From: a virus
Direction: 5' to 3' (one strand)
DNA: 64,000 bases
IMG/VR virus record: IMGVR_UViG_3300027736_000024
Coordinates: 1 to 64,000 of that record
Shown: one piece after another, positions 1 to 64,000 of the stretch
Numbering within the stretch: the first letter of the stretch is position 1
Layout: the number at the start of each line of letters is the position of its first letter
Position numbers and translations under genes: made by a program
The notes under the pieces: generated by a model
What the model was told of the DNA's origin: nothing
Database searches by the model: none
The model's input: the letters and a program-made list of their open reading frames with translations, nothing else

Positions 1-903
1 TGTAGTCTTTCTATTGTTCTAGCAAAAGGTTTAGAATATAATGGTATTGAAGATGTGGCTTATTTTAGAGAAAAGTTATTTGCGGCTCTTAAGATTCCTA
101 AGGCTTTCATGGGATATGAAAAAGATTTAACTGGTAAAGCTACACTTGCAGCTGAAGATATACGATTTGCTAGAACAATAGAAAGACTACAAAGAATTCT
201 TATATCTGAACTAACTAAAATTGGTTTAGTACATTTGTATGCTCATGGATACACTAATGAAAGTGCTGCTAACTTTACTCTTTCACTAACTAATCCATCA
301 ATTATTTATGATCAAGAAAGGATTGCTCTATTTAAAGAGAAAATAGATCTTGCTAAACAAGCAATGGAAGGATCTCTTTTACCAAGAGACTTTATTTATG
401 ATAAAATATTCCACTTCTCAGAAGATCAATTTGGTGAATTAGAAGATCAAATAGTTGAAGATAAGAAAAGAGACTTTAGATATAAACAAATTGCTGAGGA
501 AGGAAATGATCCTTCAGAATCAGGCCAAGCATACGGAACTCCTCATCAGATAGCAAGTCTATATGGAGGAAAAGAAGATCAAGTTCTTAATGCTCCTTAT
601 GGATATGATGAAAATAAACCAGGACGTCCTAAAAGTTTTAGTTCAATTAAAGATACAGATAAGTCTGCTTTTGGTCGTGATCCTATTGGTAGTGCTGATA
701 GAATGGATTCTAATGAAACAGGTGAAGATACTATGAAACCAAATTTTAAAGGCGGGTCTGCTTTAGCGCTTGAAAATACAATGACCGAATATTTAAAAAA
801 TAGGAGCATGTTCTCTAAAATGAATAAAGTTTCAAGAAAAGTAAAACTCTTTGAAGAGTCAAATCTTTTAAGTGACGAGAATATAATCGAGGGTTTAGAT
901 TAA
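1..903 (+). CDS. 20: Portal vertex protein, gp20-like (5' end outside window)
   Basis: The frame is open from base 1, so this is the C-terminal part (about 300 codons) of a longer gene. The GTG at 55 is internal, not the start. The segment around bases 52-120 (YFREKLFAALKIP) and the following helix-rich stretch with ARTIERLQ resemble the C-terminal half of T4 gp20, the dodecameric portal at the packaging vertex. The last ~120 residues form a polar Gly/Ser/Asp-rich tail, which varies within this family. Its position upstream of gp21, gp22 and gp23 genes matches T4 order. The family call rests on motif resemblance plus synteny. Confidence 0.8.
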   Translation, partial: CSLSIVLAKGLEYNGIEDVAYFREKLFAALKIPKAFMGYEKDLTGKATLAAEDIRFARTIERLQRILISELTKIGLVHLYAHGYTNESAANFTLSLTNPSIIYDQERIALFKEKIDLAKQAMEGSLLPRDFIYDKIFHFSEDQFGELEDQIVEDKKRDFRYKQIAEEGNDPSESGQAYGTPHQIASLYGGKEDQVLNAPYGYDENKPGRPKSFSSIKDTDKSAFGRDPIGSADRMDSNETGEDTMKPNFKGGSALALENTMTEYLKNRSMFSKMNKVSRKVKLFEESNLLSDENIIEGLD

Positions 904-910
904 TATATAG

Positions 911-918
911 ATATTTAT
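911..918 (+). promoter_or_regulatory. ATATTTAT element, putative promoter -7 box
   Basis: This is a perfect ATATTTAT followed by TA, 21 bases before the ATG at 940. The same octamer recurs at similar distances upstream of many genes in the window. It resembles the Bacteroidota -7 box TAnnTTTG with the final G changed to A. The promoter role is inferred. Confidence 0.45.
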
Positions 919-939
919 TACTAGAGTATTCAAAAAACT

Positions 940-1791
940 ATGGCTATAAAACATTCAAAATATCGCAATACCGGTATTTTATTCGAATTACTAGTTAGAC
1001 AGACTACATCTGATCTAATTAATAATCAAGATTCAAAGGCTGTTAAAATATTAAAAAAATATTTCACTAATACAGAATTAGGAAAGGAATATAGCCTATA
1101 TGGAACATTTTCATCCAGCCCAAAATTAACAGAAGCTAAATCAGAGATTCTTATTTCTACTATTATAGAACAATATAATAAGTTAGATCACGATAAGATA
1201 AATAAGTTAAAGTATAATTTAATTAAAGAAATTAAAGCAAATTACGATTTAGATAATTTTTTTAAAGCCAAAATAGAAAATTATAAGCCTTTTGCTTCAA
1301 TTTATACTATATTTGAATCTCAAAATAGTGAATCTGTTGATACAAAACAACTAATTCTAAATAAAATTAATCTTTTAGAACATCTATCAGTAAAATCTTT
1401 AGATGATACTAAAGCTCCAAAGTCACTGATCCAGGAGTTTATGAAAGAAGATAAAGAAATTAGACTAATGGCTTATAAAATACTTGTAGAAAAATTCAAT
1501 AACAAGTATCAAAACATGTCTGAAAAGCAAAAAGATGTATTAAAAGAATATATTACAAACATTTCTGATACAAAAAATTTAAGAGTTTATCTAAATGGAC
1601 AATTAAAGACCATAAAATCAGAATTAGTATCACTAAAAGAATCTACACAAGATCAAGTTGTAAAAATTAAATTAGAAGAAGTACTTAAGTTTGTTACTCC
1701 TATTAAAGAGAATCAAACTATTAAAGACGAGATAATTACTGGTATTCTTCAGTATCTAGATTTAATTGATGAGCTAAAAAGATCTGCATAA
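940..1791 (+). CDS. Hypothetical helical protein between portal and protease genes
   Basis: 283 residues, Lys/Glu-rich and predicted almost wholly helical, with no signal peptide or membrane segment. I do not recognise a family. In T4 the interval between genes 20 and 21 encodes prohead core proteins gp67 and gp68, so a role in prohead core or head assembly is possible, but this protein is larger than either and no homology is visible. Its stop overlaps the next start (TAATG), so the two are probably translationally coupled. Confidence 0.6.
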   Translation: MAIKHSKYRNTGILFELLVRQTTSDLINNQDSKAVKILKKYFTNTELGKEYSLYGTFSSSPKLTEAKSEILISTIIEQYNKLDHDKINKLKYNLIKEIKANYDLDNFFKAKIENYKPFASIYTIFESQNSESVDTKQLILNKINLLEHLSVKSLDDTKAPKSLIQEFMKEDKEIRLMAYKILVEKFNNKYQNMSEKQKDVLKEYITNISDTKNLRVYLNGQLKTIKSELVSLKESTQDQVVKIKLEEVLKFVTPIKENQTIKDEIITGILQYLDLIDELKRSA

Positions 1792-2507
1792 TGAAAGAAT
1801 TTAATCAACAATTTTCAACACTACGTCTTAGAGAAGAGTTTGAAGGTCAGTATGACAAAGTATTATTTTCTACAAATGATCCTAAAGTAGACAATCTATT
1901 AAATACAGAATTTTACGATAAATTAGATAAAGATGGAGACTACTATTCTCTAGATGCCGATACATTTGATAAATTCGAAGACAAGGCTTTTAGTATGGGA
2001 CTTAATATGACTGATATTGTAAAAAAAGAAAATGTAGATGAAGAAGGATCTGTAACTGGTGGAGGCGAAGCTTTTTTACCAGGTCTTGATGTACCTGAGA
2101 AGGTATATAAAGCAGGATACACTAAAAAAGTAAAAGAAGCTAAAGATGTTGAGCCAAAACTAGCTGCTGGTAAAAGTAAAAATATAATGAAAGGTTGGGA
2201 AGAAGCTCCATCAATACCTAATCGCCCTTCAAAAGGAGGATTTATCTATAAGCAATTATTTGAGTATTTAAAAGAACCTTTACAAGAAGGAATTAAAACA
2301 GAAATAACTAAGCGTAATAAATCTCAACAATTTAATGAAGCTGCTAAGTTAGCAAATAAAAAATTAAAAGAAGTAAATGCTATATTAGAATATGCTTCTA
2401 AATTAAAATTAGAATTACATGAGACAGGAAATGCTCCGACAAACCGTCTTATGGAAAAAATAAAATTATCAGTTGTAGAAGCTTATAAAAAGATAAAAGA
2501 GCTATAA
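1791..2507 (+). CDS. Hypothetical protein, head-module
   Basis: 238 residues: an acidic N-terminal half, a Gly-rich linker near residues 82-97, and a Lys/Glu-rich helical C-terminal half (about 145-238). No recognised domain. It is coupled on both sides by one-base TAATG overlaps, so it belongs to the head operon between portal and protease. A structural or core-assembly role is inferred from position only. Confidence 0.6.
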   Translation: MKEFNQQFSTLRLREEFEGQYDKVLFSTNDPKVDNLLNTEFYDKLDKDGDYYSLDADTFDKFEDKAFSMGLNMTDIVKKENVDEEGSVTGGGEAFLPGLDVPEKVYKAGYTKKVKEAKDVEPKLAAGKSKNIMKGWEEAPSIPNRPSKGGFIYKQLFEYLKEPLQEGIKTEITKRNKSQQFNEAAKLANKKLKEVNAILEYASKLKLELHETGNAPTNRLMEKIKLSVVEAYKKIKEL

Positions 2508-3457
2508 TGAAGAACGAAAAATACCAATTACAAAAATTAGCTGGTCTTCTTAAAGAAAATATTAATGAAGCCAGTTCCAAATCAGCAGCCGAAAAATTAG
2601 AGGCTATACTTATCAATTTAAGTCGTAATATATCAACAGATTCTAATATACCAACAGCTTCAAAACAAGGACTATTAGGTGCTTTCAATGAAATGATGGA
2701 TATAGTTAATGATATCTTAGATGCTGAAGAAGCTGATTCATTCTATGATGATGACGACTACGGCTCAGACGACCCAGAAGACGGTCATGGCCCTATGGAA
2801 GAAGACGAAATAAGTGAAGCTTATGTACCAAGTAATATAAAAAAGTTTGCAAAAGACAAAGGTGTAACCTCTTTGGTAAATAAAGTTGCCGCATGGGCAG
2901 AAAAAGCAGGTAAAGGAATCAGAGGCGGTACAGCAGTAGGTAAAAACTATAATACACTCGTATTAGATTTAGGAAATCAAGACGGATCAATTAGTATAGA
3001 TATTCCTGAAGACGATGACAAAAAGCCTATTATAAAATTATATCATAAAGTTGTATTTGATGCTAAATCATTTGCAGCCGTATTAAATGCACAATCTGAT
3101 GATAAAAATATATCAGAGTTAGATGCTAATGATCCTATTTTAATGAAAGTAAGAGCTGCAGCATATCAAAAATCTCAACCAAAATCTGAACCTGTAAAAA
3201 CAATTAATCCTGATTATAAGGCTATTAAAAATTCTGAAAAGATTAAAGTACTTTTAAGGCACAGAGCTGAATTAATGAGTGATATGGAGCAAGAAGCAGA
3301 ACCAGAAGGCGGGCCAATTGCTGATAGATATGGACGTGATTTAAATAGAATTGATAAAGCCCTTGCAAAGTTAAGAGGACAAGATTCTGAAACTAATTCA
3401 TATATGGATAAAGCAGAAATAGAAAGAAGAGCCGCAACAATAATGCGACTACCATAA
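2507..3457 (+). CDS. Hypothetical acidic protein, head-module
   Basis: 316 residues. The N-terminus carries LQKLAGLLKENINEA, and a similar motif (NKLQKTAGIKINE) opens the gene at 57758, suggesting a shared short N-terminal module. A strongly acidic Asp/Glu block at about residues 77-105 is followed by a mixed alpha/beta region and a charged helical C-terminus. Its start overlaps the preceding stop (TAATG). Position suggests a head or prohead-core component; no family was recognised. Confidence 0.6.
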   Translation: MKNEKYQLQKLAGLLKENINEASSKSAAEKLEAILINLSRNISTDSNIPTASKQGLLGAFNEMMDIVNDILDAEEADSFYDDDDYGSDDPEDGHGPMEEDEISEAYVPSNIKKFAKDKGVTSLVNKVAAWAEKAGKGIRGGTAVGKNYNTLVLDLGNQDGSISIDIPEDDDKKPIIKLYHKVVFDAKSFAAVLNAQSDDKNISELDANDPILMKVRAAAYQKSQPKSEPVKTINPDYKAIKNSEKIKVLLRHRAELMSDMEQEAEPEGGPIADRYGRDLNRIDKALAKLRGQDSETNSYMDKAEIERRAATIMRLP

Positions 3458-3483
3458 AAAATTTAAATAAAAAATAAATAGCC

Positions 3484-3609
3484 ATGGCAAAAGCTGCAAG
3501 TAGTTTAATTAAAATTAGTTTTGGTAAAAAGAAAAAAGGAGTTGCAAAAAAATCATTTAATAAACATGATAGAAAAGAAAGAAACTATCGTGGACAAAGA
3601 AAAGCCTAA
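3484..3609 (+). CDS. Small highly basic 41-residue protein
   Basis: This short open frame starts MAKAASSLIKISFG and continues with a run of Lys, then Lys/Arg/His-rich sequence ending RGQRKA. About a third of residues are Lys or Arg. It fills the gap between two head genes exactly, begins 26 bases after the previous stop and ends 12 bases before the next start, in the same direction. The composition suggests binding to DNA or to acidic core proteins. That role is inferred, and the gene call itself is moderately sure. Confidence 0.5.
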   Translation: MAKAASSLIKISFGKKKKGVAKKSFNKHDRKERNYRGQRKA

Positions 3610-3616
3610 TATTTAT
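3609..3616 (+). promoter_or_regulatory. ATATTTAT element, very close to a start codon
   Basis: A perfect octamer ends only five bases before the ATG at 3622. If it is a -7 box, the transcript would begin at or next to the start codon, giving a leaderless mRNA. Confidence 0.35.
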
Positions 3617-3621
3617 AGAAT

Positions 3622-4713
3622 ATGACAACACTAGAATTATATAAGAAACATAAATCCGGAACAGTAAGCCGTGATAAATTTCTATACGAAGTTCGTAGAG
3701 ATAATAATTTACCTTGGGTAACTAACATTACATCTTATGATGATGCAGTAAAAATCCTTAAAAACAAAGGCATTATTCGTGAAATGGATGCTAATGTTGC
3801 AGTAGATCCAGCTGTTGATCTTGTAAATCCTTATTTCCTTAAAAAAGGAGTTCAATCTATTCTTGCAAAAGAGAAAGAATTAACTAATGATTCTTATGTA
3901 AATGCTCTTAATAAAGCAGCTAAAAATTTAATAAAAGATCCAAACTTCTACGAAGTAGACATGCTAGCTAATGCGGATGAGATTGAAAAAGCTGATGCTA
4001 AACTTCAAATGGAGCCTGTTAAAAAAGACAACTTTAATAATGAAGATCGTGAGATGAAGAAGATTAAAGGTAAAAATGATGCTAAAGCTAATACTAAAGT
4101 TAGTACTAAAGAAAATAAAAAAGGAAAACCAAAAGGTGTAGAGATCATGAAAGAAGCAGTTCTTGATGAACTTCTTTCTTCCCTTAAAAAAAAAGATTTA
4201 GTTAATGAAGATATACATCCTACTTATAATGTAGGTGCCGAAGTATATACTCATAATGGTAAGGGTAAAATAAAAGAAATTATTGGTAGTACTTTTACTA
4301 TTGAAATGGAAGATGGCTCTTTAGAAGATGTTCAAATAAATACTGTAGATCATCATACAGAAAAAGCTAAAGAGGCAGAAAATGAAACCCAACTTAATAA
4401 GCATGAATTAGATGCTGCTTGGGCACAAAGAGATAAAGAAAATCCCAAAGTATTTGGTGGAATGCTTGGTGATCCTGAATATTGGCAAACACCTTTAGAT
4501 CCTGAGACTATCAAAAAATATATTGACAAGTATAAGGATGATAAAGAAAAAATAAAACGTCTTTATACTAAGCTAAAAGAATTAACTATTATAAAAAAGA
4601 AAGGCGGTTCTGCAATACCTGGCGCTGTTTTTGGAAGTCCAGGAACAGCAACGCAATATATAAATTCTTTAGAGCCATCTGCAAAAAGTCAAGTAATACA
4701 ACAAAATTTATAA
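3622..4713 (+). CDS. Hypothetical structural protein with KOW/CarD-like segment
   Basis: 363 residues. The N-terminal ~100 residues are helical. A long Lys-rich linker spans about 130-175. At about 198-240 a beta segment with VGAEVYTHNGKGKI and a following acidic loop looks like a small SH3/KOW or CarD-type barrel. The C-terminus is helical, with a Gly/Ala-rich tail. It lies directly before the gp21 gene with a TAATG overlap, so it is likely part of the prohead core or head set. No named family was recognised. Confidence 0.55.
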   Translation: MTTLELYKKHKSGTVSRDKFLYEVRRDNNLPWVTNITSYDDAVKILKNKGIIREMDANVAVDPAVDLVNPYFLKKGVQSILAKEKELTNDSYVNALNKAAKNLIKDPNFYEVDMLANADEIEKADAKLQMEPVKKDNFNNEDREMKKIKGKNDAKANTKVSTKENKKGKPKGVEIMKEAVLDELLSSLKKKDLVNEDIHPTYNVGAEVYTHNGKGKIKEIIGSTFTIEMEDGSLEDVQINTVDHHTEKAKEAENETQLNKHELDAAWAQRDKENPKVFGGMLGDPEYWQTPLDPETIKKYIDKYKDDKEKIKRLYTKLKELTIIKKKGGSAIPGAVFGSPGTATQYINSLEPSAKSQVIQQNL

Positions 4714-5345
4714 TGAACAAACAACTTCTAATAGAATATAATGCATTTAGCCCGCTTCCTCATTCATTAACTGAAGGTAGAAGATTAGCTAATGGTAATA
4801 TGGTAGTATCTGGTTTAGTTCAGGCTTGTGACAAGCCTAATGCAAATCATAGAATATATCCATATGGAATTCTATTTCAACAAGTTGAAAAATATATTGC
4901 AGGTCCTATTGCTGAAAATAGAGCTTTAGGAGAATTAGATCATCCAGAATCTAGTGTTATTAATCTTAAAAATGTTAGTCATAATATAATTAAGATGTGG
5001 TGGGATGGAAAAGATCTTTATGGAGATATTGAAATACTTCCAACTCCTTCTGGTAATATATTAAAGGAATTATTTAGAAATAATATTACTGTGGGAATTT
5101 CATCTAGAGCTATGGGTTCTGTTTCTCCTATTGGTGAAGGTCTAGTACAAGTTGAAGACGATCTTGATCTTATTTGTTGGGATTTTGTTTCAACACCATC
5201 AACATATGGTGCATACATGAAACCTGTTTCTGGATTAAGAGAATCTGTTGATAGAAATATTCAACAAAATACAAATACCTCTAAGATTAACAGAATGATT
5301 TCTGATATTATTTGTTCTCAGTCAGGCATCTGTTGCCTTCACTAG
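4713..5345 (+). CDS. 21: Prohead core protease, gp21-like (peptidase S80)
   Basis: 210 residues, matching the size of T4 gp21, the serine protease that matures the prohead by cleaving scaffold and capsid precursors. Visible landmarks are GELDHP with His77, the nucleophile region VGISSRAMGS with Ser130/131, and WDFVSTPS with Asp157. This is the His-Ser-Asp pattern of herpesvirus-like prohead proteases. The start overlaps the preceding stop. The short Cys-rich tail at the very end is unusual. The gene precedes scaffold and capsid genes, as in T4. Confidence 0.9.
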   Translation: MNKQLLIEYNAFSPLPHSLTEGRRLANGNMVVSGLVQACDKPNANHRIYPYGILFQQVEKYIAGPIAENRALGELDHPESSVINLKNVSHNIIKMWWDGKDLYGDIEILPTPSGNILKELFRNNITVGISSRAMGSVSPIGEGLVQVEDDLDLICWDFVSTPSTYGAYMKPVSGLRESVDRNIQQNTNTSKINRMISDIICSQSGICCLH

Positions 5346-5362
5346 TAAAAATATTTTTGTAA

Positions 5363-5395
5363 ATATTTATTTTTGCAGTAAATCTACATATTTAT
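5363..5395 (+). promoter_or_regulatory. Two ATATTTAT elements in the gp21-gp22 gap
   Basis: Perfect octamers lie at 5363-5370 and 5388-5395, in a 142-base AT-rich gap that holds no gene. Either could drive the scaffold/capsid genes, leaving a leader of 90-120 bases. Confidence 0.4.
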
Positions 5396-5487
5396 TGCAT
5401 ATGTACTAATTCTAATATAGTACTACTAGATTACAATCCTATATTGCTTCCTAATCTAATAAGCAATTACAATCAACATTTTTACAA

Positions 5488-6537
5488 ATGAGTAACCTTT
5501 ACCAGGATGCAATCCTCGATGCTAAAGCTTTACGCGCTAGTGCAATGGCCAACGCAAAAGCCGCTTTAGAAGAAGCATTTGAGCCTAAGATCCAAGAAAT
5601 GATGCGTCTTAAACTCTCTGAAGAGTTTGATTCGTTAGAAGAAGATGACAATGGCATAGCTGCCGATGATGTCTCAACTGATGCTATAAATGACATGGAA
5701 GAAGAATCTGTATCTCCAGTAGGTATGGAAGAAAACATGGACATTAATGAAGCTGAACTTGAAGAAATTCTTGCTCAACTAGAAGAATTATCAAAAGAAG
5801 AAGATCAATCACCACTTCAAGAAGCTGAAGAAGCTGATGAGGCTGAAGAAGCTGAAGAAGATGATGAAGATTCTAAAGAAATTGGAGATGAAACAAAAAT
5901 CATCGATATTACTTTAGGAGATCTTAAACAAGTACTTCAATCTGTAATGGCAGGAGCTGAAACAATGGATCTAGGAATGGATCAAGATGTTTCTGATGCA
6001 GAAGCCAATGACGCAGAAGCTGAATCTGAAATCTCTCTTGATGAAATTCTAGCTGAACTTGAAATGGAAGAAGGTAATGAAAAAGCGGGACAGTATGAAG
6101 CTGAACTAACTTCAGAAACTGATAACCAATCTTCTAAAAAAGACATGTTTGAAAAGAAGCACAAAAAAGAAGAAGATGACGGTGAACTTGAAGAAGCTAA
6201 AGCTACTATTGAAACACTTCGTCAAAATCTTCAAGAAGTTAATCTTCTTAATGCTAAGTATCTTTACATGAATAAGTTGTTTAAATCTAAGTCTTTAACT
6301 GAATCTCAAAAAGTAAAAGTTATCAACGCTCTTGATCGTGCTAGTAATGTAGCAGAAGTTAAGAACACTTATGAAACTTTGAAAGAGTCTTTTAGTGAAA
6401 CTAAGAAAACTCAACTTAAAGAATCAATTGGTTTTGCTTCACAAGCCGCAGGTATGGCTCCAAAAGGTAATATAGTGGATGCAGATCCATTTATTAACAG
6501 ATGGCAGACACTTGCTGGTATTTCAAAAAGAAAATAA
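5488..6537 (+). CDS. 22: Prohead core scaffolding protein, gp22-like
   Basis: 349 residues, very rich in Glu, Asp and Ala, with long coiled-coil stretches from about 70 to 320. It ends in a conserved-looking FINRWQTLAGI tail that may contact the capsid protein. T4 gp22 is the main scaffold removed by gp21 after capsid assembly; acidic helical composition and the slot between gp21 and gp23 genes are its usual marks. Several (I/L)xE sites could serve as gp21 cleavage points. The call is by composition and synteny. Confidence 0.78.
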   Translation: MSNLYQDAILDAKALRASAMANAKAALEEAFEPKIQEMMRLKLSEEFDSLEEDDNGIAADDVSTDAINDMEEESVSPVGMEENMDINEAELEEILAQLEELSKEEDQSPLQEAEEADEAEEAEEDDEDSKEIGDETKIIDITLGDLKQVLQSVMAGAETMDLGMDQDVSDAEANDAEAESEISLDEILAELEMEEGNEKAGQYEAELTSETDNQSSKKDMFEKKHKKEEDDGELEEAKATIETLRQNLQEVNLLNAKYLYMNKLFKSKSLTESQKVKVINALDRASNVAEVKNTYETLKESFSETKKTQLKESIGFASQAAGMAPKGNIVDADPFINRWQTLAGISKRK

Positions 6538-6550
6538 AATAAATAAAACA

Positions 6551-8206
6551 ATGGCAAACTTAGTACAATCTTTACTAACCGAATCTGCCCAAACAGCATT
6601 CTCTGATCAACATGGTGTTGCTCAGAAATTATGCAAGAAATGGGTAAAATCAGGTCTTTTAGAAGGCCTTCAAGATTACGACAAAAATAACATGTCGTTA
6701 ATGCTTGAGAATCAAGCTAAACAATTAGTAATCGAATCTTCTCAAACAGGTGGAACTGGCACACAAGCAACTTTCACAGCTGGTAACGGCGAACAATGGG
6801 CTGGTGTAGCTTTACCTTTAGTTCGTAAGATCTTTGGTCAAATCGCATCTAAAGAGTTCGTTTCAGTTCAACCAATGAACTTACCTGCAGGTTTGGTGTT
6901 CTATCTTGATTTCCAATACGGAAATACAAAATCACCTTTTACTGCTGATACTTCTATTTATGGTACTGCAACTGCAAACTTTGGTAACGCGGCTGCTGGC
7001 GGTCTTTATGGAGCTGGTCGTTTTGGTTATTCTTTAAACCAATTCTCTGCTTCTATTGTAGGCCCAACCTCAGCTTCTGCAACTCAGTTTGAAGTAGATT
7101 ACGATGCTGCTTATACAGCTTCTACTCCAAATGGTATTGTTAAATTAACTGTACCAACTTCATCATTAAGTGGATCTTTAAATTTTGATGGTGTTCGTGC
7201 TTTCACTATTGCTACTGGTTCTGGTACTTTTGCTGTTACTGATGTTCTTCAGCAATTTACAGCCGTATCTTCAAGTGCTGCTGGTGTATTTATCAACTTC
7301 TTTATTAACAAAGGATTTTCTGGTAGTACAACTGCGCCTTATATCGTTAGCTATAATAAAGCTACTGATTTTAACTCACGTGGTGATTTCGAAGATCGTT
7401 CAGGACTTCCTGCAGTTCCTAATAATCAGTCTGCGACTTCAATTGTTATCCCTGATATCAATGTACAAATGAAGAGCCAAACCATTTCTGCTAAAACTCG
7501 TAAGTTAAAAGCACAATGGACTCCAGAATTTGCACAAGACCTTAACGCTTATCATTCACTTGATGCTGAAGCTGAATTGACTGGTCTTCTTTCTGAACAT
7601 ATCTCTCTTGAGATTGATCTTGAAATATTAGACATGTTAATTCAAAATGCTCCAACTATTGAGTACTGGTCTGCAAAGGTTGGTAATCAAATTAACCAAA
7701 ATGCGTCTACTGGATTTACTGCAAACACTGCTGGTGTTTATTATACTCAAATGAGTTGGTTCCAAACTCTTGGAATTAAACTTCAAAAAGTATCTAACAT
7801 CATTCACCAACGTACATTACGTGGTGGTGCTAACTTCCTAGTTGTTTCTCCAACTATCGCTACTATCCTTGAATCAATCCCTGGATTTGCAGCTGATACC
7901 GATGGTGCAGCAGATACTATGAAATATGCATTTGGTGTTCAGAAAATTGGCCAATTAAATAGTCGTTATAAAGTATACAAAAACCCTTACATGGTTGAGA
8001 ACGCTATCCTTTTAGGATTCCGTGGTAATCAATTCCTTGAGTGTGGTGCTGTTTACTCTCCATACGTTCCATTGATTATGACTCCACTTGTGTACGATCC
8101 AAATACCTTCACTCCAAGAAAAGGTATTATGACTCGTTACGCAATGACTATGGTACGTCCTGAATACTATGGTTTAGTATTGGTAGCTGATACCAACGTT
8201 ATCTAA
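6551..8206 (+). CDS. 23: Major capsid protein, gp23-like
   Basis: 551 residues from the ATG at 6551. An in-frame ATG at 6479 lies inside the scaffold gene and is not used. The N-terminal region has the gp23 signature KWVKSGLLEGL followed by NMSLMLENQAKQL. The sequence VIE at residues 60-62, just before a Ser/Gly-rich stretch, is a plausible gp21 cleavage site removing the propeptide. The conserved core continues with GVALPLVRKIFGQI and VQPMNLPAG, and ends with a typical MVRPEYYG region. The length is close to T4 gp23 (521). A strong terminator follows. Confidence 0.95.
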   Translation: MANLVQSLLTESAQTAFSDQHGVAQKLCKKWVKSGLLEGLQDYDKNNMSLMLENQAKQLVIESSQTGGTGTQATFTAGNGEQWAGVALPLVRKIFGQIASKEFVSVQPMNLPAGLVFYLDFQYGNTKSPFTADTSIYGTATANFGNAAAGGLYGAGRFGYSLNQFSASIVGPTSASATQFEVDYDAAYTASTPNGIVKLTVPTSSLSGSLNFDGVRAFTIATGSGTFAVTDVLQQFTAVSSSAAGVFINFFINKGFSGSTTAPYIVSYNKATDFNSRGDFEDRSGLPAVPNNQSATSIVIPDINVQMKSQTISAKTRKLKAQWTPEFAQDLNAYHSLDAEAELTGLLSEHISLEIDLEILDMLIQNAPTIEYWSAKVGNQINQNASTGFTANTAGVYYTQMSWFQTLGIKLQKVSNIIHQRTLRGGANFLVVSPTIATILESIPGFAADTDGAADTMKYAFGVQKIGQLNSRYKVYKNPYMVENAILLGFRGNQFLECGAVYSPYVPLIMTPLVYDPNTFTPRKGIMTRYAMTMVRPEYYGLVLVADTNVI

Positions 8207-8230
8207 TAATAACAATTAGATATATAATAA

Positions 8231-8258
8231 AGCCCAACCCCGTAAGGTTGGGTTTTTT
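8231..8258 (+). terminator. Rho-independent terminator after the capsid gene
   Basis: A perfect seven-base stem CCCAACC/GGTTGGG with a six-base loop is followed by six T. It closes the head operon 25 bases after the capsid stop. Confidence 0.9.
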
Positions 8259-8273
8259 ATTTACTATAACTCA

Positions 8274-8281
8274 ATATTTAT
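8274..8281 (+). promoter_or_regulatory. ATATTTAT element upstream of phoH
   Basis: A perfect octamer just after the capsid terminator and 15 bases before the ATG at 8297. A promoter is expected here because the preceding operon has ended. Confidence 0.45.
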
Positions 8282-8296
8282 TTGAAAAGGTATCTG

Positions 8297-8968
8297 ATGG
8301 ACAATCCAAAAAAAACTGCAAAGAGGTCTTTAAAAAATCCAATTAAGTTCGGAGTAAATTTAAATGAAGAACAAAAACAAGCAAAAGCGGTTATATTAAG
8401 TAATAAAATAACTGTTTTAAGAGGTCAAGCAGGTTCTGGTAAATCTTTAGTTGCGGCTCAAGTTGCTTTAGATCTTTTATTTCATCGTGAAGTTGAAAAA
8501 ATAATCCTAACAAGGCCCGCAGTAACATCAGGTGAAGAGATAGGATATCTTCCAGGAGATAAAGATGCTAAATTAGCTCCTTATACAGCAGCTATATATG
8601 ATAATATGTATAGGCTTTATAATAAAGAGAAAATAGATAAAGCAATACTAGAGGGAGAAATAGAAGTTATACCTTTAGCATTTATGAGAGGTAGAAATTT
8701 ATCAAATTGTTGTATTGTAGTAGATGAAGGGCAAAATATTACACATAGACAAATGGAATTAATGTTAGGTCGTATTTGTAATGGTAGTAGAATGATTATA
8801 TGCGGTGATGGCGCACAGATTGATTTAAAAGATAAAAAAATGAGTGGTTTTAATTTCATATGTACTAATTTTAAAGAGGTACCAGGTTTTAGTATAGTCA
8901 CTTTGAAAACAAATCATCGTGATCCAATAGTAGAAAAAATTCTTGAAATATATAAAGCACACGATTAA
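8297..8968 (+). CDS. phoH: PhoH-like ATPase
   Basis: 223 residues from the ATG at 8297. A TTG at 8282 is in frame but overlaps the putative promoter box. Walker A is GQAGSGKS (43-50) and Walker B is VVDEGQN (141-147); the TRPAVTSGEEIGYLPGD segment is typical of PhoH. PhoH-type proteins are very common in T4-like marine and freshwater phages. They are P-loop ATPases linked to RNA metabolism, with an unsettled role during infection. The stop overlaps the next start (TAATG). Confidence 0.9.
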   Translation: MDNPKKTAKRSLKNPIKFGVNLNEEQKQAKAVILSNKITVLRGQAGSGKSLVAAQVALDLLFHREVEKIILTRPAVTSGEEIGYLPGDKDAKLAPYTAAIYDNMYRLYNKEKIDKAILEGEIEVIPLAFMRGRNLSNCCIVVDEGQNITHRQMELMLGRICNGSRMIICGDGAQIDLKDKKMSGFNFICTNFKEVPGFSIVTLKTNHRDPIVEKILEIYKAHD

Positions 8969-10164
8969 TGGCAACAACACAGATATATGATGGTACTCCT
9001 ATAGCAATTTCTGGATCAACTCCGTTTGGTTTCTATGATAATGATAGTCAATACCAATCAGACGGACCTAAAGTAGCAAACTATGTTGCAAGAAAATTAG
9101 GATACCCTGTAATGGAAGTTGAACTTCAAGATATAAACATATATGCGTGTTTTGAAGAAGCTGTATCTGTCTATTCAGAAGAATTATATCTATCTAAAAT
9201 TAAAGATAACTATTTAAGTTTAGAAGGAGGATCAACTGGATCTGTATTAAATAATACAGTAGTTGTTCCAAATCTTAATGCAATAGTAACTATAGCTGAA
9301 AACTATGGAGCACAAATTGGCATTGGTGGTTATTCTGAGGTATATAAAGCTCCTTTATATTTAACTGCTGGTAAACAAATATATGATTTACAAGCCTGGG
9401 CTCTTAGCGGAAGTCTAATAGAGCCAGGTGATAGTGTTGTAATAAACAAAATATATTATGAAGCTCAACCAGCTATTAATCAATACTATGATCCATATAT
9501 TGGAGGATCAATAAACTATCAAGGTGCAACAGAAAATTTTGGTTGGGCTTCTTATTCTCCTGGATTAAATTTTGTATTATTCCCTGTATATTGGGATATT
9601 CAAAGAATTCAAGAAATTGAAATGTCTAACACTGTTAGAAGATCTGCATATTCTTTTGGAATAGCAAATAATAAATTAACTATATTTCCTTTTCCTGAAA
9701 TAGACGGTATTGTAGTTTGGGTTGACTATTGGAAAAAAAGTGAATTAGCTAGTATAAGTGGTAATAGTCCTTATGGAAGTGGAACGAGTAGTACTAGCGG
9801 TCCATCTTATGGAGGTGGATTAATAACAAATCCATCAAATGTGCCATATACAAATGTTACATATAATCAAATAAACCAACCAGGAAGACAGTGGATCTAT
9901 GAATTTACATTAGCTCTTGCATCTGAACTTTTAGGTTTAGTAAGAGGTAAGTATACTCAAATACCTGCTCCTGGTTCAGAAGTTACTCTTAATGGCGCTG
10001 ATTTAATTTCTAAAGGAAAAGATACTCAAGCCGCATTAAGAGAAAGATTAAGAGGCGATTTAGTAGATCTAAGCAGACAAGCTCAATTAGAAAGAAAACA
10101 ATCAGAGAATCAATCTATTTCAAGTACTTTAAATGAAGTACCCATGTTTATTTATATCGGATAA
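8968..10164 (+). CDS. Neck/head-completion protein, possibly gp13-like
   Basis: 398 residues. After a short Gly/Ser head, the segment LGYPVMEVELQDINIYACFEEAV (read in parts) matches a pattern common in phage connector or neck proteins, where an early PV-x-VEL motif is followed by an acidic helix. The rest is beta-rich, with a Gly/Ser loop near 265-290 and a helical Arg/Glu-rich C-terminus. It is coupled to phoH and followed by two tail-completion candidates, the order expected for T4 gp13-gp14-gp15. Assignment to gp13 is tentative. Confidence 0.5.
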   Translation: MATTQIYDGTPIAISGSTPFGFYDNDSQYQSDGPKVANYVARKLGYPVMEVELQDINIYACFEEAVSVYSEELYLSKIKDNYLSLEGGSTGSVLNNTVVVPNLNAIVTIAENYGAQIGIGGYSEVYKAPLYLTAGKQIYDLQAWALSGSLIEPGDSVVINKIYYEAQPAINQYYDPYIGGSINYQGATENFGWASYSPGLNFVLFPVYWDIQRIQEIEMSNTVRRSAYSFGIANNKLTIFPFPEIDGIVVWVDYWKKSELASISGNSPYGSGTSSTSGPSYGGGLITNPSNVPYTNVTYNQINQPGRQWIYEFTLALASELLGLVRGKYTQIPAPGSEVTLNGADLISKGKDTQAALRERLRGDLVDLSRQAQLERKQSENQSISSTLNEVPMFIYIG

Positions 10165-10173
10165 ATTTATACT

Positions 10174-10665
10174 ATGGCTTTATTTGGAACTATAAATGAC
10201 ATTAATACCTTTAAAATATTTTCTAGAGAATTAATAGAAGACATTATTTCCCAAGAAATAGGTTATTATAAATATAAATTAGGCGATACTCAATCCAATA
10301 TATATGGAGAGAGTATGTCTAAATATTTTATAGGTCCTGTATTAATACCGTGTTTAATAGTAAGAGGAGATTTTAATCAAGAAAGAACAGAATATGGCCC
10401 GGATACTATAAGATCTAATACCTTTAGATTTCTTACAGATCATTTAAAAGACGCTAACGTATTTCCTGAAGTTGGAGATGTTATTATGTATAATGAAGGT
10501 TACTATGAAGTAGATAATGTTAATGAGAATCAGTATATTTTAGGAAAAGACCCTCAATATTCTTATAGTCCTGATTTAGTTAATTTTGGTGACTCTTACT
10601 CTATTATATTAGAAACACATTATTCAAGTCCTGATAAACTTGGTATAGTTAAAGAAAGATTATAA
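10174..10665 (+). CDS. Neck/head-closure protein, possibly gp14-like
   Basis: 163 residues. It contains IYGESMSKYFIGPVLIPC and later PEVGDVIMYNEGYYEV, a mix seen in small phage head-closure and stopper proteins. It is shorter than T4 gp14 (256). It sits between the gp13-like candidate and the next tail-completion candidate, and its stop overlaps the following ATG (TAATG). A role in closing the packaged head and joining the tail is inferred from this pattern and position. Confidence 0.5.
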   Translation: MALFGTINDINTFKIFSRELIEDIISQEIGYYKYKLGDTQSNIYGESMSKYFIGPVLIPCLIVRGDFNQERTEYGPDTIRSNTFRFLTDHLKDANVFPEVGDVIMYNEGYYEVDNVNENQYILGKDPQYSYSPDLVNFGDSYSIILETHYSSPDKLGIVKERL

Positions 10666-11921
10666 TGGCAATACAAATAGTTAGACCTACTAATAGGCGA
10701 GAATTCATGGATAAGTTAGTTGAGCCGTATGATCCAAAATCTGGAAATCCAAATGCGGTTTTTTCTGAGCCAACTAAATTAGGTCAGCCTGAAGAAAATA
10801 GAGCCTACGAAATAAGCAATAAATCAGAGCCTGAAAAAGAATTCAATATTGGAATAAAAGATATTGATGAAGCTGTTTATTATTATTTTAATAATATATT
10901 AAAATTAAGTGTTGTTCAAAATAATACAAAATTAACCCTCCCAGTTATTTACGGAACTCCTGAAAATTGGAAAAGTGTTCAAGAAGACGGTTATTACAGA
11001 GATCAAAATGGAAAATTAATGGCGCCTCTTTTAATGTTTAAAAGGGGTAGCGTAACACAAAATAGAGGTCTAGGTAATAAGTTAGATGGAAATATGGCGC
11101 ATAATATGCAGCTATTTAAAAAAAAGTACACAAAAAGAAATTTTTATAGTAACTTTAATATATTAAATAATAGAGCACCTGAAAGTAAGTACGTAGTATC
11201 AGCAACACCTGATTATATTACTGTTGAGTATGAGTGTATTTTATGGACACATTATGTAGAACAAATGGATAAACTTATCGAGGATGTTAATTTCGCTTCC
11301 AGATCATATTGGGGTGATCCTAACCGCTTCCAATTCTATAGTTCAATAGAATCATTTACTGATAATACAACCTATAATTTAGGTGAGAATCGAGCTTCTA
11401 GAACTAATTTTACACTTAGTTTAAATGGATACTTAATTCCAGAGTCACTAAATAAAAGTATGGCTTCCATGACAACTGCTTATGGAGCTGCGCAAATAGT
11501 TTTTGGTTTAGAGTTGGCCTCAGGAACTGAGGAATTTTCAGTTAAAACAAATAAAGGAAAATCATCTAATATTAAACCGGTGTTATTATCTGATTCTGTT
11601 AATATAGTTAACAATATTACTCAAGGTGGAGCTTCCGATGCTGTAGTTACATATCTTAATATAAATAAAACAGTTGTTGCAACATTTGTATCAGCAAATA
11701 CTGTAAGTTTTTCTTCAGGTTGGTTAACAGCACCATCACCACTTCCAGCAACTAGTTTAACTAATTTTAATTTTTTTGTAAATGGTATGTATGTTGAACC
11801 ATCAAGTATAACTAGTTTTATAAATTATGGTAGCCTTTCAATTTTAACTATTGATCCGGTATTATTACAATATAGTTTTGAATCCACAGATGTAATAATT
11901 GGTATAGGAAAATTTAATTAA
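10665..11921 (+). CDS. Tail completion / sheath stabiliser candidate, gp15-like
   Basis: 418 residues. An early LPVIYGTPENWKSVQEDG block and a central YITVEYECILWTHYVEQ segment suggest a tail-terminator fold. T4 gp15 (272 residues) caps the tail tube and sheath and also has an early VP-x-xYG element. The C-terminal third is Ser/Thr/Asn-rich and beta, possibly a surface extension. The call depends on place after the neck candidates; another structural role is possible. Confidence 0.4.
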   Translation: MAIQIVRPTNRREFMDKLVEPYDPKSGNPNAVFSEPTKLGQPEENRAYEISNKSEPEKEFNIGIKDIDEAVYYYFNNILKLSVVQNNTKLTLPVIYGTPENWKSVQEDGYYRDQNGKLMAPLLMFKRGSVTQNRGLGNKLDGNMAHNMQLFKKKYTKRNFYSNFNILNNRAPESKYVVSATPDYITVEYECILWTHYVEQMDKLIEDVNFASRSYWGDPNRFQFYSSIESFTDNTTYNLGENRASRTNFTLSLNGYLIPESLNKSMASMTTAYGAAQIVFGLELASGTEEFSVKTNKGKSSNIKPVLLSDSVNIVNNITQGGASDAVVTYLNINKTVVATFVSANTVSFSSGWLTAPSPLPATSLTNFNFFVNGMYVEPSSITSFINYGSLSILTIDPVLLQYSFESTDVIIGIGKFN

Positions 11922-11924
11922 TAT

Positions 11925-12149
11925 ATGGCAAGGCTAAATCTTAAACAAGTACTTTCTAATTTACAATACAATAATACTAATTCTCAATTAGTACTAAGCG
12001 GTAGTAATGCTAATAGGCCTGACTTTGTTATATCTGGTTCTACATTTATAACATCGACTGGAAGCAAAACAGGTTCATTAACTATTCAAAATATAGATTC
12101 TTTTGGAGATTCTGGAAGCTTCTTTACTATGGATTTAGGAGACTACTAA
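11925..12149 (+). CDS. Small Ser/Gly-rich structural protein
   Basis: 74 residues, starting MARLNLKQVLSNLQ, then rich in Ser, Gly, Thr and Asn with SGSTFITSTGS, which echoes the composition of the neighbouring fibres. It starts three bases after the previous stop. It is probably a small tail or fibre-attachment component, inferred from composition and neighbours only. Confidence 0.5.
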   Translation: MARLNLKQVLSNLQYNNTNSQLVLSGSNANRPDFVISGSTFITSTGSKTGSLTIQNIDSFGDSGSFFTMDLGDY

Positions 12150-12174
12150 TATTTATAATCTGACTACATAGTCA
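12149..12174 (+). promoter_or_regulatory. ATATTTAT element plus inverted repeat in fibre leader
   Basis: A perfect octamer (12149-12156) is followed by TGACTA-CA-TAGTCA at 12161-12174. The 51-base leader of the fibre gene at 12208 therefore carries a small dyad; other fibre leaders also carry inverted repeats. Confidence 0.4.
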
Positions 12175-12207
12175 AATATTAGTACATACTAAAACCAACA
12201 AAGACAT

Positions 12208-13527
12208 ATGTCTAACCAGTATCTTAAACTGCGCCGCTCATCGGTGCCAGGAAAAATTCCTGATACAGCTTCTTTAGATTTTGGAGAAATAGCTCTCAAT
12301 ACATATGATGGCTTAGCTTTCATGAAGAAGTCTGGTTCGGCTGGTACACAAATTGTCACAATTGGATCAACTTCTGGTTCATTTACAGGCTCATTACAAG
12401 GAAGTGCTTCATATGCACTTACAGCTTCCTATGCTTTAAATGCTAATTTTAATACAGGATCATTTGCAACTACAGGTTCAAATACATTTATAGGAAATCA
12501 AACAATAACAGGATCTATTATATTTAATAGTGGATCTCGAATAACATCGACTTATTACGGTAATAATTATCCTGGATATATTGATATTGTAGCAGGAGCG
12601 CCGGATGGATTTGTAGAATTACTATCATACAATCAATCATCCTCTGTTAATGTTGATGATTATAGTGTGTATATAACAACAAACTCAAGCTCACAATTTA
12701 ATTTATGGGAATTTAAAAGGGATGGTAGATTACTAGCTCCTAGAGGAATAGAAGCACTTTCATTTACTGGATCATTACTTGGAACCGCATCTTTAGCACT
12801 TCAAGTATCTACTAGTATATCTACACAAAATCAACAACACAATGTCTTGTTTATTGATACATCAGGACCAGGATACATTCAAGTAGATGGAGGTTTAAGA
12901 TATAATCCTAATCAAGATTTATTAACAACTACCGCATCATTTGCTCTAACAGCATCATCAGCAGACAACTTTACAGTAAGAGGTACATTAACAGCACAAA
13001 CGATTGTAGCTCAAACCATTACTGCATCAACTGAATTTATTACTGGTTCTAGTAGATTTGGTAGTTTACTTACTAATACGCATCAATTTACAGGATCAGT
13101 TAGTATAACATCAAGTCTATTAGTAACCGGTCAAGTTAATGCATCAGGAATTACCGGTTCGCTATTTGGAACAGCAAGTTGGGCTCAAAACGCTATAACA
13201 GCATCTTATGTTGCTGCCGCAAATGTTGCTGGTCTATCCTTATTTCAAATAACAACAGGCAGTATAACAGCTAGTGTAGGAATAGGTCCAAGTAATTTAT
13301 TTTTAATAAATTCTGCAAGTACAGAATATTTTAATATTTCTAGTAGTGGTAATACAACTATTAATAGTAATTTATTTATAATAAAAAATTTTACAACCCA
13401 AAAACCTGTATTAACAATAAGTCAAAGTATAGTACAATTCGCAACACAATCTTATGAACCAACAGGATTAATAGAAAATGGAAGTATTTGGTTTACTTCT
13501 ACAAATTTATATATAGGACTAGATTAA
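12208..13527 (+). CDS. Tail fibre protein with fibre-anchor head domain
   Basis: 439 residues. The N-terminus (LKLRRSSVPGKIPDTASL, then LDFGEIALNTYDG) is a head motif common at the start of phage tail fibres and tropism proteins. The body is low-complexity Ser/Thr/Ala with repeats such as GSLQGSASYALTASYAL and GSLFGTASWAQNA. A block at about 250-345 (ADNFTVRG through ITGSLFGTASWA) recurs in the fibres at 17520 and, in part, 21803. Expected to be a trimeric beta-structured fibre at the virion tail; the receptor is unknown. Confidence 0.75.
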   Translation: MSNQYLKLRRSSVPGKIPDTASLDFGEIALNTYDGLAFMKKSGSAGTQIVTIGSTSGSFTGSLQGSASYALTASYALNANFNTGSFATTGSNTFIGNQTITGSIIFNSGSRITSTYYGNNYPGYIDIVAGAPDGFVELLSYNQSSSVNVDDYSVYITTNSSSQFNLWEFKRDGRLLAPRGIEALSFTGSLLGTASLALQVSTSISTQNQQHNVLFIDTSGPGYIQVDGGLRYNPNQDLLTTTASFALTASSADNFTVRGTLTAQTIVAQTITASTEFITGSSRFGSLLTNTHQFTGSVSITSSLLVTGQVNASGITGSLFGTASWAQNAITASYVAAANVAGLSLFQITTGSITASVGIGPSNLFLINSASTEYFNISSSGNTTINSNLFIIKNFTTQKPVLTISQSIVQFATQSYEPTGLIENGSIWFTSTNLYIGLD

Positions 13528-13553
13528 AATACTTTAAATTTACTAAAATAGTG

Positions 13554-13561
13554 ATATTTAT
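13554..13561 (+). promoter_or_regulatory. ATATTTAT element upstream of a fibre gene
   Basis: A perfect octamer with context GATATTTATTA, 21 bases before the ATG at 13583. The context matches the boxes before 940 and 27011 almost base for base. Confidence 0.45.
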
Positions 13562-13582
13562 TAATGAATAAAATTAAATATA

Positions 13583-14908
13583 ATGGCAACTTGGAAAAAA
13601 GTCGTAGTTTCTGGCAGTAGTGCCGAACTAGCTGCTTTAAAAGTAGATAATCTAACATCAGGACAGGTAGTAATTGGTGGTGGATCCGCAGGTAACTTGT
13701 CTACAACAGCTATAAATGGTACAGGAAATATAGTAGCAACAACTGGAGCTACTAATTTAGTCCATTCTGGTTCATTTAGTGGATCTTTTAAAGGAGACGG
13801 TTCTGCATTAAGTGGAGTTGCCGCTAGTTTTCCTGTAATTGAAAAAACCAACATAGTAACTGCTGATAAATTCTTCATTCAGAATAGTGTAGGAGCTTCA
13901 AGTGAATTTATTACTTATGGTAACTTATTAACTGATTTAGCTGGTACTAATTTAGTAACTGAATCTAATGATAGTTTAACTTTAGCATCTACTATTACTG
14001 GTCTTACCTCGGTAAGTGCTACTGGCTTTACTGGTAGCTTTACTGGTTCTCTTATTGGAGCTTTAACAGGTACTGCATCTTTTGCAAATAATGCAACAAG
14101 TGCTTCGTTTGCCTCTCAAGCAGCTAATGCAACTACAGCATCATATGTTGTAACTGCTCAAACAGCTTCTTTTGTCACAACTGCCCAAACTGCTTCGTTT
14201 ATCACATCCTCTAATGTATTTGGTCCTAATGGTGCTAATACAATATTGAGTTCATCATTTGCTTTAACAGCATCATTTGCTCAAAATGGAGGCACTGTTG
14301 CTAATGCCTTAACATTTGGATCTGGTTTATCAGGTAGCTCTGCAACATTTAACGGCGGAACTGCAGTTACAGTATCTGTATCTGGAGCGGTTTCTTTAAC
14401 TACTAATAATCTCCCTAAATGGACGGGTACTGGATTTGCAAATAGTAATATCTCAGATACAGGTACCGCAATTTCTGTTAGCTCAAATATTCCTGTAACA
14501 GTCAATAGTAATTTAACAGTAACAGGTGACTTAACAGTTGCTGGTACTGCTAGCTTTCAAAATACACAAAATTTATTAATTGGCGATAGATTTGCTGCAC
14601 TTGCTTCTGGATCTACAACATTAACTGACGGCGGTATTATTGTTGTATCTTCAACTACAGCTAATGGAATGTCAGGTTCTGCATTCTTTCTAGAGTCACT
14701 TTCATCAGGATTATATGGTCGTTGGGCAGTAGCTGCTAATGTAAATGTTTCATCATCAACAGTATCAGCCGATGAATATGCAGTAACAGCAAAAATATCA
14801 CAGGCATCAAATCCAGTAGATGCAACACCTCCAACATGGGGTAGTTCAACAAATGGTATGGGTAATATGTGGATTACAAATGCTGGTGACATTTATATTT
14901 ATTCGTAA
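13583..14908 (+). CDS. Tail fibre-like protein (WKKVVVSGS head)
   Basis: 441 residues. It opens MATWKKVVVSGSSAELAAL, a head shared with the protein at 15473 (MPNWRKVVVSGSDASL). The middle carries Ala/Ser/Thr repeats (ASFANNATSASFASQA and similar), and the C-terminal 150 residues form a less repetitive domain (LLIGDRFAALASGS to the end), possibly the tip. A virion fibre or decoration is inferred from repeat type and neighbours. Confidence 0.7.
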   Translation: MATWKKVVVSGSSAELAALKVDNLTSGQVVIGGGSAGNLSTTAINGTGNIVATTGATNLVHSGSFSGSFKGDGSALSGVAASFPVIEKTNIVTADKFFIQNSVGASSEFITYGNLLTDLAGTNLVTESNDSLTLASTITGLTSVSATGFTGSFTGSLIGALTGTASFANNATSASFASQAANATTASYVVTAQTASFVTTAQTASFITSSNVFGPNGANTILSSSFALTASFAQNGGTVANALTFGSGLSGSSATFNGGTAVTVSVSGAVSLTTNNLPKWTGTGFANSNISDTGTAISVSSNIPVTVNSNLTVTGDLTVAGTASFQNTQNLLIGDRFAALASGSTTLTDGGIIVVSSTTANGMSGSAFFLESLSSGLYGRWAVAANVNVSSSTVSADEYAVTAKISQASNPVDATPPTWGSSTNGMGNMWITNAGDIYIYS

Positions 14909-14931
14909 TAAAATATATAAAATAAATAGTT

Positions 14932-15138
14932 GTGGCATTTTATTCTAATCAAGTTTTATCAACAGAATTGACTAATACGCCTCAAAAATTTGTTGATGAA
15001 ACAGATGAACTTAATAAGTTAGAATTAGAATATATGTTGGAGCTATTAAAAAATGCAGATTTAAAAGGATATCAAATTGAAATGTTTTATAATCTAGCAT
15101 TTAAACTGCAAAATCAATATTTAAAAAAAAATAAATAA
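14932..15138 (+). CDS. Small helical protein, paralogue of the next gene
   Basis: 68 residues starting at GTG in the context aatagttGTG, which matches the GTT-ATG starts used elsewhere. It is helical and charged. The core ELEYMLELLKNADLKGYQ, then FKLQNQY, aligns with the next gene (EIAFIRQSLDL, then VKLENEY), so the two look like tandem paralogues. Set between fibre genes, they could be fibre chaperones. That is inference. Confidence 0.55.
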   Translation: MAFYSNQVLSTELTNTPQKFVDETDELNKLELEYMLELLKNADLKGYQIEMFYNLAFKLQNQYLKKNK

Positions 15139-15146
15139 TAATCGTT

Positions 15147-15365
15147 ATGGACATTTTTTCAATCGACGTAACTCCTCAAGAGATTGCGTTTATTCGTCAA
15201 TCCTTAGACTTAGTACAAATTTCAGGTAAAGACGCTAAATTCTTAGCAAATCTACAAGTAAAATTAGAGAACGAGTACTCTCAGATCCAAGCAATAAAAG
15301 CAGAAGAAGAAGAAAAGAAACAAGCAGAGCTTCAAGCTATTAAGACTAAGGAAAAAAAGTCTTAA
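15147..15365 (+). CDS. Small helical protein, paralogue of the previous gene
   Basis: 72 residues. The N-terminal two-thirds align with the protein at 14932 (phage-specific pattern E-x-x-F-x(4)-L, a central G-K/Y, then KLENEY), and the C-terminus is a Lys/Glu/Ala coiled coil. Candidate fibre-assembly helper; no family recognised. Confidence 0.55.
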   Translation: MDIFSIDVTPQEIAFIRQSLDLVQISGKDAKFLANLQVKLENEYSQIQAIKAEEEEKKQAELQAIKTKEKKS

Positions 15366-15373
15366 AAAATCGT

Positions 15374-15440
15374 ATATTTATAGGAGAAGCAACTCTGTTG
15401 GCCCTCACGGGAAGTAGGCATATACATGGCATAAATGTAT
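15374..15440 (+). promoter_or_regulatory. ATATTTAT element and structured leader of a fibre gene
   Basis: A perfect octamer (15374-15381) is followed by a 91-base leader with two hairpins: CCC-TCAC-GGG at 15402-15411, and ATACAT/ATGTAT at 15422-15440 with a seven-base loop. No gene fits in this gap. The leader may control mRNA stability or translation of the fibre at 15473. Confidence 0.4.
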
Positions 15441-15472
15441 GTATCTAACCACAGAATAAATTATAAAATAAC

Positions 15473-16042
15473 ATGCCAAATTGGAGAAAAGTTGTCGTAT
15501 CTGGCTCAGATGCGAGTTTAAATTCATTATATGTACTAACTAGTGTAACTGCTAGTGTATTCTCAGGTTCACATACAGGTTCTTTATTTGGAACTGCGAG
15601 TTGGGCTCAAAATGCTGTAACAGCATCATACATTTTAAACGCGGTAAGTTCATCATTTGCAACTAGAGCTATATCTGCATCTTATGCAGATGACTTTACA
15701 GTAAGAAACTTATTAAACGTTGATTCTGCGTCATTAGATTATCAACAAAATTTAGCTGTAGCAACAGGATCATTTCAAACAATAGTTAGTGTAGCTACAG
15801 GTTCTTATAGATGTGCTTTCTTCGATTATGTAACATTTAGTAGTTCAATAGTCAGAGCAGGAACCGTCGTTTCAACTTGGAGTGGTTCAGCAACAGAATA
15901 TTATGAAAACTTTACAGCTGATTTGGGTGGTAGCACATCTATTGTTATATTACAAACAGCAATAAGTGCAAGCAATATAGTATTACAAGCAGGAATTTCA
16001 GGTTCCGCTTGGTCAGTTCGTTCATTAGTAAGATTATTATAA
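15473..16042 (+). CDS. Short fibre-like protein (WRKVVVSGS head)
   Basis: 189 residues. It opens MPNWRKVVVSGSDASL, the same head as the protein at 13583. One GSLFGTASWAQNAVTASY repeat follows at about 42-60. The C-terminal ~100 residues form a compact beta-rich domain similar in style to the end of the protein at 17520. Likely a short fibre or adaptor of the tail. It lies two bases before the first LamG gene. Confidence 0.65.
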   Translation: MPNWRKVVVSGSDASLNSLYVLTSVTASVFSGSHTGSLFGTASWAQNAVTASYILNAVSSSFATRAISASYADDFTVRNLLNVDSASLDYQQNLAVATGSFQTIVSVATGSYRCAFFDYVTFSSSIVRAGTVVSTWSGSATEYYENFTADLGGSTSIVILQTAISASNIVLQAGISGSAWSVRSLVRLL

Positions 16043-16043
16043 T

Positions 16044-16745
16044 ATGGCATTTTTTAGAGGCCCAAATATGGTTACAAATGGTTTAGTATTAGCACTAGAT
16101 GCTGCCAATACAAAAAGCTATCCGGGCAGTGGAACTGTATGGAGAGATTTAAGTGGAAGTAATATTAGTGGATCATTAATTAATGGACCAACATTTAGTA
16201 ATACAAATAACGGTGTTATTGTATTTGATGGAACTAATGATTATGTAGATATTAACAATACTTATACTTTTACCTCAAGTTCAAATTTTTCAGTTCAATT
16301 ATGGGTTTATTTTTTAAATCATTCTGATAGACCTACTGCTGCTGCTGATATATTTGGAAAGGGACACTTCTATGCTAATACATGGGACATATGGTTGTAT
16401 AATACACATCAGATATCTTTTGAAACAAGAGGAAATACTACAGGTATAACTGATAATTTAGATACTAGTGCATTAGCAATAAATACTTGGCATAACTTTG
16501 CTGCTACTTATAATAATACAGCTAAAAGCATTTATGTAAATGGTAATAGAGTAGGTACTTCAACTTATCCCGGTCCGGGGGACTTTACTAATGGTTTTAA
16601 TGTATATATTGGATCAAGACAAGGAGATCTTTCTAGAAGTTTAAGAGGTCGTGTTGCAATGACTTGTCTTTATAATCGATCTCTCACTGCATCAGAAGTC
16701 CTACAAAATTATAATGCAACAAAATCACGCTTCAATCTAACATAA
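16044..16745 (+). CDS. LamG/concanavalin-like adhesin 1
   Basis: 233 residues. NGLVLALDAANTKSYPGSG opens the protein, then VFDGTNDYVDI, FSVQLWVYF, WHNFAATYNN and SIYVNGNRVG, the typical strand order of a LamG/concanavalin-like jelly roll. It ends with LQNYNATKSRF. These folds bind carbohydrates, so a receptor-binding role on the fibre tip is likely but inferred. It is the first of five paralogues (16044, 16747, 19409, 20087, 20765) that share both ends and diverge in the middle. Confidence 0.75.
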   Translation: MAFFRGPNMVTNGLVLALDAANTKSYPGSGTVWRDLSGSNISGSLINGPTFSNTNNGVIVFDGTNDYVDINNTYTFTSSSNFSVQLWVYFLNHSDRPTAAADIFGKGHFYANTWDIWLYNTHQISFETRGNTTGITDNLDTSALAINTWHNFAATYNNTAKSIYVNGNRVGTSTYPGPGDFTNGFNVYIGSRQGDLSRSLRGRVAMTCLYNRSLTASEVLQNYNATKSRFNLT

Positions 16746-16746
16746 T

Positions 16747-17457
16747 ATGGCATCATTAGGTGGACCAAATATAATAACAAATGGATTAGTGTTAGCGCTA
16801 GATGCTGCTAATACTAAAAGTTATCCTGGTAGTGGAACTACTTGGGGGGATTTAAGTGGTAATAATAATAGTGGTAGTTTAATTAATGGTCCTACATTTA
16901 GTAGTTCAAATAGTGGTATTTTAACATTTAATGGAACTAATCAATACATATCAACTCCTATACAAAACTTAAGTAGACCATGTACATTTTCAACATGGGT
17001 AAATTTTAATAATCTAACCGGATATCAAACACTTGTAGGTCAGGATACTTCAACAGCAATAGCAAGAGGCCGGTTTTATTTTCAAAAAGCAGGTGGTACT
17101 ACGGAAGGGTTAATATTAAATGTAGTAAATTTTTCTATGGTTTTAAGTAATAATACAGTAGTGGTAGTAAATGCATTAAACCCAGTAGTAACTAATCAAT
17201 GGTATAACTATAGTGTAGTATTAACTACTACAAGTTTAAGTTTATATGAAAATGGAATATTACAAAATACTGTAAGTGATAGTAACACTTTTTTAACGCC
17301 AAACACAACAATTACACTAAATGCAGGATATTATGCAGATGTTATCGTAGATTTTGTAAATGGTAAATCGTCTTCATTTTTAATATATAATAGAGCGCTC
17401 TTAACAACAGAAATCTCTCAAAACTACAACGCAACAAAAGCACGTTTTGGTCTATAA
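16747..17457 (+). CDS. LamG/concanavalin-like adhesin 2
   Basis: 236 residues, with the same opening (NGLVLALDAANTKSYPGSG, then DLSGNNNSGSLINGP) and the same ending (NYNATKARFGL) as its neighbour. The middle is diverged: CTFSTWVNFNN, WYNYSVVLTT and SLYENGILQN mark the jelly-roll strands. It starts one base after adhesin 1 stops, indicating tandem duplication. Candidate carbohydrate-binding tail component. Confidence 0.75.
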   Translation: MASLGGPNIITNGLVLALDAANTKSYPGSGTTWGDLSGNNNSGSLINGPTFSSSNSGILTFNGTNQYISTPIQNLSRPCTFSTWVNFNNLTGYQTLVGQDTSTAIARGRFYFQKAGGTTEGLILNVVNFSMVLSNNTVVVVNALNPVVTNQWYNYSVVLTTTSLSLYENGILQNTVSDSNTFLTPNTTITLNAGYYADVIVDFVNGKSSSFLIYNRALLTTEISQNYNATKARFGL

Positions 17458-17474
17458 TTAAACCCTTATTTGTT

Positions 17475-17510
17475 ATATTTATATATGTCCCTTTGGAATA
17501 TGAAAAAAGG
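17475..17510 (+). promoter_or_regulatory. ATATTTAT element and short dyad in fibre leader
   Basis: A perfect octamer (17475-17482) is followed by CCTTT (17490-17494) and AAAGG (17506-17510), which can pair across an 11-base loop. The start codon is at 17520. Confidence 0.35.
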
Positions 17511-17519
17511 ATAAAATAA

Positions 17520-19178
17520 ATGGCAAACGAATTTAAAGTAAAAAAAGGCCTAGTCGTAAATGGATCAGGCTCAGTAATATTAGATATACAAGGATCACAA
17601 GGTCAATTATTTTCAGTAACAGACCAACTATCCGGATCCTTATTTTCAGTAAACGATATCTCAGGTATTCCTATATTAGCGGTATCATCAGATGATTCTG
17701 TTAGATTAGGTACATTTAGTAGAGAAGCCATTAAAGTATCCGGTTCTAATGCAGTTATCACAGGTTCATTTACCGGTTCATTAAGCGGTTCATTGTTTGG
17801 CACTGCATCGTGGGCTAACAATGCATTAACAGCATCTTTTTTTGGAGGAAGCGTAACTAGTGCTTCATATGCCTCTAGTTCTACAAGTGCTTCGTTTGCC
17901 TCTACAGCATCTTTAGCATTAAATTTTATTACTAGTTCTGTAACATCTGCAAGTTTTGCTACAACTGCAAGTTCAGCAGATTCATTTAATGTCAGAACAA
18001 GTTTAACTGCCTCTAATTTACTAGTAAGTGGAACAATAACTGCTCAAACACTATTAGTACAAACTATTACTTCTTCTGTTGAATTTATTACTGGGTCAAG
18101 TAAATTTGGTAGTTTATTAACAGATACACATCAATTTACAGGGTCTGTTTCTATAAGTAGTAGTTTAAATATAACCGGACAATTAACAGCAACAGGAATT
18201 ACTGGCTCTCATTTTGGAACAAGTTCTTGGGCAATTAATGCTGCCACTGCATCTTATTTTTTAACTAGTTCTGTAACTAATGCAACTAGTGCTAGTTATG
18301 CAGCTACTTCAAGTTGGGCATTAAATTTTTTAACATCTTCTGTAACTAGTGCCTCTCTAGCAGCAACAGCATCCTATTTTCTAACTAGTTCAGTAACTAA
18401 TGCAACTAGTGCCTCTCTAGCAGCAACAGCATCCTATTTTCTAACTAGTTCAGTAACTAGTGCGTCATATGCTCAAACAGCGTCTTATCATTTTACCAGT
18501 TCGGTTACTAATGCAACTAGTGCCTCTCTAGCAGCAACAGCATCATACTTTATAACTAGTTCTGTTACTAGCGCATCATTTGCATCAACTGCATCTTATT
18601 TTATAACCAGCTCAGTAACTAATGCTACTAGTGCCTCTCTAGCAGCAACAGCATCATACTTTATAACTAGTTCAGTAACTAATGCTACTAGTGCATCATT
18701 TGCAGCAACAGCATCTTACTTTATTACTAGTTCAGTAACTTCTGCAAGTTATGCTGCAACAGCTTCTTACTTTATTACTAGTTCTGTTACTAGCGCATCA
18801 TTTGCAGCAACATCATCATATGCAAATGCTACATCAACTGTAGGTTATACTATAGGTGGTTCACAAATATATTATGCGTCTGTTTTATCATCTACTAGTC
18901 CTGTAAATCAAAATATATTTACTAATAATACAGGATCATTTACTTCTGGATTTTATAACTATACTATATCTAGTGGTTCAAATGCTAGATCTGGTCAAAT
19001 ATCATCAGTATGGTCAGTAAATACTGTGTCATACAACGACTATTCAACAACTGATATTGGAGATACCTCTACAGTAACAGCATCAGTAGTAGTTGTAACA
19101 GGACAAGTACAATTTAATGTTCAAGTTCCTTCCTCAACAACAGGTTGGAGAATTAAAGCAACAGCAACTTATTTATAA
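17520..19178 (+). CDS. Tail fibre protein with tandem TSSVT repeats
   Basis: 552 residues. Its head, MANEFKVKKGLVVNGSGS, resembles that of the fibre at 21803 (MPNEFVARNGVIALNNS). Residues ~25-80 carry LFSVTDQLSGSLFSVND, which recurs in the fibre at 24173. Then comes the shared block NVRTSLTASNLLVSGTITAQ. From about residue 138 to 440, eleven copies of a TSSVT-centred unit alternate 17- and 20-residue lengths, predicting a regular beta shaft. The last ~110 residues are a unique tip. Likely a long tail fibre. Confidence 0.75.
   Translation: MANEFKVKKGLVVNGSGSVILDIQGSQGQLFSVTDQLSGSLFSVNDISGIPILAVSSDDSVRLGTFSREAIKVSGSNAVITGSFTGSLSGSLFGTASWANNALTASFFGGSVTSASYASSSTSASFASTASLALNFITSSVTSASFATTASSADSFNVRTSLTASNLLVSGTITAQTLLVQTITSSVEFITGSSKFGSLLTDTHQFTGSVSISSSLNITGQLTATGITGSHFGTSSWAINAATASYFLTSSVTNATSASYAATSSWALNFLTSSVTSASLAATASYFLTSSVTNATSASLAATASYFLTSSVTSASYAQTASYHFTSSVTNATSASLAATASYFITSSVTSASFASTASYFITSSVTNATSASLAATASYFITSSVTNATSASFAATASYFITSSVTSASYAATASYFITSSVTSASFAATSSYANATSTVGYTIGGSQIYYASVLSSTSPVNQNIFTNNTGSFTSGFYNYTISSGSNARSGQISSVWSVNTVSYNDYSTTDIGDTSTVTASVVVVTGQVQFNVQVPSSTTGWRIKATATYL
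17931..18840 (+). repeat. Tandem coding repeats (51- and 60-base units) in a fibre gene
   Basis: About eleven units encode SASLAATASYF-TSSVTNAT variants. Adjacent 60-base units near 18345-18465 are almost identical at DNA level, so recent duplication or unequal recombination is likely. Units with and without the NAT triplet give the two lengths. The repeats stay in frame throughout. Confidence 0.85.
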
Positions 19179-19197
19179 AAATTTAAAATAATAATTT

Positions 19198-19407
19198 ATG
19201 TATCAATATCAAGTACAGTGTCAGTTTATACCTGGCCTAGACACTATTTGGGTAGCTAGATTAACACTTGAAGATCCAATTTATGAATATGTTCATGAAG
19301 GTGAGGCAATTGCAAAAGCTGCTGAACTTCAAGCTGCTGATGAAACAGGAAGACAATATCGTGTAGTAGATATTTCTATTGTTCAAGAAGAATTACCAAC
19401 AGAATAA
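19198..19407 (+). CDS. Small protein between fibre and adhesin genes
   Basis: 69 residues, starting MYQYQVQCQFIPG, with a central GEAIAKAAELQAADETGR helix and beta flanks. It is not Ser/Thr-rich, unlike its neighbours. Small non-repetitive proteins between fibre genes are often assembly chaperones, but no family was recognised. Confidence 0.55.
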   Translation: MYQYQVQCQFIPGLDTIWVARLTLEDPIYEYVHEGEAIAKAAELQAADETGRQYRVVDISIVQEELPTE

Positions 19408-19408
19408 T

Positions 19409-20077
19409 ATGGGATTTTTTGATGGACCTACTATTGTTACAAATGGATTAGTATTAGCATTAGATGCTGCTGATCAAAATTCTTATGCTGGTAGTGGAAC
19501 TAACTGGTTTAGTTTAGTTAGTAATAATAGCGGGTCTTTAATAAATGGACCTACATTTAATTCTGATAATAATGGTAGTATTGTATTTGATGGTACTAAT
19601 GATTTTGTAACTGCTAGTATGAGTTGTGATAAAACTAATTATTCTGTTGATTGGTGGATACGTCCTTCTACAACAACTAACTTTAACCAATTTATAGGTT
19701 TTAATCGTTATGGATGGAATGGTTTTGTTTGTCATACAACATCAACAGGACAAATTTATGTAGGGACAACAGCAGTAGATAATACAGGTAGAATTATTCC
19801 TTGGAGAACTGGGGTTTATGTAACAAATACCTGGCAAAATATTACATGGACGTTTGCTAATGGAGCCGGGAAATTCTATAAAAATTCAGTACTAGAAGCT
19901 TCAGCCACATTATCAGTGTCAGCAGATGCTTCTTTTACATCTATTTCTATTGGAGCAAATGCAACAGACACAATAAATGGAAGAATAGCCTGTATTAAAG
20001 TTTACAGTAATAAAATACTGTCAGCAGACGAAATCGCTCAAAACTACGACGCACAAAAATCACGCTTCGGTTTATAG
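19409..20077 (+). CDS. LamG/concanavalin-like adhesin 3
   Basis: 222 residues from the ATG at 19409; an upstream in-frame non-ATG codon inside the previous gene is not used. It opens MGFFDGPTIVTNGLVLALDAAD, shares SGSLINGPTFNS and VFDGTNDFV, and ends NYDAQKSRFGL. Middle strands include YSVDWWIRPST, WQNITWTFAN and GKFYKNSVLE. Paralogue of the four other LamG genes, with probable glycan or receptor binding. Confidence 0.75.
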   Translation: MGFFDGPTIVTNGLVLALDAADQNSYAGSGTNWFSLVSNNSGSLINGPTFNSDNNGSIVFDGTNDFVTASMSCDKTNYSVDWWIRPSTTTNFNQFIGFNRYGWNGFVCHTTSTGQIYVGTTAVDNTGRIIPWRTGVYVTNTWQNITWTFANGAGKFYKNSVLEASATLSVSADASFTSISIGANATDTINGRIACIKVYSNKILSADEIAQNYDAQKSRFGL

Positions 20078-20086
20078 TTATAATAT

Positions 20087-20761
20087 ATGTCAACACAATA
20101 CGCTTTTGGACAAATAGTAACAAATGGATTAGTATTATCATTAGATGCTGCTGATAAGAATTCTTATCCTGGTAGTGGAACTGTGTGGAATGATTTGAGT
20201 GGGAATAATAATACCGGATCTTTAATTAATACTCCTACATTTAGTAATATTAATGGCGGATCTTTTTTATTTAATGGAACCAATCAATCAGTATCATTAG
20301 TATCTTTAAATTTACAACAAAATTTTACTCTTGAAGCTTGGATTAATCAAAACGTTTTAAATGGGTTTGCTATATTTGGTCAAGGTACTCAAGCTACTAA
20401 TAATGGATTGCATGTTTGGTATACAGCTAATACTACAATAAGGTTCGGAATGTTTAGTAATGATACTGACTTTACAGTAGCAACTAGTACCGGCAACTGG
20501 TATCATCTAGTTGTCACTTACAATAATAGCTCCCCTTTTACAAAATCTATGTATCTTAATGGAGTAGCACTATCAGGTACTCCACAACAAACTCAAGCCG
20601 CATACACCGGAACCGGGACTTTTAGATTAGGAGCTATTTATAGCACTCCTACTAATTACGGCAATGGGTATTTTGCAGGTACAAAAACATATAGTCGCAT
20701 ATTATCAGCATCAGAAATCACCCAAAACTACAACGCACAAAAATCACGCTTCGGCTTATAA
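20087..20761 (+). CDS. LamG/concanavalin-like adhesin 4
   Basis: 224 residues. The conserved opening (NGLVLSLDAADKNSYPGSG) and NNNTGSLINTPTFSN are followed by diverged jelly-roll strands (FTLEAWINQN, WYHLVVTYNN, KSMYLNGVAL), and the protein ends NYNAQKSRFGL. The last 30 bases of the gene are identical to those of the next paralogue. Confidence 0.75.
   Translation: MSTQYAFGQIVTNGLVLSLDAADKNSYPGSGTVWNDLSGNNNTGSLINTPTFSNINGGSFLFNGTNQSVSLVSLNLQQNFTLEAWINQNVLNGFAIFGQGTQATNNGLHVWYTANTTIRFGMFSNDTDFTVATSTGNWYHLVVTYNNSSPFTKSMYLNGVALSGTPQQTQAAYTGTGTFRLGAIYSTPTNYGNGYFAGTKTYSRILSASEITQNYNAQKSRFGL
20732..20761 (+). repeat. Conserved LamG gene 3' end, copy A
   Basis: This 30-base tract ends at the stop of adhesin 4 and is identical to 21464-21493. 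The three other LamG genes carry close variants. It is the most conserved DNA of the family and could anchor recombination between paralogues. Confidence 0.7.
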
Positions 20762-20764
20762 CAA

Positions 20765-21493
20765 ATGGGAATATCAGGTGGACCATATATAGTAAGAGAT
20801 AGTAGCTTAATATTAGAGCTAGATGCTGCTGATAATAATTCTTATCCGGGTAGTGGAACTACATGTAATGATTTAGCTAGTATTGGTAATGTTGGTACTT
20901 TTACAAATTCACCAACATTTAATAGTTCTAATGGTGGAAATATTGTATTTAATGGTACTAATAGTTATATAGCATTTACAAATACTACCACTACTTTAGC
21001 AAATGATAACTTTACAATAGATATGTGGTGTAGACCCACTTCTACTATAGCTGATATAACTGAATCAACAGGAGGAACTGGCTGTCTTAGTGGACAAAGA
21101 TTCATAACAGAGCCATTCTATACTGATCCTGGATCTGGAGCAGGCGTTTCTATAGGCACTAATGGAATCGTAGTAGCCGAACATTCAAATTCATATATCC
21201 CAGGGCTACTTGAATATACTGCTACTATATCAAATATAATCTTTTCTCACATAGTAATTACTTATACTAGTAAACAACCTAGAGCATATCTTAATGGTGT
21301 TTTAGTAAGAACCGGATTAACAAGTGCAAAAGCTTTTGTTAGTTTAAGAATAGCAGGTATAGGAGGAATGCAGTATGCTAATTATGGATATTTTGCCGGG
21401 GGATTAGCAAATATAAAATGGTATAATAGAACTTTATCCACAGACGAAATCCTACAAAATTATAACGCACAAAAATCACGCTTCGGCTTATAA
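20765..21493 (+). CDS. LamG/concanavalin-like adhesin 5 (divergent)
   Basis: 242 residues. Its opening is more divergent (LILELDAADNNSYPGSG), and the protein has an insertion around 100-150 containing GGTGCLSGQRF and GSGAGVSIGTNG. Jelly-roll strands include FTIDMWCRPTS, HIVITYTSKQ and AYLNGVLVR. It keeps the common end NYNAQKSRFGL, encoded by a DNA end identical to that of adhesin 4. The insertion makes it the most different member, perhaps with another ligand. Confidence 0.72.
   Translation: MGISGGPYIVRDSSLILELDAADNNSYPGSGTTCNDLASIGNVGTFTNSPTFNSSNGGNIVFNGTNSYIAFTNTTTTLANDNFTIDMWCRPTSTIADITESTGGTGCLSGQRFITEPFYTDPGSGAGVSIGTNGIVVAEHSNSYIPGLLEYTATISNIIFSHIVITYTSKQPRAYLNGVLVRTGLTSAKAFVSLRIAGIGGMQYANYGYFAGGLANIKWYNRTLSTDEILQNYNAQKSRFGL
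21464..21493 (+). repeat. Conserved LamG gene 3' end, copy B
   Basis: Second copy of the 30-base tract at 20732-20761, with no difference visible between the two. Confidence 0.7.
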
Positions 21494-21505
21494 AACAATA
21501 CAATT

Positions 21506-21751
21506 ATGAATAACACGTACATGATTTTTAACGTATCAGAATTAGAACAAATTGATTTTACTCAAGTAAAAGAAACATCAATTGACACTGTTCGCAAATC
21601 AATAGATCAAACTAAAACATTTGTTAAATGGGAAGGTGAAATACCACAATGTGTAGTTGATTTAACAACCAAAGAAGGCCCATACACTTATGATGAAATA
21701 TTAGCAATATTAGCTACAGAAGAATGGACTAATCCTAATCCACTTCCATAA
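21506..21751 (+). CDS. Small hypothetical protein after LamG array
   Basis: 81 residues: MNNTYMIFNVSELEQIDF, a central VKWEGEIPQCV, then YTYDEILAILATEEW. Acidic alpha/beta protein with no Ser/Thr repeats. Like the small gene at 19198, it may serve fibre assembly; this is inferred only from place and size. Confidence 0.55.
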   Translation: MNNTYMIFNVSELEQIDFTQVKETSIDTVRKSIDQTKTFVKWEGEIPQCVVDLTTKEGPYTYDEILAILATEEWTNPNPLP

Positions 21752-21793
21752 TATTTATAATAAACCCCCGTTCTAGGGATAGGGATCTAGAAC
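21751..21793 (+). promoter_or_regulatory. ATATTTAT element plus hairpin in fibre leader
   Basis: A perfect octamer (21751-21758) is followed by a perfect seven-base inverted repeat, GTTCTAG (21770-21776) and CTAGAAC (21787-21793), with a ten-base loop. No T-run follows, so it is not an ordinary terminator. It lies ten bases before the ATG at 21803 and could affect translation. Confidence 0.5.
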
Positions 21794-21802
21794 ACAACAT
21801 AA

Positions 21803-22837
21803 ATGCCAAACGAATTTGTAGCCAGAAATGGTGTCATTGCTTTAAATAATAGCACTGTAACAGGATCATTAAATGTTACAAGTGGAATTACAGGATCTCT
21901 ATTTGGAACGGCATCTTGGGCAGTATCATCTTCTTTTTCATTAACTGCATCTTTCGCTCTTAATGCAGGTGCATCAAGTCCAACTTCATTTACACTTAGT
22001 CAAACTACGCCTTCTACTACCTGGACTGTTAATCACAATTTAAATAATGCGTATCCTTCAATTACTATTTATGACAATAATGGATACGTAATAATCCCTA
22101 AAAATATATTAGCAAATAATGCAAATCAAACTACAGTAACTTTTTCTTATCCTGCTACAGGATATGCAACAGTAGTAGTTGCAGGAACCACAGTTACTAC
22201 AGCATCTTATGCACTTACGGCGGCCACAGCATCATATGTAGTAAACTCAATTAGTGCATCATTTGCAGCAACTGCAAGTTCTGCTGATTTATTTAACGTA
22301 CGAACAAGTTTAACTGCATCTAATTTATTAGTAAGCGGAACAATTACCGCACAAACCCTAGTAGTTCAAACAATTACATCTTCTGTAAGCTGGATTACTG
22401 GATCAACAAAATTTGGTAATTTATCAACAAATACGCATCAATTTACAGGTAGTATAACAATAACAGGATCACTAACAATAGGTAGTGGTAGTATAACAGG
22501 ATCTAGGATAAATCCTAGAACCGCAACAACAGCTTCAGTAGGTATATATACACCAAATATAGATGTAGCTGATGTTTTTACTATTACTGGACAAACAGCA
22601 TCTTTAGCATTTAATAATCCTTCAGGTAGTCCAGTCAATGGCCAAAGAATGATTATTAGAATTGAAGATGATGGAGTTGGTGCAAGAGCTTTAAACTTCA
22701 CAGGATCTCAATACAGAGCATCAACAGAATTAGCATTCCCAGCATCATCATCTCTAAGCAAAACTTTATACTTAGGTTTTATATATAATTCAACAGATAC
22801 TAAGTGGGATTTATTAGCTAAAATTGATAATTTTTAA
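21803..22837 (+). CDS. Tail fibre protein (NEF head)
   Basis: 344 residues. The head MPNEFVARNGVIALNNS parallels the fibre at 17520. GSLFGTASWAVSSSF follows at about 34-48. A beta domain at 55-115 (SPTSFTLSQTTPSTTW to TVVVAGTT) resembles a small insertion domain. The shared block NVRTSLTASNLLVSGTITAQ appears at about 166-185, and a C-terminal beta domain (DVFTITGQTASLAF to the end) resembles a fibre cap. Likely tail fibre. Confidence 0.72.
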   Translation: MPNEFVARNGVIALNNSTVTGSLNVTSGITGSLFGTASWAVSSSFSLTASFALNAGASSPTSFTLSQTTPSTTWTVNHNLNNAYPSITIYDNNGYVIIPKNILANNANQTTVTFSYPATGYATVVVAGTTVTTASYALTAATASYVVNSISASFAATASSADLFNVRTSLTASNLLVSGTITAQTLVVQTITSSVSWITGSTKFGNLSTNTHQFTGSITITGSLTIGSGSITGSRINPRTATTASVGIYTPNIDVADVFTITGQTASLAFNNPSGSPVNGQRMIIRIEDDGVGARALNFTGSQYRASTELAFPASSSLSKTLYLGFIYNSTDTKWDLLAKIDNF

Positions 22838-22843
22838 TAGTAT

Positions 22844-24145
22844 ATGGGAAGTGCAATTTTTAGAAATTATCTTACATCTAGTATCTGGATAGCTCCATCA
22901 GGATCAGCTATCACAGCTTCATGCTGGGGTGGTGGAGGTGGAGGTCAAGATACTGACATAGAAATACCAGCAAATGGTGTTGGTGGTGATGGTGGATCAT
23001 ACGCAAGAAAAATATTAACAGTTGTATCAGGAAGTTCTTATATAGTAAAAGTTGGTGCGGGTGGACCGGCAACAAGTAATGGATTTACGTCACCTGGAGG
23101 TGATAGTTGGTTTAGTGGATCAACTATAGTTCGTGCAAAAGGTGGTAATAGTGCCGCAACTAATATAGGAGATGTTACATATACAGGAGGGGCTGCAGGA
23201 ATCGGTGGTGGTGGTGGAGCAGGATCAACAGGAAATGGAGGAGGCGGTGGTGGACTTACAGGAGGAACAGGAACCGCAGTAAGTGGAGGTAACGGAGGAA
23301 CTACGCCAGGAACCAATGCAAATGGAAGAACAGGAAGTTTATATGGTGGTGGTGGATCAGGAGGAGCAACGACTGGAATTACAGACTATGGTGGAGCTGC
23401 AGGAGCAGAAGGACTAGTTATATTATCGTATCCTGGAAGTTCATCTCTAGAGCAGTTTATTTCAACTACTACTTGGGTTTGCCCACAAGGAGTATCTTTT
23501 GTTACAGCTTCTTGTTGGGGAGGCGGAGGTAGTGGAGGAGACGCTGATGTTAGGGCATCAGCAACAGATGGTCGTGCAGGAGGTGCGGGAGGTGGTGGAG
23601 CTTTCGCTAGAAAAGTAGTTCCAGTAATGCCAGGCACTTCATATACAGTTACAGTAGGTGGACCAAACCAAGATAGTTGGTTTGTTTCTACAACTACTGT
23701 TTTAGCTAGATCAGGAAGTAATGGACAGAGTGCAACTTGTGGACCAACTATATGTACAGGTGGAACAGGTCGTGCGGGTGGATCTGCAGCAGGATCAATA
23801 GGAGATATAACATATTCTGGAGGATCTGGAGGTAGTACCGGAGGTGGCGGCGGCGGCGCTGCAGGTCTTATAAATACAGGTTCAAATGGTGCTAGTGGAG
23901 GAGGAGGAGGAATAGGAGGAGGCCCTTATGCTGGAAAAGGTGGAGATGGAGATATAGGACTTGATCAAAATGGATTACCAGGAGGTTATTTTGGAGCAGG
24001 TGGAGGTGGAGGTCCATTATTTGATAATGGAGACGGAACTTTTTCAGCAAATTCTGGCGGCGCCGGGGCACAAGGTCTAGTAATATTAGAATACACACCA
24101 ATAATACAATCAGCAGTAGCAGGAGCATTTTTTAGTATTTTATAA
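22844..24145 (+). CDS. Glycine-rich fibre-tip protein with duplicated domain
   Basis: 433 residues made of two homologous halves (about 6-196 and 204-425). Each starts with a W-x-x-P-x-G element and TASCWGGGG, runs through long Gly tracts (GGGGAGSTGNGGGG and similar), and ends GLVIL-x-Y. Glycine-rich tips of this type occur in phage adhesins such as the gp38 family of T2-like phages, where Gly helices hold variable receptor loops. It sits between two fibre genes. A receptor-binding tip role is inferred. Confidence 0.7.
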   Translation: MGSAIFRNYLTSSIWIAPSGSAITASCWGGGGGGQDTDIEIPANGVGGDGGSYARKILTVVSGSSYIVKVGAGGPATSNGFTSPGGDSWFSGSTIVRAKGGNSAATNIGDVTYTGGAAGIGGGGGAGSTGNGGGGGGLTGGTGTAVSGGNGGTTPGTNANGRTGSLYGGGGSGGATTGITDYGGAAGAEGLVILSYPGSSSLEQFISTTTWVCPQGVSFVTASCWGGGGSGGDADVRASATDGRAGGAGGGGAFARKVVPVMPGTSYTVTVGGPNQDSWFVSTTTVLARSGSNGQSATCGPTICTGGTGRAGGSAAGSIGDITYSGGSGGSTGGGGGGAAGLINTGSNGASGGGGGIGGGPYAGKGGDGDIGLDQNGLPGGYFGAGGGGGPLFDNGDGTFSANSGGAGAQGLVILEYTPIIQSAVAGAFFSIL

Positions 24146-24172
24146 AATAAGTATAATTAATAATAATATCAA

Positions 24173-26344
24173 ATGGTAATAGATAGCGGTACAGCAACAA
24201 GTTCATTTTATGTTAGTGGAACACTATCAGTAACTGATGGCATTACAGGTTCATTATTTGGAACCTCTTCATGGGCTACCTCAGCTTCTTTTGCAGTAAC
24301 TGCATCTAATAGTATAACCGCTTCATTTGCACTTAACGCTGGAGGTGCTACAGGAGATAAAATTGTTACAGGTAGTATAACAGCTTCTGTTAACGTAACA
24401 GGCGCGGCATTTAGAATTGATAGTGGATCTACTTCATTTGTTTATGTAAATAATATTGGTAATTTAGGTATAGGTACAACAGTGCCTGCTGCAAAACTTC
24501 AAGTATCAGGAACTGCTAACCTTTTAAATATTAGAGGATCAGGAAGCTCTGCTACACAATCACTATTCACAGTTGATGGAGCCGCAGGACGTCTATTTAG
24601 TGTAAATGACTCTCTTTCCGGATCCTTATTCTCGGTTAATACAATAGCGGGTTTACCGGTTATAGAAGCGTTTTCAGATAATACTGTCAGAATAGGTCAG
24701 TATGGACAAAAAGCATTATTTGTTTCGCAATCTAGAGTTGGTATAGGAACTGAAATACCAACCGCTTTATTACATATTACGGGTTCTACAGGAAATATTT
24801 TTGAACTTGATGGATCTGGATCTATTAATGCGTTAATTGTTAGTTCATCAGGACGTATAGGTATAGGTACTGATACTCCTGCAGGTAGATTTGATATTTC
24901 ATATCCTGGAAATCTTAATGATCCGACTATTCTTTTAGGAGCAGATGATACAGGAGGAACATCTAGAACAAATAATACAACAAAAGTAGCTAGAATAGGA
25001 GTGGCTCACTATAGTAGTAGTGCAACTGCGTCTGCTATATTAATAGCTGATTCAAATGCTACTGATAATAGAGTATTTATTGGAGGAGGATCGTCTTATC
25101 TAAATGCTGCTACTCAAATTTTATTTTATACAGGTCCAACAACAGCTTCTTTAACAGGAACAGAAAAATTAAGAATTAGTGGTAGTGGACAAATAATAGT
25201 AAGTAGTTCTGTTTCAATATCTGGATCACTAACGGTAACTACTGGATCAATTAAAGGAAACGTTGAAACTAGTAGATTAATCTTTGGAACAGTTAATTCA
25301 AATCCATCTGTAAATCAAAATGATTTTGCTCCTGTAGGATGGGATGACGCAGATCCAGCAAAATCAACAACTATAGATATTTCTGGAAGTGCATCTATAA
25401 AAATAACTGGATTAGGTGGAGGAGTACATGGCCGAATTGCAGTTTTAAGAAATGCGTCTCCTGATAGACTTATAATATTAGAAGATAATGCAACATCTTC
25501 TTTATCTGGAAATAGATTTGATTTTAGAAATCCTGTATTTTTAATACCAAATGGAACTATACAATTACAGTATGATTCAACATCTTCAAAATGGGAACCA
25601 ATAGGATCTTCAGAAGGTATTGGATTCCAAGAATTTTTTGATCAGTATGAAGAATTTTTAGGATTCAATATAGTATCTTCTAGTAGTACTGATACAGCAG
25701 GTCTTTGGACAGGAGTAGCTTCCGGAGCTTTTAGTTCTATTGGTACTAGTAGCTATTTACAAAATACAACAGAAAGACCTCTAGGTATTTACGATATGAA
25801 TGTAGGTAGTACAGCAGCGGGTCGTGCACATATAGGAACAAGAACATCAGCATCAATACAACCAGGTTATGGGCAAGGAATAATGCTAACAAGATTAGCT
25901 TTACAGCAACCCGCAACCGCTACAGAAAACTTTCAAGTTTTTACAGGTTGGCATGATTCAATAACTGGTGGCGGTACTACATTTGGGTTTCCTAGAACTG
26001 GAATTTATTGGATGTATAATAGTGGATCAGGTGCTGCTGGTAGTAACTGGCAGGCTGTTGCCGCATCAGCAAGTTTATCTTCATCAGCTACTGTAGGACC
26101 TACTGTTGATAGTAACTATGTATGGCTTGGCATTTATGTAAATTCTCAATGGAATAGAGGAACTTGGTTCTATTCAACAGATACTGTTACCTGGTTTATA
26201 GCTCAAGATACAGCACCAAGTGGAAACTCTATTACAGGTTCTCAAATTGGATTTGGTGTAACTGCAGTCAAAGCAATAGGAACAACAGGAAGATTAATTA
26301 CAATAGATGCCCTAGCACATAGGTATGATATAAATAGAAACTAA
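24173..26344 (+). CDS. Long tail fibre-like protein
   Basis: 723 residues. It lacks the usual fibre heads and starts with MVIDSGTATSSFYVSG, then GSLFGTSSWATSASF. It carries VGIGT-type repeats (LGIGTTVPAAKLQVSG, VGIGTEIPTALLHITG, IGIGTDTPAGRFDIS), frequent in phage and bacterial fibre proteins. The LFSVNDSLSGSLFSVN module is shared with the fibre at 17520. The last ~200 residues (FQEFFDQYEEFLGF to the end) form a non-repetitive domain. Likely the largest distal fibre subunit. Confidence 0.7.
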   Translation: MVIDSGTATSSFYVSGTLSVTDGITGSLFGTSSWATSASFAVTASNSITASFALNAGGATGDKIVTGSITASVNVTGAAFRIDSGSTSFVYVNNIGNLGIGTTVPAAKLQVSGTANLLNIRGSGSSATQSLFTVDGAAGRLFSVNDSLSGSLFSVNTIAGLPVIEAFSDNTVRIGQYGQKALFVSQSRVGIGTEIPTALLHITGSTGNIFELDGSGSINALIVSSSGRIGIGTDTPAGRFDISYPGNLNDPTILLGADDTGGTSRTNNTTKVARIGVAHYSSSATASAILIADSNATDNRVFIGGGSSYLNAATQILFYTGPTTASLTGTEKLRISGSGQIIVSSSVSISGSLTVTTGSIKGNVETSRLIFGTVNSNPSVNQNDFAPVGWDDADPAKSTTIDISGSASIKITGLGGGVHGRIAVLRNASPDRLIILEDNATSSLSGNRFDFRNPVFLIPNGTIQLQYDSTSSKWEPIGSSEGIGFQEFFDQYEEFLGFNIVSSSSTDTAGLWTGVASGAFSSIGTSSYLQNTTERPLGIYDMNVGSTAAGRAHIGTRTSASIQPGYGQGIMLTRLALQQPATATENFQVFTGWHDSITGGGTTFGFPRTGIYWMYNSGSGAAGSNWQAVAASASLSSSATVGPTVDSNYVWLGIYVNSQWNRGTWFYSTDTVTWFIAQDTAPSGNSITGSQIGFGVTAVKAIGTTGRLITIDALAHRYDINRN

Positions 26345-26382
26345 AAATATTTTACTAAAAATATATTTTAGATTATTTTTAT

Positions 26383-26390
26383 ATATTTAT
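26383..26390 (+). promoter_or_regulatory. ATATTTAT element
   Basis: A perfect octamer within a very AT-rich gap, 16 bases before the ATG at 26407. Confidence 0.4.
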
Positions 26391-26406
26391 AAATAAACAA
26401 TAATTT

Positions 26407-26631
26407 ATGACAACAGTATTAATTATCTTAGCAGTTATTGCGCTTGGTTTTATTGTTTACAAATTAGAGAAAAAACCAAAAGAACTAAATCTTCCAGAAG
26501 CTCCTGAAAAAATTGAGCCAATTGAAATCACAGCTGCTAAATCAAGCTTAACTACAAAAGTAGTAAAAAAATCAACAGCAGTAAAAAAAGCAGGAACTAC
26601 TGCAGTTAGAAAAACTCCTAAAAAACTTTAA
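26407..26631 (+). CDS. Small single-pass membrane protein with basic tail
   Basis: 74 residues. Residues 3-19 (TVLIILAVIALGFIVY) form one hydrophobic segment, followed by a Lys/Pro/Thr-rich basic tail. It is framed by its own promoter-like box and a terminator, so it is an independent unit. Size and layout would fit a holin-type or membrane-anchoring protein, but nothing decides this. Confidence 0.5.
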   Translation: MTTVLIILAVIALGFIVYKLEKKPKELNLPEAPEKIEPIEITAAKSSLTTKVVKKSTAVKKAGTTAVRKTPKKL

Positions 26632-26656
26632 TAAAAATATAATCATATAATTTAAT

Positions 26657-26681
26657 AGCTCTCCTAATAAGAGAGCTTTTT
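26657..26681 (+). terminator. Rho-independent terminator
   Basis: Seven-base stem AGCTCTC/GAGAGCT, seven-base loop, then five T. It lies between the small membrane-protein gene and the next unit. Confidence 0.8.
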
Positions 26682-26701
26682 ACTTTATCAATTTACTTTA
26701 T

Positions 26702-26709
26702 ATATTTAT
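26702..26709 (+). promoter_or_regulatory. ATATTTAT element
   Basis: A perfect octamer just after the terminator and 14 bases before the ATG at 26724, which has the GTT-ATG start context. Confidence 0.45.
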
Positions 26710-26723
26710 TATAAAATATTGTT

Positions 26724-26960
26724 ATGGGAAAAATTACAGATAATGAGTTGCAAAGAATTCAATTAGTAAAAAGAGATGCAATTGAAGTTGCTACCGCTTT
26801 AGGAGAATTAGAATTTCAAAGAATCACAATAGAACTTTTAATTGAGCAAGAAAAAGAAAAAATAAAAGATATAAAAAAGAGAGAGCAACAAATCTTTTTA
26901 GAATTAAAAGAAACTTACGGAACAATTAGCATAAATATTGAAACGGGAGAATTTAACTAA
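26724..26960 (+). CDS. Small coiled-coil protein
   Basis: 78 residues: a continuous heptad-like helix from about 5 to 60 (ELQRIQLVKRDAIEV and the Glu/Lys-rich part after it), then a conserved-looking end, ETYGTISINIETGEF. Short proteins with this Y-G-x-I-x-I-x-x-G-E ending are frequent in T4-like environmental phages. The function is not known to me. It forms its own unit before the sheath gene. Confidence 0.55.
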   Translation: MGKITDNELQRIQLVKRDAIEVATALGELEFQRITIELLIEQEKEKIKDIKKREQQIFLELKETYGTISINIETGEFN

Positions 26961-26981
26961 AGTGTTTTGAATAAAGTATTG

Positions 26982-26989
26982 ATATTTAT
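26982..26989 (+). promoter_or_regulatory. ATATTTAT element before the sheath gene
   Basis: A perfect octamer in the context GATATTTATTACTAGA, 21 bases before ATG 27011. The same extended context (GATATTTATTACTAGA) stands before the gene at 940, an unusually long match. Confidence 0.55.
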
Positions 26990-27010
26990 TACTAGATAAA
27001 AATAATATAA

Positions 27011-28813
27011 ATGGCCGAAACACTTATTAGCCCAGGAGTTTTCTTAAATGAAAACGATTTATCCCAGATAACACAAGGACCAATAGCTGCAGGCGCAGCA
27101 ATTGTAGGCCCTACTGTAACAGGTCCAGTAAATCTTCCTACATTAGTAACTACCTATTCACAATACAAAGCTCTATTTGGAGCTGCGTTTATTTCAGGAG
27201 GTGCTAACTACGAATATTTAACTAGTATTGCAGCTCTTAATTATTTTGAACAAGGAGGAAGTTCTCTTCTTGTTACGAGAGTGGCTTCAGGATCTTATAC
27301 ACCGGCAACTGCATCTATTCAAGCACAAGACGGAACTAGAACTTCTTTTGTGTTAGAAACACTTTCAGTTGGTGATGTAATGGATAACTTTAGTGCATCT
27401 ATGTATAGCGTAACTGCATCTTCTGGATTATTATCTTCTGGTTCCTCTGCTAATATTCGTTGGGAAATTACTTCCGCAGATACAGGATCAGGATTATTTA
27501 GTCTTATTATACGTCGTGGTGATGATTATAACAATAGTAAAACTATTTTAGAAAGCTGGAATAATCTTTCTCTTGATCCTAATCAAAATAACTATATTTC
27601 TTATGTTATTGGTGATCAAGCAGTAACTGTAAAAACAGATGAATATGGTGAAAATTATATTCAATTAAGTGGATCATATCAAAATAAATCTAGATATGTA
27701 AGAGTTAAATCTGTAAATTTATCTACTCCTGGATACTTTGATCAAACAGGTCAACCAAGAGCCCAATATACAGCATCTTTACCAGAAACTAGTTTCCCTC
27801 TTATAAGTAGTTCTTTCCAAGCATCAGGTGGATACGGTGGATTTGGTAGCGCAATTGGAGCAATTTATGGATCTTTTGGAAAAGCTGCGGTTAATTTGTT
27901 TGAAGCAATTCCTAGTCAAAATTCAGTAGTTTCTAGTCCTGCTACAAATATTCAAGGATTGCACGCTAGTGATTATAATGTAGCTCTTAGTCTATTAGCT
28001 AATAAAGATGCTTATGATTTCAATGTGATCTATGCACCAGGATTAACTACACAAAATGCTTCTAGTACTGTATCTGATATTTTACTTCTTGCACAAGGTC
28101 GTGGAGACGCTATTGCAGTAGTAGATATGGTAGGATACGGACAAAATATATCAACAACTGTAAGTAATGCATCAACTTATGATAACTCATATGGTGCAAC
28201 ATATTGGCCGTGGGTTCAAATTAGAAGTCGTGAAACAGGAAAAATTAATTTCGTTCCAGCTTCTACATTAGTTCCTGCTGTATATGAATACAATGATAAA
28301 GTATCTGCTGAGTGGTTTGCACCTGCAGGTATGAATAGAGGTTCATTATCTACAGTGCTTCAACCAGAAAGAAAATTAACTGTTAATGATAGGAATACAC
28401 TTTATCAAGGTAAAGTAAATCCAATAGCAACCTTCCCAGGTGTTGGAACAGTAATCTATGGACAAAAGACACTTCAACAAAAGCCATCTGCTCTTGATAG
28501 AGTAAATGTAAGACGCCTGTTAATTGCCCTTAAAAGTTATATTGGTCAAATTGGTGAGACAATTGTATTCGAGCCAAATACTCAAGTAACTCGTAATAAA
28601 TTCTTAAACCAAGTTAATCCTTACTTAGAAACAGTACAACAAAGACAAGGTCTTTATGCTTTCCAAGTAGTTATGGATGAAACTAATAACACACCAGACG
28701 TAGTAGATCGTAATCAATTAGTTGGTACAATCTATTTACAACCAACAAAGACTGCGGAATTCATTCAACTTGATTTCAACATTCTTCCAACTGGTACTTC
28801 ATTTGGCCAATAA
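27011..28813 (+). CDS. 18: Contractile tail sheath protein, gp18-like
   Basis: 600 residues (T4 gp18 is 659). The N-terminal LISPGVFLNENDLSQ and AAAIVGPTVTGPVNLPTLV are typical of myovirus sheath proteins. The C-terminal third has the conserved sheath core: WVQIRSRETGKINFVPAS, WFAPAGMNRG, YQGKVNPIATFPG and RVNVRRLLIALKS. It ends with a long helix-strand segment (FNILPTGTSF) that forms the inter-subunit mesh. It forms the contractile layer around the tube encoded at 30174. Confidence 0.95.
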   Translation: MAETLISPGVFLNENDLSQITQGPIAAGAAIVGPTVTGPVNLPTLVTTYSQYKALFGAAFISGGANYEYLTSIAALNYFEQGGSSLLVTRVASGSYTPATASIQAQDGTRTSFVLETLSVGDVMDNFSASMYSVTASSGLLSSGSSANIRWEITSADTGSGLFSLIIRRGDDYNNSKTILESWNNLSLDPNQNNYISYVIGDQAVTVKTDEYGENYIQLSGSYQNKSRYVRVKSVNLSTPGYFDQTGQPRAQYTASLPETSFPLISSSFQASGGYGGFGSAIGAIYGSFGKAAVNLFEAIPSQNSVVSSPATNIQGLHASDYNVALSLLANKDAYDFNVIYAPGLTTQNASSTVSDILLLAQGRGDAIAVVDMVGYGQNISTTVSNASTYDNSYGATYWPWVQIRSRETGKINFVPASTLVPAVYEYNDKVSAEWFAPAGMNRGSLSTVLQPERKLTVNDRNTLYQGKVNPIATFPGVGTVIYGQKTLQQKPSALDRVNVRRLLIALKSYIGQIGETIVFEPNTQVTRNKFLNQVNPYLETVQQRQGLYAFQVVMDETNNTPDVVDRNQLVGTIYLQPTKTAEFIQLDFNILPTGTSFGQ

Positions 28814-28830
28814 AATAAATAAAATTTAAG

Positions 28831-29550
28831 ATGAACGATAATACAATCCTAAGAATTAAAGTACCTGCTCACTTATATGAAAGTGTAAAAGAGCAATTAA
28901 CATTAAAGGAAAATAAAAAGCAGCTTCAAGAAGAGATTACTGCAACTGATGAAGAACTTATGGCCTTCTATGAGAAAGTTAAGCAAGAAGTAGAAGCCGG
29001 AACAGATTTAGAATCAGCAATTCACTATGCAAAGTTTGATATGAATAATCCAGACGCTGCTAAAGAATTATCTTCTATGAATGAAGCCAAAAAACAAAAT
29101 TATGGTGCTGGTTATTCTGTAGTAAAAGAAAAGAAAATGAAAACTCCTAAAGACGGAATGAAAAAAGTTGAAGAAGATAAAGGATACATGGGAACCGGAT
29201 ATGATTCTCCTGAAGAGATGGGAGTATCTATGATTAAAAAAGAAACAAAAGATAAAGAAATGGAAAAGAAAACTCGCACATTAGACGAATTAAAAGCTGC
29301 TAAAGCTAAACTTAATAAGAAGATTGAAGAAATGGAAGGTGGAAATGAAAAAGGAGAAAAAATTGAAGAAGGTGGTGTTTTTGCTGATCCTAATTTCTGG
29401 GCTGGTATTGGAGGTCTACTTCTTGGATCTGTTCCTTTCATCAAATTAAAATATGATCAATGGAAGTATGCTAAGACTCCTGAAGAAAAGAAGCAAATGG
29501 AAAAAGAGTTGGCTAATGCTATTCAAAGTAAGATGTCTGGTGGCATGTAA
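28831..29550 (+). CDS. Hypothetical charged protein with one hydrophobic segment
   Basis: 239 residues, mostly Lys/Glu-rich helix with coiled-coil character. A single hydrophobic stretch lies at about 190-206 (WAGIGGLLLGSVPFI), preceded by a Gly-rich linker and followed by an amphipathic Lys/Glu tail. The N-terminal ILRIKVPAHLYESV is beta-alpha. No family recognised. It lies between sheath and tube genes, where T4 has none. A membrane-associated or virion role is possible. Confidence 0.5.
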   Translation: MNDNTILRIKVPAHLYESVKEQLTLKENKKQLQEEITATDEELMAFYEKVKQEVEAGTDLESAIHYAKFDMNNPDAAKELSSMNEAKKQNYGAGYSVVKEKKMKTPKDGMKKVEEDKGYMGTGYDSPEEMGVSMIKKETKDKEMEKKTRTLDELKAAKAKLNKKIEEMEGGNEKGEKIEEGGVFADPNFWAGIGGLLLGSVPFIKLKYDQWKYAKTPEEKKQMEKELANAIQSKMSGGM

Positions 29551-29569
29551 TAAATAATTTTGTTATCGA

Positions 29570-29577
29570 ATATTTAT
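29570..29577 (+). promoter_or_regulatory. ATATTTAT element next to the homing endonuclease gene
   Basis: A perfect octamer seven bases before the TTG start at 29585. As for 3609-3616, a transcript from here would have almost no leader. Confidence 0.35.
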
Positions 29578-29584
29578 AAGTAGA

Positions 29585-30169
29585 TTGCCAATAGTTTACA
29601 GACATATAAGAAAAGATAAAAATAAGCCGTTTTACATAGGAATAGGAGAGTCTGAAGATAGAGCTTACGAAACAAAAGGTAGAACAAGAGCTTGGAAAAA
29701 TATATCAAAGAAAGGTTACGACGTAGAAGTTCTTTTTAATGATCTGAGTTGGGAAGAAGCCTGTGAGAAAGAAGTAGAGTTTATAGCTCTATATGGTAGA
29801 AGAGATAAAAAGGCTGGCACTTTAGTTAATATGACTGATGGAGGTGAAGGTACCGTTGGATATAGACACACAGATAAGACAAAAGAAAAGTGTAGATTAG
29901 TTACATCAGGAGAGAATCACCCTTTTTATAATAAAAAAAGGCCTGATCACGCTGATAAAATGAAAGGTGAGAATAACCCTTGTTTTGGTAGAATTGGAGA
30001 TAAACATCCGTTTTTTGGAAAAGAGGGGTATTGGAAAGGAAAAACTACTTCGGTTGCTAAAAAAATAGTTTATGAAGGAATAGAATTTGAATCACAAAAT
30101 AAACTAGCAAAATATTTAAATAAATCAAGGTCATACATCACAAAATTGATTAAACAAGATAAATTATAA
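29585..30169 (+). CDS. Free-standing GIY-YIG homing endonuclease
   Basis: 194 residues from TTG. The GIY-YIG core shows VYR at 4-6, FYIGIG at 16-21, Arg26, a catalytic Glu in the helix EEACEKEVEF (58-66), and the LVNMTDGGEG strand-loop (80-89). Repeated GENHPFYNKK, GENNPCFGR and GDKHPFFGK segments (109-146) are NUMOD3-like DNA-binding units. The end (YEGIEFESQNKLAKYLNKS) is a NUMOD1/helix-turn-helix-like unit. Such enzymes cut cognate genomes lacking the gene and so spread it. It ends four bases before the tail tube gene. Not part of the virion. Confidence 0.88.
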   Translation: MPIVYRHIRKDKNKPFYIGIGESEDRAYETKGRTRAWKNISKKGYDVEVLFNDLSWEEACEKEVEFIALYGRRDKKAGTLVNMTDGGEGTVGYRHTDKTKEKCRLVTSGENHPFYNKKRPDHADKMKGENNPCFGRIGDKHPFFGKEGYWKGKTTSVAKKIVYEGIEFESQNKLAKYLNKSRSYITKLIKQDKL

Positions 30170-30173
30170 CAAT

Positions 30174-30659
30174 ATGCCTGTCCTCGATCCGAATGAGATA
30201 ATGTTTACGGCGTTTGAACCTACAGTATCAAATCGCTTTGTCATGTACATAGATGGTATTCCATCTTATATGATTAAAAAAGCTGATGCTCCTGGTGTTA
30301 CTTTAAACGAGATCAAAATAGATCATATTAATGTTTATCGTAAGATCAAAGGTAAAGCTGAGTGGAAAGACATGACTTTAGCACTTTATAACCCTATTTC
30401 TCCTTCTGGACAACAAGCTGTAATGGAATGGGTACGTCTTCACCATGAGTCAGTAACTGGTCGTGATGGTTACTCTGACTTTTATAAGAAAGACCTAAAC
30501 CTTTCTATCATCGGTCCAGTAGGTGATATTGTAAGTGAGTGGATTATTAAAGGTGCTTTCATTAAAGAAGCCTCTTTCGGAAGCTATGACTGGTCAACAT
30601 CTGATCCAACTGAATTAACTATCTCAATAGGAATGGATTATTGCGTTTTGAACTACTGA
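30174..30659 (+). CDS. 19: Tail tube protein, gp19-like
   Basis: 161 residues (T4 gp19 is 163). Landmarks are FEPTVSNRFVMYIDGIPSY, APGVTLNEIKIDHIN, and the central WKDMTLALYNPISPSG, all typical of the gp19/T4 tube fold; it ends with an EWIIKGAFIKEASFG strand pair. It forms the inner tube of the contractile tail, surrounded by the sheath encoded at 27011. It is closed by a terminator. Confidence 0.93.
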   Translation: MPVLDPNEIMFTAFEPTVSNRFVMYIDGIPSYMIKKADAPGVTLNEIKIDHINVYRKIKGKAEWKDMTLALYNPISPSGQQAVMEWVRLHHESVTGRDGYSDFYKKDLNLSIIGPVGDIVSEWIIKGAFIKEASFGSYDWSTSDPTELTISIGMDYCVLNY

Positions 30660-30710
30660 TATAATATTAAGTGTTTAACTACTAATAGAAAAAAACAAAT
30701 ATTTAAAAAG

Positions 30711-30735
30711 AAGCTCCTTACTAGGGGCTTTTTTT
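30711..30735 (+). terminator. Rho-independent terminator after tail tube gene
   Basis: Stem AAGCTCC/GGGGCTT (one G-T pair), six-base loop, then a T-rich run. It separates sheath/tube genes from the tail-assembly genes. Confidence 0.8.
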
Positions 30736-30758
30736 ATTTTAAAAAACTAAATATTAGT

Positions 30759-30766
30759 ATATTTAT
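30759..30766 (+). promoter_or_regulatory. ATATTTAT element before tail-assembly genes
   Basis: A perfect octamer 17 bases before the ATG at 30784, directly after a terminator, where a new promoter is needed. Confidence 0.5.
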
Positions 30767-30783
30767 ATATAAATACATAGTTT

Positions 30784-31545
30784 ATGTCAGAACAAAAGTT
30801 TACGATTCCAACAGAAATGATAGACCTACCTTCAAAAGGTCTAATTTACCCTAAAGAAAGTCCTCTATCATCAGGACAAATTGAAATGAAGTATATGACA
30901 GCAAGAGAAGAAGACATTCTTACGAATGTTAATCTACTTCGTCAAGGCCTTGCAATTGAAAAAATGCTTAAATCACTTATTAAGTCTCCTATTAATTATG
31001 ATGATCTCACTTTAGGTGATAGAAATGGTCTTCTTATTGCAGCTAGAATACTAGCTTATGGTAAAGACTACTCCTTTAAGTACAAGAACTCGAATACAGA
31101 CGAGGAAGAGACCGTGAATGTAGATCTTCAAGATCTTAAATATAAGGTCATGGATGAGTCCCTATTCAACAATAAGAATGAATTTGATTTTATCCTACCA
31201 TATTCAAAAAATACAGTTACATTTAAAGTACTTTCAGTAGCAGAAGACAAAAAAATTGATGAAGAGATTAAAGGTATGAAAAAAATGGTTGGTCAAGAAG
31301 CCGGCTTAATTTCTACTAGATTAAAACATCAGATCCTTTCTGTTAATGGAGATTATTCTACAAAAACAGTTCGAGATTTTGTTGATCAAGGATATCTCCT
31401 ATCCAGAGATGCAATAGAGCTTCGTAGACAGATTGAAAAGGTAACCCCTGATATTGATCTTAATATTACATTTCTTTTAAAGGATGGCACGGAGGTATCT
31501 TCAGGCCTTCCAATGACGGCTGAATTCTTTTTTCCCGGGGCATAG
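30784..31545 (+). CDS. Baseplate hub / tail assembly protein, gp26-like
   Basis: 253 residues. MIDLPSKGLIYPKESPLSSG and MKYMTAREEDIL form the N-terminal signature of T4 gp26-like hub proteins (LPSxG-x-xY, then a T-x-x-EED motif). The rest is helical with a beta middle (FILPYSKNTVTFKVL). Its place between tube and tape measure genes, with a small gene after it, also matches the tail-assembly chaperone pair of other tailed phages. It ends at TAG after a T-run and CCC-GGG-G, see the frameshift candidate. Confidence 0.65.
   Translation: MSEQKFTIPTEMIDLPSKGLIYPKESPLSSGQIEMKYMTAREEDILTNVNLLRQGLAIEKMLKSLIKSPINYDDLTLGDRNGLLIAARILAYGKDYSFKYKNSNTDEEETVNVDLQDLKYKVMDESLFNNKNEFDFILPYSKNTVTFKVLSVAEDKKIDEEIKGMKKMVGQEAGLISTRLKHQILSVNGDYSTKTVRDFVDQGYLLSRDAIELRRQIEKVTPDIDLNITFLLKDGTEVSSGLPMTAEFFFPGA
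31528..31545 (+). other. Candidate +1 ribosomal frameshift site
   Basis: Zero-frame codons are TTT TTT CCC GGG GCA TAG. The frame of the next gene is open from 31517 through its ATG at 31562, so a +1 slip on CCC-G would bypass the TAG and fuse the two proteins. No pseudoknot was modelled. The site is proposed from geometry and codon pattern only. Confidence 0.3.
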
Positions 31546-31561
31546 TTATAGATCTCAATTC

Positions 31562-31819
31562 ATGACAGAAGTATTTGAACTCACCTACCATGGCGGTGGT
31601 GGCTTCACTTATTCTGAGGTCTGGAACATGGACATTCCTAAACGCCGATTTAATCTAAAGAAGATAAATGAATATCTTGAGAAGGTTGAAGAGATTCGTA
31701 ATGAGTCCAGACAGAAGATAACAGAGAAGACAGATCCCAATAAATTAAAGATCCCAGATTTTGTAAAATCTAAATCTGAAGAAAGTACCTTTGTTTCTAA
31801 AGTAAAAACAAAAAAGTAA
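31562..31819 (+). CDS. Small tail-assembly protein, gp51-like or chaperone C-part
   Basis: 85 residues. GGFTYSEVWNMDIPKRRF followed by a charged helix resembles small baseplate-hub assembly proteins (T4 gp51) and the C-terminal part of frameshifted tail-assembly chaperones (short GxxYxEVxxM-type motif). It begins 16 bases after the gp26-like stop, in the +1 frame, and precedes the tape measure gene. It may be made alone from its ATG, as a fusion, or both. Confidence 0.55.
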   Translation: MTEVFELTYHGGGGFTYSEVWNMDIPKRRFNLKKINEYLEKVEEIRNESRQKITEKTDPNKLKIPDFVKSKSEESTFVSKVKTKK

Positions 31820-31827
31820 ATATTTAT
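31820..31827 (+). promoter_or_regulatory. ATATTTAT element before tape measure gene
   Basis: A perfect octamer immediately after the stop at 31819 and 19 bases before the ATG at 31847. Confidence 0.45.
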
Positions 31828-31846
31828 TTGTAGGTAATACTAATAA

Positions 31847-34156
31847 ATGGCAAACGACAATAAATCACAGCAGAATATTCAAGAGACGGCATCATCTTTA
31901 TCGACTGCTCAATCTGCTGCTGCGTCTAGTGTAACTGGCGCATATATTGCTACTAATAAAGAATTCAAAGAATCTATCAATTTACTCAATAAAATGAATA
32001 AATTAATAGACGATTCTGTATCAAAAACTCAAAGTTTTGAAAAGTCTACTATTAATATAAAAAGAATTGAGCAAGAAAGAGAAAGAATTCAAAGAAAACA
32101 ATTAAATTTAGAAGCCCAATTAAAAACCGTATCTGACGCTGATCAGCAAAAAGCATCGGAATATGTTAAAAAATTAGAAGATAGAAAAAAGTTAGAGGAA
32201 GAAATTATTAGAAAAAGATCATTAGGACAAAGAATAAGTACCGCGGCTTTACAAACTTTAGAAACAGAAATTACAGATATAGAAAAGATACTAACTGCTG
32301 AACAATTAACAGCAGTTGCAATTCAACAAAGTAATAAAGGATTAGAAGAAAGAATCAATCTTGTAAATGAAGAACTAAAAAAGGAAGAACAAATAAAAAA
32401 AGAGTTAGGTTTTATAGGCGGCGGTTTAAAACTGATGAATAAGTACTTACTATTCGGTAAAGACTTATACGGTAAAATGGTTGAAGAAGCGAGAGAGGGC
32501 GATAAAGCTACTAAGAATTGGGTAGCTACCGCAGCTTTATTAAGTGTTAGTTTATATGCTGCTGGAAAAGGAATACAAAAATTCGCAGAATATGGAAATA
32601 AAGGCATAGGAGCATTAACAGGTACTGGAGGTCCTATCTCTAAATTAGTTTCTCCATTTACTGAATTAATAAGTAAGATTCCTATTGTTGGAGGACTAAT
32701 TGGAGGCGTAGTTGATATGTTAGCTAATGTTGCAGATTATGCAACAGAAGCAGGATCACAAGTGCAACTATTCGCTAGAAATCTTTCAATGTCTGTTACC
32801 GATGCTACAAATTTAAATAAGCAGTATAGTAATACAGCACAGGCTTCAGGAGATTTATTATTTAATGCAAAAAAGTTTAGAGAAACTCAATTAGAAATTG
32901 CAGAAGCTACAGGCAGAAACAATTTACTATCAGATAAAAGTTTACAAACTCAGATACAATTAAAAGAGCTTGCAGGAATAGATCTTGAAACAAGAAAACA
33001 ACTTGTAGACACAGAAATTATTTCAGGCGTTCAACAAGATAAGATTGTTAAAGCTTCAATGGGGACTTCTAATTTTATACAAAAAACATTAGGAATTTCT
33101 ATAAAATGGCAAACTATACTTAAAGAAGCTTCTAGTTTATCAGGAGTTTTAGGATTATCTTTTGCAAAATATCCAGAAAAATTAACTAGATCTTTAGCTA
33201 CAGTTAAGTCAATGGGTCTAGAATTAAAACAATTAGATGGAATAGCAGATTCATTTTTAGATTTTGAATCGTCTATATCAAAAGAGTTTGAAGCTCAATT
33301 ATTAACAGGTAAAGATATTAATCTAGCTAAAGCTCGTGAAGCATTTTTAAATAACGATTTAGTAACTGCAGGGAAAGAGTTAGTGTCGCAATTAGGAACA
33401 TCGGGAGAGTTTTTAAGTTATAATAGAATACAACAAGAAGCTCTTGCTGGATCTGCTGGTATGACTAGAGATCAAGTTGCTGATATGTTAAAACAGCAAG
33501 AACTATTTTCTAGATTACAAGTTAATGATATTAAAGGATACCAACAAAAGGTATCTTTAATGACACAAACTATAGAAGGTCAAAAAGAGCTGGTTAGTTT
33601 ATTAGGTGAAGAAGAATATAGTAAAGTAATGAGTCAAACGGCTACTGAAAAAATAGCTAACTTTATAGAAAAAATAAAACAATCCTTTGCAGACTTATTA
33701 AGTAGTTCTAGTTTTAAAGGATTCTTAGATAAGGTACTAAATTTTATATCTGATCCTAAAAATATAGAGGCTTTTATGTCTAAAATAACAGGTTTTGTTT
33801 CTACTATGATTAGTGCTATTGCTGGTGTAGTTAATGCTTTAGATTATATATCATTTGGATCTATAGACAATAAAATAATTGATAATTTAAATTCATACGC
33901 TAGTGAAATAGGAGGATTAAAAATAGGCGCTTTAGCACCTGCAGGAGGAGTATCAGTAGAACAGAATCAAACAAAATCTAGTATAGCGGCAACTGCGGCT
34001 CCCGCTGTAGCAGTTGATAATATGAGTATGAGATCAAATAATAATGCATCTAAAGTTTATAACGTTATTATAGTAGATCCTATAACAGGAAAATCAGTAG
34101 AAAAGGTTATAGATCAAGCAACTTATGAAAAGTTTGGCGGAACAATGGGAAAATAA
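31847..34156 (+). CDS. Tail tape measure / baseplate hub protein, gp29-like
   Basis: 769 residues. Long coiled coils fill about 50-190, with a hydrophobic Gly-rich region at about 215-300 (LISKIPIVGGLIGGVVDML and neighbours) suited to membrane insertion during DNA injection, then further helices to about 690. T4 gp29 (590) is the tail length ruler; composition, size and place after the tail-assembly pair support this. If length scales as in other phages, the tail would be somewhat longer than that of T4, which is an inference. Confidence 0.75.
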   Translation: MANDNKSQQNIQETASSLSTAQSAAASSVTGAYIATNKEFKESINLLNKMNKLIDDSVSKTQSFEKSTINIKRIEQERERIQRKQLNLEAQLKTVSDADQQKASEYVKKLEDRKKLEEEIIRKRSLGQRISTAALQTLETEITDIEKILTAEQLTAVAIQQSNKGLEERINLVNEELKKEEQIKKELGFIGGGLKLMNKYLLFGKDLYGKMVEEAREGDKATKNWVATAALLSVSLYAAGKGIQKFAEYGNKGIGALTGTGGPISKLVSPFTELISKIPIVGGLIGGVVDMLANVADYATEAGSQVQLFARNLSMSVTDATNLNKQYSNTAQASGDLLFNAKKFRETQLEIAEATGRNNLLSDKSLQTQIQLKELAGIDLETRKQLVDTEIISGVQQDKIVKASMGTSNFIQKTLGISIKWQTILKEASSLSGVLGLSFAKYPEKLTRSLATVKSMGLELKQLDGIADSFLDFESSISKEFEAQLLTGKDINLAKAREAFLNNDLVTAGKELVSQLGTSGEFLSYNRIQQEALAGSAGMTRDQVADMLKQQELFSRLQVNDIKGYQQKVSLMTQTIEGQKELVSLLGEEEYSKVMSQTATEKIANFIEKIKQSFADLLSSSSFKGFLDKVLNFISDPKNIEAFMSKITGFVSTMISAIAGVVNALDYISFGSIDNKIIDNLNSYASEIGGLKIGALAPAGGVSVEQNQTKSSIAATAAPAVAVDNMSMRSNNNASKVYNVIIVDPITGKSVEKVIDQATYEKFGGTMGK

Positions 34157-34164
34157 TAAATTAA

Positions 34165-36090
34165 ATGGCACTAATAGATTTAAGAACAAATTTAAAAAGT
34201 TTAAAATATGGGTCTGATAGACCTGGTGGTGGATCATCTGGCCAACCCTATATACAAACTAATATACCACCTACCAATTTAGTAACTCTAAATCCAGATA
34301 CTATTGGTGGAGCAGGAAATACAAATCCAATATACAGAATTAATTCTACTGGAGGTTTAGATTTTCCTATTAGAGGTGGAGCTATAAATTTTCAATTAGG
34401 AAATCAAACTTTTACACTATCTAGCCAAATAGATAAATCTAGAATAAAAAAATTTTTTGAAGATGCACCTAGAGGTAAAGCTTTTATAGATAAACAAGTA
34501 GGATTACAATTATCTAATCCTAAAATGGAAACAGGTAATACTCTAGTAGGATTTAATCAATCAAATCCTTTACCTGGATTATTAGAAAACACAAGGGTTT
34601 ATAATTTAGGTAAAAATACACTTGCACAAGTAGGAGTTCAAGGTACTGGTGTTCATGCAATAAGACACGGTATAATTCCTTTTAATCCATTCCAAAAAAA
34701 TTATTACGCTATAGTAGATGCACAAAATATAAATAATAGTGGAGCTACAAATAGATTACTAAATCTAACAGCATTAAAAATATCTACTGGTCCAACAGAA
34801 TTCAATGATGTAAGAAATATCCCAGATATTAATTTAATTAATACTCTTGGAATATCTCTAAACAGAAATCTTATATTTCAATATCTTGGAGGACCTGGAT
34901 CTACATATGGCGTTGGAGTAACAACTATTAAAAGAGCGGTAGATACAACTAGATTAAAATCTAGCAGAACTATGGTTTATGATCAATTAAGAATTCAAGA
35001 TATTAATAATATAACAGATGGAGTTGCTACTACTAATATACAAGATTTTAGAACTCAATTACAAGAATACGATCCTGAAAAAAATTGGTTAAAGCAAGAT
35101 AGCCTTGAATATAAATTCTTTATTGATAAAGAAGATAAGATGAATTTAATGGAGACTTTTTCATTTGAAAATAAAAAAGCTCCGTGGGATGATATAGATA
35201 ATAAAACTAATTCAAAAGATATAATAAAATTTGTATTTGAAGCAATCAGCAATGATAATACTAATAGTTCACAAGCAATATTTTTTAGGGCATTTTTAAC
35301 TGCTGGAATTACTGATAATAATTCAGCTCAATTAAATGCATTTAAATACATGGGTAGAGGAGAAAATTTTTATACATATCAAGGTTTTGATAGATCTATA
35401 AGTTTTTCATTTAGAATAGCTGTTGGATCTAAAAATGAATTAATGCCACTATACAGAAAATTAAATGCTTTAATGAATCAAGTTTATCCTGATTATAGTT
35501 CTAAACAAGGAATCATGAGAGCTCCTGTTGTTAGAATTACTATAGGAGATTATTTACATAGAGTTCCTGGATTTATAGAAAATGTAAATGTAACTATAGA
35601 TAATAACACTACTTGGGAAATTAATCCACAAGATTTAGAATATATTGGATTAAATGGAAACATAGCGCAACTTCCACAAGTTGTAGATGTATCTATATCG
35701 TTTAAACCTATTATGGATATACTTCCTAACAGAGGACAATTTAATTCTTCTTTAATAGTTAATAGCCCATTAAAACAAACAAATACTGAACAAACTAGTA
35801 TTCCTAGTCCTAATCCTGATGTTTCTGAAAATATGGATGCTATAGTATCTGGAACAGACACTGATGCAAATCAACAAGCGGCCAAAAAACTTAATATAAA
35901 TACTGGACAAACACCTCAGCAAGCTAAAAAAGCAAAAGCAAAAACAAAACCTATTGAAAATATGCCTCCAAAATTACCACAAACAAGAAAAAATGGTTGG
36001 ATGATTGCAGGTGGTGACGAATCATTAGCTGTGCCAGAAAAATATAATAAATTAAGTTTGATCTCAGGAGATTTATACTTTGAAAAATAA
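34165..36090 (+). CDS. Baseplate structural protein (tube-baseplate junction candidate)
   Basis: 641 residues. The N-terminal half is Asn/Gly-rich and beta. The recognisable part is the second half: YQGFDRSISFSFRIAVGSK, PLYRKLNALMNQVYPDY, MRAPVVRITIGDY, PGFIENVNVTID and LPQVVDVSISFKPI. This order of motifs recurs in baseplate proteins next to gp53-like genes and may play the part of T4 gp48/gp54 at the tube cap. A Lys/Ala/Gln-rich linker precedes the end. The exact T4 equivalent is unsure. Confidence 0.55.
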   Translation: MALIDLRTNLKSLKYGSDRPGGGSSGQPYIQTNIPPTNLVTLNPDTIGGAGNTNPIYRINSTGGLDFPIRGGAINFQLGNQTFTLSSQIDKSRIKKFFEDAPRGKAFIDKQVGLQLSNPKMETGNTLVGFNQSNPLPGLLENTRVYNLGKNTLAQVGVQGTGVHAIRHGIIPFNPFQKNYYAIVDAQNINNSGATNRLLNLTALKISTGPTEFNDVRNIPDINLINTLGISLNRNLIFQYLGGPGSTYGVGVTTIKRAVDTTRLKSSRTMVYDQLRIQDINNITDGVATTNIQDFRTQLQEYDPEKNWLKQDSLEYKFFIDKEDKMNLMETFSFENKKAPWDDIDNKTNSKDIIKFVFEAISNDNTNSSQAIFFRAFLTAGITDNNSAQLNAFKYMGRGENFYTYQGFDRSISFSFRIAVGSKNELMPLYRKLNALMNQVYPDYSSKQGIMRAPVVRITIGDYLHRVPGFIENVNVTIDNNTTWEINPQDLEYIGLNGNIAQLPQVVDVSISFKPIMDILPNRGQFNSSLIVNSPLKQTNTEQTSIPSPNPDVSENMDAIVSGTDTDANQQAAKKLNINTGQTPQQAKKAKAKTKPIENMPPKLPQTRKNGWMIAGGDESLAVPEKYNKLSLISGDLYFEK

Positions 36091-36099
36091 ATAATAAAA

Positions 36100-36408
36100 A
36101 TGGCATCAAGATATCAAAATATACAAATAACAAAATATCAAGATAAAGGAGATCAATATTACTTAAATAATATTTATCCAGAAATTCCGCTATCAGAAAA
36201 TGATAATTATGTTATAGCAACATTAGGAGATAGATTAGATTTATTAGCATTTGATTTTTATGGCGATACTAGTTTTTGGTGGGTCATAGCGTCTGCAAAT
36301 TCACTGCCAGGAGATTCTTTATATCTAGAGCCTGGAATACAATTGCGAATACCTAATGATATATCTGTAATATTAAATCAATATAAGTATACAAATTTAA
36401 CTAGATAA
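36100..36408 (+). CDS. 53: Baseplate wedge protein, gp53-like (LysM-like fold)
   Basis: 102 residues. LGDRLDLLAFDFYGDTSFWW, followed by VIASANSLPGDSLYLEPG and QLRIP, is the typical signature of the gp53/LysM-like wedge subunit: start-up G-D-x-L, FYGD-x-x-FWWVIA, LEPG, then an RIP strand. T4 gp53 joins neighbouring wedges in the baseplate. It is shorter than T4 gp53 (196) but common at this size in environmental myophages. It is flanked by two baseplate genes within ten bases. Confidence 0.85.
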   Translation: MASRYQNIQITKYQDKGDQYYLNNIYPEIPLSENDNYVIATLGDRLDLLAFDFYGDTSFWWVIASANSLPGDSLYLEPGIQLRIPNDISVILNQYKYTNLTR

Positions 36409-36409
36409 T

Positions 36410-39400
36410 ATGGCAGGACTAGATAATAATATATCTAATATAATAGGAAAAAAACTGCCTCAATGGGTTTTAAATCAATTAGAAATAAGAGCAAATCAAA
36501 ATTCTAAAGACTCAAGAGACAATGATAATATTTTATATCTAGCAAATAAAACTGCTTGGGTAAGATTAGTATCTTCTGTTAATCTAAGTGAATCAGATCA
36601 GAAATATTTTAAAGGAATAGTAGGAGAATCTAGTATAACTAGTCCAGAATCTTTAGCAAAAGAATTTGTTCTTTTTGCAGGAACTTCTAAATATTTAGGA
36701 AAAAATTCTTATGGAATAAGATCTGGATTAGGTAAAGGCGGAGCTTACGGAATGTTAGGAGAAAAAGAAATTCAAGATTATGGTTATAGACCAATGCCAG
36801 GCATTACTAGTGTTAATATAGAAACTCAAGGGCGTTTAGGATCTGTTAGAGCTGCTACAATTAATTTTAAATGCTGGGATAAAAATCAATTAGATATATT
36901 AGATGCATTGTATTTTAAGCTTGGGTTTACTATGTTTTTAGAATGGGGACATACATTTTATTATCCTAATAATTCTAATAAAATAGAGACAACGGAAATA
37001 TATAGCATAGATCCTTTTGAAGAAAATTTAACAAAAGAAGAGATATCAATTCAGATAGCTAAAAATTCAAGAGATTCAGATGGTAATTATGATGCCATGC
37101 TTGGAATGGTTACTAATTTTAATTTTTCGTATAATCAAGAAGGGGGATTTGATTGTACTTTAAAACTTATGGCTTTAGGAGTTCTTGGAGACTCAATAAA
37201 AATTAATAATGCGGGAGTACTTCCTAATTTATTAAAAGAAGAAATATTATCGTATAATAATACGTTAAATACAATATCTCAAGATCTAGCAAAAAAAGCA
37301 GCTGCCGCAGCAAATATAGCTAATCTATCAAATCAGCCTCCAAAAATAGATAAATTAAAAGCTGATGACTTTTTTAATACATACATAAAACCTAATCCAA
37401 ATCCAGAATCAAACACAACGGCGGTTCCAACAAATGCTCCAGGTGGTGGTTATACAATAGAAACTAAAACACGTTTAAATTCTAAATATATTGGAGGAAA
37501 TATTAGTCTTAATGCTACAGATAATGAATCTTATAAAACAATAGATGCAACTTTTAATACTCCTGCATATGGTACTGTGTATTTTATAAGAAAGCAAAAA
37601 GGTTTTATTCCACTAAGAGAAGATTTAATTAAAAATGTAAAAGTTAGTTTAGATGCCCCTAGAATATTTAGTAAATTAGATAGCGTAGTTATAGGTGGTA
37701 TAAAAGGATATCAAGATCCTAGAGTTTGGGATATTCCTACCCAATATTTAGAGAGCACAAAAGATATAATACAAAAACCAATAACTAGTATTCAAAAGTT
37801 TTTTAGCGCATTAACTATACCTAATTTAGCGGTTACTGCTATTGATCTTTTTAGCGATGTTCTTAAATCTGATATAAAAACTGGAACAAGTGAATTAGAT
37901 AAAGCTAATGATATAGCAGTTTTAAAAGTGCCCTATAAAAGTACAAATGGATTTTCATATAATTTAAAAATACAAAGAAAATTATGGGCAATTTCTGATA
38001 GAACAGACATTGTAGGATCTTATGGAGCCGCAGCAGCCGGCAGGACATATACAAATAATGCATACTACTACATAACTACTGAAGAATTTGTAGAGCAACT
38101 TAAAGGAGTTTTAGAACTTGGAACAAATACTTTTGAAGTAAAAAATGCAGGTCAAAATACAACAGTAAAATTTACAATACCGTTTACTAGAGACTCAGCT
38201 ATTGAGGTTGCTGGAAGTGAAAAAATAAACGGAGACGGAAGTGTTACAAAAATTCCACAGACTGTAAAAAAAGAAAGTGTAATGTATCAATTATATGTAG
38301 AAATATCTGTAGATGATAGTTCATTAATAAGTGGCATTATAGTTTCTGATCCTAATATTATAGAACCTTTAGATTTTATATCTCAAAAAAAGCTAGTAGA
38401 TCAAGATCAAAAACAAGTTAATACAGAAGAAGAACAAAAGAAAGCGCAAGAAGCTATATCAACACAAATAACTCAAGCAATTAATTTACAATCTTCTTTA
38501 GAAATAACTCTAAGAACAATTCAAGTACATGCTTTAAATCAGGCTATTAATAAAGCCGGAAACGATTTAGAAATAGGTCGTAAAGTATATAAACTTGATA
38601 TGTTAGAATCATCTCAAAGATCATTTACAAATCAAATATTTACAAACGGAATATTTAGTCCATTTTTAAATGAATTATTATCTGAGCCTTCAAAAATAGA
38701 CGATTCTTTATATTCACAAAAAAATGGAAAAGAAAAAATAAATGTATTAGATAGACTTAAAATATATTCAAAATATGGTTTTGCTACAAGTTTATTAGGA
38801 AATAAAGCTACTATTGATACAATAGAACCTACTGATTTTAAACAGATATTAAATGCCTATGTAATACCGTATCAAATTAATCAAGAAATCATTAAAGGTG
38901 TTTCAACAAACCACCCAGTGTATATTCCTTTAAGTTTATTATTAATGATAGTAAATCACACATGCACTATTTATGATACAAAAAAATTAATTGATTTACA
39001 AACTCCTTTAGTTTATGTAGATTTTAATACAGAAATAAATTTCTTTTTAAGTAATAAAAAACAATTAACTACAAATCCTTGGGTTACGTTAATTCCATTT
39101 GAAGGAAGTAACTCTGATTTTGCTACATTGTTTGATCCAAATATATTACAAAACAAAGGTACTGAGATTAAACCAGTTTCAGGAAGTGTAGAAGTAATTA
39201 AATTATATAAACCAGAAACTGATGATCTACTTTCTGGAAATTTACCTTCTATTAAATTTGGAGATATTAAAATAAGTAATGTTTATAGAGGAAAAACTAT
39301 GAATATATTACTTAATATAGACTACTTAGTTAAGTTAGTTGAAGAATACAGTTTAAAAGATGGTACAAATAGTGTTTATTTAAAAACATTTTTAGAGAAA

Positions 39401-40780
39401 ATACTTTCAGATGTAAATAAGTACTTAGGTAATTTTAATGCTTTTAGATTAGCATATAATGATGCAGCAAATACTTTTCAAATAGTAGATGATCAATTTA
39501 TACCTGCACTATCTGGAGAAGATCAAGTTACACCGGATAATAGACCTACATCAAATACAGATAATAGAACCGGACTTCCTTTATATGGTAAAAAATCTAT
39601 AGCAAAATCATTAGAAATAAAAACAGAAATAAGTAGTAAATTAAGTAATTTAATTGCTATATCTGCTAATTCTAATGCAACTAATAAAGCAACACTATCA
39701 ACTAATGGTGATAATGTAGGATTTATAAATACATCATATGTAGATAGATATGTGCAAGATAGATTAGAAGTAAATCCGCCTAAAATAAATAGCGATAGTG
39801 GTTTAGATACAATAAAAACATCCGCTGCTCAATTTAATCAAACAATTAATGATTTTTATAGTAAAATTAATCCTTCTGAAAATTCAGTAGGACACGCAAC
39901 AAATTACTATATTGATAAAATGAGTAAAATAAAAAATAATGATTATGCTACTAGAGCATCTACTATGATACCTGTATCTGTTAATTTTAGTACTGATGGA
40001 ATTTCTGGTTTAGGAATGGGGCAAGCATTTACTATTCCTGATCAATTACTACCATATACTTATAGTGCTAGAAATTCTAAGGAAAATTTAGATACTAAAA
40101 AAGATTTCATAAATAAAGTAGGTTTTGTAATGGTTGGTCTTACACATACTATTGAAAGTAATCAATGGAATACAGCAGTAAGAGCGAATATGATATTCTT
40201 AAAAGATAAAACAGACTTCTCAGGTTCTGTAGAAAAATTACCTCCTAAAGATGAAGTATTTGGAGTAGATCAAAATATTTTCAATACTATTAATACTACG
40301 CCGCAAACAAATTTTGTTGCAGAAAATAATGAAGCTAAAAAATCAGCAGATGCATATATAGGAAGAACTTTAACTGCTGATGAATGGAATCAATTAATTA
40401 GGGCAACATTTGCAGAAGCATCTGGTAATCAAACAGAAAGGGCGTATGTAATGGGAGTAATATTAAATAGAGCTAGAACAAATTTTAGAAATTATGGTAG
40501 AAATATTACAGATCAATTAACTGCGGTAAATCAATTTCAAGCCGTTACCGGTACTAAATATGAACCCGGACCCTCAGTTAATTATAGAACAGGACCTAAT
40601 AAAACATCATCAGATAGTATATATGGTGCTGCTGTAAATATATTAGCAGAAGTTCCAAAAAATTATTTATCATTTACGTCGGCTCTTCCTAGTGCCTATG
40701 GAAAAGGTACAGACATAGGATACATACAAGTTCTTTTAAATAAAGGCGGAAAACGAATAGGAGACACAATATTCGCATAA
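36410..40780 (+). CDS. Giant baseplate hub-like protein with C-terminal SleB-type hydrolase
   Basis: 1456 residues. The N-terminal ~260 include MPGITSVNIETQGRLGSV and LFFK-type strands followed by LEWGHTFYY, which suggests a hub scaffold. The middle is long, Asn/Lys-rich alpha/beta. The C-terminal domain (about 1320-1456) resembles SleB/hydrolase_2 cell-wall hydrolases: candidate catalytic Glu1336 in RATFAEASGN, then AYVMGVILNRAR and AVNQFQAVTG. It probably combines the roles of T4 gp27 and gp5 (hub plus cell-wall-cutting). It starts one base after gp53. Domain assignment is by eye. Confidence 0.65.
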   Translation: MAGLDNNISNIIGKKLPQWVLNQLEIRANQNSKDSRDNDNILYLANKTAWVRLVSSVNLSESDQKYFKGIVGESSITSPESLAKEFVLFAGTSKYLGKNSYGIRSGLGKGGAYGMLGEKEIQDYGYRPMPGITSVNIETQGRLGSVRAATINFKCWDKNQLDILDALYFKLGFTMFLEWGHTFYYPNNSNKIETTEIYSIDPFEENLTKEEISIQIAKNSRDSDGNYDAMLGMVTNFNFSYNQEGGFDCTLKLMALGVLGDSIKINNAGVLPNLLKEEILSYNNTLNTISQDLAKKAAAAANIANLSNQPPKIDKLKADDFFNTYIKPNPNPESNTTAVPTNAPGGGYTIETKTRLNSKYIGGNISLNATDNESYKTIDATFNTPAYGTVYFIRKQKGFIPLREDLIKNVKVSLDAPRIFSKLDSVVIGGIKGYQDPRVWDIPTQYLESTKDIIQKPITSIQKFFSALTIPNLAVTAIDLFSDVLKSDIKTGTSELDKANDIAVLKVPYKSTNGFSYNLKIQRKLWAISDRTDIVGSYGAAAAGRTYTNNAYYYITTEEFVEQLKGVLELGTNTFEVKNAGQNTTVKFTIPFTRDSAIEVAGSEKINGDGSVTKIPQTVKKESVMYQLYVEISVDDSSLISGIIVSDPNIIEPLDFISQKKLVDQDQKQVNTEEEQKKAQEAISTQITQAINLQSSLEITLRTIQVHALNQAINKAGNDLEIGRKVYKLDMLESSQRSFTNQIFTNGIFSPFLNELLSEPSKIDDSLYSQKNGKEKINVLDRLKIYSKYGFATSLLGNKATIDTIEPTDFKQILNAYVIPYQINQEIIKGVSTNHPVYIPLSLLLMIVNHTCTIYDTKKLIDLQTPLVYVDFNTEINFFLSNKKQLTTNPWVTLIPFEGSNSDFATLFDPNILQNKGTEIKPVSGSVEVIKLYKPETDDLLSGNLPSIKFGDIKISNVYRGKTMNILLNIDYLVKLVEEYSLKDGTNSVYLKTFLEKILSDVNKYLGNFNAFRLAYNDAANTFQIVDDQFIPALSGEDQVTPDNRPTSNTDNRTGLPLYGKKSIAKSLEIKTEISSKLSNLIAISANSNATNKATLSTNGDNVGFINTSYVDRYVQDRLEVNPPKINSDSGLDTIKTSAAQFNQTINDFYSKINPSENSVGHATNYYIDKMSKIKNNDYATRASTMIPVSVNFSTDGISGLGMGQAFTIPDQLLPYTYSARNSKENLDTKKDFINKVGFVMVGLTHTIESNQWNTAVRANMIFLKDKTDFSGSVEKLPPKDEVFGVDQNIFNTINTTPQTNFVAENNEAKKSADAYIGRTLTADEWNQLIRATFAEASGNQTERAYVMGVILNRARTNFRNYGRNITDQLTAVNQFQAVTGTKYEPGPSVNYRTGPNKTSSDSIYGAAVNILAEVPKNYLSFTSALPSAYGKGTDIGYIQVLLNKGGKRIGDTIFA

Positions 40781-40790
40781 ATAAAAATAT

Positions 40791-41420
40791 ATGTTAAGAT
40801 ATTATCCAGCATTTAAAATTATAACTAATCTAAATACAAAAGGAGAGGAGTTTACTTTAAATAATAAACCCTATGCCGGAAAGTATTATGAAACATATGA
40901 CAATAAAGCATTTACAGGATCTGATCCTGAATCAGGTCCTAGTGAACAGCTAAAAAGAATTCCTAGATATAAATCAGCTCCTGGTTTAAATAATTTAAAT
41001 ATAACAGATAAACAAAGAAGTGAATTAGCAAGTAAAACAGAAGTAAAACCAAATAGAATACAAGGAAAACCAAATTCTTTTTATCCAATACCAGACGAAG
41101 AAGATTATAGAAGGGGATATTTGATAAGATACTTTACTAAAAAAGAAAATGAAAAAGGTTTTATTATAGAAATATCTAGAGACGAATACAATTCTATTAT
41201 AAATGGAACTGCAGATTATGATATTACTATATATCAAACAATTCAGATACTTTGGAAAATAACTGGTCCATTAAAAAGTACAAGACTATCTCAATATAAT
41301 GTAATTGCCGGTATTATTAATACAAATGAAAGGCTAGTAGAATCTGCAAATAAAACTTTTTTAGGAATAAAAGAGTTTATAGGAGGCGACTATATAAAAT
41401 TTGCAAAACCTACTATGTAA
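40791..41420 (+). CDS. Hypothetical baseplate-associated protein
   Basis: 209 residues, basic and polar, with Tyr/Asn/Lys-rich composition, starting MLRYYPAFKIITNLNTKGEEF. A central YRRGYLIRYFTKKENEKGF and the following ITIYQTIQILWKI suggest an alpha/beta fold. No family recognised. It ends the baseplate block and starts ten bases after the hub gene, so it is probably a baseplate component. Confidence 0.55.
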   Translation: MLRYYPAFKIITNLNTKGEEFTLNNKPYAGKYYETYDNKAFTGSDPESGPSEQLKRIPRYKSAPGLNNLNITDKQRSELASKTEVKPNRIQGKPNSFYPIPDEEDYRRGYLIRYFTKKENEKGFIIEISRDEYNSIINGTADYDITIYQTIQILWKITGPLKSTRLSQYNVIAGIINTNERLVESANKTFLGIKEFIGGDYIKFAKPTM

Positions 41421-41450
41421 ATAGTTTATATATGATCAAATAAGTTTGTT

Positions 41451-41458
41451 ATATTTAG
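41451..41458 (+). promoter_or_regulatory. Promoter-like box (ATATTTAG) before replication genes
   Basis: The sequence TTTGTTATATTTAG is a variant of the Bacteroidota-type -7 box, 15 bases before the ATG at 41474. The start has the AAAAGGTT-ATG context that recurs in this module. Confidence 0.4.
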
Positions 41459-41473
41459 TTTAAATAAAAGGTT

Positions 41474-42769
41474 ATGTATTTCATTATTGAAGATAAAGAA
41501 CAATTGGATAAACTAGAAATGTCAGATCAGGCATTTATCCAAGTAGTTACTTCTAATGATTATTATCATCCTAAACTTACTAGAGTAAGTCTTATTTACT
41601 ACAATAATTCAGAAAAAGGCTATATATTTGTTATTAATCATGAAGAAGGATTTTCACTAGATATTAAATTAGTAGAATCATTTCTTCAAAAGCATAATAA
41701 GATCTACTTACTAGATAGTAAATTACATTCTTATTTTTTAGATCTTTCAAATTCTATAGATGTTCAATTTATATGCTTAGATAAAAATAATGAATATAGT
41801 TCTTTTGAGTGTAATAGCAATGTACATAGAGACTTTTATATAAAGTATCCGGTTCTACCTACTATAAATGAAATTATTCCAATTTCTAAACATTATGAAA
41901 AATGTCAATGTCTATATCAATTAGTTAAAGACTATTTTGAATTAGAAATGGACATTGAATTGCAAAATAAATTAATTGATGCATATAAACATGTAGAAGA
42001 GACTGGAATAAAAATAGATCTTAATTGTTTTCATGATAAGTTTACATTCCAGCATAAGGAGTATTCTCTATTAGGAGATAAGATTTATTCTTATTATAAC
42101 TTATATAATTTAACTGCAAGACCAACTAACTCATTTAATGGAGTTAATTTTTTAGCAATACCTAAAGATCAAGATTTTAGAAAGTGTTTTATACCTCAAA
42201 ATGATTTTTTAGTTGAGTTTGATTTTGATGCGTATCATTTAAGACTTATTTCTGGATTAATTGGTTTTGAATGTCCCAAAGAGTCTATGCATGAATATCT
42301 AGGTAAATTATATTTTAATGTAGATAAATTAACTCCTGAGCAGTATAAAGAATCTAAGTCTATTACATTTAAGCAGCTTTATGGAGGTATAGAAAAACAA
42401 TATCAAAATATTGACTTCTTTAAATCTCTTAATGAATTTATAGAACAGGAATGGAAAAAATATAATGCACATAAAGCACTCATTTTACCTACAGGAAGGA
42501 TTCTAAGAAAGTTGCCTGATATGAATAAATTAAAGTTATTTAACTACATTGTTCAGAATCTAGAAACTAAAGAAAACATATTCAAGATATTAGAGATAAA
42601 CAAACTACTAACTAAAAAGAAAACAAAGCTTATTTTAATCACGTATGACTCTTTTCTGTTTGATTTTTCACAAGAGGATGGTAAAACCCTACTAAAAAAG
42701 ATCAAGACTATCTTAGAAGGGAAAAACATGCTTGTCAAGCACAAATACGGATCTAACTATGCTTTCTAG
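41474..42769 (+). CDS. Reduced, divergent family A DNA polymerase-like protein
   Basis: 431 residues. The last ~220 follow the family A order: motif 1 TARPTNSFNG (214-223; compare TGRLSS), motif A DFDAYHLR with Asp250, motif B KSITFKQLYG with Lys295, Phe299 and Tyr303 at canonical spacing, a helix with IVQN (359-362), and motif C YDS with Asp392. Both metal-binding Asp are kept. The N-terminal ~150 may be a worn exonuclease domain without a clear D-x-E. It is far shorter than normal PolA and carries a reduced thumb/finger. A full polymerase gene lies at 52710. Activity is unknown. Confidence 0.72.
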   Translation: MYFIIEDKEQLDKLEMSDQAFIQVVTSNDYYHPKLTRVSLIYYNNSEKGYIFVINHEEGFSLDIKLVESFLQKHNKIYLLDSKLHSYFLDLSNSIDVQFICLDKNNEYSSFECNSNVHRDFYIKYPVLPTINEIIPISKHYEKCQCLYQLVKDYFELEMDIELQNKLIDAYKHVEETGIKIDLNCFHDKFTFQHKEYSLLGDKIYSYYNLYNLTARPTNSFNGVNFLAIPKDQDFRKCFIPQNDFLVEFDFDAYHLRLISGLIGFECPKESMHEYLGKLYFNVDKLTPEQYKESKSITFKQLYGGIEKQYQNIDFFKSLNEFIEQEWKKYNAHKALILPTGRILRKLPDMNKLKLFNYIVQNLETKENIFKILEINKLLTKKKTKLILITYDSFLFDFSQEDGKTLLKKIKTILEGKNMLVKHKYGSNYAF

Positions 42770-42778
42770 TAATATTCA

Positions 42779-42786
42779 ATATTTAT
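42779..42786 (+). promoter_or_regulatory. ATATTTAT element
   Basis: A perfect octamer 19 bases before the ATG at 42806; the start context is AAAAGGTT-ATG. Confidence 0.45.
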
Positions 42787-42805
42787 TAACAGTAAACAAA
42801 AGGTT

Positions 42806-43234
42806 ATGGAGCAAATGATCGCAGCAGAAATTACATCAGACCAGCTTATGAATAAATTATTTTGTACTTTTTCGCCAAAAGATGGCTTAGAAGATACACT
42901 AAGAGAAATAAATAAAGAATACACAATTCTATATAAAAAGATATTTGTTTTATCCTCAATAGATTCAAATGAGTACTTATGTACTTATAATATTGAAATT
43001 GAAGGAGCACAAACTAAAATTCTTCCAAATACTATCTTAGTGCATAGAAAGAAAGAAACTAACACTTTATATACTATTAACGCCCTAAATACTTTAATTA
43101 AGAAATTAAATGGCGGCGTACTAGATACTTCTTTCCCAATCACTTGGGATGATTATAAAAACTCGGTTATCCTTACTCAAGGAGATGATCTTAAAAAGTT
43201 AAATACTGCTATTCATAAAATAGTTGCTATCTAA
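42806..43234 (+). CDS. Hypothetical protein upstream of SSB
   Basis: 142 residues, alpha/beta, with NTLYTINALNTLIKKLNGGV in the middle and ITWDDYKNSVILTQG near the end. Its place between the reduced polymerase and gp32 genes suggests a replication or transcription accessory (T4 places gp59 and gp33 near gp32), but no family link is visible. It has its own promoter-like box. Confidence 0.55.
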   Translation: MEQMIAAEITSDQLMNKLFCTFSPKDGLEDTLREINKEYTILYKKIFVLSSIDSNEYLCTYNIEIEGAQTKILPNTILVHRKKETNTLYTINALNTLIKKLNGGVLDTSFPITWDDYKNSVILTQGDDLKKLNTAIHKIVAI

Positions 43235-43272
43235 CTTAAAAGAAAAACTGTTTTAGTTCAAGTTTTTTTGTT

Positions 43273-43280
43273 ACATTTAT
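43273..43280 (+). promoter_or_regulatory. Promoter-like box (ACATTTAT) before SSB gene
   Basis: TTTTTTTGTTACATTTATAA contains a one-base variant of the octamer, 15 bases before ATG 43296. Confidence 0.4.
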
Positions 43281-43295
43281 AAAAATCAGTTACGT

Positions 43296-44105
43296 ATGGA
43301 CATTTCAGTGTTAAAATCAAGACTGTCGGCTCTACAAAATCCACGTGGAGGACAGAAGAAAGACCTCGCTCAAACCCTTTGGAGGCCTACCGTGGGCAAA
43401 CATTCAGTAAGGATTGTACCTTCAATGTTTGACAAACAGAACCCATTTAAAGAGGTTCTAATGCATTACGGGATCAATAACAGATCCATGATTAGTTTAT
43501 CAAATTTTGGCGAAAAAGATCCAATCGTTGAATTTGCACAAGGCTTAAGAAAGTCTAGTGAAAAAGACAATTGGCAAATGGCTAAAAAGCTCGAACCAAA
43601 AATGCGTATCTTTGTTCCTGTCATTGTGCGAGGAGAAGAAGATAAAGGCGTTAGGCTTTGGGAATTTGGTAAGCAAGTTTATATGGACTTGTTAAGTATC
43701 GCTGAAGATGAGGATGTAGGAGATTATACAGATCCTATTACAGGAAGAGATGTTACAGTTGAGACAGCTGGTAAAGAAACCACTGGATTAATGTATAATA
43801 CTTCTACTGTTAGGGTACGTACTAAATCTACTCCGCTATCTGATGATGCAGCTAAAGTAAAACTATGGTTAGAAACACAACCAGATCCGCTAACTCAATT
43901 CAAAAGGTATAGCTATGAAGAAATGAAAACAGCTCTTCTAGCACATCTAAATCCTGAAGAAGAAATTAAGCAACAAGCAGATCAAGTAGTTACAAAACCA
44001 ACAGGCGATCTGCCTTGGGAACAATCAGCGCCTAAACAAGGTTACAGTTTGAATACTACAAAAGCAAGTGTAGATTCAGAAATTGACAGCCTATTTGACA
44101 TCTAA
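43296..44105 (+). CDS. 32: Single-stranded DNA-binding protein, gp32-like
   Basis: 269 residues (T4 gp32 is 301). The N-terminal LKSRLSALQNPRGG, the core LWRPTVGKHSVRIVPSM, then PKMRIFVPVIVRG and VRLWEFGKQVY are typical of gp32 OB-fold proteins. The end is acidic (SEIDSLFDI), the tail used to contact replication partners. No cysteine occurs anywhere, so the zinc site of T4 gp32 is absent. It coats ssDNA during replication and recombination. A terminator follows immediately. Confidence 0.9.
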   Translation: MDISVLKSRLSALQNPRGGQKKDLAQTLWRPTVGKHSVRIVPSMFDKQNPFKEVLMHYGINNRSMISLSNFGEKDPIVEFAQGLRKSSEKDNWQMAKKLEPKMRIFVPVIVRGEEDKGVRLWEFGKQVYMDLLSIAEDEDVGDYTDPITGRDVTVETAGKETTGLMYNTSTVRVRTKSTPLSDDAAKVKLWLETQPDPLTQFKRYSYEEMKTALLAHLNPEEEIKQQADQVVTKPTGDLPWEQSAPKQGYSLNTTKASVDSEIDSLFDI

Positions 44106-44113
44106 CAAAAAAG

Positions 44114-44136
44114 CCCCTTCTTCGGAAGGGGTTTTT
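44114..44136 (+). terminator. Rho-independent terminator with TTCG tetraloop
   Basis: Stem CCCCTTC/GAAGGGG closed by TTCG, then five T. It lies between SSB and uvsX genes, so SSB can be expressed at a level of its own. Confidence 0.92.
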
Positions 44137-44153
44137 AAACTAAACAGTTTCGC

Positions 44154-45218
44154 ATGGGAAAATCAACATTAAATAGCACTATATCTAGTGCAATCAAAGG
44201 CACTAATAGTTTAGAACAATTTAAGAAAGGTAAAAATTTATCTTCTGGTGTAATATTCAAGCAGCCTTCTTGGATTCCACTATCACAAGCATTTCAAGAC
44301 ACACTACAAATTCCTGGTATTCCTATCGGGCATATTACTCTACTTCGTGGACACTCTGATACAGGTAAAACAACAGCTTTATTAGAGGCCGCAGTTTCTG
44401 CACAAAAGATGGGAATACTTCCTGTTTTTATTATTACAGAAATGAAATGGGATTGGAGCCATTCAAGAGCTATGGGATTTCAATATGAAGAAATAGCAGA
44501 TCCTGTAACAGGAGAAGTTGTGGATTATCAAGGATTCTTTTTATATATTGATAGAGAGAAACTTAATTGCGTAGAAGATGTATCAGCATTTATTGCAGAT
44601 ATTCTTGATGAACAAAAGAAAGGTACTTTACCTCATGATATTTGTTTCTTCTGGGATTCAGTAGGATCTATTCCTTGTAGAATGAGTATAGAAAAATCTA
44701 CAAATAATAATGAGTGGAATGCAGGAGCAATGTCTCAACAATTTGGTAATTTCATTAATCAAAGAATTGTATTATCTCGTAAAGCAAGTCAACCATATAC
44801 TAATACATTAGTAGCAGTAAATAAAATTTGGGTAGCTAAACCTGATAGTCCAATGTCGCAACCAACTATGAATAATAAAGGTGGCAATACGATGTATTTT
44901 GATTCATCACTTATTATTACATTTGGTAATATTGCTAAAGCAGGAACAAACAAAATCAAAGCTACTAAAAATGGCAAAGAGATTGAGTTTGCTAAAAGAA
45001 CTAGAATTAGCTGTGATAAAAATCACATAACAGGAGTTACCGCAGTAAATAAAGTGCTTATGACTGTTCATGGCTTTATTAAAGATGATAAAAAAGATCT
45101 TGAAGAATATAAAAAGAAGTATAGCGATGAATGGACAAAAGTCTTAGGATCTGGAACATTTGACGTAGTAGAAGAGGAAACAGAATTGTCACCAGATATA
45201 TTTGATCTACAAGATTAA
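44154..45218 (+). CDS. uvsX: RecA-like recombinase, UvsX-type
   Basis: 354 residues (T4 UvsX is 391). Walker A is GHSDTGKT (66-73), a Glu follows in IITEMKWDW (94-100), and Walker B is CFFWDSVG (164-171). The N-terminal helix and LSSGVIFKQPS match phage UvsX proteins. It forms filaments on ssDNA and drives strand exchange for recombination-dependent replication. It starts 18 bases after the SSB terminator and leads uvsX-FEN-helicase, each two or three bases apart. Confidence 0.88.
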   Translation: MGKSTLNSTISSAIKGTNSLEQFKKGKNLSSGVIFKQPSWIPLSQAFQDTLQIPGIPIGHITLLRGHSDTGKTTALLEAAVSAQKMGILPVFIITEMKWDWSHSRAMGFQYEEIADPVTGEVVDYQGFFLYIDREKLNCVEDVSAFIADILDEQKKGTLPHDICFFWDSVGSIPCRMSIEKSTNNNEWNAGAMSQQFGNFINQRIVLSRKASQPYTNTLVAVNKIWVAKPDSPMSQPTMNNKGGNTMYFDSSLIITFGNIAKAGTNKIKATKNGKEIEFAKRTRISCDKNHITGVTAVNKVLMTVHGFIKDDKKDLEEYKKKYSDEWTKVLGSGTFDVVEEETELSPDIFDLQD

Positions 45219-45220
45219 TA

Positions 45221-46234
45221 ATGAATAAAGAATACCAAAAAATATTCGAATCTTTAAAAGAGGAGAAAGTGGATGATAGTGTAAATAGTAGAGTCTTAAT
45301 CATAGACTCTCTAAACACTTTCTTAAGAGCTTTTACAGTAATAAGACACATTAATCCTCAAGGAAATCATATAGGAGGTCTAACAGGATTTTTACGATCC
45401 TTAGGATATGTTATTAATCTAGTTAGACCAACTAGAGTGATTTTAGTCTTTGATGGTCAAGGTGGATCTACAAATAAAAGATATATCTATCCTGAATATA
45501 AAGGAAATCGTGGAATTAATAGAGTAACAAATTGGGATGCATTTGAATCTCAAAAAGAAGAGTCAGAGTCTATTACAAATCAAATTGTAAGATTAATTTT
45601 TTATCTAAAACAACTTCCTGTAGATCTTATATCAATTGATAAAATTGAAGCCGATGATGTTATAGGATATATGGCAGGAAAATTAGATGGAGAAATTACA
45701 ATCATGTCTTCTGATAGAGATTTTTTACAGTTAGTTAATAAAAAAATATCTGTATATTCTCCTATTAAGAAAAAATTCTATGATAAAGATATGGTATTAA
45801 CTGAATATGGAGTTACTACAGATAATTTTTTAACACAAAAGATTTTATTAGGTGATTCTGGAGATAATGTACCTGGAGTAAGAGGACTAGGATCTAAAAC
45901 AATGCTTAAGTTATTTCCAGAGCTAGGATCAGAAAATGAAATATCATTAGATCAAATATTAGAAAAGTGTAAAGCCGGAGATAAAAAATTACACGAGTCA
46001 ATAGTTAATTACGAGTATCAACTAAGAATTAATAAAAGACTTATGGATTTAAGAGAACCTAATATCCCGGACGAAGCAAAAGAAGAGGTAGATTTTTTGA
46101 TACTTCATCCTAATAAAGAGCTTAATTCACAAGAATTTATTAATTTGTATAACGAAGATAATCTAGGCAATTCAATTGCTAATTTGCCAAATTGGTTATT
46201 TAAGCACTTTAATCAAATCGCAAAATATAAATAA
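45221..46234 (+). CDS. rnh: 5'-3' exonuclease / RNase H (FEN family)
   Basis: 337 residues (T4 RNase H is 305). Acidic metal ligands appear in order: Asp29 (LIIDSLN), Asp78 (VFDGQ), EADD (143-146), SSDRD (163-167) and GDSGDN (211-216), followed by the helix-three-turn-helix GVRGLGSKT (219-227). This is the complete FEN/PIN-like pattern. It removes RNA primers and flaps during lagging-strand synthesis. It begins three bases after uvsX. Confidence 0.9.
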   Translation: MNKEYQKIFESLKEEKVDDSVNSRVLIIDSLNTFLRAFTVIRHINPQGNHIGGLTGFLRSLGYVINLVRPTRVILVFDGQGGSTNKRYIYPEYKGNRGINRVTNWDAFESQKEESESITNQIVRLIFYLKQLPVDLISIDKIEADDVIGYMAGKLDGEITIMSSDRDFLQLVNKKISVYSPIKKKFYDKDMVLTEYGVTTDNFLTQKILLGDSGDNVPGVRGLGSKTMLKLFPELGSENEISLDQILEKCKAGDKKLHESIVNYEYQLRINKRLMDLREPNIPDEAKEEVDFLILHPNKELNSQEFINLYNEDNLGNSIANLPNWLFKHFNQIAKYK

Positions 46235-46237
46235 GTT

Positions 46238-47623
46238 ATGAGTTCACTAAATCAGTTGCAGCAGTACGGAATGAGTTTCCAAGTTAAGGTTTTATCAAGT
46301 TTATTAAAGCATAAAGAATTTCTTCAAAACATTAATGATATATTAGATACAGAGATGTTTGATAACCCAGCACATAAATGGATTGTTGGAGAAATTATAA
46401 GATACTATTACAAATATAATACTACGCCGTCCCTAGATTCTCTTCAAGTTGAAGTAAGAAAAATTGAAAATGAAGTTTTAAAGATTAGTGTAGTTGATCA
46501 ATTAAAAGAGGCTTATAAAGCCGCTAATGAAGATCGCGAATATGTAGAGCAAGAATTTTCAAATTTTTGTAGAAATCAACAACTTAAAAAAGCCATTCTT
46601 AATTCAGTAACTCTTTTAGAAAGAGGTCAATACGACGATATTAAGTATATGATGGATGCTGCTTTAAAAGCAGGCCAAGATAAGTCTATTGGGCATGAAT
46701 ATGAAAAAGATATTGAAACTAGATATCGTGAAGAAGAAAGAGCGGCAATACCAACAGCATGGCCAAACATTAATGAACTTTTAATGGGAGGACTTGGTAA
46801 AGGTGACCTAGGACTTATATTCGGTAATCCTGGAGGCGGTAAAAGTTGGATGTTAGTTAATCTAGGAGCTATGGCGGTACAGTCAGGATTTAATGTATGC
46901 CATTATACTTTAGAACTATCTGAGTACTACGTAGGCAAACGTTATGACGCGTTATTTACAGGTATAGATGTTCAACAAGTTCATAAACATCGAGGCTCTA
47001 TTGAGGAATCTGTGGTTAAATTAAAAGGCAAACTAATCATTAAAGAATTCCCTATGGGTAAAGCAACTATCCATACTATCGAATCACATATACAGAAGTG
47101 TAAAGATTTAGGATATCCTCCAGATCTAGTTATTATTGATTATGTTGATCTACTAAAAAGTAAAACAAAATCTATTGATCCAAAAGATGCAATTGATGAT
47201 GTATATACAGCAACTAAAGGAATGGCAAGAGAACTTAAAGTTCCAATTTGGACAGTTTCTCAGGTAAATAGGGCAGGTGCTAAAGATGATGTAATTGAAG
47301 GAGACAAAGCAGCTGGATCTTATAATAAAATGATGATTGCAGATTTTGCAATGTCTTTATCAAGAAAGAGACAAGATAAAGTAAATGGAACTGGCCGTAT
47401 GCACATTATGAAAAATAGATATGGAATGGATGGAATGACATATGCCGCCAAAATTAGTACCAATAATGGTAGTATAGAGATCAATTCAGATACGATGAAT
47501 GAAGATGAATTAAATATAGAAGGGCAAAATCAAAACTATAATCAGCCTAAAACGTTTAGTTCTTCATTAGACAGGGATGAAAAAGCATATTTGTCTAATA
47601 AATTTTTTGAGTTAGGACTATAA
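46238..47623 (+). CDS. 41: Replicative DNA helicase, DnaB/gp41-type
   Basis: 461 residues (T4 gp41 is 475). A helical N-terminal domain (about 1-150) is followed by the RecA-like motor: Walker A GNPGGGKS (196-203), YTLELSE with Glu226, Walker B VIIDYVDLL with Asp301, then WTVSQVNRAG (H3-like). It is the hexameric 5'-3' helicase of the fork. It starts in the GTT-ATG context three bases after the FEN gene. No primase gene is seen nearby in the window. Confidence 0.93.
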   Translation: MSSLNQLQQYGMSFQVKVLSSLLKHKEFLQNINDILDTEMFDNPAHKWIVGEIIRYYYKYNTTPSLDSLQVEVRKIENEVLKISVVDQLKEAYKAANEDREYVEQEFSNFCRNQQLKKAILNSVTLLERGQYDDIKYMMDAALKAGQDKSIGHEYEKDIETRYREEERAAIPTAWPNINELLMGGLGKGDLGLIFGNPGGGKSWMLVNLGAMAVQSGFNVCHYTLELSEYYVGKRYDALFTGIDVQQVHKHRGSIEESVVKLKGKLIIKEFPMGKATIHTIESHIQKCKDLGYPPDLVIIDYVDLLKSKTKSIDPKDAIDDVYTATKGMARELKVPIWTVSQVNRAGAKDDVIEGDKAAGSYNKMMIADFAMSLSRKRQDKVNGTGRMHIMKNRYGMDGMTYAAKISTNNGSIEINSDTMNEDELNIEGQNQNYNQPKTFSSSLDRDEKAYLSNKFFELGL

Positions 47624-47638
47624 ATTAGCAAAAAAGCT

Positions 47639-47646
47639 ATATTTAT
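47639..47646 (+). promoter_or_regulatory. ATATTTAT element
   Basis: A perfect octamer 18 bases before the ATG at 47665, after the helicase gene. Confidence 0.45.
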
Positions 47647-47664
47647 AAGAGAAAAACAGATACC

Positions 47665-47883
47665 ATGAATTTTATAATTGATTTATTCAAGAAGGCACCA
47701 AAAGGAGATAGCTATAGAGCATCTGATCCTCAATTTAAGTATGTTGATAATATTGCCCAACTTAATTCTGCGTCCCCAAACCAGTATAGTAAGTTGACTA
47801 CGAATAGTATCAATAAAATTCAGAAGACTAAGGCTACTTTAACCCAGTCTACCAATGGTGGTTCGACTCTTCCTGGAAGCTAA
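47665..47883 (+). CDS. Small hypothetical protein
   Basis: 72 residues: MNFIIDLFKKAPKGDSYR, then polar Asn/Ser/Thr/Gln-rich sequence ending GGSTLPGS. No family recognised. The box upstream and the good start context support a gene, though its composition is not strongly protein-like. Confidence 0.45.
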   Translation: MNFIIDLFKKAPKGDSYRASDPQFKYVDNIAQLNSASPNQYSKLTTNSINKIQKTKATLTQSTNGGSTLPGS

Positions 47884-47930
47884 GTAGTTAGCTTTAATCA
47901 TTAAATATTAACAAAGGGTTTTGATCTGTG

Positions 47931-47954
47931 CTAGAAAGCTATATAGTTTTCTAG
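47931..47954 (+). promoter_or_regulatory. 24-base near-perfect palindrome upstream of RNR gene
   Basis: CTAGAAAG and its mate around a CTATATAG centre pair through all 12 positions with one G-T. It lies in the 114-base gap before the ribonucleotide reductase gene. It could be an operator for a dimeric regulator or an RNA stem. No T-run follows. Confidence 0.5.
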
Positions 47955-47997
47955 GATAAATTTTATTTTTTAAACTTTAATAAAAAAACAATTAAAA

Positions 47998-49848
47998 ATG
48001 GACATTACACAACAAATTTTGTCTGAAATAACAGTCTACAACAAGTATGCAAAGTATTTACCAGGACCAAAAAGAAGAGAAACATGGGAAGAGATAGTTA
48101 CCAGAAACAAAGAAATGCATTTACAAAAGTTTCCGAAATTACAAGACGAAATTGAAAGTGTATATAAACTAGTTTACGACAAAAAAATCCTGCCTTCTAT
48201 GCGCTCTATGCAATTTGCAGGAAAGCCTATTGCTATTAATAATGCCAGAATATTTAATTGCTCATTTGCACCAGTCGATGATTGGCGCGTATTTTCAGAA
48301 GTAATGTTTTTACTTTTAGGAGGTTGCGGTGTAGGATATTCTGTTCAAAAACATCATGTAGATCAACTTCCTGAAATTGTTAAACCTAGTAAAGAAAAAA
48401 GATATCTTATTGGAGACTCTATTGAAGGTTGGGCAGATGCAATAAAACTACTAATGAAATCCTATTTAGTAGGAGGTCCAAGACCTAAATTTGATTTTAG
48501 AGATATTAGACCAAAAGGATCTATGCTTATTACCGCAGGAGGAAAAGCTCCTGGTCCTGAGCCATTAAAAGAGTGTTTATTTCAAATTCAAAAAATATTA
48601 GATCGTAAAGATACCGGAGATAAATTAACTCCAATTGAGTGCCATGATATGATTTGTTATATTGCGGATGCAGTATTATCAGGAGGTATTCGCCGTGCTG
48701 CTTTAATTAGTTTATTTTCTTTTGATGATGAGGATATGCTAACTTCTAAATTTGGTGCCTGGTGGGAAAATAATCCACAAAGAGGTAGAGCAAATAATTC
48801 TGCGACTATTCTTCGTGATCGTATCCAAAAAGAAGAGTTCATGGATTTATGGAAAAAAATTGAATTGTCTAATGCAGGTGAGCCAGGATTTTTCTTTACT
48901 AATGATAAAGATTGGGGAACTAATCCTTGTGCTGAAATTGCATTAAGACCTTTTCAATTCTGTAATCTTTGTGAAGTTAATGTATCTAATTTAGAATCTC
49001 AAGAAGATTTAAATCAAAGAGTTAAGGCAGCATCATTCATCGGAACTCTTCAAGCTTCATATACTGATTTTCATTATCTTCGTGATATCTGGAAAAGAAC
49101 AACTGAAAAAGATGCACTAATCGGAGTTGGTATGACAGGTATTGCTTCTGGAGCCGTGTTAAAATTAAGTATGAAAGAAGCTGCAGGAATTGTAAAAGAA
49201 GAAAATGAAAGAGTTGCTAAAATTCTTGGAATTCATAAAGCTGCTAGGTGTACAACAGTAAAACCTTCAGGAACCACTTCATGTGTTCTTGGAACTTCAT
49301 CTGGAGTCCATGCTTGGCACGATGAGTATTATTTCAGAAGAATCAGACTTGGTAAAAATGAATCTCTATATACTCATTTATTGATGAATTATCCAGAGTT
49401 AATTGAAGATGAATACTTTAAACCTCAATCTCAAGCGGTAGTTACAATTCCTCAAAAGGCACCAGAGGGAGCAATTACAAGAACTGAATCTGCAATGGAT
49501 TTACTTCATAGAGTAGAAAAAATGCATAAAGAGTGGATTAAGCCAGGTCATAGAACTGGACGTAATACACATAATGTATCTGTAACTATTTCTCTTAAAA
49601 CGGAAGAATGGCCTGAAGTTGGTGAGTGGGCATGGGCTAATAGAAATAATTATACAGCATTGTCTTGCCTACCTTATGATAATGGATCTTATGTACAAGC
49701 TCCTTTTGAGTCAATAACTAAAGAACAATTTGATAACTTCATTTCAACTTTACATAAAGTAGATCTTTCTAAAGTAATTGAATTTGAAGATTATACAGAT
49801 CAAAAAGGAGAATTAGCCTGTGCAGGAGGTGCTTGCGAAATTGTCTAA
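47998..49848 (+). CDS. nrdJ: Adenosylcobalamin-dependent ribonucleotide reductase (class II)
   Basis: 616 residues. The pattern follows monomeric class II reductases (Lactobacillus RTPR): Cys88 in NCSFAP, NPCAEI with thiyl Cys311 and Glu313, partner Cys322, a GCGVGYSVQ loop (109-117), KPSGTTSCVLG, and the C-terminal CAGGAC pair Cys608/Cys613 for re-reduction. It makes deoxynucleotides using B12 and needs no oxygen or second subunit. It is shorter than RTPR (739), mostly by loop trimming. Its start lies 44 bases after a palindrome. Confidence 0.93.
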   Translation: MDITQQILSEITVYNKYAKYLPGPKRRETWEEIVTRNKEMHLQKFPKLQDEIESVYKLVYDKKILPSMRSMQFAGKPIAINNARIFNCSFAPVDDWRVFSEVMFLLLGGCGVGYSVQKHHVDQLPEIVKPSKEKRYLIGDSIEGWADAIKLLMKSYLVGGPRPKFDFRDIRPKGSMLITAGGKAPGPEPLKECLFQIQKILDRKDTGDKLTPIECHDMICYIADAVLSGGIRRAALISLFSFDDEDMLTSKFGAWWENNPQRGRANNSATILRDRIQKEEFMDLWKKIELSNAGEPGFFFTNDKDWGTNPCAEIALRPFQFCNLCEVNVSNLESQEDLNQRVKAASFIGTLQASYTDFHYLRDIWKRTTEKDALIGVGMTGIASGAVLKLSMKEAAGIVKEENERVAKILGIHKAARCTTVKPSGTTSCVLGTSSGVHAWHDEYYFRRIRLGKNESLYTHLLMNYPELIEDEYFKPQSQAVVTIPQKAPEGAITRTESAMDLLHRVEKMHKEWIKPGHRTGRNTHNVSVTISLKTEEWPEVGEWAWANRNNYTALSCLPYDNGSYVQAPFESITKEQFDNFISTLHKVDLSKVIEFEDYTDQKGELACAGGACEIV

Positions 49849-49855
49849 TATTTAT
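49848..49855 (+). promoter_or_regulatory. ATATTTAT element after RNR gene
   Basis: A perfect octamer that begins at the last base of the RNR stop codon, 16 bases before the ATG at 49872. It would start the displaced structural pair. Confidence 0.45.
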
Positions 49856-49871
49856 TATTACAAAGTAAGAA

Positions 49872-50114
49872 ATGGCCCTAATAAGCAAAACCAGTAAATA
49901 CGGAGCGCCTGAACCCTTAAAATACTATAAAAGTAAAGAACAAATTAAGGCTAACGGAAGTATGGCTCTGGCCTCAGAGGGATCTTTTGATAGCCAAGTA
50001 AATCCAAATATTTTACCAGGAGAACTATTTGTACCACAAGATAATACCTCTTTTTTGGTTTCTGAATTAGATGAGTTTCTTATTACAGAAGATAATAATA
50101 ATATAATACTATAA
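49872..50114 (+). CDS. Small hypothetical protein, structural-type
   Basis: 80 residues: MALISKTSKYGAPEPLKYY, then an Asn/Ser-rich middle and an acidic Leu/Asn-rich end. It stands directly before a fibre-like gene, two bases apart, and has its own box. Possibly a partner of that fibre. No family recognised. Confidence 0.5.
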   Translation: MALISKTSKYGAPEPLKYYKSKEQIKANGSMALASEGSFDSQVNPNILPGELFVPQDNTSFLVSELDEFLITEDNNNIIL

Positions 50115-50116
50115 CA

Positions 50117-51034
50117 ATGGCAAATGTAAAAATTAGTCAATTACCAGCAGTATCATCTGTATTAACTACAGATGTAGTTGCTACGGTAGCTAGTTCTGCA
50201 ACATCTCAAATAACAATACAAAATTTAGCTAACTCGCTACCTAATGTATCTTCTGCATCTTTTGCAAGTACTGCATCCTATTTTGTAACTAGTTCTGTAA
50301 CCAATGCCAGTACAGCATCTTGTGTAAATAGATTAAATCAAAATTTAGTAGTTAGTGGATCTCTATTAATGTCCGGATCTATTATTCCAAATGTTGGAAA
50401 CGGATCATACACTTCTAGTTTTGATTTAGGAAGCGCTACTGCTGCATGGAGGGATTTGTATATTTCTAACGGAACTATCTATTTTACAGATCCTGCAAAT
50501 AATCAAAAATCTACACTATCTGTAACTTCTGGATCCCTAGTAAGTTCAGGATCAGGACAAATAAATTCTGGATCTATTATACATAGGACTTCAATTGGTA
50601 CACTTACTTCAAGAACAGATCGGATGTCTGGATCTTATTTAGTGGGATCTCAAGTAGATGCAGTTATTCCAGAAGGATATCAACTATATAATTTATTTAA
50701 TAACGTTCAGTATAATGGAGAATCTATAGTCTATTTGTATACAATACTTAGACCAGGTACTTCTCAATTAAAAAGTCCATTGAGTAGTTCACCTATAAGA
50801 ATTGTTAATAGAAAAGCTGGTAATCCAATAATGAGTGTAAGAGTTAATCCGATTGATCAAATTAGATCTTTAAGCTTTACAGATGCTGGATCAACTAGAA
50901 GCTACGATCCTAGTGCATCTATTAATTTACCAACAGGTAGCTATGTAGATTTATATGTAGATACAGGCGCTTCAGGTTATTCAGGATTTTCTTGGGTAGT
51001 ATTAGCAACTGGCTCCGCTTATGGGTCAATATAA
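50117..51034 (+). CDS. Fibre-like structural protein inside the replication region
   Basis: 305 residues. MANVKISQLPAVSSVLTTD is a head seen in many phage tail fibre or decoration proteins. One TASYFVTSSVTNAS unit matches the repeats at 17931-18840, and SATAAWRDLYISNGTIYF is a common fibre element. The C-terminal domain is beta-rich (YVDLYVDTGASGYSG near the end). It is physically separated from the other fibre genes by about 24 kb. Confidence 0.68.
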   Translation: MANVKISQLPAVSSVLTTDVVATVASSATSQITIQNLANSLPNVSSASFASTASYFVTSSVTNASTASCVNRLNQNLVVSGSLLMSGSIIPNVGNGSYTSSFDLGSATAAWRDLYISNGTIYFTDPANNQKSTLSVTSGSLVSSGSGQINSGSIIHRTSIGTLTSRTDRMSGSYLVGSQVDAVIPEGYQLYNLFNNVQYNGESIVYLYTILRPGTSQLKSPLSSSPIRIVNRKAGNPIMSVRVNPIDQIRSLSFTDAGSTRSYDPSASINLPTGSYVDLYVDTGASGYSGFSWVVLATGSAYGSI

Positions 51035-51043
51035 TTAGTTTAA

Positions 51044-51229
<186 letters not shown>

Positions 51230-51234
51230 TTTTG

Positions 51235-51242
51235 TATATTTG
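51235..51242 (+). promoter_or_regulatory. TATATTTG box (Bacteroidota-type -7 element)
   Basis: ATTTTGTATATTTGAT here is repeated exactly at 52692-52707. TATATTTG matches the TAnnTTTG -7 consensus of Bacteroidota housekeeping sigma. The ATG at 51260 follows 17 bases later in the GTT-ATG context. Confidence 0.55.
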
Positions 51243-51259
51243 ATTTATATAATAAAGTT

Positions 51260-51490
51260 ATGGTATTAACAATCGGCGAAGGAATAGTATATTTAGTAGT
51301 CACTTTAATTTTAATGGGAATTCAAGTTTGGCAGGTAAGAAAATTTCATTTACAAAATAAAGAAATAGATCTTCTTTGGGAACAGATAGGAATACTAGCT
51401 ATGACTACTAGTCTTAATATAGAAAAACTTCAAAAATCAATAGATGAAAAAGAATCAAAAAATAAAACAAGACTTAAATCAAAAGTCTAA
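51260..51490 (+). CDS. Small membrane protein with coiled-coil tail
   Basis: 76 residues: one hydrophobic segment at about 8-24 (IVYLVVTLILMGIQVW), then a Lys/Glu-rich coiled coil. It overlaps the next gene by 47 bases in another frame. The layout resembles small holin or spanin-like inner-membrane proteins, but this is not established. Confidence 0.5.
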   Translation: MVLTIGEGIVYLVVTLILMGIQVWQVRKFHLQNKEIDLLWEQIGILAMTTSLNIEKLQKSIDEKESKNKTRLKSKV

Positions 51491-51644
51491 AGGTCTTGGA
51501 GACACTATTGCTAAAGTAACTAATTTTTTTGGTATAGATATTTTAGCAGATAAAATAGCAAAATTCTTTGGTAAAGAAGACTGCGGCTGCACTAGAAGAA
51601 AAGACAAATTAAATAAACTTGTTCCTTATAAAAAAAATAAATAG
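51444..51644 (+). CDS. Small protein with GLGDTI...CGC motif
   Basis: 66 residues. GLGDTIAKVTNFFGIDILAD, then EDCGCTRRKDKLNKLVPY, is a pattern I associate with small proteins of Bacteroidota phages (amphipathic helix, C-x-C pair, LN-x-x-x-PY end). The amphipathic helix could lie on a membrane. It overlaps the previous gene by 47 bases and ends two bases before the next. Function unknown. Confidence 0.55.
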   Translation: MKKNQKIKQDLNQKSKGLGDTIAKVTNFFGIDILADKIAKFFGKEDCGCTRRKDKLNKLVPYKKNK

Positions 51645-51646
51645 TT

Positions 51647-52666
51647 ATGAAATTAGAAAAATTTGAAAAACTTAAGGTACGATTAGAAATACTTAAGTTA
51701 GAAAAAAACTTTTTTACTTTAGATAAGGTTTTATATTATTTTTCTTTTTTAGGAAATATATTTCTTATTTATTTCGGATATTTCTTTATCAAATCAATTA
51801 CAGATACCCTACCTAATTTATTTCCATATCAAAATACATTTTTAGCAATTTTTATTGCTCTATTTTTAACTGGTTATGAATTAACAAAAAGATTTGTAGT
51901 AGAACAATTCACTATTTTTGCTTTAAAAAGTAAATCATTTACAGCAGGATTAGTTTTTGGATTAGCAGTTTCTTTAATGTTGATAGCAGGATCTTTTTAT
52001 TTATCAATTAATGGTGCTCATAGACTTGTAGATAATACTCAAATAATTGTAAGTAAGATAGATGAAACGGCATCAATAAAATTAGATTCAGTATCTAAAT
52101 ATTATGATAAAGAAATTCTATATTATAGGACTCAACCTGCAAAAACAAGACAAGATAGAAAATATAGGGATTCTATAGTCGCTGAATTACAAATCAGTAA
52201 AGATAAAAGACTTGCAGAAATAGAAACAAAAATTAAAGCAGGTTCTAAATTAGATATAGATAAAAATAAAGAGAATGACACAGCATTTATCTTTATGACT
52301 TTTTTCTTAGAGTTTATTATAGTTTTAGGAGTTGGATTTAATTCATTCTATACAGTTGGATCATATAATGAAACAAAAACTCTTTTACAAACTCCAAAAT
52401 ATAAACAAATACAACTTAATTTACAACTACTTAAATTATATTATCAAGCAGGAAAAAAGAATTCTGGAGACGCAGTATTATCTGCTAGTAAATTTCAATC
52501 TATAGTAAAAAATCAAAAAATAGGATGCACTCAGTCTGAAGTAAAAAACTTTATAGTACTTTGTTTTGAATTAGGTATAACTAAAGAGATTAGAAGCAGA
52601 AAAAAAGAGTATCAAGTATCTTATGAAGAGGCTAAAGCATTGATTCTCAAGGACGAAATACTGTAA
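51647..52666 (+). CDS. Four-helix membrane protein of unknown function
   Basis: 339 residues. Hydrophobic segments lie at about 29-49, 63-79, 99-119 and 213-236, with a charged helical loop of ~90 residues between the third and fourth. The C-terminal ~100 residues (SASKFQSIVKNQKIGCTQSE to the end) look like a small winged-helix-type soluble domain. No family recognised. It closes a three-gene membrane cassette placed before the polymerase gene; roles in lysis, exclusion or sensing are open. Confidence 0.55.
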   Translation: MKLEKFEKLKVRLEILKLEKNFFTLDKVLYYFSFLGNIFLIYFGYFFIKSITDTLPNLFPYQNTFLAIFIALFLTGYELTKRFVVEQFTIFALKSKSFTAGLVFGLAVSLMLIAGSFYLSINGAHRLVDNTQIIVSKIDETASIKLDSVSKYYDKEILYYRTQPAKTRQDRKYRDSIVAELQISKDKRLAEIETKIKAGSKLDIDKNKENDTAFIFMTFFLEFIIVLGVGFNSFYTVGSYNETKTLLQTPKYKQIQLNLQLLKLYYQAGKKNSGDAVLSASKFQSIVKNQKIGCTQSEVKNFIVLCFELGITKEIRSRKKEYQVSYEEAKALILKDEIL

Positions 52667-52697
52667 GCCAATATTTTTTTATTGTAAAATTATTTTG

Positions 52698-52705
52698 TAT
52701 ATTTG
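52698..52705 (+). promoter_or_regulatory. TATATTTG box immediately before polymerase gene
   Basis: Same 16-base context as at 51235. The box ends four bases before the only possible start (ATG 52710), so a transcript from here would be leaderless. Confidence 0.45.
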
Positions 52706-52709
52706 ATAT

Positions 52710-55013
52710 ATGAATAAAAGTTATGTAACCGTAGACACAGTAGACAAACTAAAAAGTGTAATAGAACACATTAAAGCAAACGAAGTAATAGCGTTTGATA
52801 CTGAGACAAATAGTCTTAATCCACGTAAAGGCAAAATCATAGGCTTCTCAGTTTCAGGAGAAGAAGGTAAAGGCTATTATATGCCAACTATGATATTCAA
52901 AGATAATGAGCTTCAAGACGCTATGATTGAAGATAAACTTGCTCATGATCTTGCAAAGAAAACAATATCACTACTTATTGGAAAAAAATTAATTATGCAT
53001 AACGCATCTTTTGATACAAGATTCGTTAAGTGTTTTTATGGTATTAATTTACTTCCTAGTCTTTATGCAGATACGCTTTTATTAGTTCATACAGTAAAAG
53101 AAGAAGGCGCAGGTTATATGGCAGGTTCTCCATTCGGTCTTAAGGATATTGCTAAAATGATTCAAGCACATATCGGTTTAGATATTGAAAAATCTGCTAA
53201 TGAAGAACAAATAGCTCTTAAGACTTCTATTAAAGAAAATGGCGGATCAATTACAAGAGAGAGTTATGAAATATGGAAAGCTGATCTAGAACTACTTTCA
53301 GAATATGCTGCTGCAGATACTGACTTAACTTTAAGAGTTTATAATCATTTTATTAAGCAGCTTTACGCAGAAGGTCTAGAAAAGTTTTTCTTTGAAGATG
53401 AGGTTATGCCTTTATATAAAGAGGTTACAATTCCAATGGAGCAAGTAGGTGTTAAATTAGATCTTCCTTTAATTAATAAAGCAAAGACAGATATTGAAAT
53501 ACATTTAAAAGAATATTCTGATCTTGTAACGAAAGAGTTATTACAAAATTCAGATGTAAAAGCTTGGGTAGTTTATAAAGCTAAAGATGCATATCCAGCA
53601 AATAATAAAGGAACATTTGCTCAAGAGTTATGTAAAGAGTTTGATCTACCTTTAGAAAGGTCAGAAAAAACACAAAAATTTAATATAAATAAATCTGCAC
53701 TAACAAGACTTCCTGAATCTCAAATAAAACACTTTTTAATACATGGAGATCCTGCAGTACTAGATAAAGACCTATGTATTAAAATTAGTCTTCGTTTATG
53801 GAAAGAAGATAATGATGGGGCATTCTTTAATATACAGTCTAAAGATCAAATGGGTGAAATTGCTTTTGGAGTTCTTGGTATTAAACCAATGTCAAAGACT
53901 GCAAAAGGTAAACCTCAATTTGATGATGATATGGTCCAATCAATAGCAGAGAAATATAGCTGGGCAAAAAACCTTAGAATATATAATAGACTACTTAAAA
54001 TTAGATCTACTTACATAGAAAGATTTTTAACAGCTCAAGAAGATGGTAGATACTATTTCTATTATAAACAACATGGTACAGTATCTGGTAGATATGGTTC
54101 TGATGCTCAACAATTACCTAGACCTAAAGAGGAAGGCGATGATGATCCAATAGTTATTGAATATAATAATTTGATCCGAGCATTTTTTATACCTGATGTA
54201 CATAATATTTTTATCGATTGTGACTATGAATCTCTTGAGCCTCATACATTTGCTCACGTATCTGGTGATGAAGGCTTAAAAGATATTTTTAGAAATGGTT
54301 GGGATTTTTATTCTACAATTGCTATAAAAACAGAAAAACTAAATCAATATTCTCCAGATAAAAAAGCACCAAACTATCTACGTAAGTTAGATCCTAAACT
54401 AAGAAATAAAGCTAAAGCTTATTCATTAGGTATTCCTTATGGAATGGGTGCTTATGCTCTAGGTATGAATTTAGGTATTCCTACTAAAGAAGCAAAAAAA
54501 CTTGTTGAAGGTTATTTAAGTGGGTATCCGCAACTTAGAGAGTGGATGGATTCTTCTAAAGCTCAAGCAAAAGCTGTAGGATTTGTTAAGACTCAAGTTG
54601 GTCGTGTAAGACACTTACCTAAAGTAAAAGCGATCTATGATAAAATTGGAGACGATCTACTCGACTGGAATATCAAGAAAGAGATGGAGTATCAATATGG
54701 CGTAGATAAAGTAAAAAACCTCTCGAGAGACTATATAAATGGATTAAATAATAGTTGTAATGTTCAAATTCAAGGTCTTGCTGCATCTATTGTAAACAGA
54801 GCGGCATTAGCTATCAATAGAAAGTTTAAGGAACTAAATATACGTGGCTGGGTATGCGCACAGATCCATGACCAGTTAGTTATTGAAGTAGATCATGATA
54901 TCGCAGAAGATGCGGCCAAAATAGTCCAGGATTGCATGGAGAATACAACTAAACTTAGTATTGCTTTGAAAGCACCACCATCCCTAGCTAAAAACCTTCG
55001 TGATGGTCACTAA
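52710..55013 (+). CDS. polA: DNA polymerase I family (family A) with 3'-5' exonuclease
   Basis: 767 residues. Exonuclease sites: Asp30 and Glu32 (FDTET), Asp102 (NASFD), Tyr199/Asp203. Polymerase sites: GRYGSDAQQLP (460-470), motif A DCDYESLEP with Asp505, motif B RNKAKAYSLGIPYG with Lys569 and Tyr577, IQGLAA (687-692), motif C IHDQ with Asp721. The residue matching E. coli Phe762 is Leu573. No 5'-nuclease domain; that role is played by the FEN at 45221. It is the likely replicative polymerase, in place of the family B gp43 of T4. Confidence 0.93.
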   Translation: MNKSYVTVDTVDKLKSVIEHIKANEVIAFDTETNSLNPRKGKIIGFSVSGEEGKGYYMPTMIFKDNELQDAMIEDKLAHDLAKKTISLLIGKKLIMHNASFDTRFVKCFYGINLLPSLYADTLLLVHTVKEEGAGYMAGSPFGLKDIAKMIQAHIGLDIEKSANEEQIALKTSIKENGGSITRESYEIWKADLELLSEYAAADTDLTLRVYNHFIKQLYAEGLEKFFFEDEVMPLYKEVTIPMEQVGVKLDLPLINKAKTDIEIHLKEYSDLVTKELLQNSDVKAWVVYKAKDAYPANNKGTFAQELCKEFDLPLERSEKTQKFNINKSALTRLPESQIKHFLIHGDPAVLDKDLCIKISLRLWKEDNDGAFFNIQSKDQMGEIAFGVLGIKPMSKTAKGKPQFDDDMVQSIAEKYSWAKNLRIYNRLLKIRSTYIERFLTAQEDGRYYFYYKQHGTVSGRYGSDAQQLPRPKEEGDDDPIVIEYNNLIRAFFIPDVHNIFIDCDYESLEPHTFAHVSGDEGLKDIFRNGWDFYSTIAIKTEKLNQYSPDKKAPNYLRKLDPKLRNKAKAYSLGIPYGMGAYALGMNLGIPTKEAKKLVEGYLSGYPQLREWMDSSKAQAKAVGFVKTQVGRVRHLPKVKAIYDKIGDDLLDWNIKKEMEYQYGVDKVKNLSRDYINGLNNSCNVQIQGLAASIVNRAALAINRKFKELNIRGWVCAQIHDQLVIEVDHDIAEDAAKIVQDCMENTTKLSIALKAPPSLAKNLRDGH

Positions 55014-55047
55014 AAAGAAAAATTATTTATCTCTACAAAAATTATAT

Positions 55048-55121
55048 ATATTTATAATAAAAGGTACGGTAGGCCTTTAGTTACGAAATAAACAATTATA
55101 AACCGTTCACCGGAAGGGAAC
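55048..55121 (+). promoter_or_regulatory. ATATTTAT element and structured leader of hsp20
   Basis: A perfect octamer (55048-55055) starts a ~80-base leader. It holds GGTAGGCCTT (55068-55077), whose reverse complement follows the hsp20 gene at 55551-55560, and a hairpin at 55105-55121 (GTTC/GAAC with inner CC/GG around GGAA). A temperature-responsive or stability role is possible but unproven. Confidence 0.4.
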
Positions 55122-55136
55122 ACAAAACAAAAAAAC

Positions 55137-55547
55137 ATGGGAACATTAAGACCATTAGAGCTTGATCCATTCGACTTGCTCTGGAAAGACCTCTTCGAAA
55201 CAGTACCACACTTCTCTGCAATTACGCAGAAAATATCGCATCCAGTAGACATTTATGAAACAGAAAACGGCATCTCTTTTGAGGTTGCTGCAGTAGGCCT
55301 AGACAAAGAAGACATAGACATTCTAGTTGACGGAGACCAACTTCGTATTAAATACGAAAAAGTAAAACCAGTAAATCAAGAATCTGTTATTTATCGAGGA
55401 ATTAAAAGATCAGGATTTGATCTAAGTTGGAAAATCTCAGTTAAATTTGAAATTTCTAAATTAGAAGCAAAACTTGAAAAAGGACTTTTAATTTTAGATA
55501 TTCCTTACGCAGAATCTAAAAAACCAAAACAAATAGAAATTAAATAA
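55137..55547 (+). CDS. hsp20: Small heat-shock protein, Hsp20/alpha-crystallin family
   Basis: 136 residues. The alpha-crystallin domain spans about 36-125: HPVDIYETENGISFEVAAVG, DKEDIDILVDGDQL, and the closing GLLILDIPYAES (the usual A-x-x-x-n-GVL position). It ends with an I-x-I motif (IEIK), used for oligomer assembly. It holds unfolding proteins for refolding by chaperonins, which this phage also encodes at 55766 and 56074. T4-like cyanophages often carry Hsp20. Confidence 0.92.
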   Translation: MGTLRPLELDPFDLLWKDLFETVPHFSAITQKISHPVDIYETENGISFEVAAVGLDKEDIDILVDGDQLRIKYEKVKPVNQESVIYRGIKRSGFDLSWKISVKFEISKLEAKLEKGLLILDIPYAESKKPKQIEIK

Positions 55548-55570
55548 AGTAAGGCCTACCTACCTAAGTT

Positions 55571-55759
55571 ATGTTTTCAATCTGCAAAAATTTCATTAAA
55601 GTAAATGATGACTTATTTTTAGTCAAGCGAGTTCTATTCGAAGATCGGATAAAAGATCTTGAAGGAATTAAACAATGGCTTGGAGCAGATTCTGTTTATA
55701 AAAAAGATAACCTACTCTATTTTTGTATTAAAATAGATGAATTAGAAATTGTAAATTAA
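55571..55759 (+). CDS. Small hypothetical protein in chaperone operon
   Basis: 62 residues: MFSICKNFIKVNDDLFLVKR, then a helix (KDLEGIKQWLG) and a beta end. It starts in the GTT-ATG context and ends six bases before groES. No family recognised; perhaps co-expressed with the chaperones. Confidence 0.5.
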   Translation: MFSICKNFIKVNDDLFLVKRVLFEDRIKDLEGIKQWLGADSVYKKDNLLYFCIKIDELEIVN

Positions 55760-55765
55760 CAATAT

Positions 55766-56056
55766 ATGAATAAAATAACCCCGCTAAATGGTTTCATTTT
55801 GTTGAAACCAATAGAGACACAAGAAGAGACATTCGGTAATATCATTATTCCTGATCTAGGCAAAGAAAGACCTGAAATGGGAGAAGTAGTAGCAACCTCT
55901 GATATCTACAATTATCATACAGATAAATTTGTAGTATCCAATATAGAAGTAGGAGAGATTGCACTAATCCCTAAAATGGGATCTCAAAGAATTGTTCTTG
56001 ACGGACAAGACTATTTCATTTGCAAAGAAACGGATATTTTAGGAATTATTGAATAA
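55766..56056 (+). CDS. groES: GroES co-chaperonin
   Basis: 96 residues, full size for GroES. LNGFILLKPIETQEETFGN, then IIIPDLGKERPEMGEVVA, shows the first strand, the mobile loop (ETFGNIIIP, compare the I-x-I GroEL-binding tripeptide) and the roof. It ends with DYFICKETDILGIIE, a normal GroES ending. It is closer to bacterial GroES than to T4 gp31. It lies 17 bases before groEL, so a complete chaperonin system is present. Confidence 0.93.
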   Translation: MNKITPLNGFILLKPIETQEETFGNIIIPDLGKERPEMGEVVATSDIYNYHTDKFVVSNIEVGEIALIPKMGSQRIVLDGQDYFICKETDILGIIE

Positions 56057-56073
56057 AAAAATTAAATAATATT

Positions 56074-57699
56074 ATGAGTACAACAAAAAATGTTTTCGGA
56101 ACAGAACTTAAAGAAAAGTTATTGTCCGGTATAGAAAAATTAAATGCATCAGTATCATCAACACTAGGTCCAGGTGGACGCACTGTTTTAATTCGTGAAC
56201 AGAATGGAGAAGTCAAAGTTACAAAAGATGGTGTAACAGTTGCTAAAGCTTTTCATAAACTAGAAGATGATATTGAAGATCTTGGTGCACAACTTGTAAA
56301 ACAAGTAAGTATTAAATCTGCAAATGAAGCAGGTGATGGTACAACAACATCTACACTTATTGCAACTGAAATTGTAAAAGCTGGATTAAAAGAAATTCGC
56401 CAAGGTTATAATGCTGTTGAGATTAAAAATGAAATTGATAAAATTGTTTTAGAAGTAATTCAAGAAATTAAAGATAAAGCAATTGAGATTTCTTCTGAAG
56501 AACAAATTAAACAAGTAGCAACTATTTCAGGTAATAATGATCCAGAAGTTGGAAATTTAATTGCTACCGCAATTGATAAAGTTGGTCGTGAAGGTGTTGT
56601 AACTATTGAAGAATCTAAGACAGGAGAAACTTGTCTTGAAGTTGTTGAAGGTATGCAATTTGATCGTGGATATAAATCTCCATATTTTGTTACTAACAAT
56701 ACAACAATGCAAGCAGGTCTTGAAAATCCTTATATCTTATTGTATGATGGACGTATTACAACTGCACAAGAATTGCTTCAAGTACTTACAAAAGCAAATT
56801 CAGAAAATAAATCGCTATTAATTATTGCAGAAGATATTGGAGATGAAGCTCTAGCAACATTAATTGTAAATAAAATGCGTGGCATTATTCAAGTATGCGC
56901 AGTAAAAGCACCAGATTTTGGTGAAAGAAAAACCCTGATCTTAGAAGATATTGCTATCTTAACCGGAGGTCAAGTTGTTTCTAAAGATAAAGGACATAAG
57001 CTTGATAAATTAACCCCAGCTCAACTTACAGATTTCTTAGGCACTGCTAGAATGTCAACTATTACTAAAGAAGAAACTACTATTGTAGATGGTAAAGGAG
57101 ACGAAGCTAAAATTGAAGCTAGAGCAATTGAGATCAAAGATCAAATTGAAAAAGCTACTTCATTTTATGAGAAAGAAAAACTACAAGAAAGACTTGGTAA
57201 GTTGATTGGTGGTGTTGCAATTATTTCTGTAGGTGGTAATTCTGATATTGAAATTAAAGAAAAGAAAGACCGAGTAGAAGACGCACTATTTGCAACTAAA
57301 GCAGCGCTTGAAGACGGAGTAGTTCCAGGAGGAGGTACAGCATTGTATCAATCTTCTCTTAATCATAGAGCAGAGACAAGTGTTAATGTTGCAATTGCTA
57401 GGTCAATTTTATTAGATGCACTACAAGCTCCATTTAAGAAAATCCTTGATAATGCAGGAGTAAAAGATTGGTGGAATTATATTCCAAGTGAATTAGTCAA
57501 AAATAAAATTTATGATGCAAAGAATCATAAAATGGTAGATGCTTTTGAAGCTGGTATTATTGATCCTGCAAAAGTGGTTATCACAGCGCTTAAAAATGCT
57601 GCATCGGTAGCCGGAACAATTCTAACAACAGAAAGTGTTATTTTTGAAAAATTAAATAAAGATGAGAAACCAGCAGATCCTATGATGGGTATGATGTAA
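56074..57699 (+). CDS. groEL: GroEL chaperonin
   Basis: 541 residues, full GroEL length. [17 protein letters not shown] (24-40), [11 protein letters not shown] (50-60), the nucleotide loop GDGTTT (87-92), [24 protein letters not shown], and [13 protein letters not shown] are all present in order, and it ends with a Met/Gly tail (DPMMGMM). All three domains look intact. It probably folds phage capsid or polymerase proteins with the phage GroES. Phage-encoded GroEL is rare. A terminator follows. Confidence 0.96.
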
Positions 57700-57707
57700 A
57701 AATAAAG

Positions 57708-57728
57708 CCCCACTTTGGTGGGGTTTTT
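57708..57728 (+). terminator. Rho-independent terminator after groEL
   Basis: Six-base stem CCCCAC/GTGGGG, four-base loop, then five T. It ends the chaperone operon nine bases after the groEL stop. Confidence 0.88.
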
Positions 57729-57731
57729 CAT

Positions 57732-57739
57732 ATATTTAT
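57732..57739 (+). promoter_or_regulatory. ATATTTAT element
   Basis: A perfect octamer directly after the groEL terminator, 18 bases before the ATG at 57758. Confidence 0.5.
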
Positions 57740-57757
57740 TATAGTAAATAATAAAAA

Positions 57758-58015
57758 ATGAAATCACAACTAAACGAAGTAAATAAGCTACAAAAGACAG
57801 CGGGTATTAAAATTAATGAATTGTTTGGCAAAGCATCTAAAGCACCAGATGATCAAATAAATTACCTTTCTTCGGTTTTTAATTTCATGCCTGATGATGT
57901 AGTCTATGCAGCAGAAGACTTAGAAAAAGAATTAAAAAAAGTAGGCGTAAAATTTAGTGGTGAATTAATAAATGCCATAAAAGACTTAGTCGTAGCTGCT
58001 AGAAATTCAAAATAA
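57758..58015 (+). CDS. Small helical protein
   Basis: 85 residues. It opens with NEVNKLQKTAGIKINELFG, similar to the N-terminus of the head protein at 2507, then helices with ALT-type packing (DDVVYAAEDLEKELKKVG). It is framed by its own box and a terminator as a single-gene unit. No family recognised. Confidence 0.55.
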   Translation: MKSQLNEVNKLQKTAGIKINELFGKASKAPDDQINYLSSVFNFMPDDVVYAAEDLEKELKKVGVKFSGELINAIKDLVVAARNSK

Positions 58016-58026
58016 AAAAATAAGTG

Positions 58027-58052
58027 AAGCCCTCAATTACGAGGGCTTTTTT
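58027..58052 (+). terminator. Rho-independent terminator
   Basis: Eight-base stem AAGCCCTC/GAGGGCTT, six-base loop, T-run. It separates the small gene from the modification/nucleotide operon. Confidence 0.88.
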
Positions 58053-58095
58053 ATTATACTTAATAGATAAAGTTTCTAAGTAATTAGAAATTGTT

Positions 58096-58103
58096 TATAT
58101 TTG
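58096..58103 (+). promoter_or_regulatory. TATATTTG box starting the modification/nucleotide module
   Basis: TTGTTTATATTTG matches the Bacteroidota -7 consensus TAnnTTTG. The ATG at 58120 lies 16 bases on, in the AACAGGTT-ATG context. It follows a terminator. Confidence 0.55.
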
Positions 58104-58119
58104 AATAAATAAACAGGTT

Positions 58120-59052
58120 ATGAAAGCAGCAATTGTAGGAATGCTAAATAATGTGAGTAACAGTCAAAATCACCATGGCGGAGGTTATTCGCGGATCATG
58201 GTAAGTATACTAAAAGAATCTATTCCAGAAGTAGAATTTACACTTAATCCAGAACCTAGTACTTGGAATGAGTATGACTGCCTTTGCATTTTAGAAGGAG
58301 TCAACTATCAAGAAAATACTTTTAATTTTATTGGAGGTCCTCAACCTGAACATACTGAAAAGCTAAAAGCTATTCTTGATTATAAAGGTACTATTAAATT
58401 TATTAATAAATCATTAGACTTTTCTCAATTCAATAAAAGATTTGCTCTTGAAGGAGAATTTCCTACCGGTAAAACTATTGACTTTGCTACTAAGTATGGT
58501 GAAAAAACTAAAAAAATAGTTGTAGGAGATTCACATTCACTTAGTGTTTGGAAGCCTGGTTTTGGTATTAATAGAACAGATGGAAAAACTTTATTTGGTT
58601 TCTTAAAAAATGCAGATTCTTTAGTTGAAGAGTGGAATCAAAAGTATGATGAAGTAATTTTATACTTTGGTAATATTGATCTTCGTTTTCATTTAATGAG
58701 ACAAGAAAATCCAAGAGCGGCGGTAGGAGACCTATTTAGAAGGTATATAGAGTTTGCTAAAAAATTAAATAACGCAACTCTAGTTAATTTGTTACCTGTT
58801 GAGCATGAAAGTCGTAAATTACCTGGTACAGGTTTATATCTTAAACAACCATTCTTTGGAACAAGACAAGAACGAATGAATTTAAGAGACGCTGCAAATA
58901 GAATCATAAATAATTCAGGACTTAATACAATTCAATGGCCTGATGAATGGATTGATGAAGATGGTACAAAAATGTTTGAGTACATGGAACCTAAACAATC
59001 TGTACATTTAAAGCCTAAATATTATAAGTACTTTAACCAATATAATGACTAA
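58120..59052 (+). CDS. GDSH-motif protein, possibly SGNH-fold
   Basis: 310 residues. VVGDSHSLSVW (134-144) gives a GDSH block with Ser138, LYFGNIDLRFH (181-191) gives a G-x-N-like block with Asn185, and SVHLKP (294-299) gives a C-terminal His296. This is the order expected of an SGNH/GDSL-like hydrolase or acyltransferase, except that the usual Asp three residues before the His is Gln293. The N-terminal ~130 residues are a separate alpha/beta part. It heads the operon and is coupled (TAATG) to the next gene. Confidence 0.55.
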   Translation: MKAAIVGMLNNVSNSQNHHGGGYSRIMVSILKESIPEVEFTLNPEPSTWNEYDCLCILEGVNYQENTFNFIGGPQPEHTEKLKAILDYKGTIKFINKSLDFSQFNKRFALEGEFPTGKTIDFATKYGEKTKKIVVGDSHSLSVWKPGFGINRTDGKTLFGFLKNADSLVEEWNQKYDEVILYFGNIDLRFHLMRQENPRAAVGDLFRRYIEFAKKLNNATLVNLLPVEHESRKLPGTGLYLKQPFFGTRQERMNLRDAANRIINNSGLNTIQWPDEWIDEDGTKMFEYMEPKQSVHLKPKYYKYFNQYND

Positions 59053-60095
59053 TGCAAAAATTTATAATTAACGAAAAACTTCTAGATGCATTAGATGAAT
59101 ATGATAAGCGAAGTCTACTAATGCAACAGCATGGTAGTTTAAAACTTCCGTATCAAGGAGATCTATATAAAGATATAAATGATGATCTAATTTATCACGT
59201 ACCTATTTATGATACTGCGCATCGTAGATTTGCTGCATTCTGTGCATTTACTGAAGCTATATGGTATAAAGAAAAAGATATAAGGGGAATGGGTAATCAC
59301 TTTACCAATCATGATATTAAAGATGATTTTAATTGGTTCATGTTATTTTATTTATTTAGGTTGTGTGGTTCAGGAATTAATTATGTACCTAGATATAAAA
59401 CAGATCATATCAAGGACATATTAGGAACGCATGGTTTCGGTAATTTTTGGATCGTAAATTCTATATTGAAAGAGCATTACACATGGCCAGAATGGAAGCA
59501 AGACCTTTATAATAGGATAACTCCATTTACAGATAATAAAGGTTATCTACTTCCACAATTTACATTTGAAGGTGAAACTAGAGGACACTTAAGAAGATTT
59601 ATTCTTGATCATGCAGAAGGTTTAGTTAGACACATATATGAAGCTGTTACTACAAAAAGACTCGACATATATCAAGTAACTGATTTAGGTAATGAATATC
59701 TAAACAATATTGGATTTAAAAGACAGAATTTTGTTGTAACTGCATTTGCAGCCGATTTAGCAGAGTATTTTCCACAGTACGTTAATCCTAAAGGTTGGGT
59801 ATATGCTGGAACAAATGCAGTTCGTTGTATTAAAGCAATATTTCCTAAAGTAAGTCCTAAAATAAAAGAGTTCGAATATATTAATGAAGTACTACAATTC
59901 TTATCAAATAGATATAACTTAAATCCTATTGATTGTGAAGATAGTAGAGCTTGTGACGTAGTAAGATATTTTCAAGAATATCAGTCCGAAGATCATATTA
60001 TTAAAAACAATGGTAGAAGAATGTATAATAATTCAATTCTCAAACAAACGTGGGGTCATGATAAATACTATGACTTCGCAACTAAATTAAAATAA
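59052..60095 (+). CDS. Helical protein, possible DNA-base modification transferase
   Basis: 347 residues, mainly helical and rich in aromatic residues. Notable parts: FAAFCAFTEAIWYKEKDIRG (69-88), FNWFMLFYLFRLCGSG, LGTHGFGNFWIV, and FAADLAEYFPQYVNPKGW with RCIKAIFPK. The aromatic helical style and GxGNF element recall the glycosylase-like families linked to thymine hypermodification (aGPT-pyrophosphorylase/5-hmdU kinase and amino-acid:DNA transferase groups). That resemblance is loose. It is translationally coupled to the GDSH gene and shares the operon with a PLP enzyme and a hydroxymethylase. Confidence 0.45.
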   Translation: MQKFIINEKLLDALDEYDKRSLLMQQHGSLKLPYQGDLYKDINDDLIYHVPIYDTAHRRFAAFCAFTEAIWYKEKDIRGMGNHFTNHDIKDDFNWFMLFYLFRLCGSGINYVPRYKTDHIKDILGTHGFGNFWIVNSILKEHYTWPEWKQDLYNRITPFTDNKGYLLPQFTFEGETRGHLRRFILDHAEGLVRHIYEAVTTKRLDIYQVTDLGNEYLNNIGFKRQNFVVTAFAADLAEYFPQYVNPKGWVYAGTNAVRCIKAIFPKVSPKIKEFEYINEVLQFLSNRYNLNPIDCEDSRACDVVRYFQEYQSEDHIIKNNGRRMYNNSILKQTWGHDKYYDFATKLK

Positions 60096-60104
60096 AACAA
60101 AAAA

Positions 60105-60788
60105 ATGAAAAAAATCACAATCATAGTAGTAGGTCTACTAGTAACATTATTCAGTTGTAAAACAAAAAATGAAGACATTAAATTTGATAAAGCTGTAAAA
60201 ATTCACCAAGGATCTTTTGCATTCTGTGGAGCATCAGCAGCAATTCCTACTGGAAAAAAGATTATTGTTCAAGGAGTAGAATATGATGAAGGATGCGCTG
60301 TATGTCCTGTATTAACAGGTCCATCTATTTCTAATTTAGTAATGGAAGGTGTAAGCGGAACTTATGGAAAGTTTAATGTAAATAAAAACTTTCAAACTCC
60401 TGATGGAAGTGATACTACAGTATGGTCTTTATTTTGGTATTATGATTCAACAACTACTGTACCACAATTTAATCCAGCAACTAAAGAGTGGGAATTTTTA
60501 CCTCCTATAAATCGTTCGTTTATTGTAAATTTAGATTCTCCAAGTACGAGTGAAAGTAATATGTTTGCAATGCCAGGAGTTATCTTTGATACAACATCTA
60601 CTGGTATTATATTAGCAAGAGTATATGGACCACTTAATGAAGCAGCAGTTCCATTACGTAAAGCAGTTCCTGTTACATCTGGAATGAAATCTATTACTGC
60701 AGCTAAAGAAGGATTTCCATATCCAGTAGGAACCCCAGTGCCTATTATTGAATTAAGCAAAGAACTTCAAAAAGAAGAAAAAAAATAA
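60105..60788 (+). CDS. Predicted phage-encoded lipoprotein
   Basis: 227 residues. A short signal (MKKITIIVVGLLVTLFSC) ends in a lipobox with Cys18 as lipidation site. The mature part has three further Cys within residues 41-67 (FCGAS, EGCAVCP), then a beta-rich domain (WSLFWYYDSTTTV and after) and a Lys/Glu end. It would sit on a host membrane during infection. Phage lipoproteins often block superinfection by masking receptors, which is a possible job here. It is embedded between enzyme genes of the modification operon. Confidence 0.75.
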   Translation: MKKITIIVVGLLVTLFSCKTKNEDIKFDKAVKIHQGSFAFCGASAAIPTGKKIIVQGVEYDEGCAVCPVLTGPSISNLVMEGVSGTYGKFNVNKNFQTPDGSDTTVWSLFWYYDSTTTVPQFNPATKEWEFLPPINRSFIVNLDSPSTSESNMFAMPGVIFDTTSTGIILARVYGPLNEAAVPLRKAVPVTSGMKSITAAKEGFPYPVGTPVPIIELSKELQKEEKK

Positions 60789-60791
60789 CTA

Positions 60792-61679
60792 ATGTTTTTA
60801 AACAAAGCTACAGATCAATCAAATTTAGATATGTCAGATGGTAGAGATTTAAACTATTATCTTGAAATGACAAAAGACTATAAACATGATTTTCAGTTTG
60901 AATTAAAACAAGCAGAAGGTTATACTATAGTAGATGATGGAACATTTCAATACGGAAGTAAAGCTAAAATGGCCGACTTCATGATTAGTCAAGTAAAAGA
61001 AGATACTTTAATTTATGTAGCGCCAAGAACAGGTTATGCTCCTTATTCACTTACTTATCTTGCAAAAAAATATAATAAGAAGTTGATCCTGTTTATGCCA
61101 GCATCTAAAGAAGCATCAGAACACCAACTAAGAGTTATTGAAGATGGTGTGACTCCTATATTTTTAAAAACTCCTGCTATGCCAACTATTAATGGTTGGG
61201 CAAAAGATTTTGCAAAAAAAATTGGAGCGAAGTATTTACCATTTGGACTTAAACATGAACAAGTTGTAGCAGGGGGAGTAAGAATATTTCATGATGCATT
61301 TAAAGATAAAATAATTCCAAATATGTGGACTGTATTTTCTACAGGAGTTTTATCTAGAACATTACAAATCGCTCTACCTAATACAAATTTTAATGCTGTA
61401 GCAGTAGCAAGAAATGTGCAACCAGGTGAATTAGGTAGAGCTAAATTTTATACACACCACAAAGACTTTCTAAAAAATGCTGAAACAGAAACTCCATTTG
61501 ATTGTATAAAAACTTATGATGCAAAAGGTTGGGAATACATGAAAAAATATGGACACTTAAAAGATTGGTTTTGGAATGTAGCTAGAAATATGCCAAAGCC
61601 AACAATTAAGCCAAGTGATATTGATTCTCAACGAGAGTGGGGCGATAAGTCTGATATTATTAAGTACTTAGGAGAATAG
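60792..61679 (+). CDS. Fold-type II PLP-dependent enzyme-like protein
   Basis: 295 residues. FQYGSKAKMADFMI (53-65), with Lys57 as probable PLP lysine, is followed by a strand and helix (TLIYVAPRTGYAPYSLTYLA) in the positions of the ACC deaminase/D-cysteine desulfhydrase family. FSTGVLSRTLQIALP (182-196) may hold the PLP phosphate (usual S/G-rich loop). The glycine-rich loop is less perfect than in catabolic enzymes. It could process an amino acid attached to, or destined for, modified DNA bases; this is inferred from neighbours. It starts four bases after the lipoprotein gene. Confidence 0.6.
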   Translation: MFLNKATDQSNLDMSDGRDLNYYLEMTKDYKHDFQFELKQAEGYTIVDDGTFQYGSKAKMADFMISQVKEDTLIYVAPRTGYAPYSLTYLAKKYNKKLILFMPASKEASEHQLRVIEDGVTPIFLKTPAMPTINGWAKDFAKKIGAKYLPFGLKHEQVVAGGVRIFHDAFKDKIIPNMWTVFSTGVLSRTLQIALPNTNFNAVAVARNVQPGELGRAKFYTHHKDFLKNAETETPFDCIKTYDAKGWEYMKKYGHLKDWFWNVARNMPKPTIKPSDIDSQREWGDKSDIIKYLGE

Positions 61680-61703
61680 TTTTATTAGATTAATAAATTT
61701 AAT

Positions 61704-61711
61704 TATATTTA
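61704..61711 (+). promoter_or_regulatory. TATATTTA box close to start codon
   Basis: The box ends four bases before ATG 61716, in a 36-base gap. If used, the transcript would be leaderless, as suggested for 52698 and 3609. Confidence 0.35.
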
Positions 61712-61715
61712 CTTT

Positions 61716-62021
61716 ATGAATATATTAGAACAAGCAAATGAGATCATTTATAAAAGAAATGAAGAAAAAGCTAGACAGTATGGACCAATGCAAGAAGGCA
61801 TGCAAGAAGCGGCTAAGATAGCCTCTCTATTGTCTCACAAAGAAATTACTGCTGTAGATATGTACAATTGTATGATAGCCTTAAAACTATCTAGACAAGC
61901 ATATAATCATAAAGAAGACAATTTGCTAGATGCAGTTGCATACATGGCATCATTAAACGATTATCAAAATAATTTACAAAATGAAAATTCTAAAGACGAG
62001 AGACGTAAAGACACCAAGTAG
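61716..62021 (+). CDS. DUF6378/MazG-like nucleotide-related protein
   Basis: 101 residues, all helical: LEQANEIIYKRNEEKARQYG, then MQEAAKIASLLSHKEITAVD, KLSRQAYNHKEDNLLDAVAY. This order (R-x(4)-YG, aA-x-IAS, LKLSR, a KEDN-LLDAVAY end) is that of a small phage family related to MazG-type nucleotide pyrophosphohydrolases; the EDN-D acidic set may bind metal. It overlaps the dUTPase start by 41 bases, which supports a shared role in nucleotide pools. Confidence 0.65.
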   Translation: MNILEQANEIIYKRNEEKARQYGPMQEGMQEAAKIASLLSHKEITAVDMYNCMIALKLSRQAYNHKEDNLLDAVAYMASLNDYQNNLQNENSKDERRKDTK

Positions 62022-62409
62022 AGGAACATCTGAAAGTGCTGGTATAGATTTTTATGTGCCTAATGATTTTGAAGATGTAGTATTACAACCAGGAGAATCA
62101 GTATTAATTCCATCAGGAATTAAAGCTCAAGTTCCAAGAGGAAATGCATTAATTGCATTTAATAAATCTGGAGTTGCTACTAAACAAGGTCTTATGGTTG
62201 GAGCTTGTGTAGTTGATGAAGACTATGAAGGAATTATACATCTTCATATGACAAATACATCAAATAAAGAACAGCTTATAAAATCAGGACAGAAACTAGT
62301 ACAATTTATTTTACTACCTGTAAACTATTCTGAAGTACAAGAAGTACATGAATTACAATCTAGAAATACAGAAAGAGGATCCGGAGGATTTGGATCAACA
62401 GGACTTTAA
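61981..62409 (+). CDS. dut: Deoxyuridine triphosphatase (trimeric dUTPase)
   Basis: 142 residues, with all five motifs: SAGIDFYVP (1), NKSGVATKQG (2), VVDEDYEG (3), QKLVQFILLPV (4) and the C-terminal RGSGGFGST (5). It hydrolyses dUTP to dUMP, keeping uracil out of DNA and feeding dUMP-type precursors; in T4-like hydroxymethylating phages a related enzyme also removes dCTP, which cannot be judged here. The start lies within the previous gene. Confidence 0.93.
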   Translation: MKILKTRDVKTPSRGTSESAGIDFYVPNDFEDVVLQPGESVLIPSGIKAQVPRGNALIAFNKSGVATKQGLMVGACVVDEDYEGIIHLHMTNTSNKEQLIKSGQKLVQFILLPVNYSEVQEVHELQSRNTERGSGGFGSTGL

Positions 62410-62423
62410 AATTATAAATCATC

Positions 62424-62636
62424 ATGCTTGAATTCAAACATCCAATACCAGTAATAGTAGAAGGAGGAAAAGAGGGGTATGCTATTTATGTTGTTAATGG
62501 TGGAACATTTGAAAATGATATATGGTGTATTGTATTATGTGAAGGTGGTACAGTTAGACATTATAGAAGTGATCAAATTAAAATGCATCATAATTCAACT
62601 TTAGATTTATCAAAAGATGAAAAAAATAATAAATAA
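62424..62636 (+). CDS. Small conserved-type phage protein
   Basis: 70 residues: FKHPIPVIVEGGKEGYAIYV, DIWCIVLCEGGTVRHYRS and QIKMHHNSTLDL. A compact beta barrel-like pattern that I associate with many T4-like environmental phages near nucleotide genes. Function unknown. It overlaps the following gene by 20 bases. Confidence 0.6.
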   Translation: MLEFKHPIPVIVEGGKEGYAIYVVNGGTFENDIWCIVLCEGGTVRHYRSDQIKMHHNSTLDLSKDEKNNK

Positions 62637-62847
62637 ATTTGGTCTAGAATTAGAAATTGGAGACAAATTATTAATAATAACAGATAGGATAGACGATAAA
62701 ATGTTAGCAAATGTTAGCCTAAATGAAATAATAACAATAACTGGATTCTCTGATAATGAAAAAATAATGTATCATCATAATTCTTTAGCATTACCTGTAG
62801 ATTGTAATATTTACAAAAAATTAGAGGGTGATAAAAATAATGAATAA
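62617..62847 (+). CDS. Small hypothetical protein
   Basis: 76 residues, beta-rich (LELEIGDKLLIITDR, then ITITGFSDNEKIMY), perhaps an SH3-like fold. It overlaps its neighbours on both sides, which argues for a real, coupled gene. No family recognised. Confidence 0.5.
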   Translation: MKKIINKFGLELEIGDKLLIITDRIDDKMLANVSLNEIITITGFSDNEKIMYHHNSLALPVDCNIYKKLEGDKNNE

Positions 62848-63241
62848 ATTAGATAAAGTATTTATTAATATAGCAAAGGAAACATCTACTCTGTCACACT
62901 GCGTTCGATCTAAGGTCGGCGCAGTTTTAGTTAAAAGTGGAAATATAATTTCTTTTGGCTATAATGGAACTCCTGCAGGAATGAATAATGAGTGTGAAGA
63001 AAATGATGTTACTCTATCTCATGTTATACATGCTGAAGTAAATGCTATTCTTAAAGCGGCAAAAACAGGAAACTCTGTAGATGGATCTACTTTGTATCTA
63101 ACTCTTTCACCATGTTTAGACTGCTCTAAACTTATTTTGCAATCAGGAATTAAAAAAGTTGTATATTTAACTAACTATCGTAATCTTGAAGGCGTAGATT
63201 TTCTTAAACAATTTATAGAAGTAGAACAATATGGAGAATAA
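62840..63241 (+). CDS. dcd: dCMP deaminase
   Basis: 133 residues from ATG 62840, which overlaps the previous stop by eight bases; a GTG at 62828 is also in frame. Zinc motifs are HAE (64-66) and PCLDC (91-95), and the substrate loop GYNGTPAGMNN (40-50) is typical of phage dCMP deaminases such as T4 Cd. It turns dCMP into dUMP. Together with the hydroxymethylase next to it, it partitions the dCMP pool. Confidence 0.9.
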   Translation: MNKLDKVFINIAKETSTLSHCVRSKVGAVLVKSGNIISFGYNGTPAGMNNECEENDVTLSHVIHAEVNAILKAAKTGNSVDGSTLYLTLSPCLDCSKLILQSGIKKVVYLTNYRNLEGVDFLKQFIEVEQYGE

Positions 63242-63875
63242 AATATATAAAACACCGACTATAGCATTTGAATATCTTTATCATTATATATTAGGTAAAG
63301 GTGAAGACTTTGCTGGTACTAAAGCTATATTCAATTCAGTATTTAGTATACAAGATCCAACACAAAAAGTAATTGAAACTCCTAAACGTAAGTTTAATAA
63401 AGACTATGCTGACTATGAATGGGATTGGTATGTAAAAGGTGATAGAGACGCAAGTGAAATAGCAGAGAGAGCAAAGATCTGGAAACAAATGATGGTTCCA
63501 TTTACTACAGAAGTAAATTCCAATTACGGATACTTTTGGAATTATAATGATCAGCTTAAAAGAGTTATTGATGAACTAAAAAGAAATAAAGAAACACGTC
63601 GTGCAATTGTTGTACATTACATATTACATGAATTAGATAGATATCAATACGATACTCCATGTAATGATGTACTTAATTTTTATATTAAAGATAATAAATT
63701 ACAATTAACAGTATTTGCAAGATCTATAGACTTAGTTTACGGATTTTGTAATGATCAATATACCTTTGCAAAGCTAATGGAATTAGTATCAGAAAAAACT
63801 GGTTATCCCGTTGGTGAAATGCACTGGATGATAACTAATCTTCATATATATCCAAGACATTACGATTTATTATGA
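63231..63875 (+). CDS. 42: dCMP hydroxymethylase-like enzyme (thymidylate synthase fold), gp42-like
   Basis: 214 residues. It keeps the thymidylate synthase core: EVNSNYGYFW (94-103), ETRRAIVV (121-128), catalytic Cys144, FARSIDLVYGF (162-172) and LHIYPRH (204-210). At the base-selecting position the sequence is GFCND with Asp175, as in T4 gp42 (GFRND, Asp179), where true thymidylate synthases have Asn. T4 gp42 motifs align throughout. This predicts 5-hydroxymethyl-dCMP and hydroxymethylcytosine-containing DNA. It overlaps dCMP deaminase by 11 bases. Confidence 0.8.
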   Translation: MENKIYKTPTIAFEYLYHYILGKGEDFAGTKAIFNSVFSIQDPTQKVIETPKRKFNKDYADYEWDWYVKGDRDASEIAERAKIWKQMMVPFTTEVNSNYGYFWNYNDQLKRVIDELKRNKETRRAIVVHYILHELDRYQYDTPCNDVLNFYIKDNKLQLTVFARSIDLVYGFCNDQYTFAKLMELVSEKTGYPVGEMHWMITNLHIYPRHYDLL

Positions 63876-64000
63876 TTATACCAACAAGATTATCAAGAGA
63901 AACTTTAGAGGCTAAACTATCTACTTTACCTAATAAAACATATAATAAATTTATGTGGTGGAGAAGATATCAATCTAGGCAAACTATGCCTGATAAATCT
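63872..64000 (+). CDS. Unknown protein, 3' end outside window
   Basis: 43 codons open to the window end, starting MIIPTRLSRETLEAKLSTLP, then NKTYNKFMWWRRYQS. It overlaps the hydroxymethylase stop by four bases (ATGA), so it belongs to the same operon and may act in the same pathway. Too little is visible to name it. Confidence 0.5.
   Translation, partial: MIIPTRLSRETLEAKLSTLPNKTYNKFMWWRRYQSRQTMPDKS

Follow-up and report, generated by a model that had tools for sequence, protein, structure and literature searches.

A predicted thumb-truncated family A DNA polymerase of the divPolA1 class and a linked 142-residue protein in a viral replication gene cluster

The window, a stretch of 64,000 nucleotides, was taken from a 136-kb viral record in IMG/VR (IMGVR_UViG_3300027736_000024). 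On its + strand it carries, in order, a polymerase-like gene that we assign to the divPolA1 class (41474–42769), a gene for a 142-residue protein (42806–43234; the partner), and genes for a gp32-like single-strand DNA binding protein (SSB, 43296–44105; PF08804, 3e-12), a UvsX/RecA-like recombinase (44154–45218; PHROG 97, 2.9e-14), a 5′–3′ exonuclease of the FEN type, as in the N terminus of Pol I (45221–46234; PF02739, 4e-30), and a DnaB-type replicative helicase (46238–47623; PHROG 19, 7e-77). Downstream of divPolA1, 113 of 125 testable loci have the exonuclease and 93 of 105 have DnaB. A regular, full-length PolA is encoded on the same strand at 52710–55013 (PF00476, 6e-63, with a 3′–5′ exonuclease domain). 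A preliminary description of this DNA had proposed a reduced family A polymerase beside SSB and UvsX, additional to a full polymerase in the same genome, and both the gene order and the homology bear this out.

Taken alone, the 431-residue divPolA1 protein has no match in Pfam (the PF00476 gathering score is not reached) or in PHROGs because its sequence is too divergent, and NCBIfam gives a weak polymerase match (E = 0.0047). Its homologue gp001 of Flavobacterium phage immuto matches PF00476 at 4.6e-11 (42.7 bits, against a gathering score of 34.3), and another relative (L263) matches the DNA polymerase family PHROG 17 at 7.8e-13. When a profile of 117 divPolA1 sequences was used, Klenow was matched over the palm (E = 1.5e-7), followed by other Pol I structures. 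The AlphaFold2 model of the window protein, built on the 117-member alignment (pLDDT 94.6, pTM 0.90), has a palm fold, in keeping with the earlier proposal; in Foldseek it matches DNA polymerase I structures of the Klenow type (E from 3.5e-19, TMq about 0.6–0.74), with no RNA polymerase or primase among the best PDB matches listed. Pfam detects no zinc ribbon and TOPRIM, the domains of a DnaG-type primase, in the protein. Sequence and model together indicate that the open reading frame encodes a divergent family A polymerase belonging to divPolA1.

This class was described from 14 phages, immuto among them (Yutin et al., 2024, Virol J 21:200; PMC11348598); in the literature searched, no source other than this paper and the corresponding preprint uses the name. 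The published traits are a truncated thumb, an inactive exonuclease and conserved palm residues in a protein that is extra to a regular DNA polymerase of family A, B or C and has replication genes downstream, and chaperonins adjoin the regular enzyme in these phages (PMC11348598). The window protein is a direct homologue of immuto gp001 (tblastn, 36% identity over 99%, 1e-67; phmmer, 4.7e-83). Like the published members, it aligns with a truncated thumb, the palm catalytic residues kept and the exonuclease acids replaced; it too is extra to a regular polymerase, with GroEL/GroES near the latter and replication genes downstream. Measured against that class description it differs by phylogenetic distance only, and it adds a member to a class published in 2024 rather than defining a new one. 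Four pattern scans of IMG/VR each recovered at least about 400 to 560 divPolA1-encoding stretches, and the class is widespread in environmental viral contigs. The gene is under strong purifying selection, dN/dS being 0.031 in the comparison with a relative at 97% identity and 0.051 with one at 86%; these are the two closest comparisons, synonymous sites being near or at saturation in the remaining ones.

Residue conservation was scored on 246 unique divPolA1 sequences. T214, R216, P217, N225, D250, H255, K295, Y303 and G304 are invariant, F299 is present in 243 sequences, and N357, Q361 and D392 are each present in 244. The two sequences without D392 (L071 and L191) have also lost adjacent alignment columns and probably represent sequence breaks near their ends. 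In the window (+ strand), Arg216 of motif 1, equivalent by alignment to E. coli Arg668, is encoded at 42119–42121; motif A, from the catalytic Asp250 to His255 at the steric gate, at 42221–42238; motif B, K295-F299-Y303, at 42356–42382; and motif C, where Y391-D392-S393 replaces HDE and residue 393 is Ser or Ala in 244 of the 246, at 42644–42652. R216, D250, K295, F299, Y303, Q361 and D392 were confirmed in position and spacing; the preliminary description had correctly read the two Asp residues, K295, F299 and Y303, together with the YDS of motif C and the length of 431 residues. The Asp pair on which it relied is also kept in homologues, a conservation that is partly selected because the patterns of all four retrieval scans contained catalytic Asp residues.

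Alignment with E. coli Pol I indicates that R668, D705, K758, F762, Y766, N845, Q849 and D882 are kept, whereas Glu710 is replaced by His, Arg754 by Tyr in nearly all members (Y291, directly before motif B; Tyr in 236/246), Ala852 by Glu, and HDE by Y-D-S/A. The steric-gate Glu of canonical DNA-synthesizing family A enzymes is thus absent from divPolA1, with His in every sequence; Glu occupies this position in E. coli, in T7 and in the full PolA of the same genomes. One retrieval pattern of one scan (EFDFDAYH) included the gate His, and the patterns of the other three left it outside. The ribose 2′-OH is excluded by Glu710 (Glu658 in Bst), and the Bst mutant E658A takes rNMPs (PMC7200780; see also PMC13228545 on the gate). 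Since a His at the gate may itself block the 2′-OH, we do not deduce RNA synthesis from His255. Catalysis may be weak or altered, as neither the gate Glu nor the phosphate-binding Arg (E. coli 754) is present and motif C has lost its Glu. The divPolA1 section of Yutin et al. discusses neither the invariant gate His nor the linked 142-residue gene, and the universal His appears, as far as checked, to be new beyond the published class description.

Relative to the E. coli Klenow fragment, Bst and the apicoplast enzyme apPOL, the fold and the motif order (1, A, B, N-Q region, C) are alike. Unlike these enzymes, divPolA1 has almost no thumb, no exonuclease acids, and the Glu710 to His, Arg754 to Tyr and HDE to YD(S/A) replacements. 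The protein comprises an exonuclease-like N-domain (residues about 1–130) and the palm and fingers (about 137–431). By alignment, the N terminus appears to be a degenerate exonuclease-like domain and the large deletion to be the thumb, of which 7–25 residues align against 110 in E. coli. No conserved exonuclease DxE was found in the N-domain of 117 divPolA1 sequences, and the alignment is gapped at E. coli exonuclease positions 355, 357, 424 and 501. Earlier statements on this anatomy were partly right: no exonuclease site is readable, in that conserved acids are missing, but the domain itself persists in degenerate form; the thumb is indeed short, but the fingers are reduced only mildly (39–46 residues between motifs A and B, against 54). 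About 35 members have shorter N-domains, many of which are probably artefacts of an ATG-only start rule.

A search of related genomes for the pair of polymerases proposed earlier found a regular enzyme in 19 of 22 long divPolA1 records (full PolA in 10, PolB in 9); the three in which neither was found are contigs of 70–78 kb, and the 484-kb record LR756508 has an additional DnaE-type match. The full PolA keeps its exonuclease motifs (DTE, HNxxxD and YxxxD) and, in the same phages, Glu710 and Arg754, with HDQ as motif C and Leu at 762; in T7 polymerase a substitution of this Leu762 type cut specific activity by 97% (PMC13228545). In the window, Hsp20-like and GroES-like open reading frames and GroEL follow the regular PolA (55137–57699; GroES candidate at 55766–56056, GroEL at 56074–57699, + strand), and Immutovirus has the same PolA-GroES-GroEL order. 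The term paralogue, which implied descent from the PolA that the phage itself encodes, lacks support, since divPolA1 makes up a separate clade on a long branch and is also found together with PolB. A quick palm tree placed divPolA1 near T7 and E. coli and away from the phage PolA clade, a placement that is weak because the branches are long; derivation from the phage's own PolA was rejected.

Eight of the 22 records (G001, G003, G005, G010, G013, G017 [partial], Mel-JY01 and LR756508) have a DnaG-type primase related to that of immuto, a set that includes the longest related records. Neither the terminase nor the primase of immuto has a detectable relative in the 136-kb source record, which is therefore probably incomplete, so the absence of a primase from it is not evidence. 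When the window and immuto are compared across eight genes, identity is 56% for the full PolA and 36% for divPolA1, the lowest of the eight; the better conservation of the full enzyme argues that it is the main replicase.

The partner has no match in Pfam, PHROG or PDB sequences and no significant one in a fold search, and its AlphaFold2 model is a well-predicted α/β fold (pLDDT 89.7). Its family carries the motif HRKKxTNTLYTINALN and occurs almost exclusively in direct linkage with divPolA1. Of 188 loci offering at least 3 kb of sequence, 187 have this family downstream of divPolA1. In the reverse search, limited to the closest relatives and to partner-containing loci with at least 1.5 kb upstream, divPolA1 was found 0–83 nt upstream in 54 of 54, and in a phage collection clear matches to the two proteins fell in the same six records. 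This near-obligate partner gene, as far as checked, also appears new beyond the published class description. Among divPolA1 loci followed by 5 kb or more, the partner is missing from a single one (L281:10001–11047). Loci of the PolB group have an extra gene of 340–450 residues inserted between divPolA1 and the partner; it begins right at the divPolA1 stop (L212:11260–12486, L263:11326–12585 and similar PolB-carrying loci) and gave no usable family match.

The two genes also have a start context in common, AAAAGGTTATG, at 41466–41476 (+) for divPolA1 and 42798–42808 for the partner. Within the window, AAAGGTTATG occurs only at these two starts. In the window's clade, 70 of 73 loci have AGGTTATG or AGGTTGTG before divPolA1 and 21 of 40 have AGGTTATG before the partner; both arrangements are rare elsewhere. 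The repeated context may serve both genes as a translation or regulatory signal.

We propose that divPolA1 is an active, distributive, short-patch polymerase of the replication/recombination module, working without proofreading and thumb, with the full PolA or PolB responsible for bulk replication; to this reading we give about an even chance. The protein would retain the catalytic competence of a family A DNA polymerase but have dispensed with proofreading and with the thumb that grips the primer. Family A polymerases make many of their contacts to the backbone through the thumb (PMC9224347), so an enzyme with no exonuclease and almost no thumb would be expected to hold primer-template weakly and to incorporate few nucleotides each time it binds. 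As the 5′–3′ exonuclease, SSB and UvsX adjoin it, short-patch gap or flap synthesis is the simplest reading: divPolA1 would most likely fill gaps at Okazaki-fragment and UvsX recombination intermediates, and flaps would be cut by the neighboring exonuclease, an activity that in bacterial Pol I is part of the same chain, the two jobs of Pol I being split across two genes. The 142-residue protein is possibly an accessory subunit of divPolA1, and bulk replication would fall to the full PolA, or to PolB in relatives. We infer the activity, the gap-filling role and the function of the partner; gene order alone would fit gap filling, translesion synthesis and D-loop extension alike.

The strongest rival, which we nonetheless consider unlikely, is a translesion enzyme that would insert nucleotides opposite lesions in the course of recombination-dependent replication. 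The open active site expected from a missing proofreading site and little thumb would suit such an enzyme, as would the presence of UvsX among its neighbors and of another polymerase in the genome. However, the O-helix residues K295, F299 and Y303 are conserved as in accurate enzymes, and the position beside housekeeping replication genes is near universal, not optional. That divPolA1 is itself the main replicative polymerase, drawing processivity from partners and leaving the full PolA another role, is improbable. Such a reading arises because divPolA1 is the enzyme encoded within the core replication cluster, whereas the gene for the regular polymerase is set apart from it, by GroEL and nucleotide genes, and the function of the regular enzyme was called less obvious in the class description (Yutin et al., 2024; PMC11348598). 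Against it, divPolA1 is without proofreading and thumb and is the least conserved of the eight genes compared, and the exonuclease motifs of the full PolA are intact.

Equally improbable is a primase-like or RNA-handling role, in which the gate His would admit ribonucleotides and RNA or mixed primers would be made or extended beside the helicase and SSB. The loss of the gate Glu in all members, the Y-D-(S/A) of motif C and the location upstream of the SSB and helicase genes are consistent with it, but a bulky His may itself exclude the 2′-OH, the F762 and Y766 equivalents are kept, and the best fold matches listed are DNA polymerases I. The separate DnaG-type primase kept by the longest related records argues that divPolA1 is not a primase replacement; this disfavors the primase-like role suggested in the preliminary description, and a primase substitute was rejected as the main explanation. 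Still more speculative is a two-subunit thumbless polymerase, formed by divPolA1 and the 142-residue protein, whose sugar selection is altered by the invariant His, for example for mixed ribo/deoxy extension of DnaG primers as a phage counterpart of the eukaryotic Pol α step. A catalytically dead accessory or regulatory replisome subunit, also raised earlier, is very unlikely: substrate-contact residues are replaced (Y291 for Arg754, His255, S/A in motif C), but both metal-binding Asp residues and R216, K295, F299, Y303 and Q361 are essentially invariant in the 246 sequences, and dN/dS is 0.03–0.05.

The minimal second polymerase that a 2024 study recorded in a few phages is thus retained under strong selection alongside PolA or PolB. 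Why a phage keeps this thumbless enzyme is directly testable, the partner being a concrete protein to co-express and His255 a single residue to mutate. The divPolA2 proteins of barbaviruses and others are likewise second, divergent PolA-like proteins beside a regular polymerase and without a normal thumb; unlike divPolA1, they are described with a different N-terminal domain and a variable neighborhood (PMC11348598). In a rough alignment of one divPolA2 member (AUR84708), the gate position is occupied by Glu.
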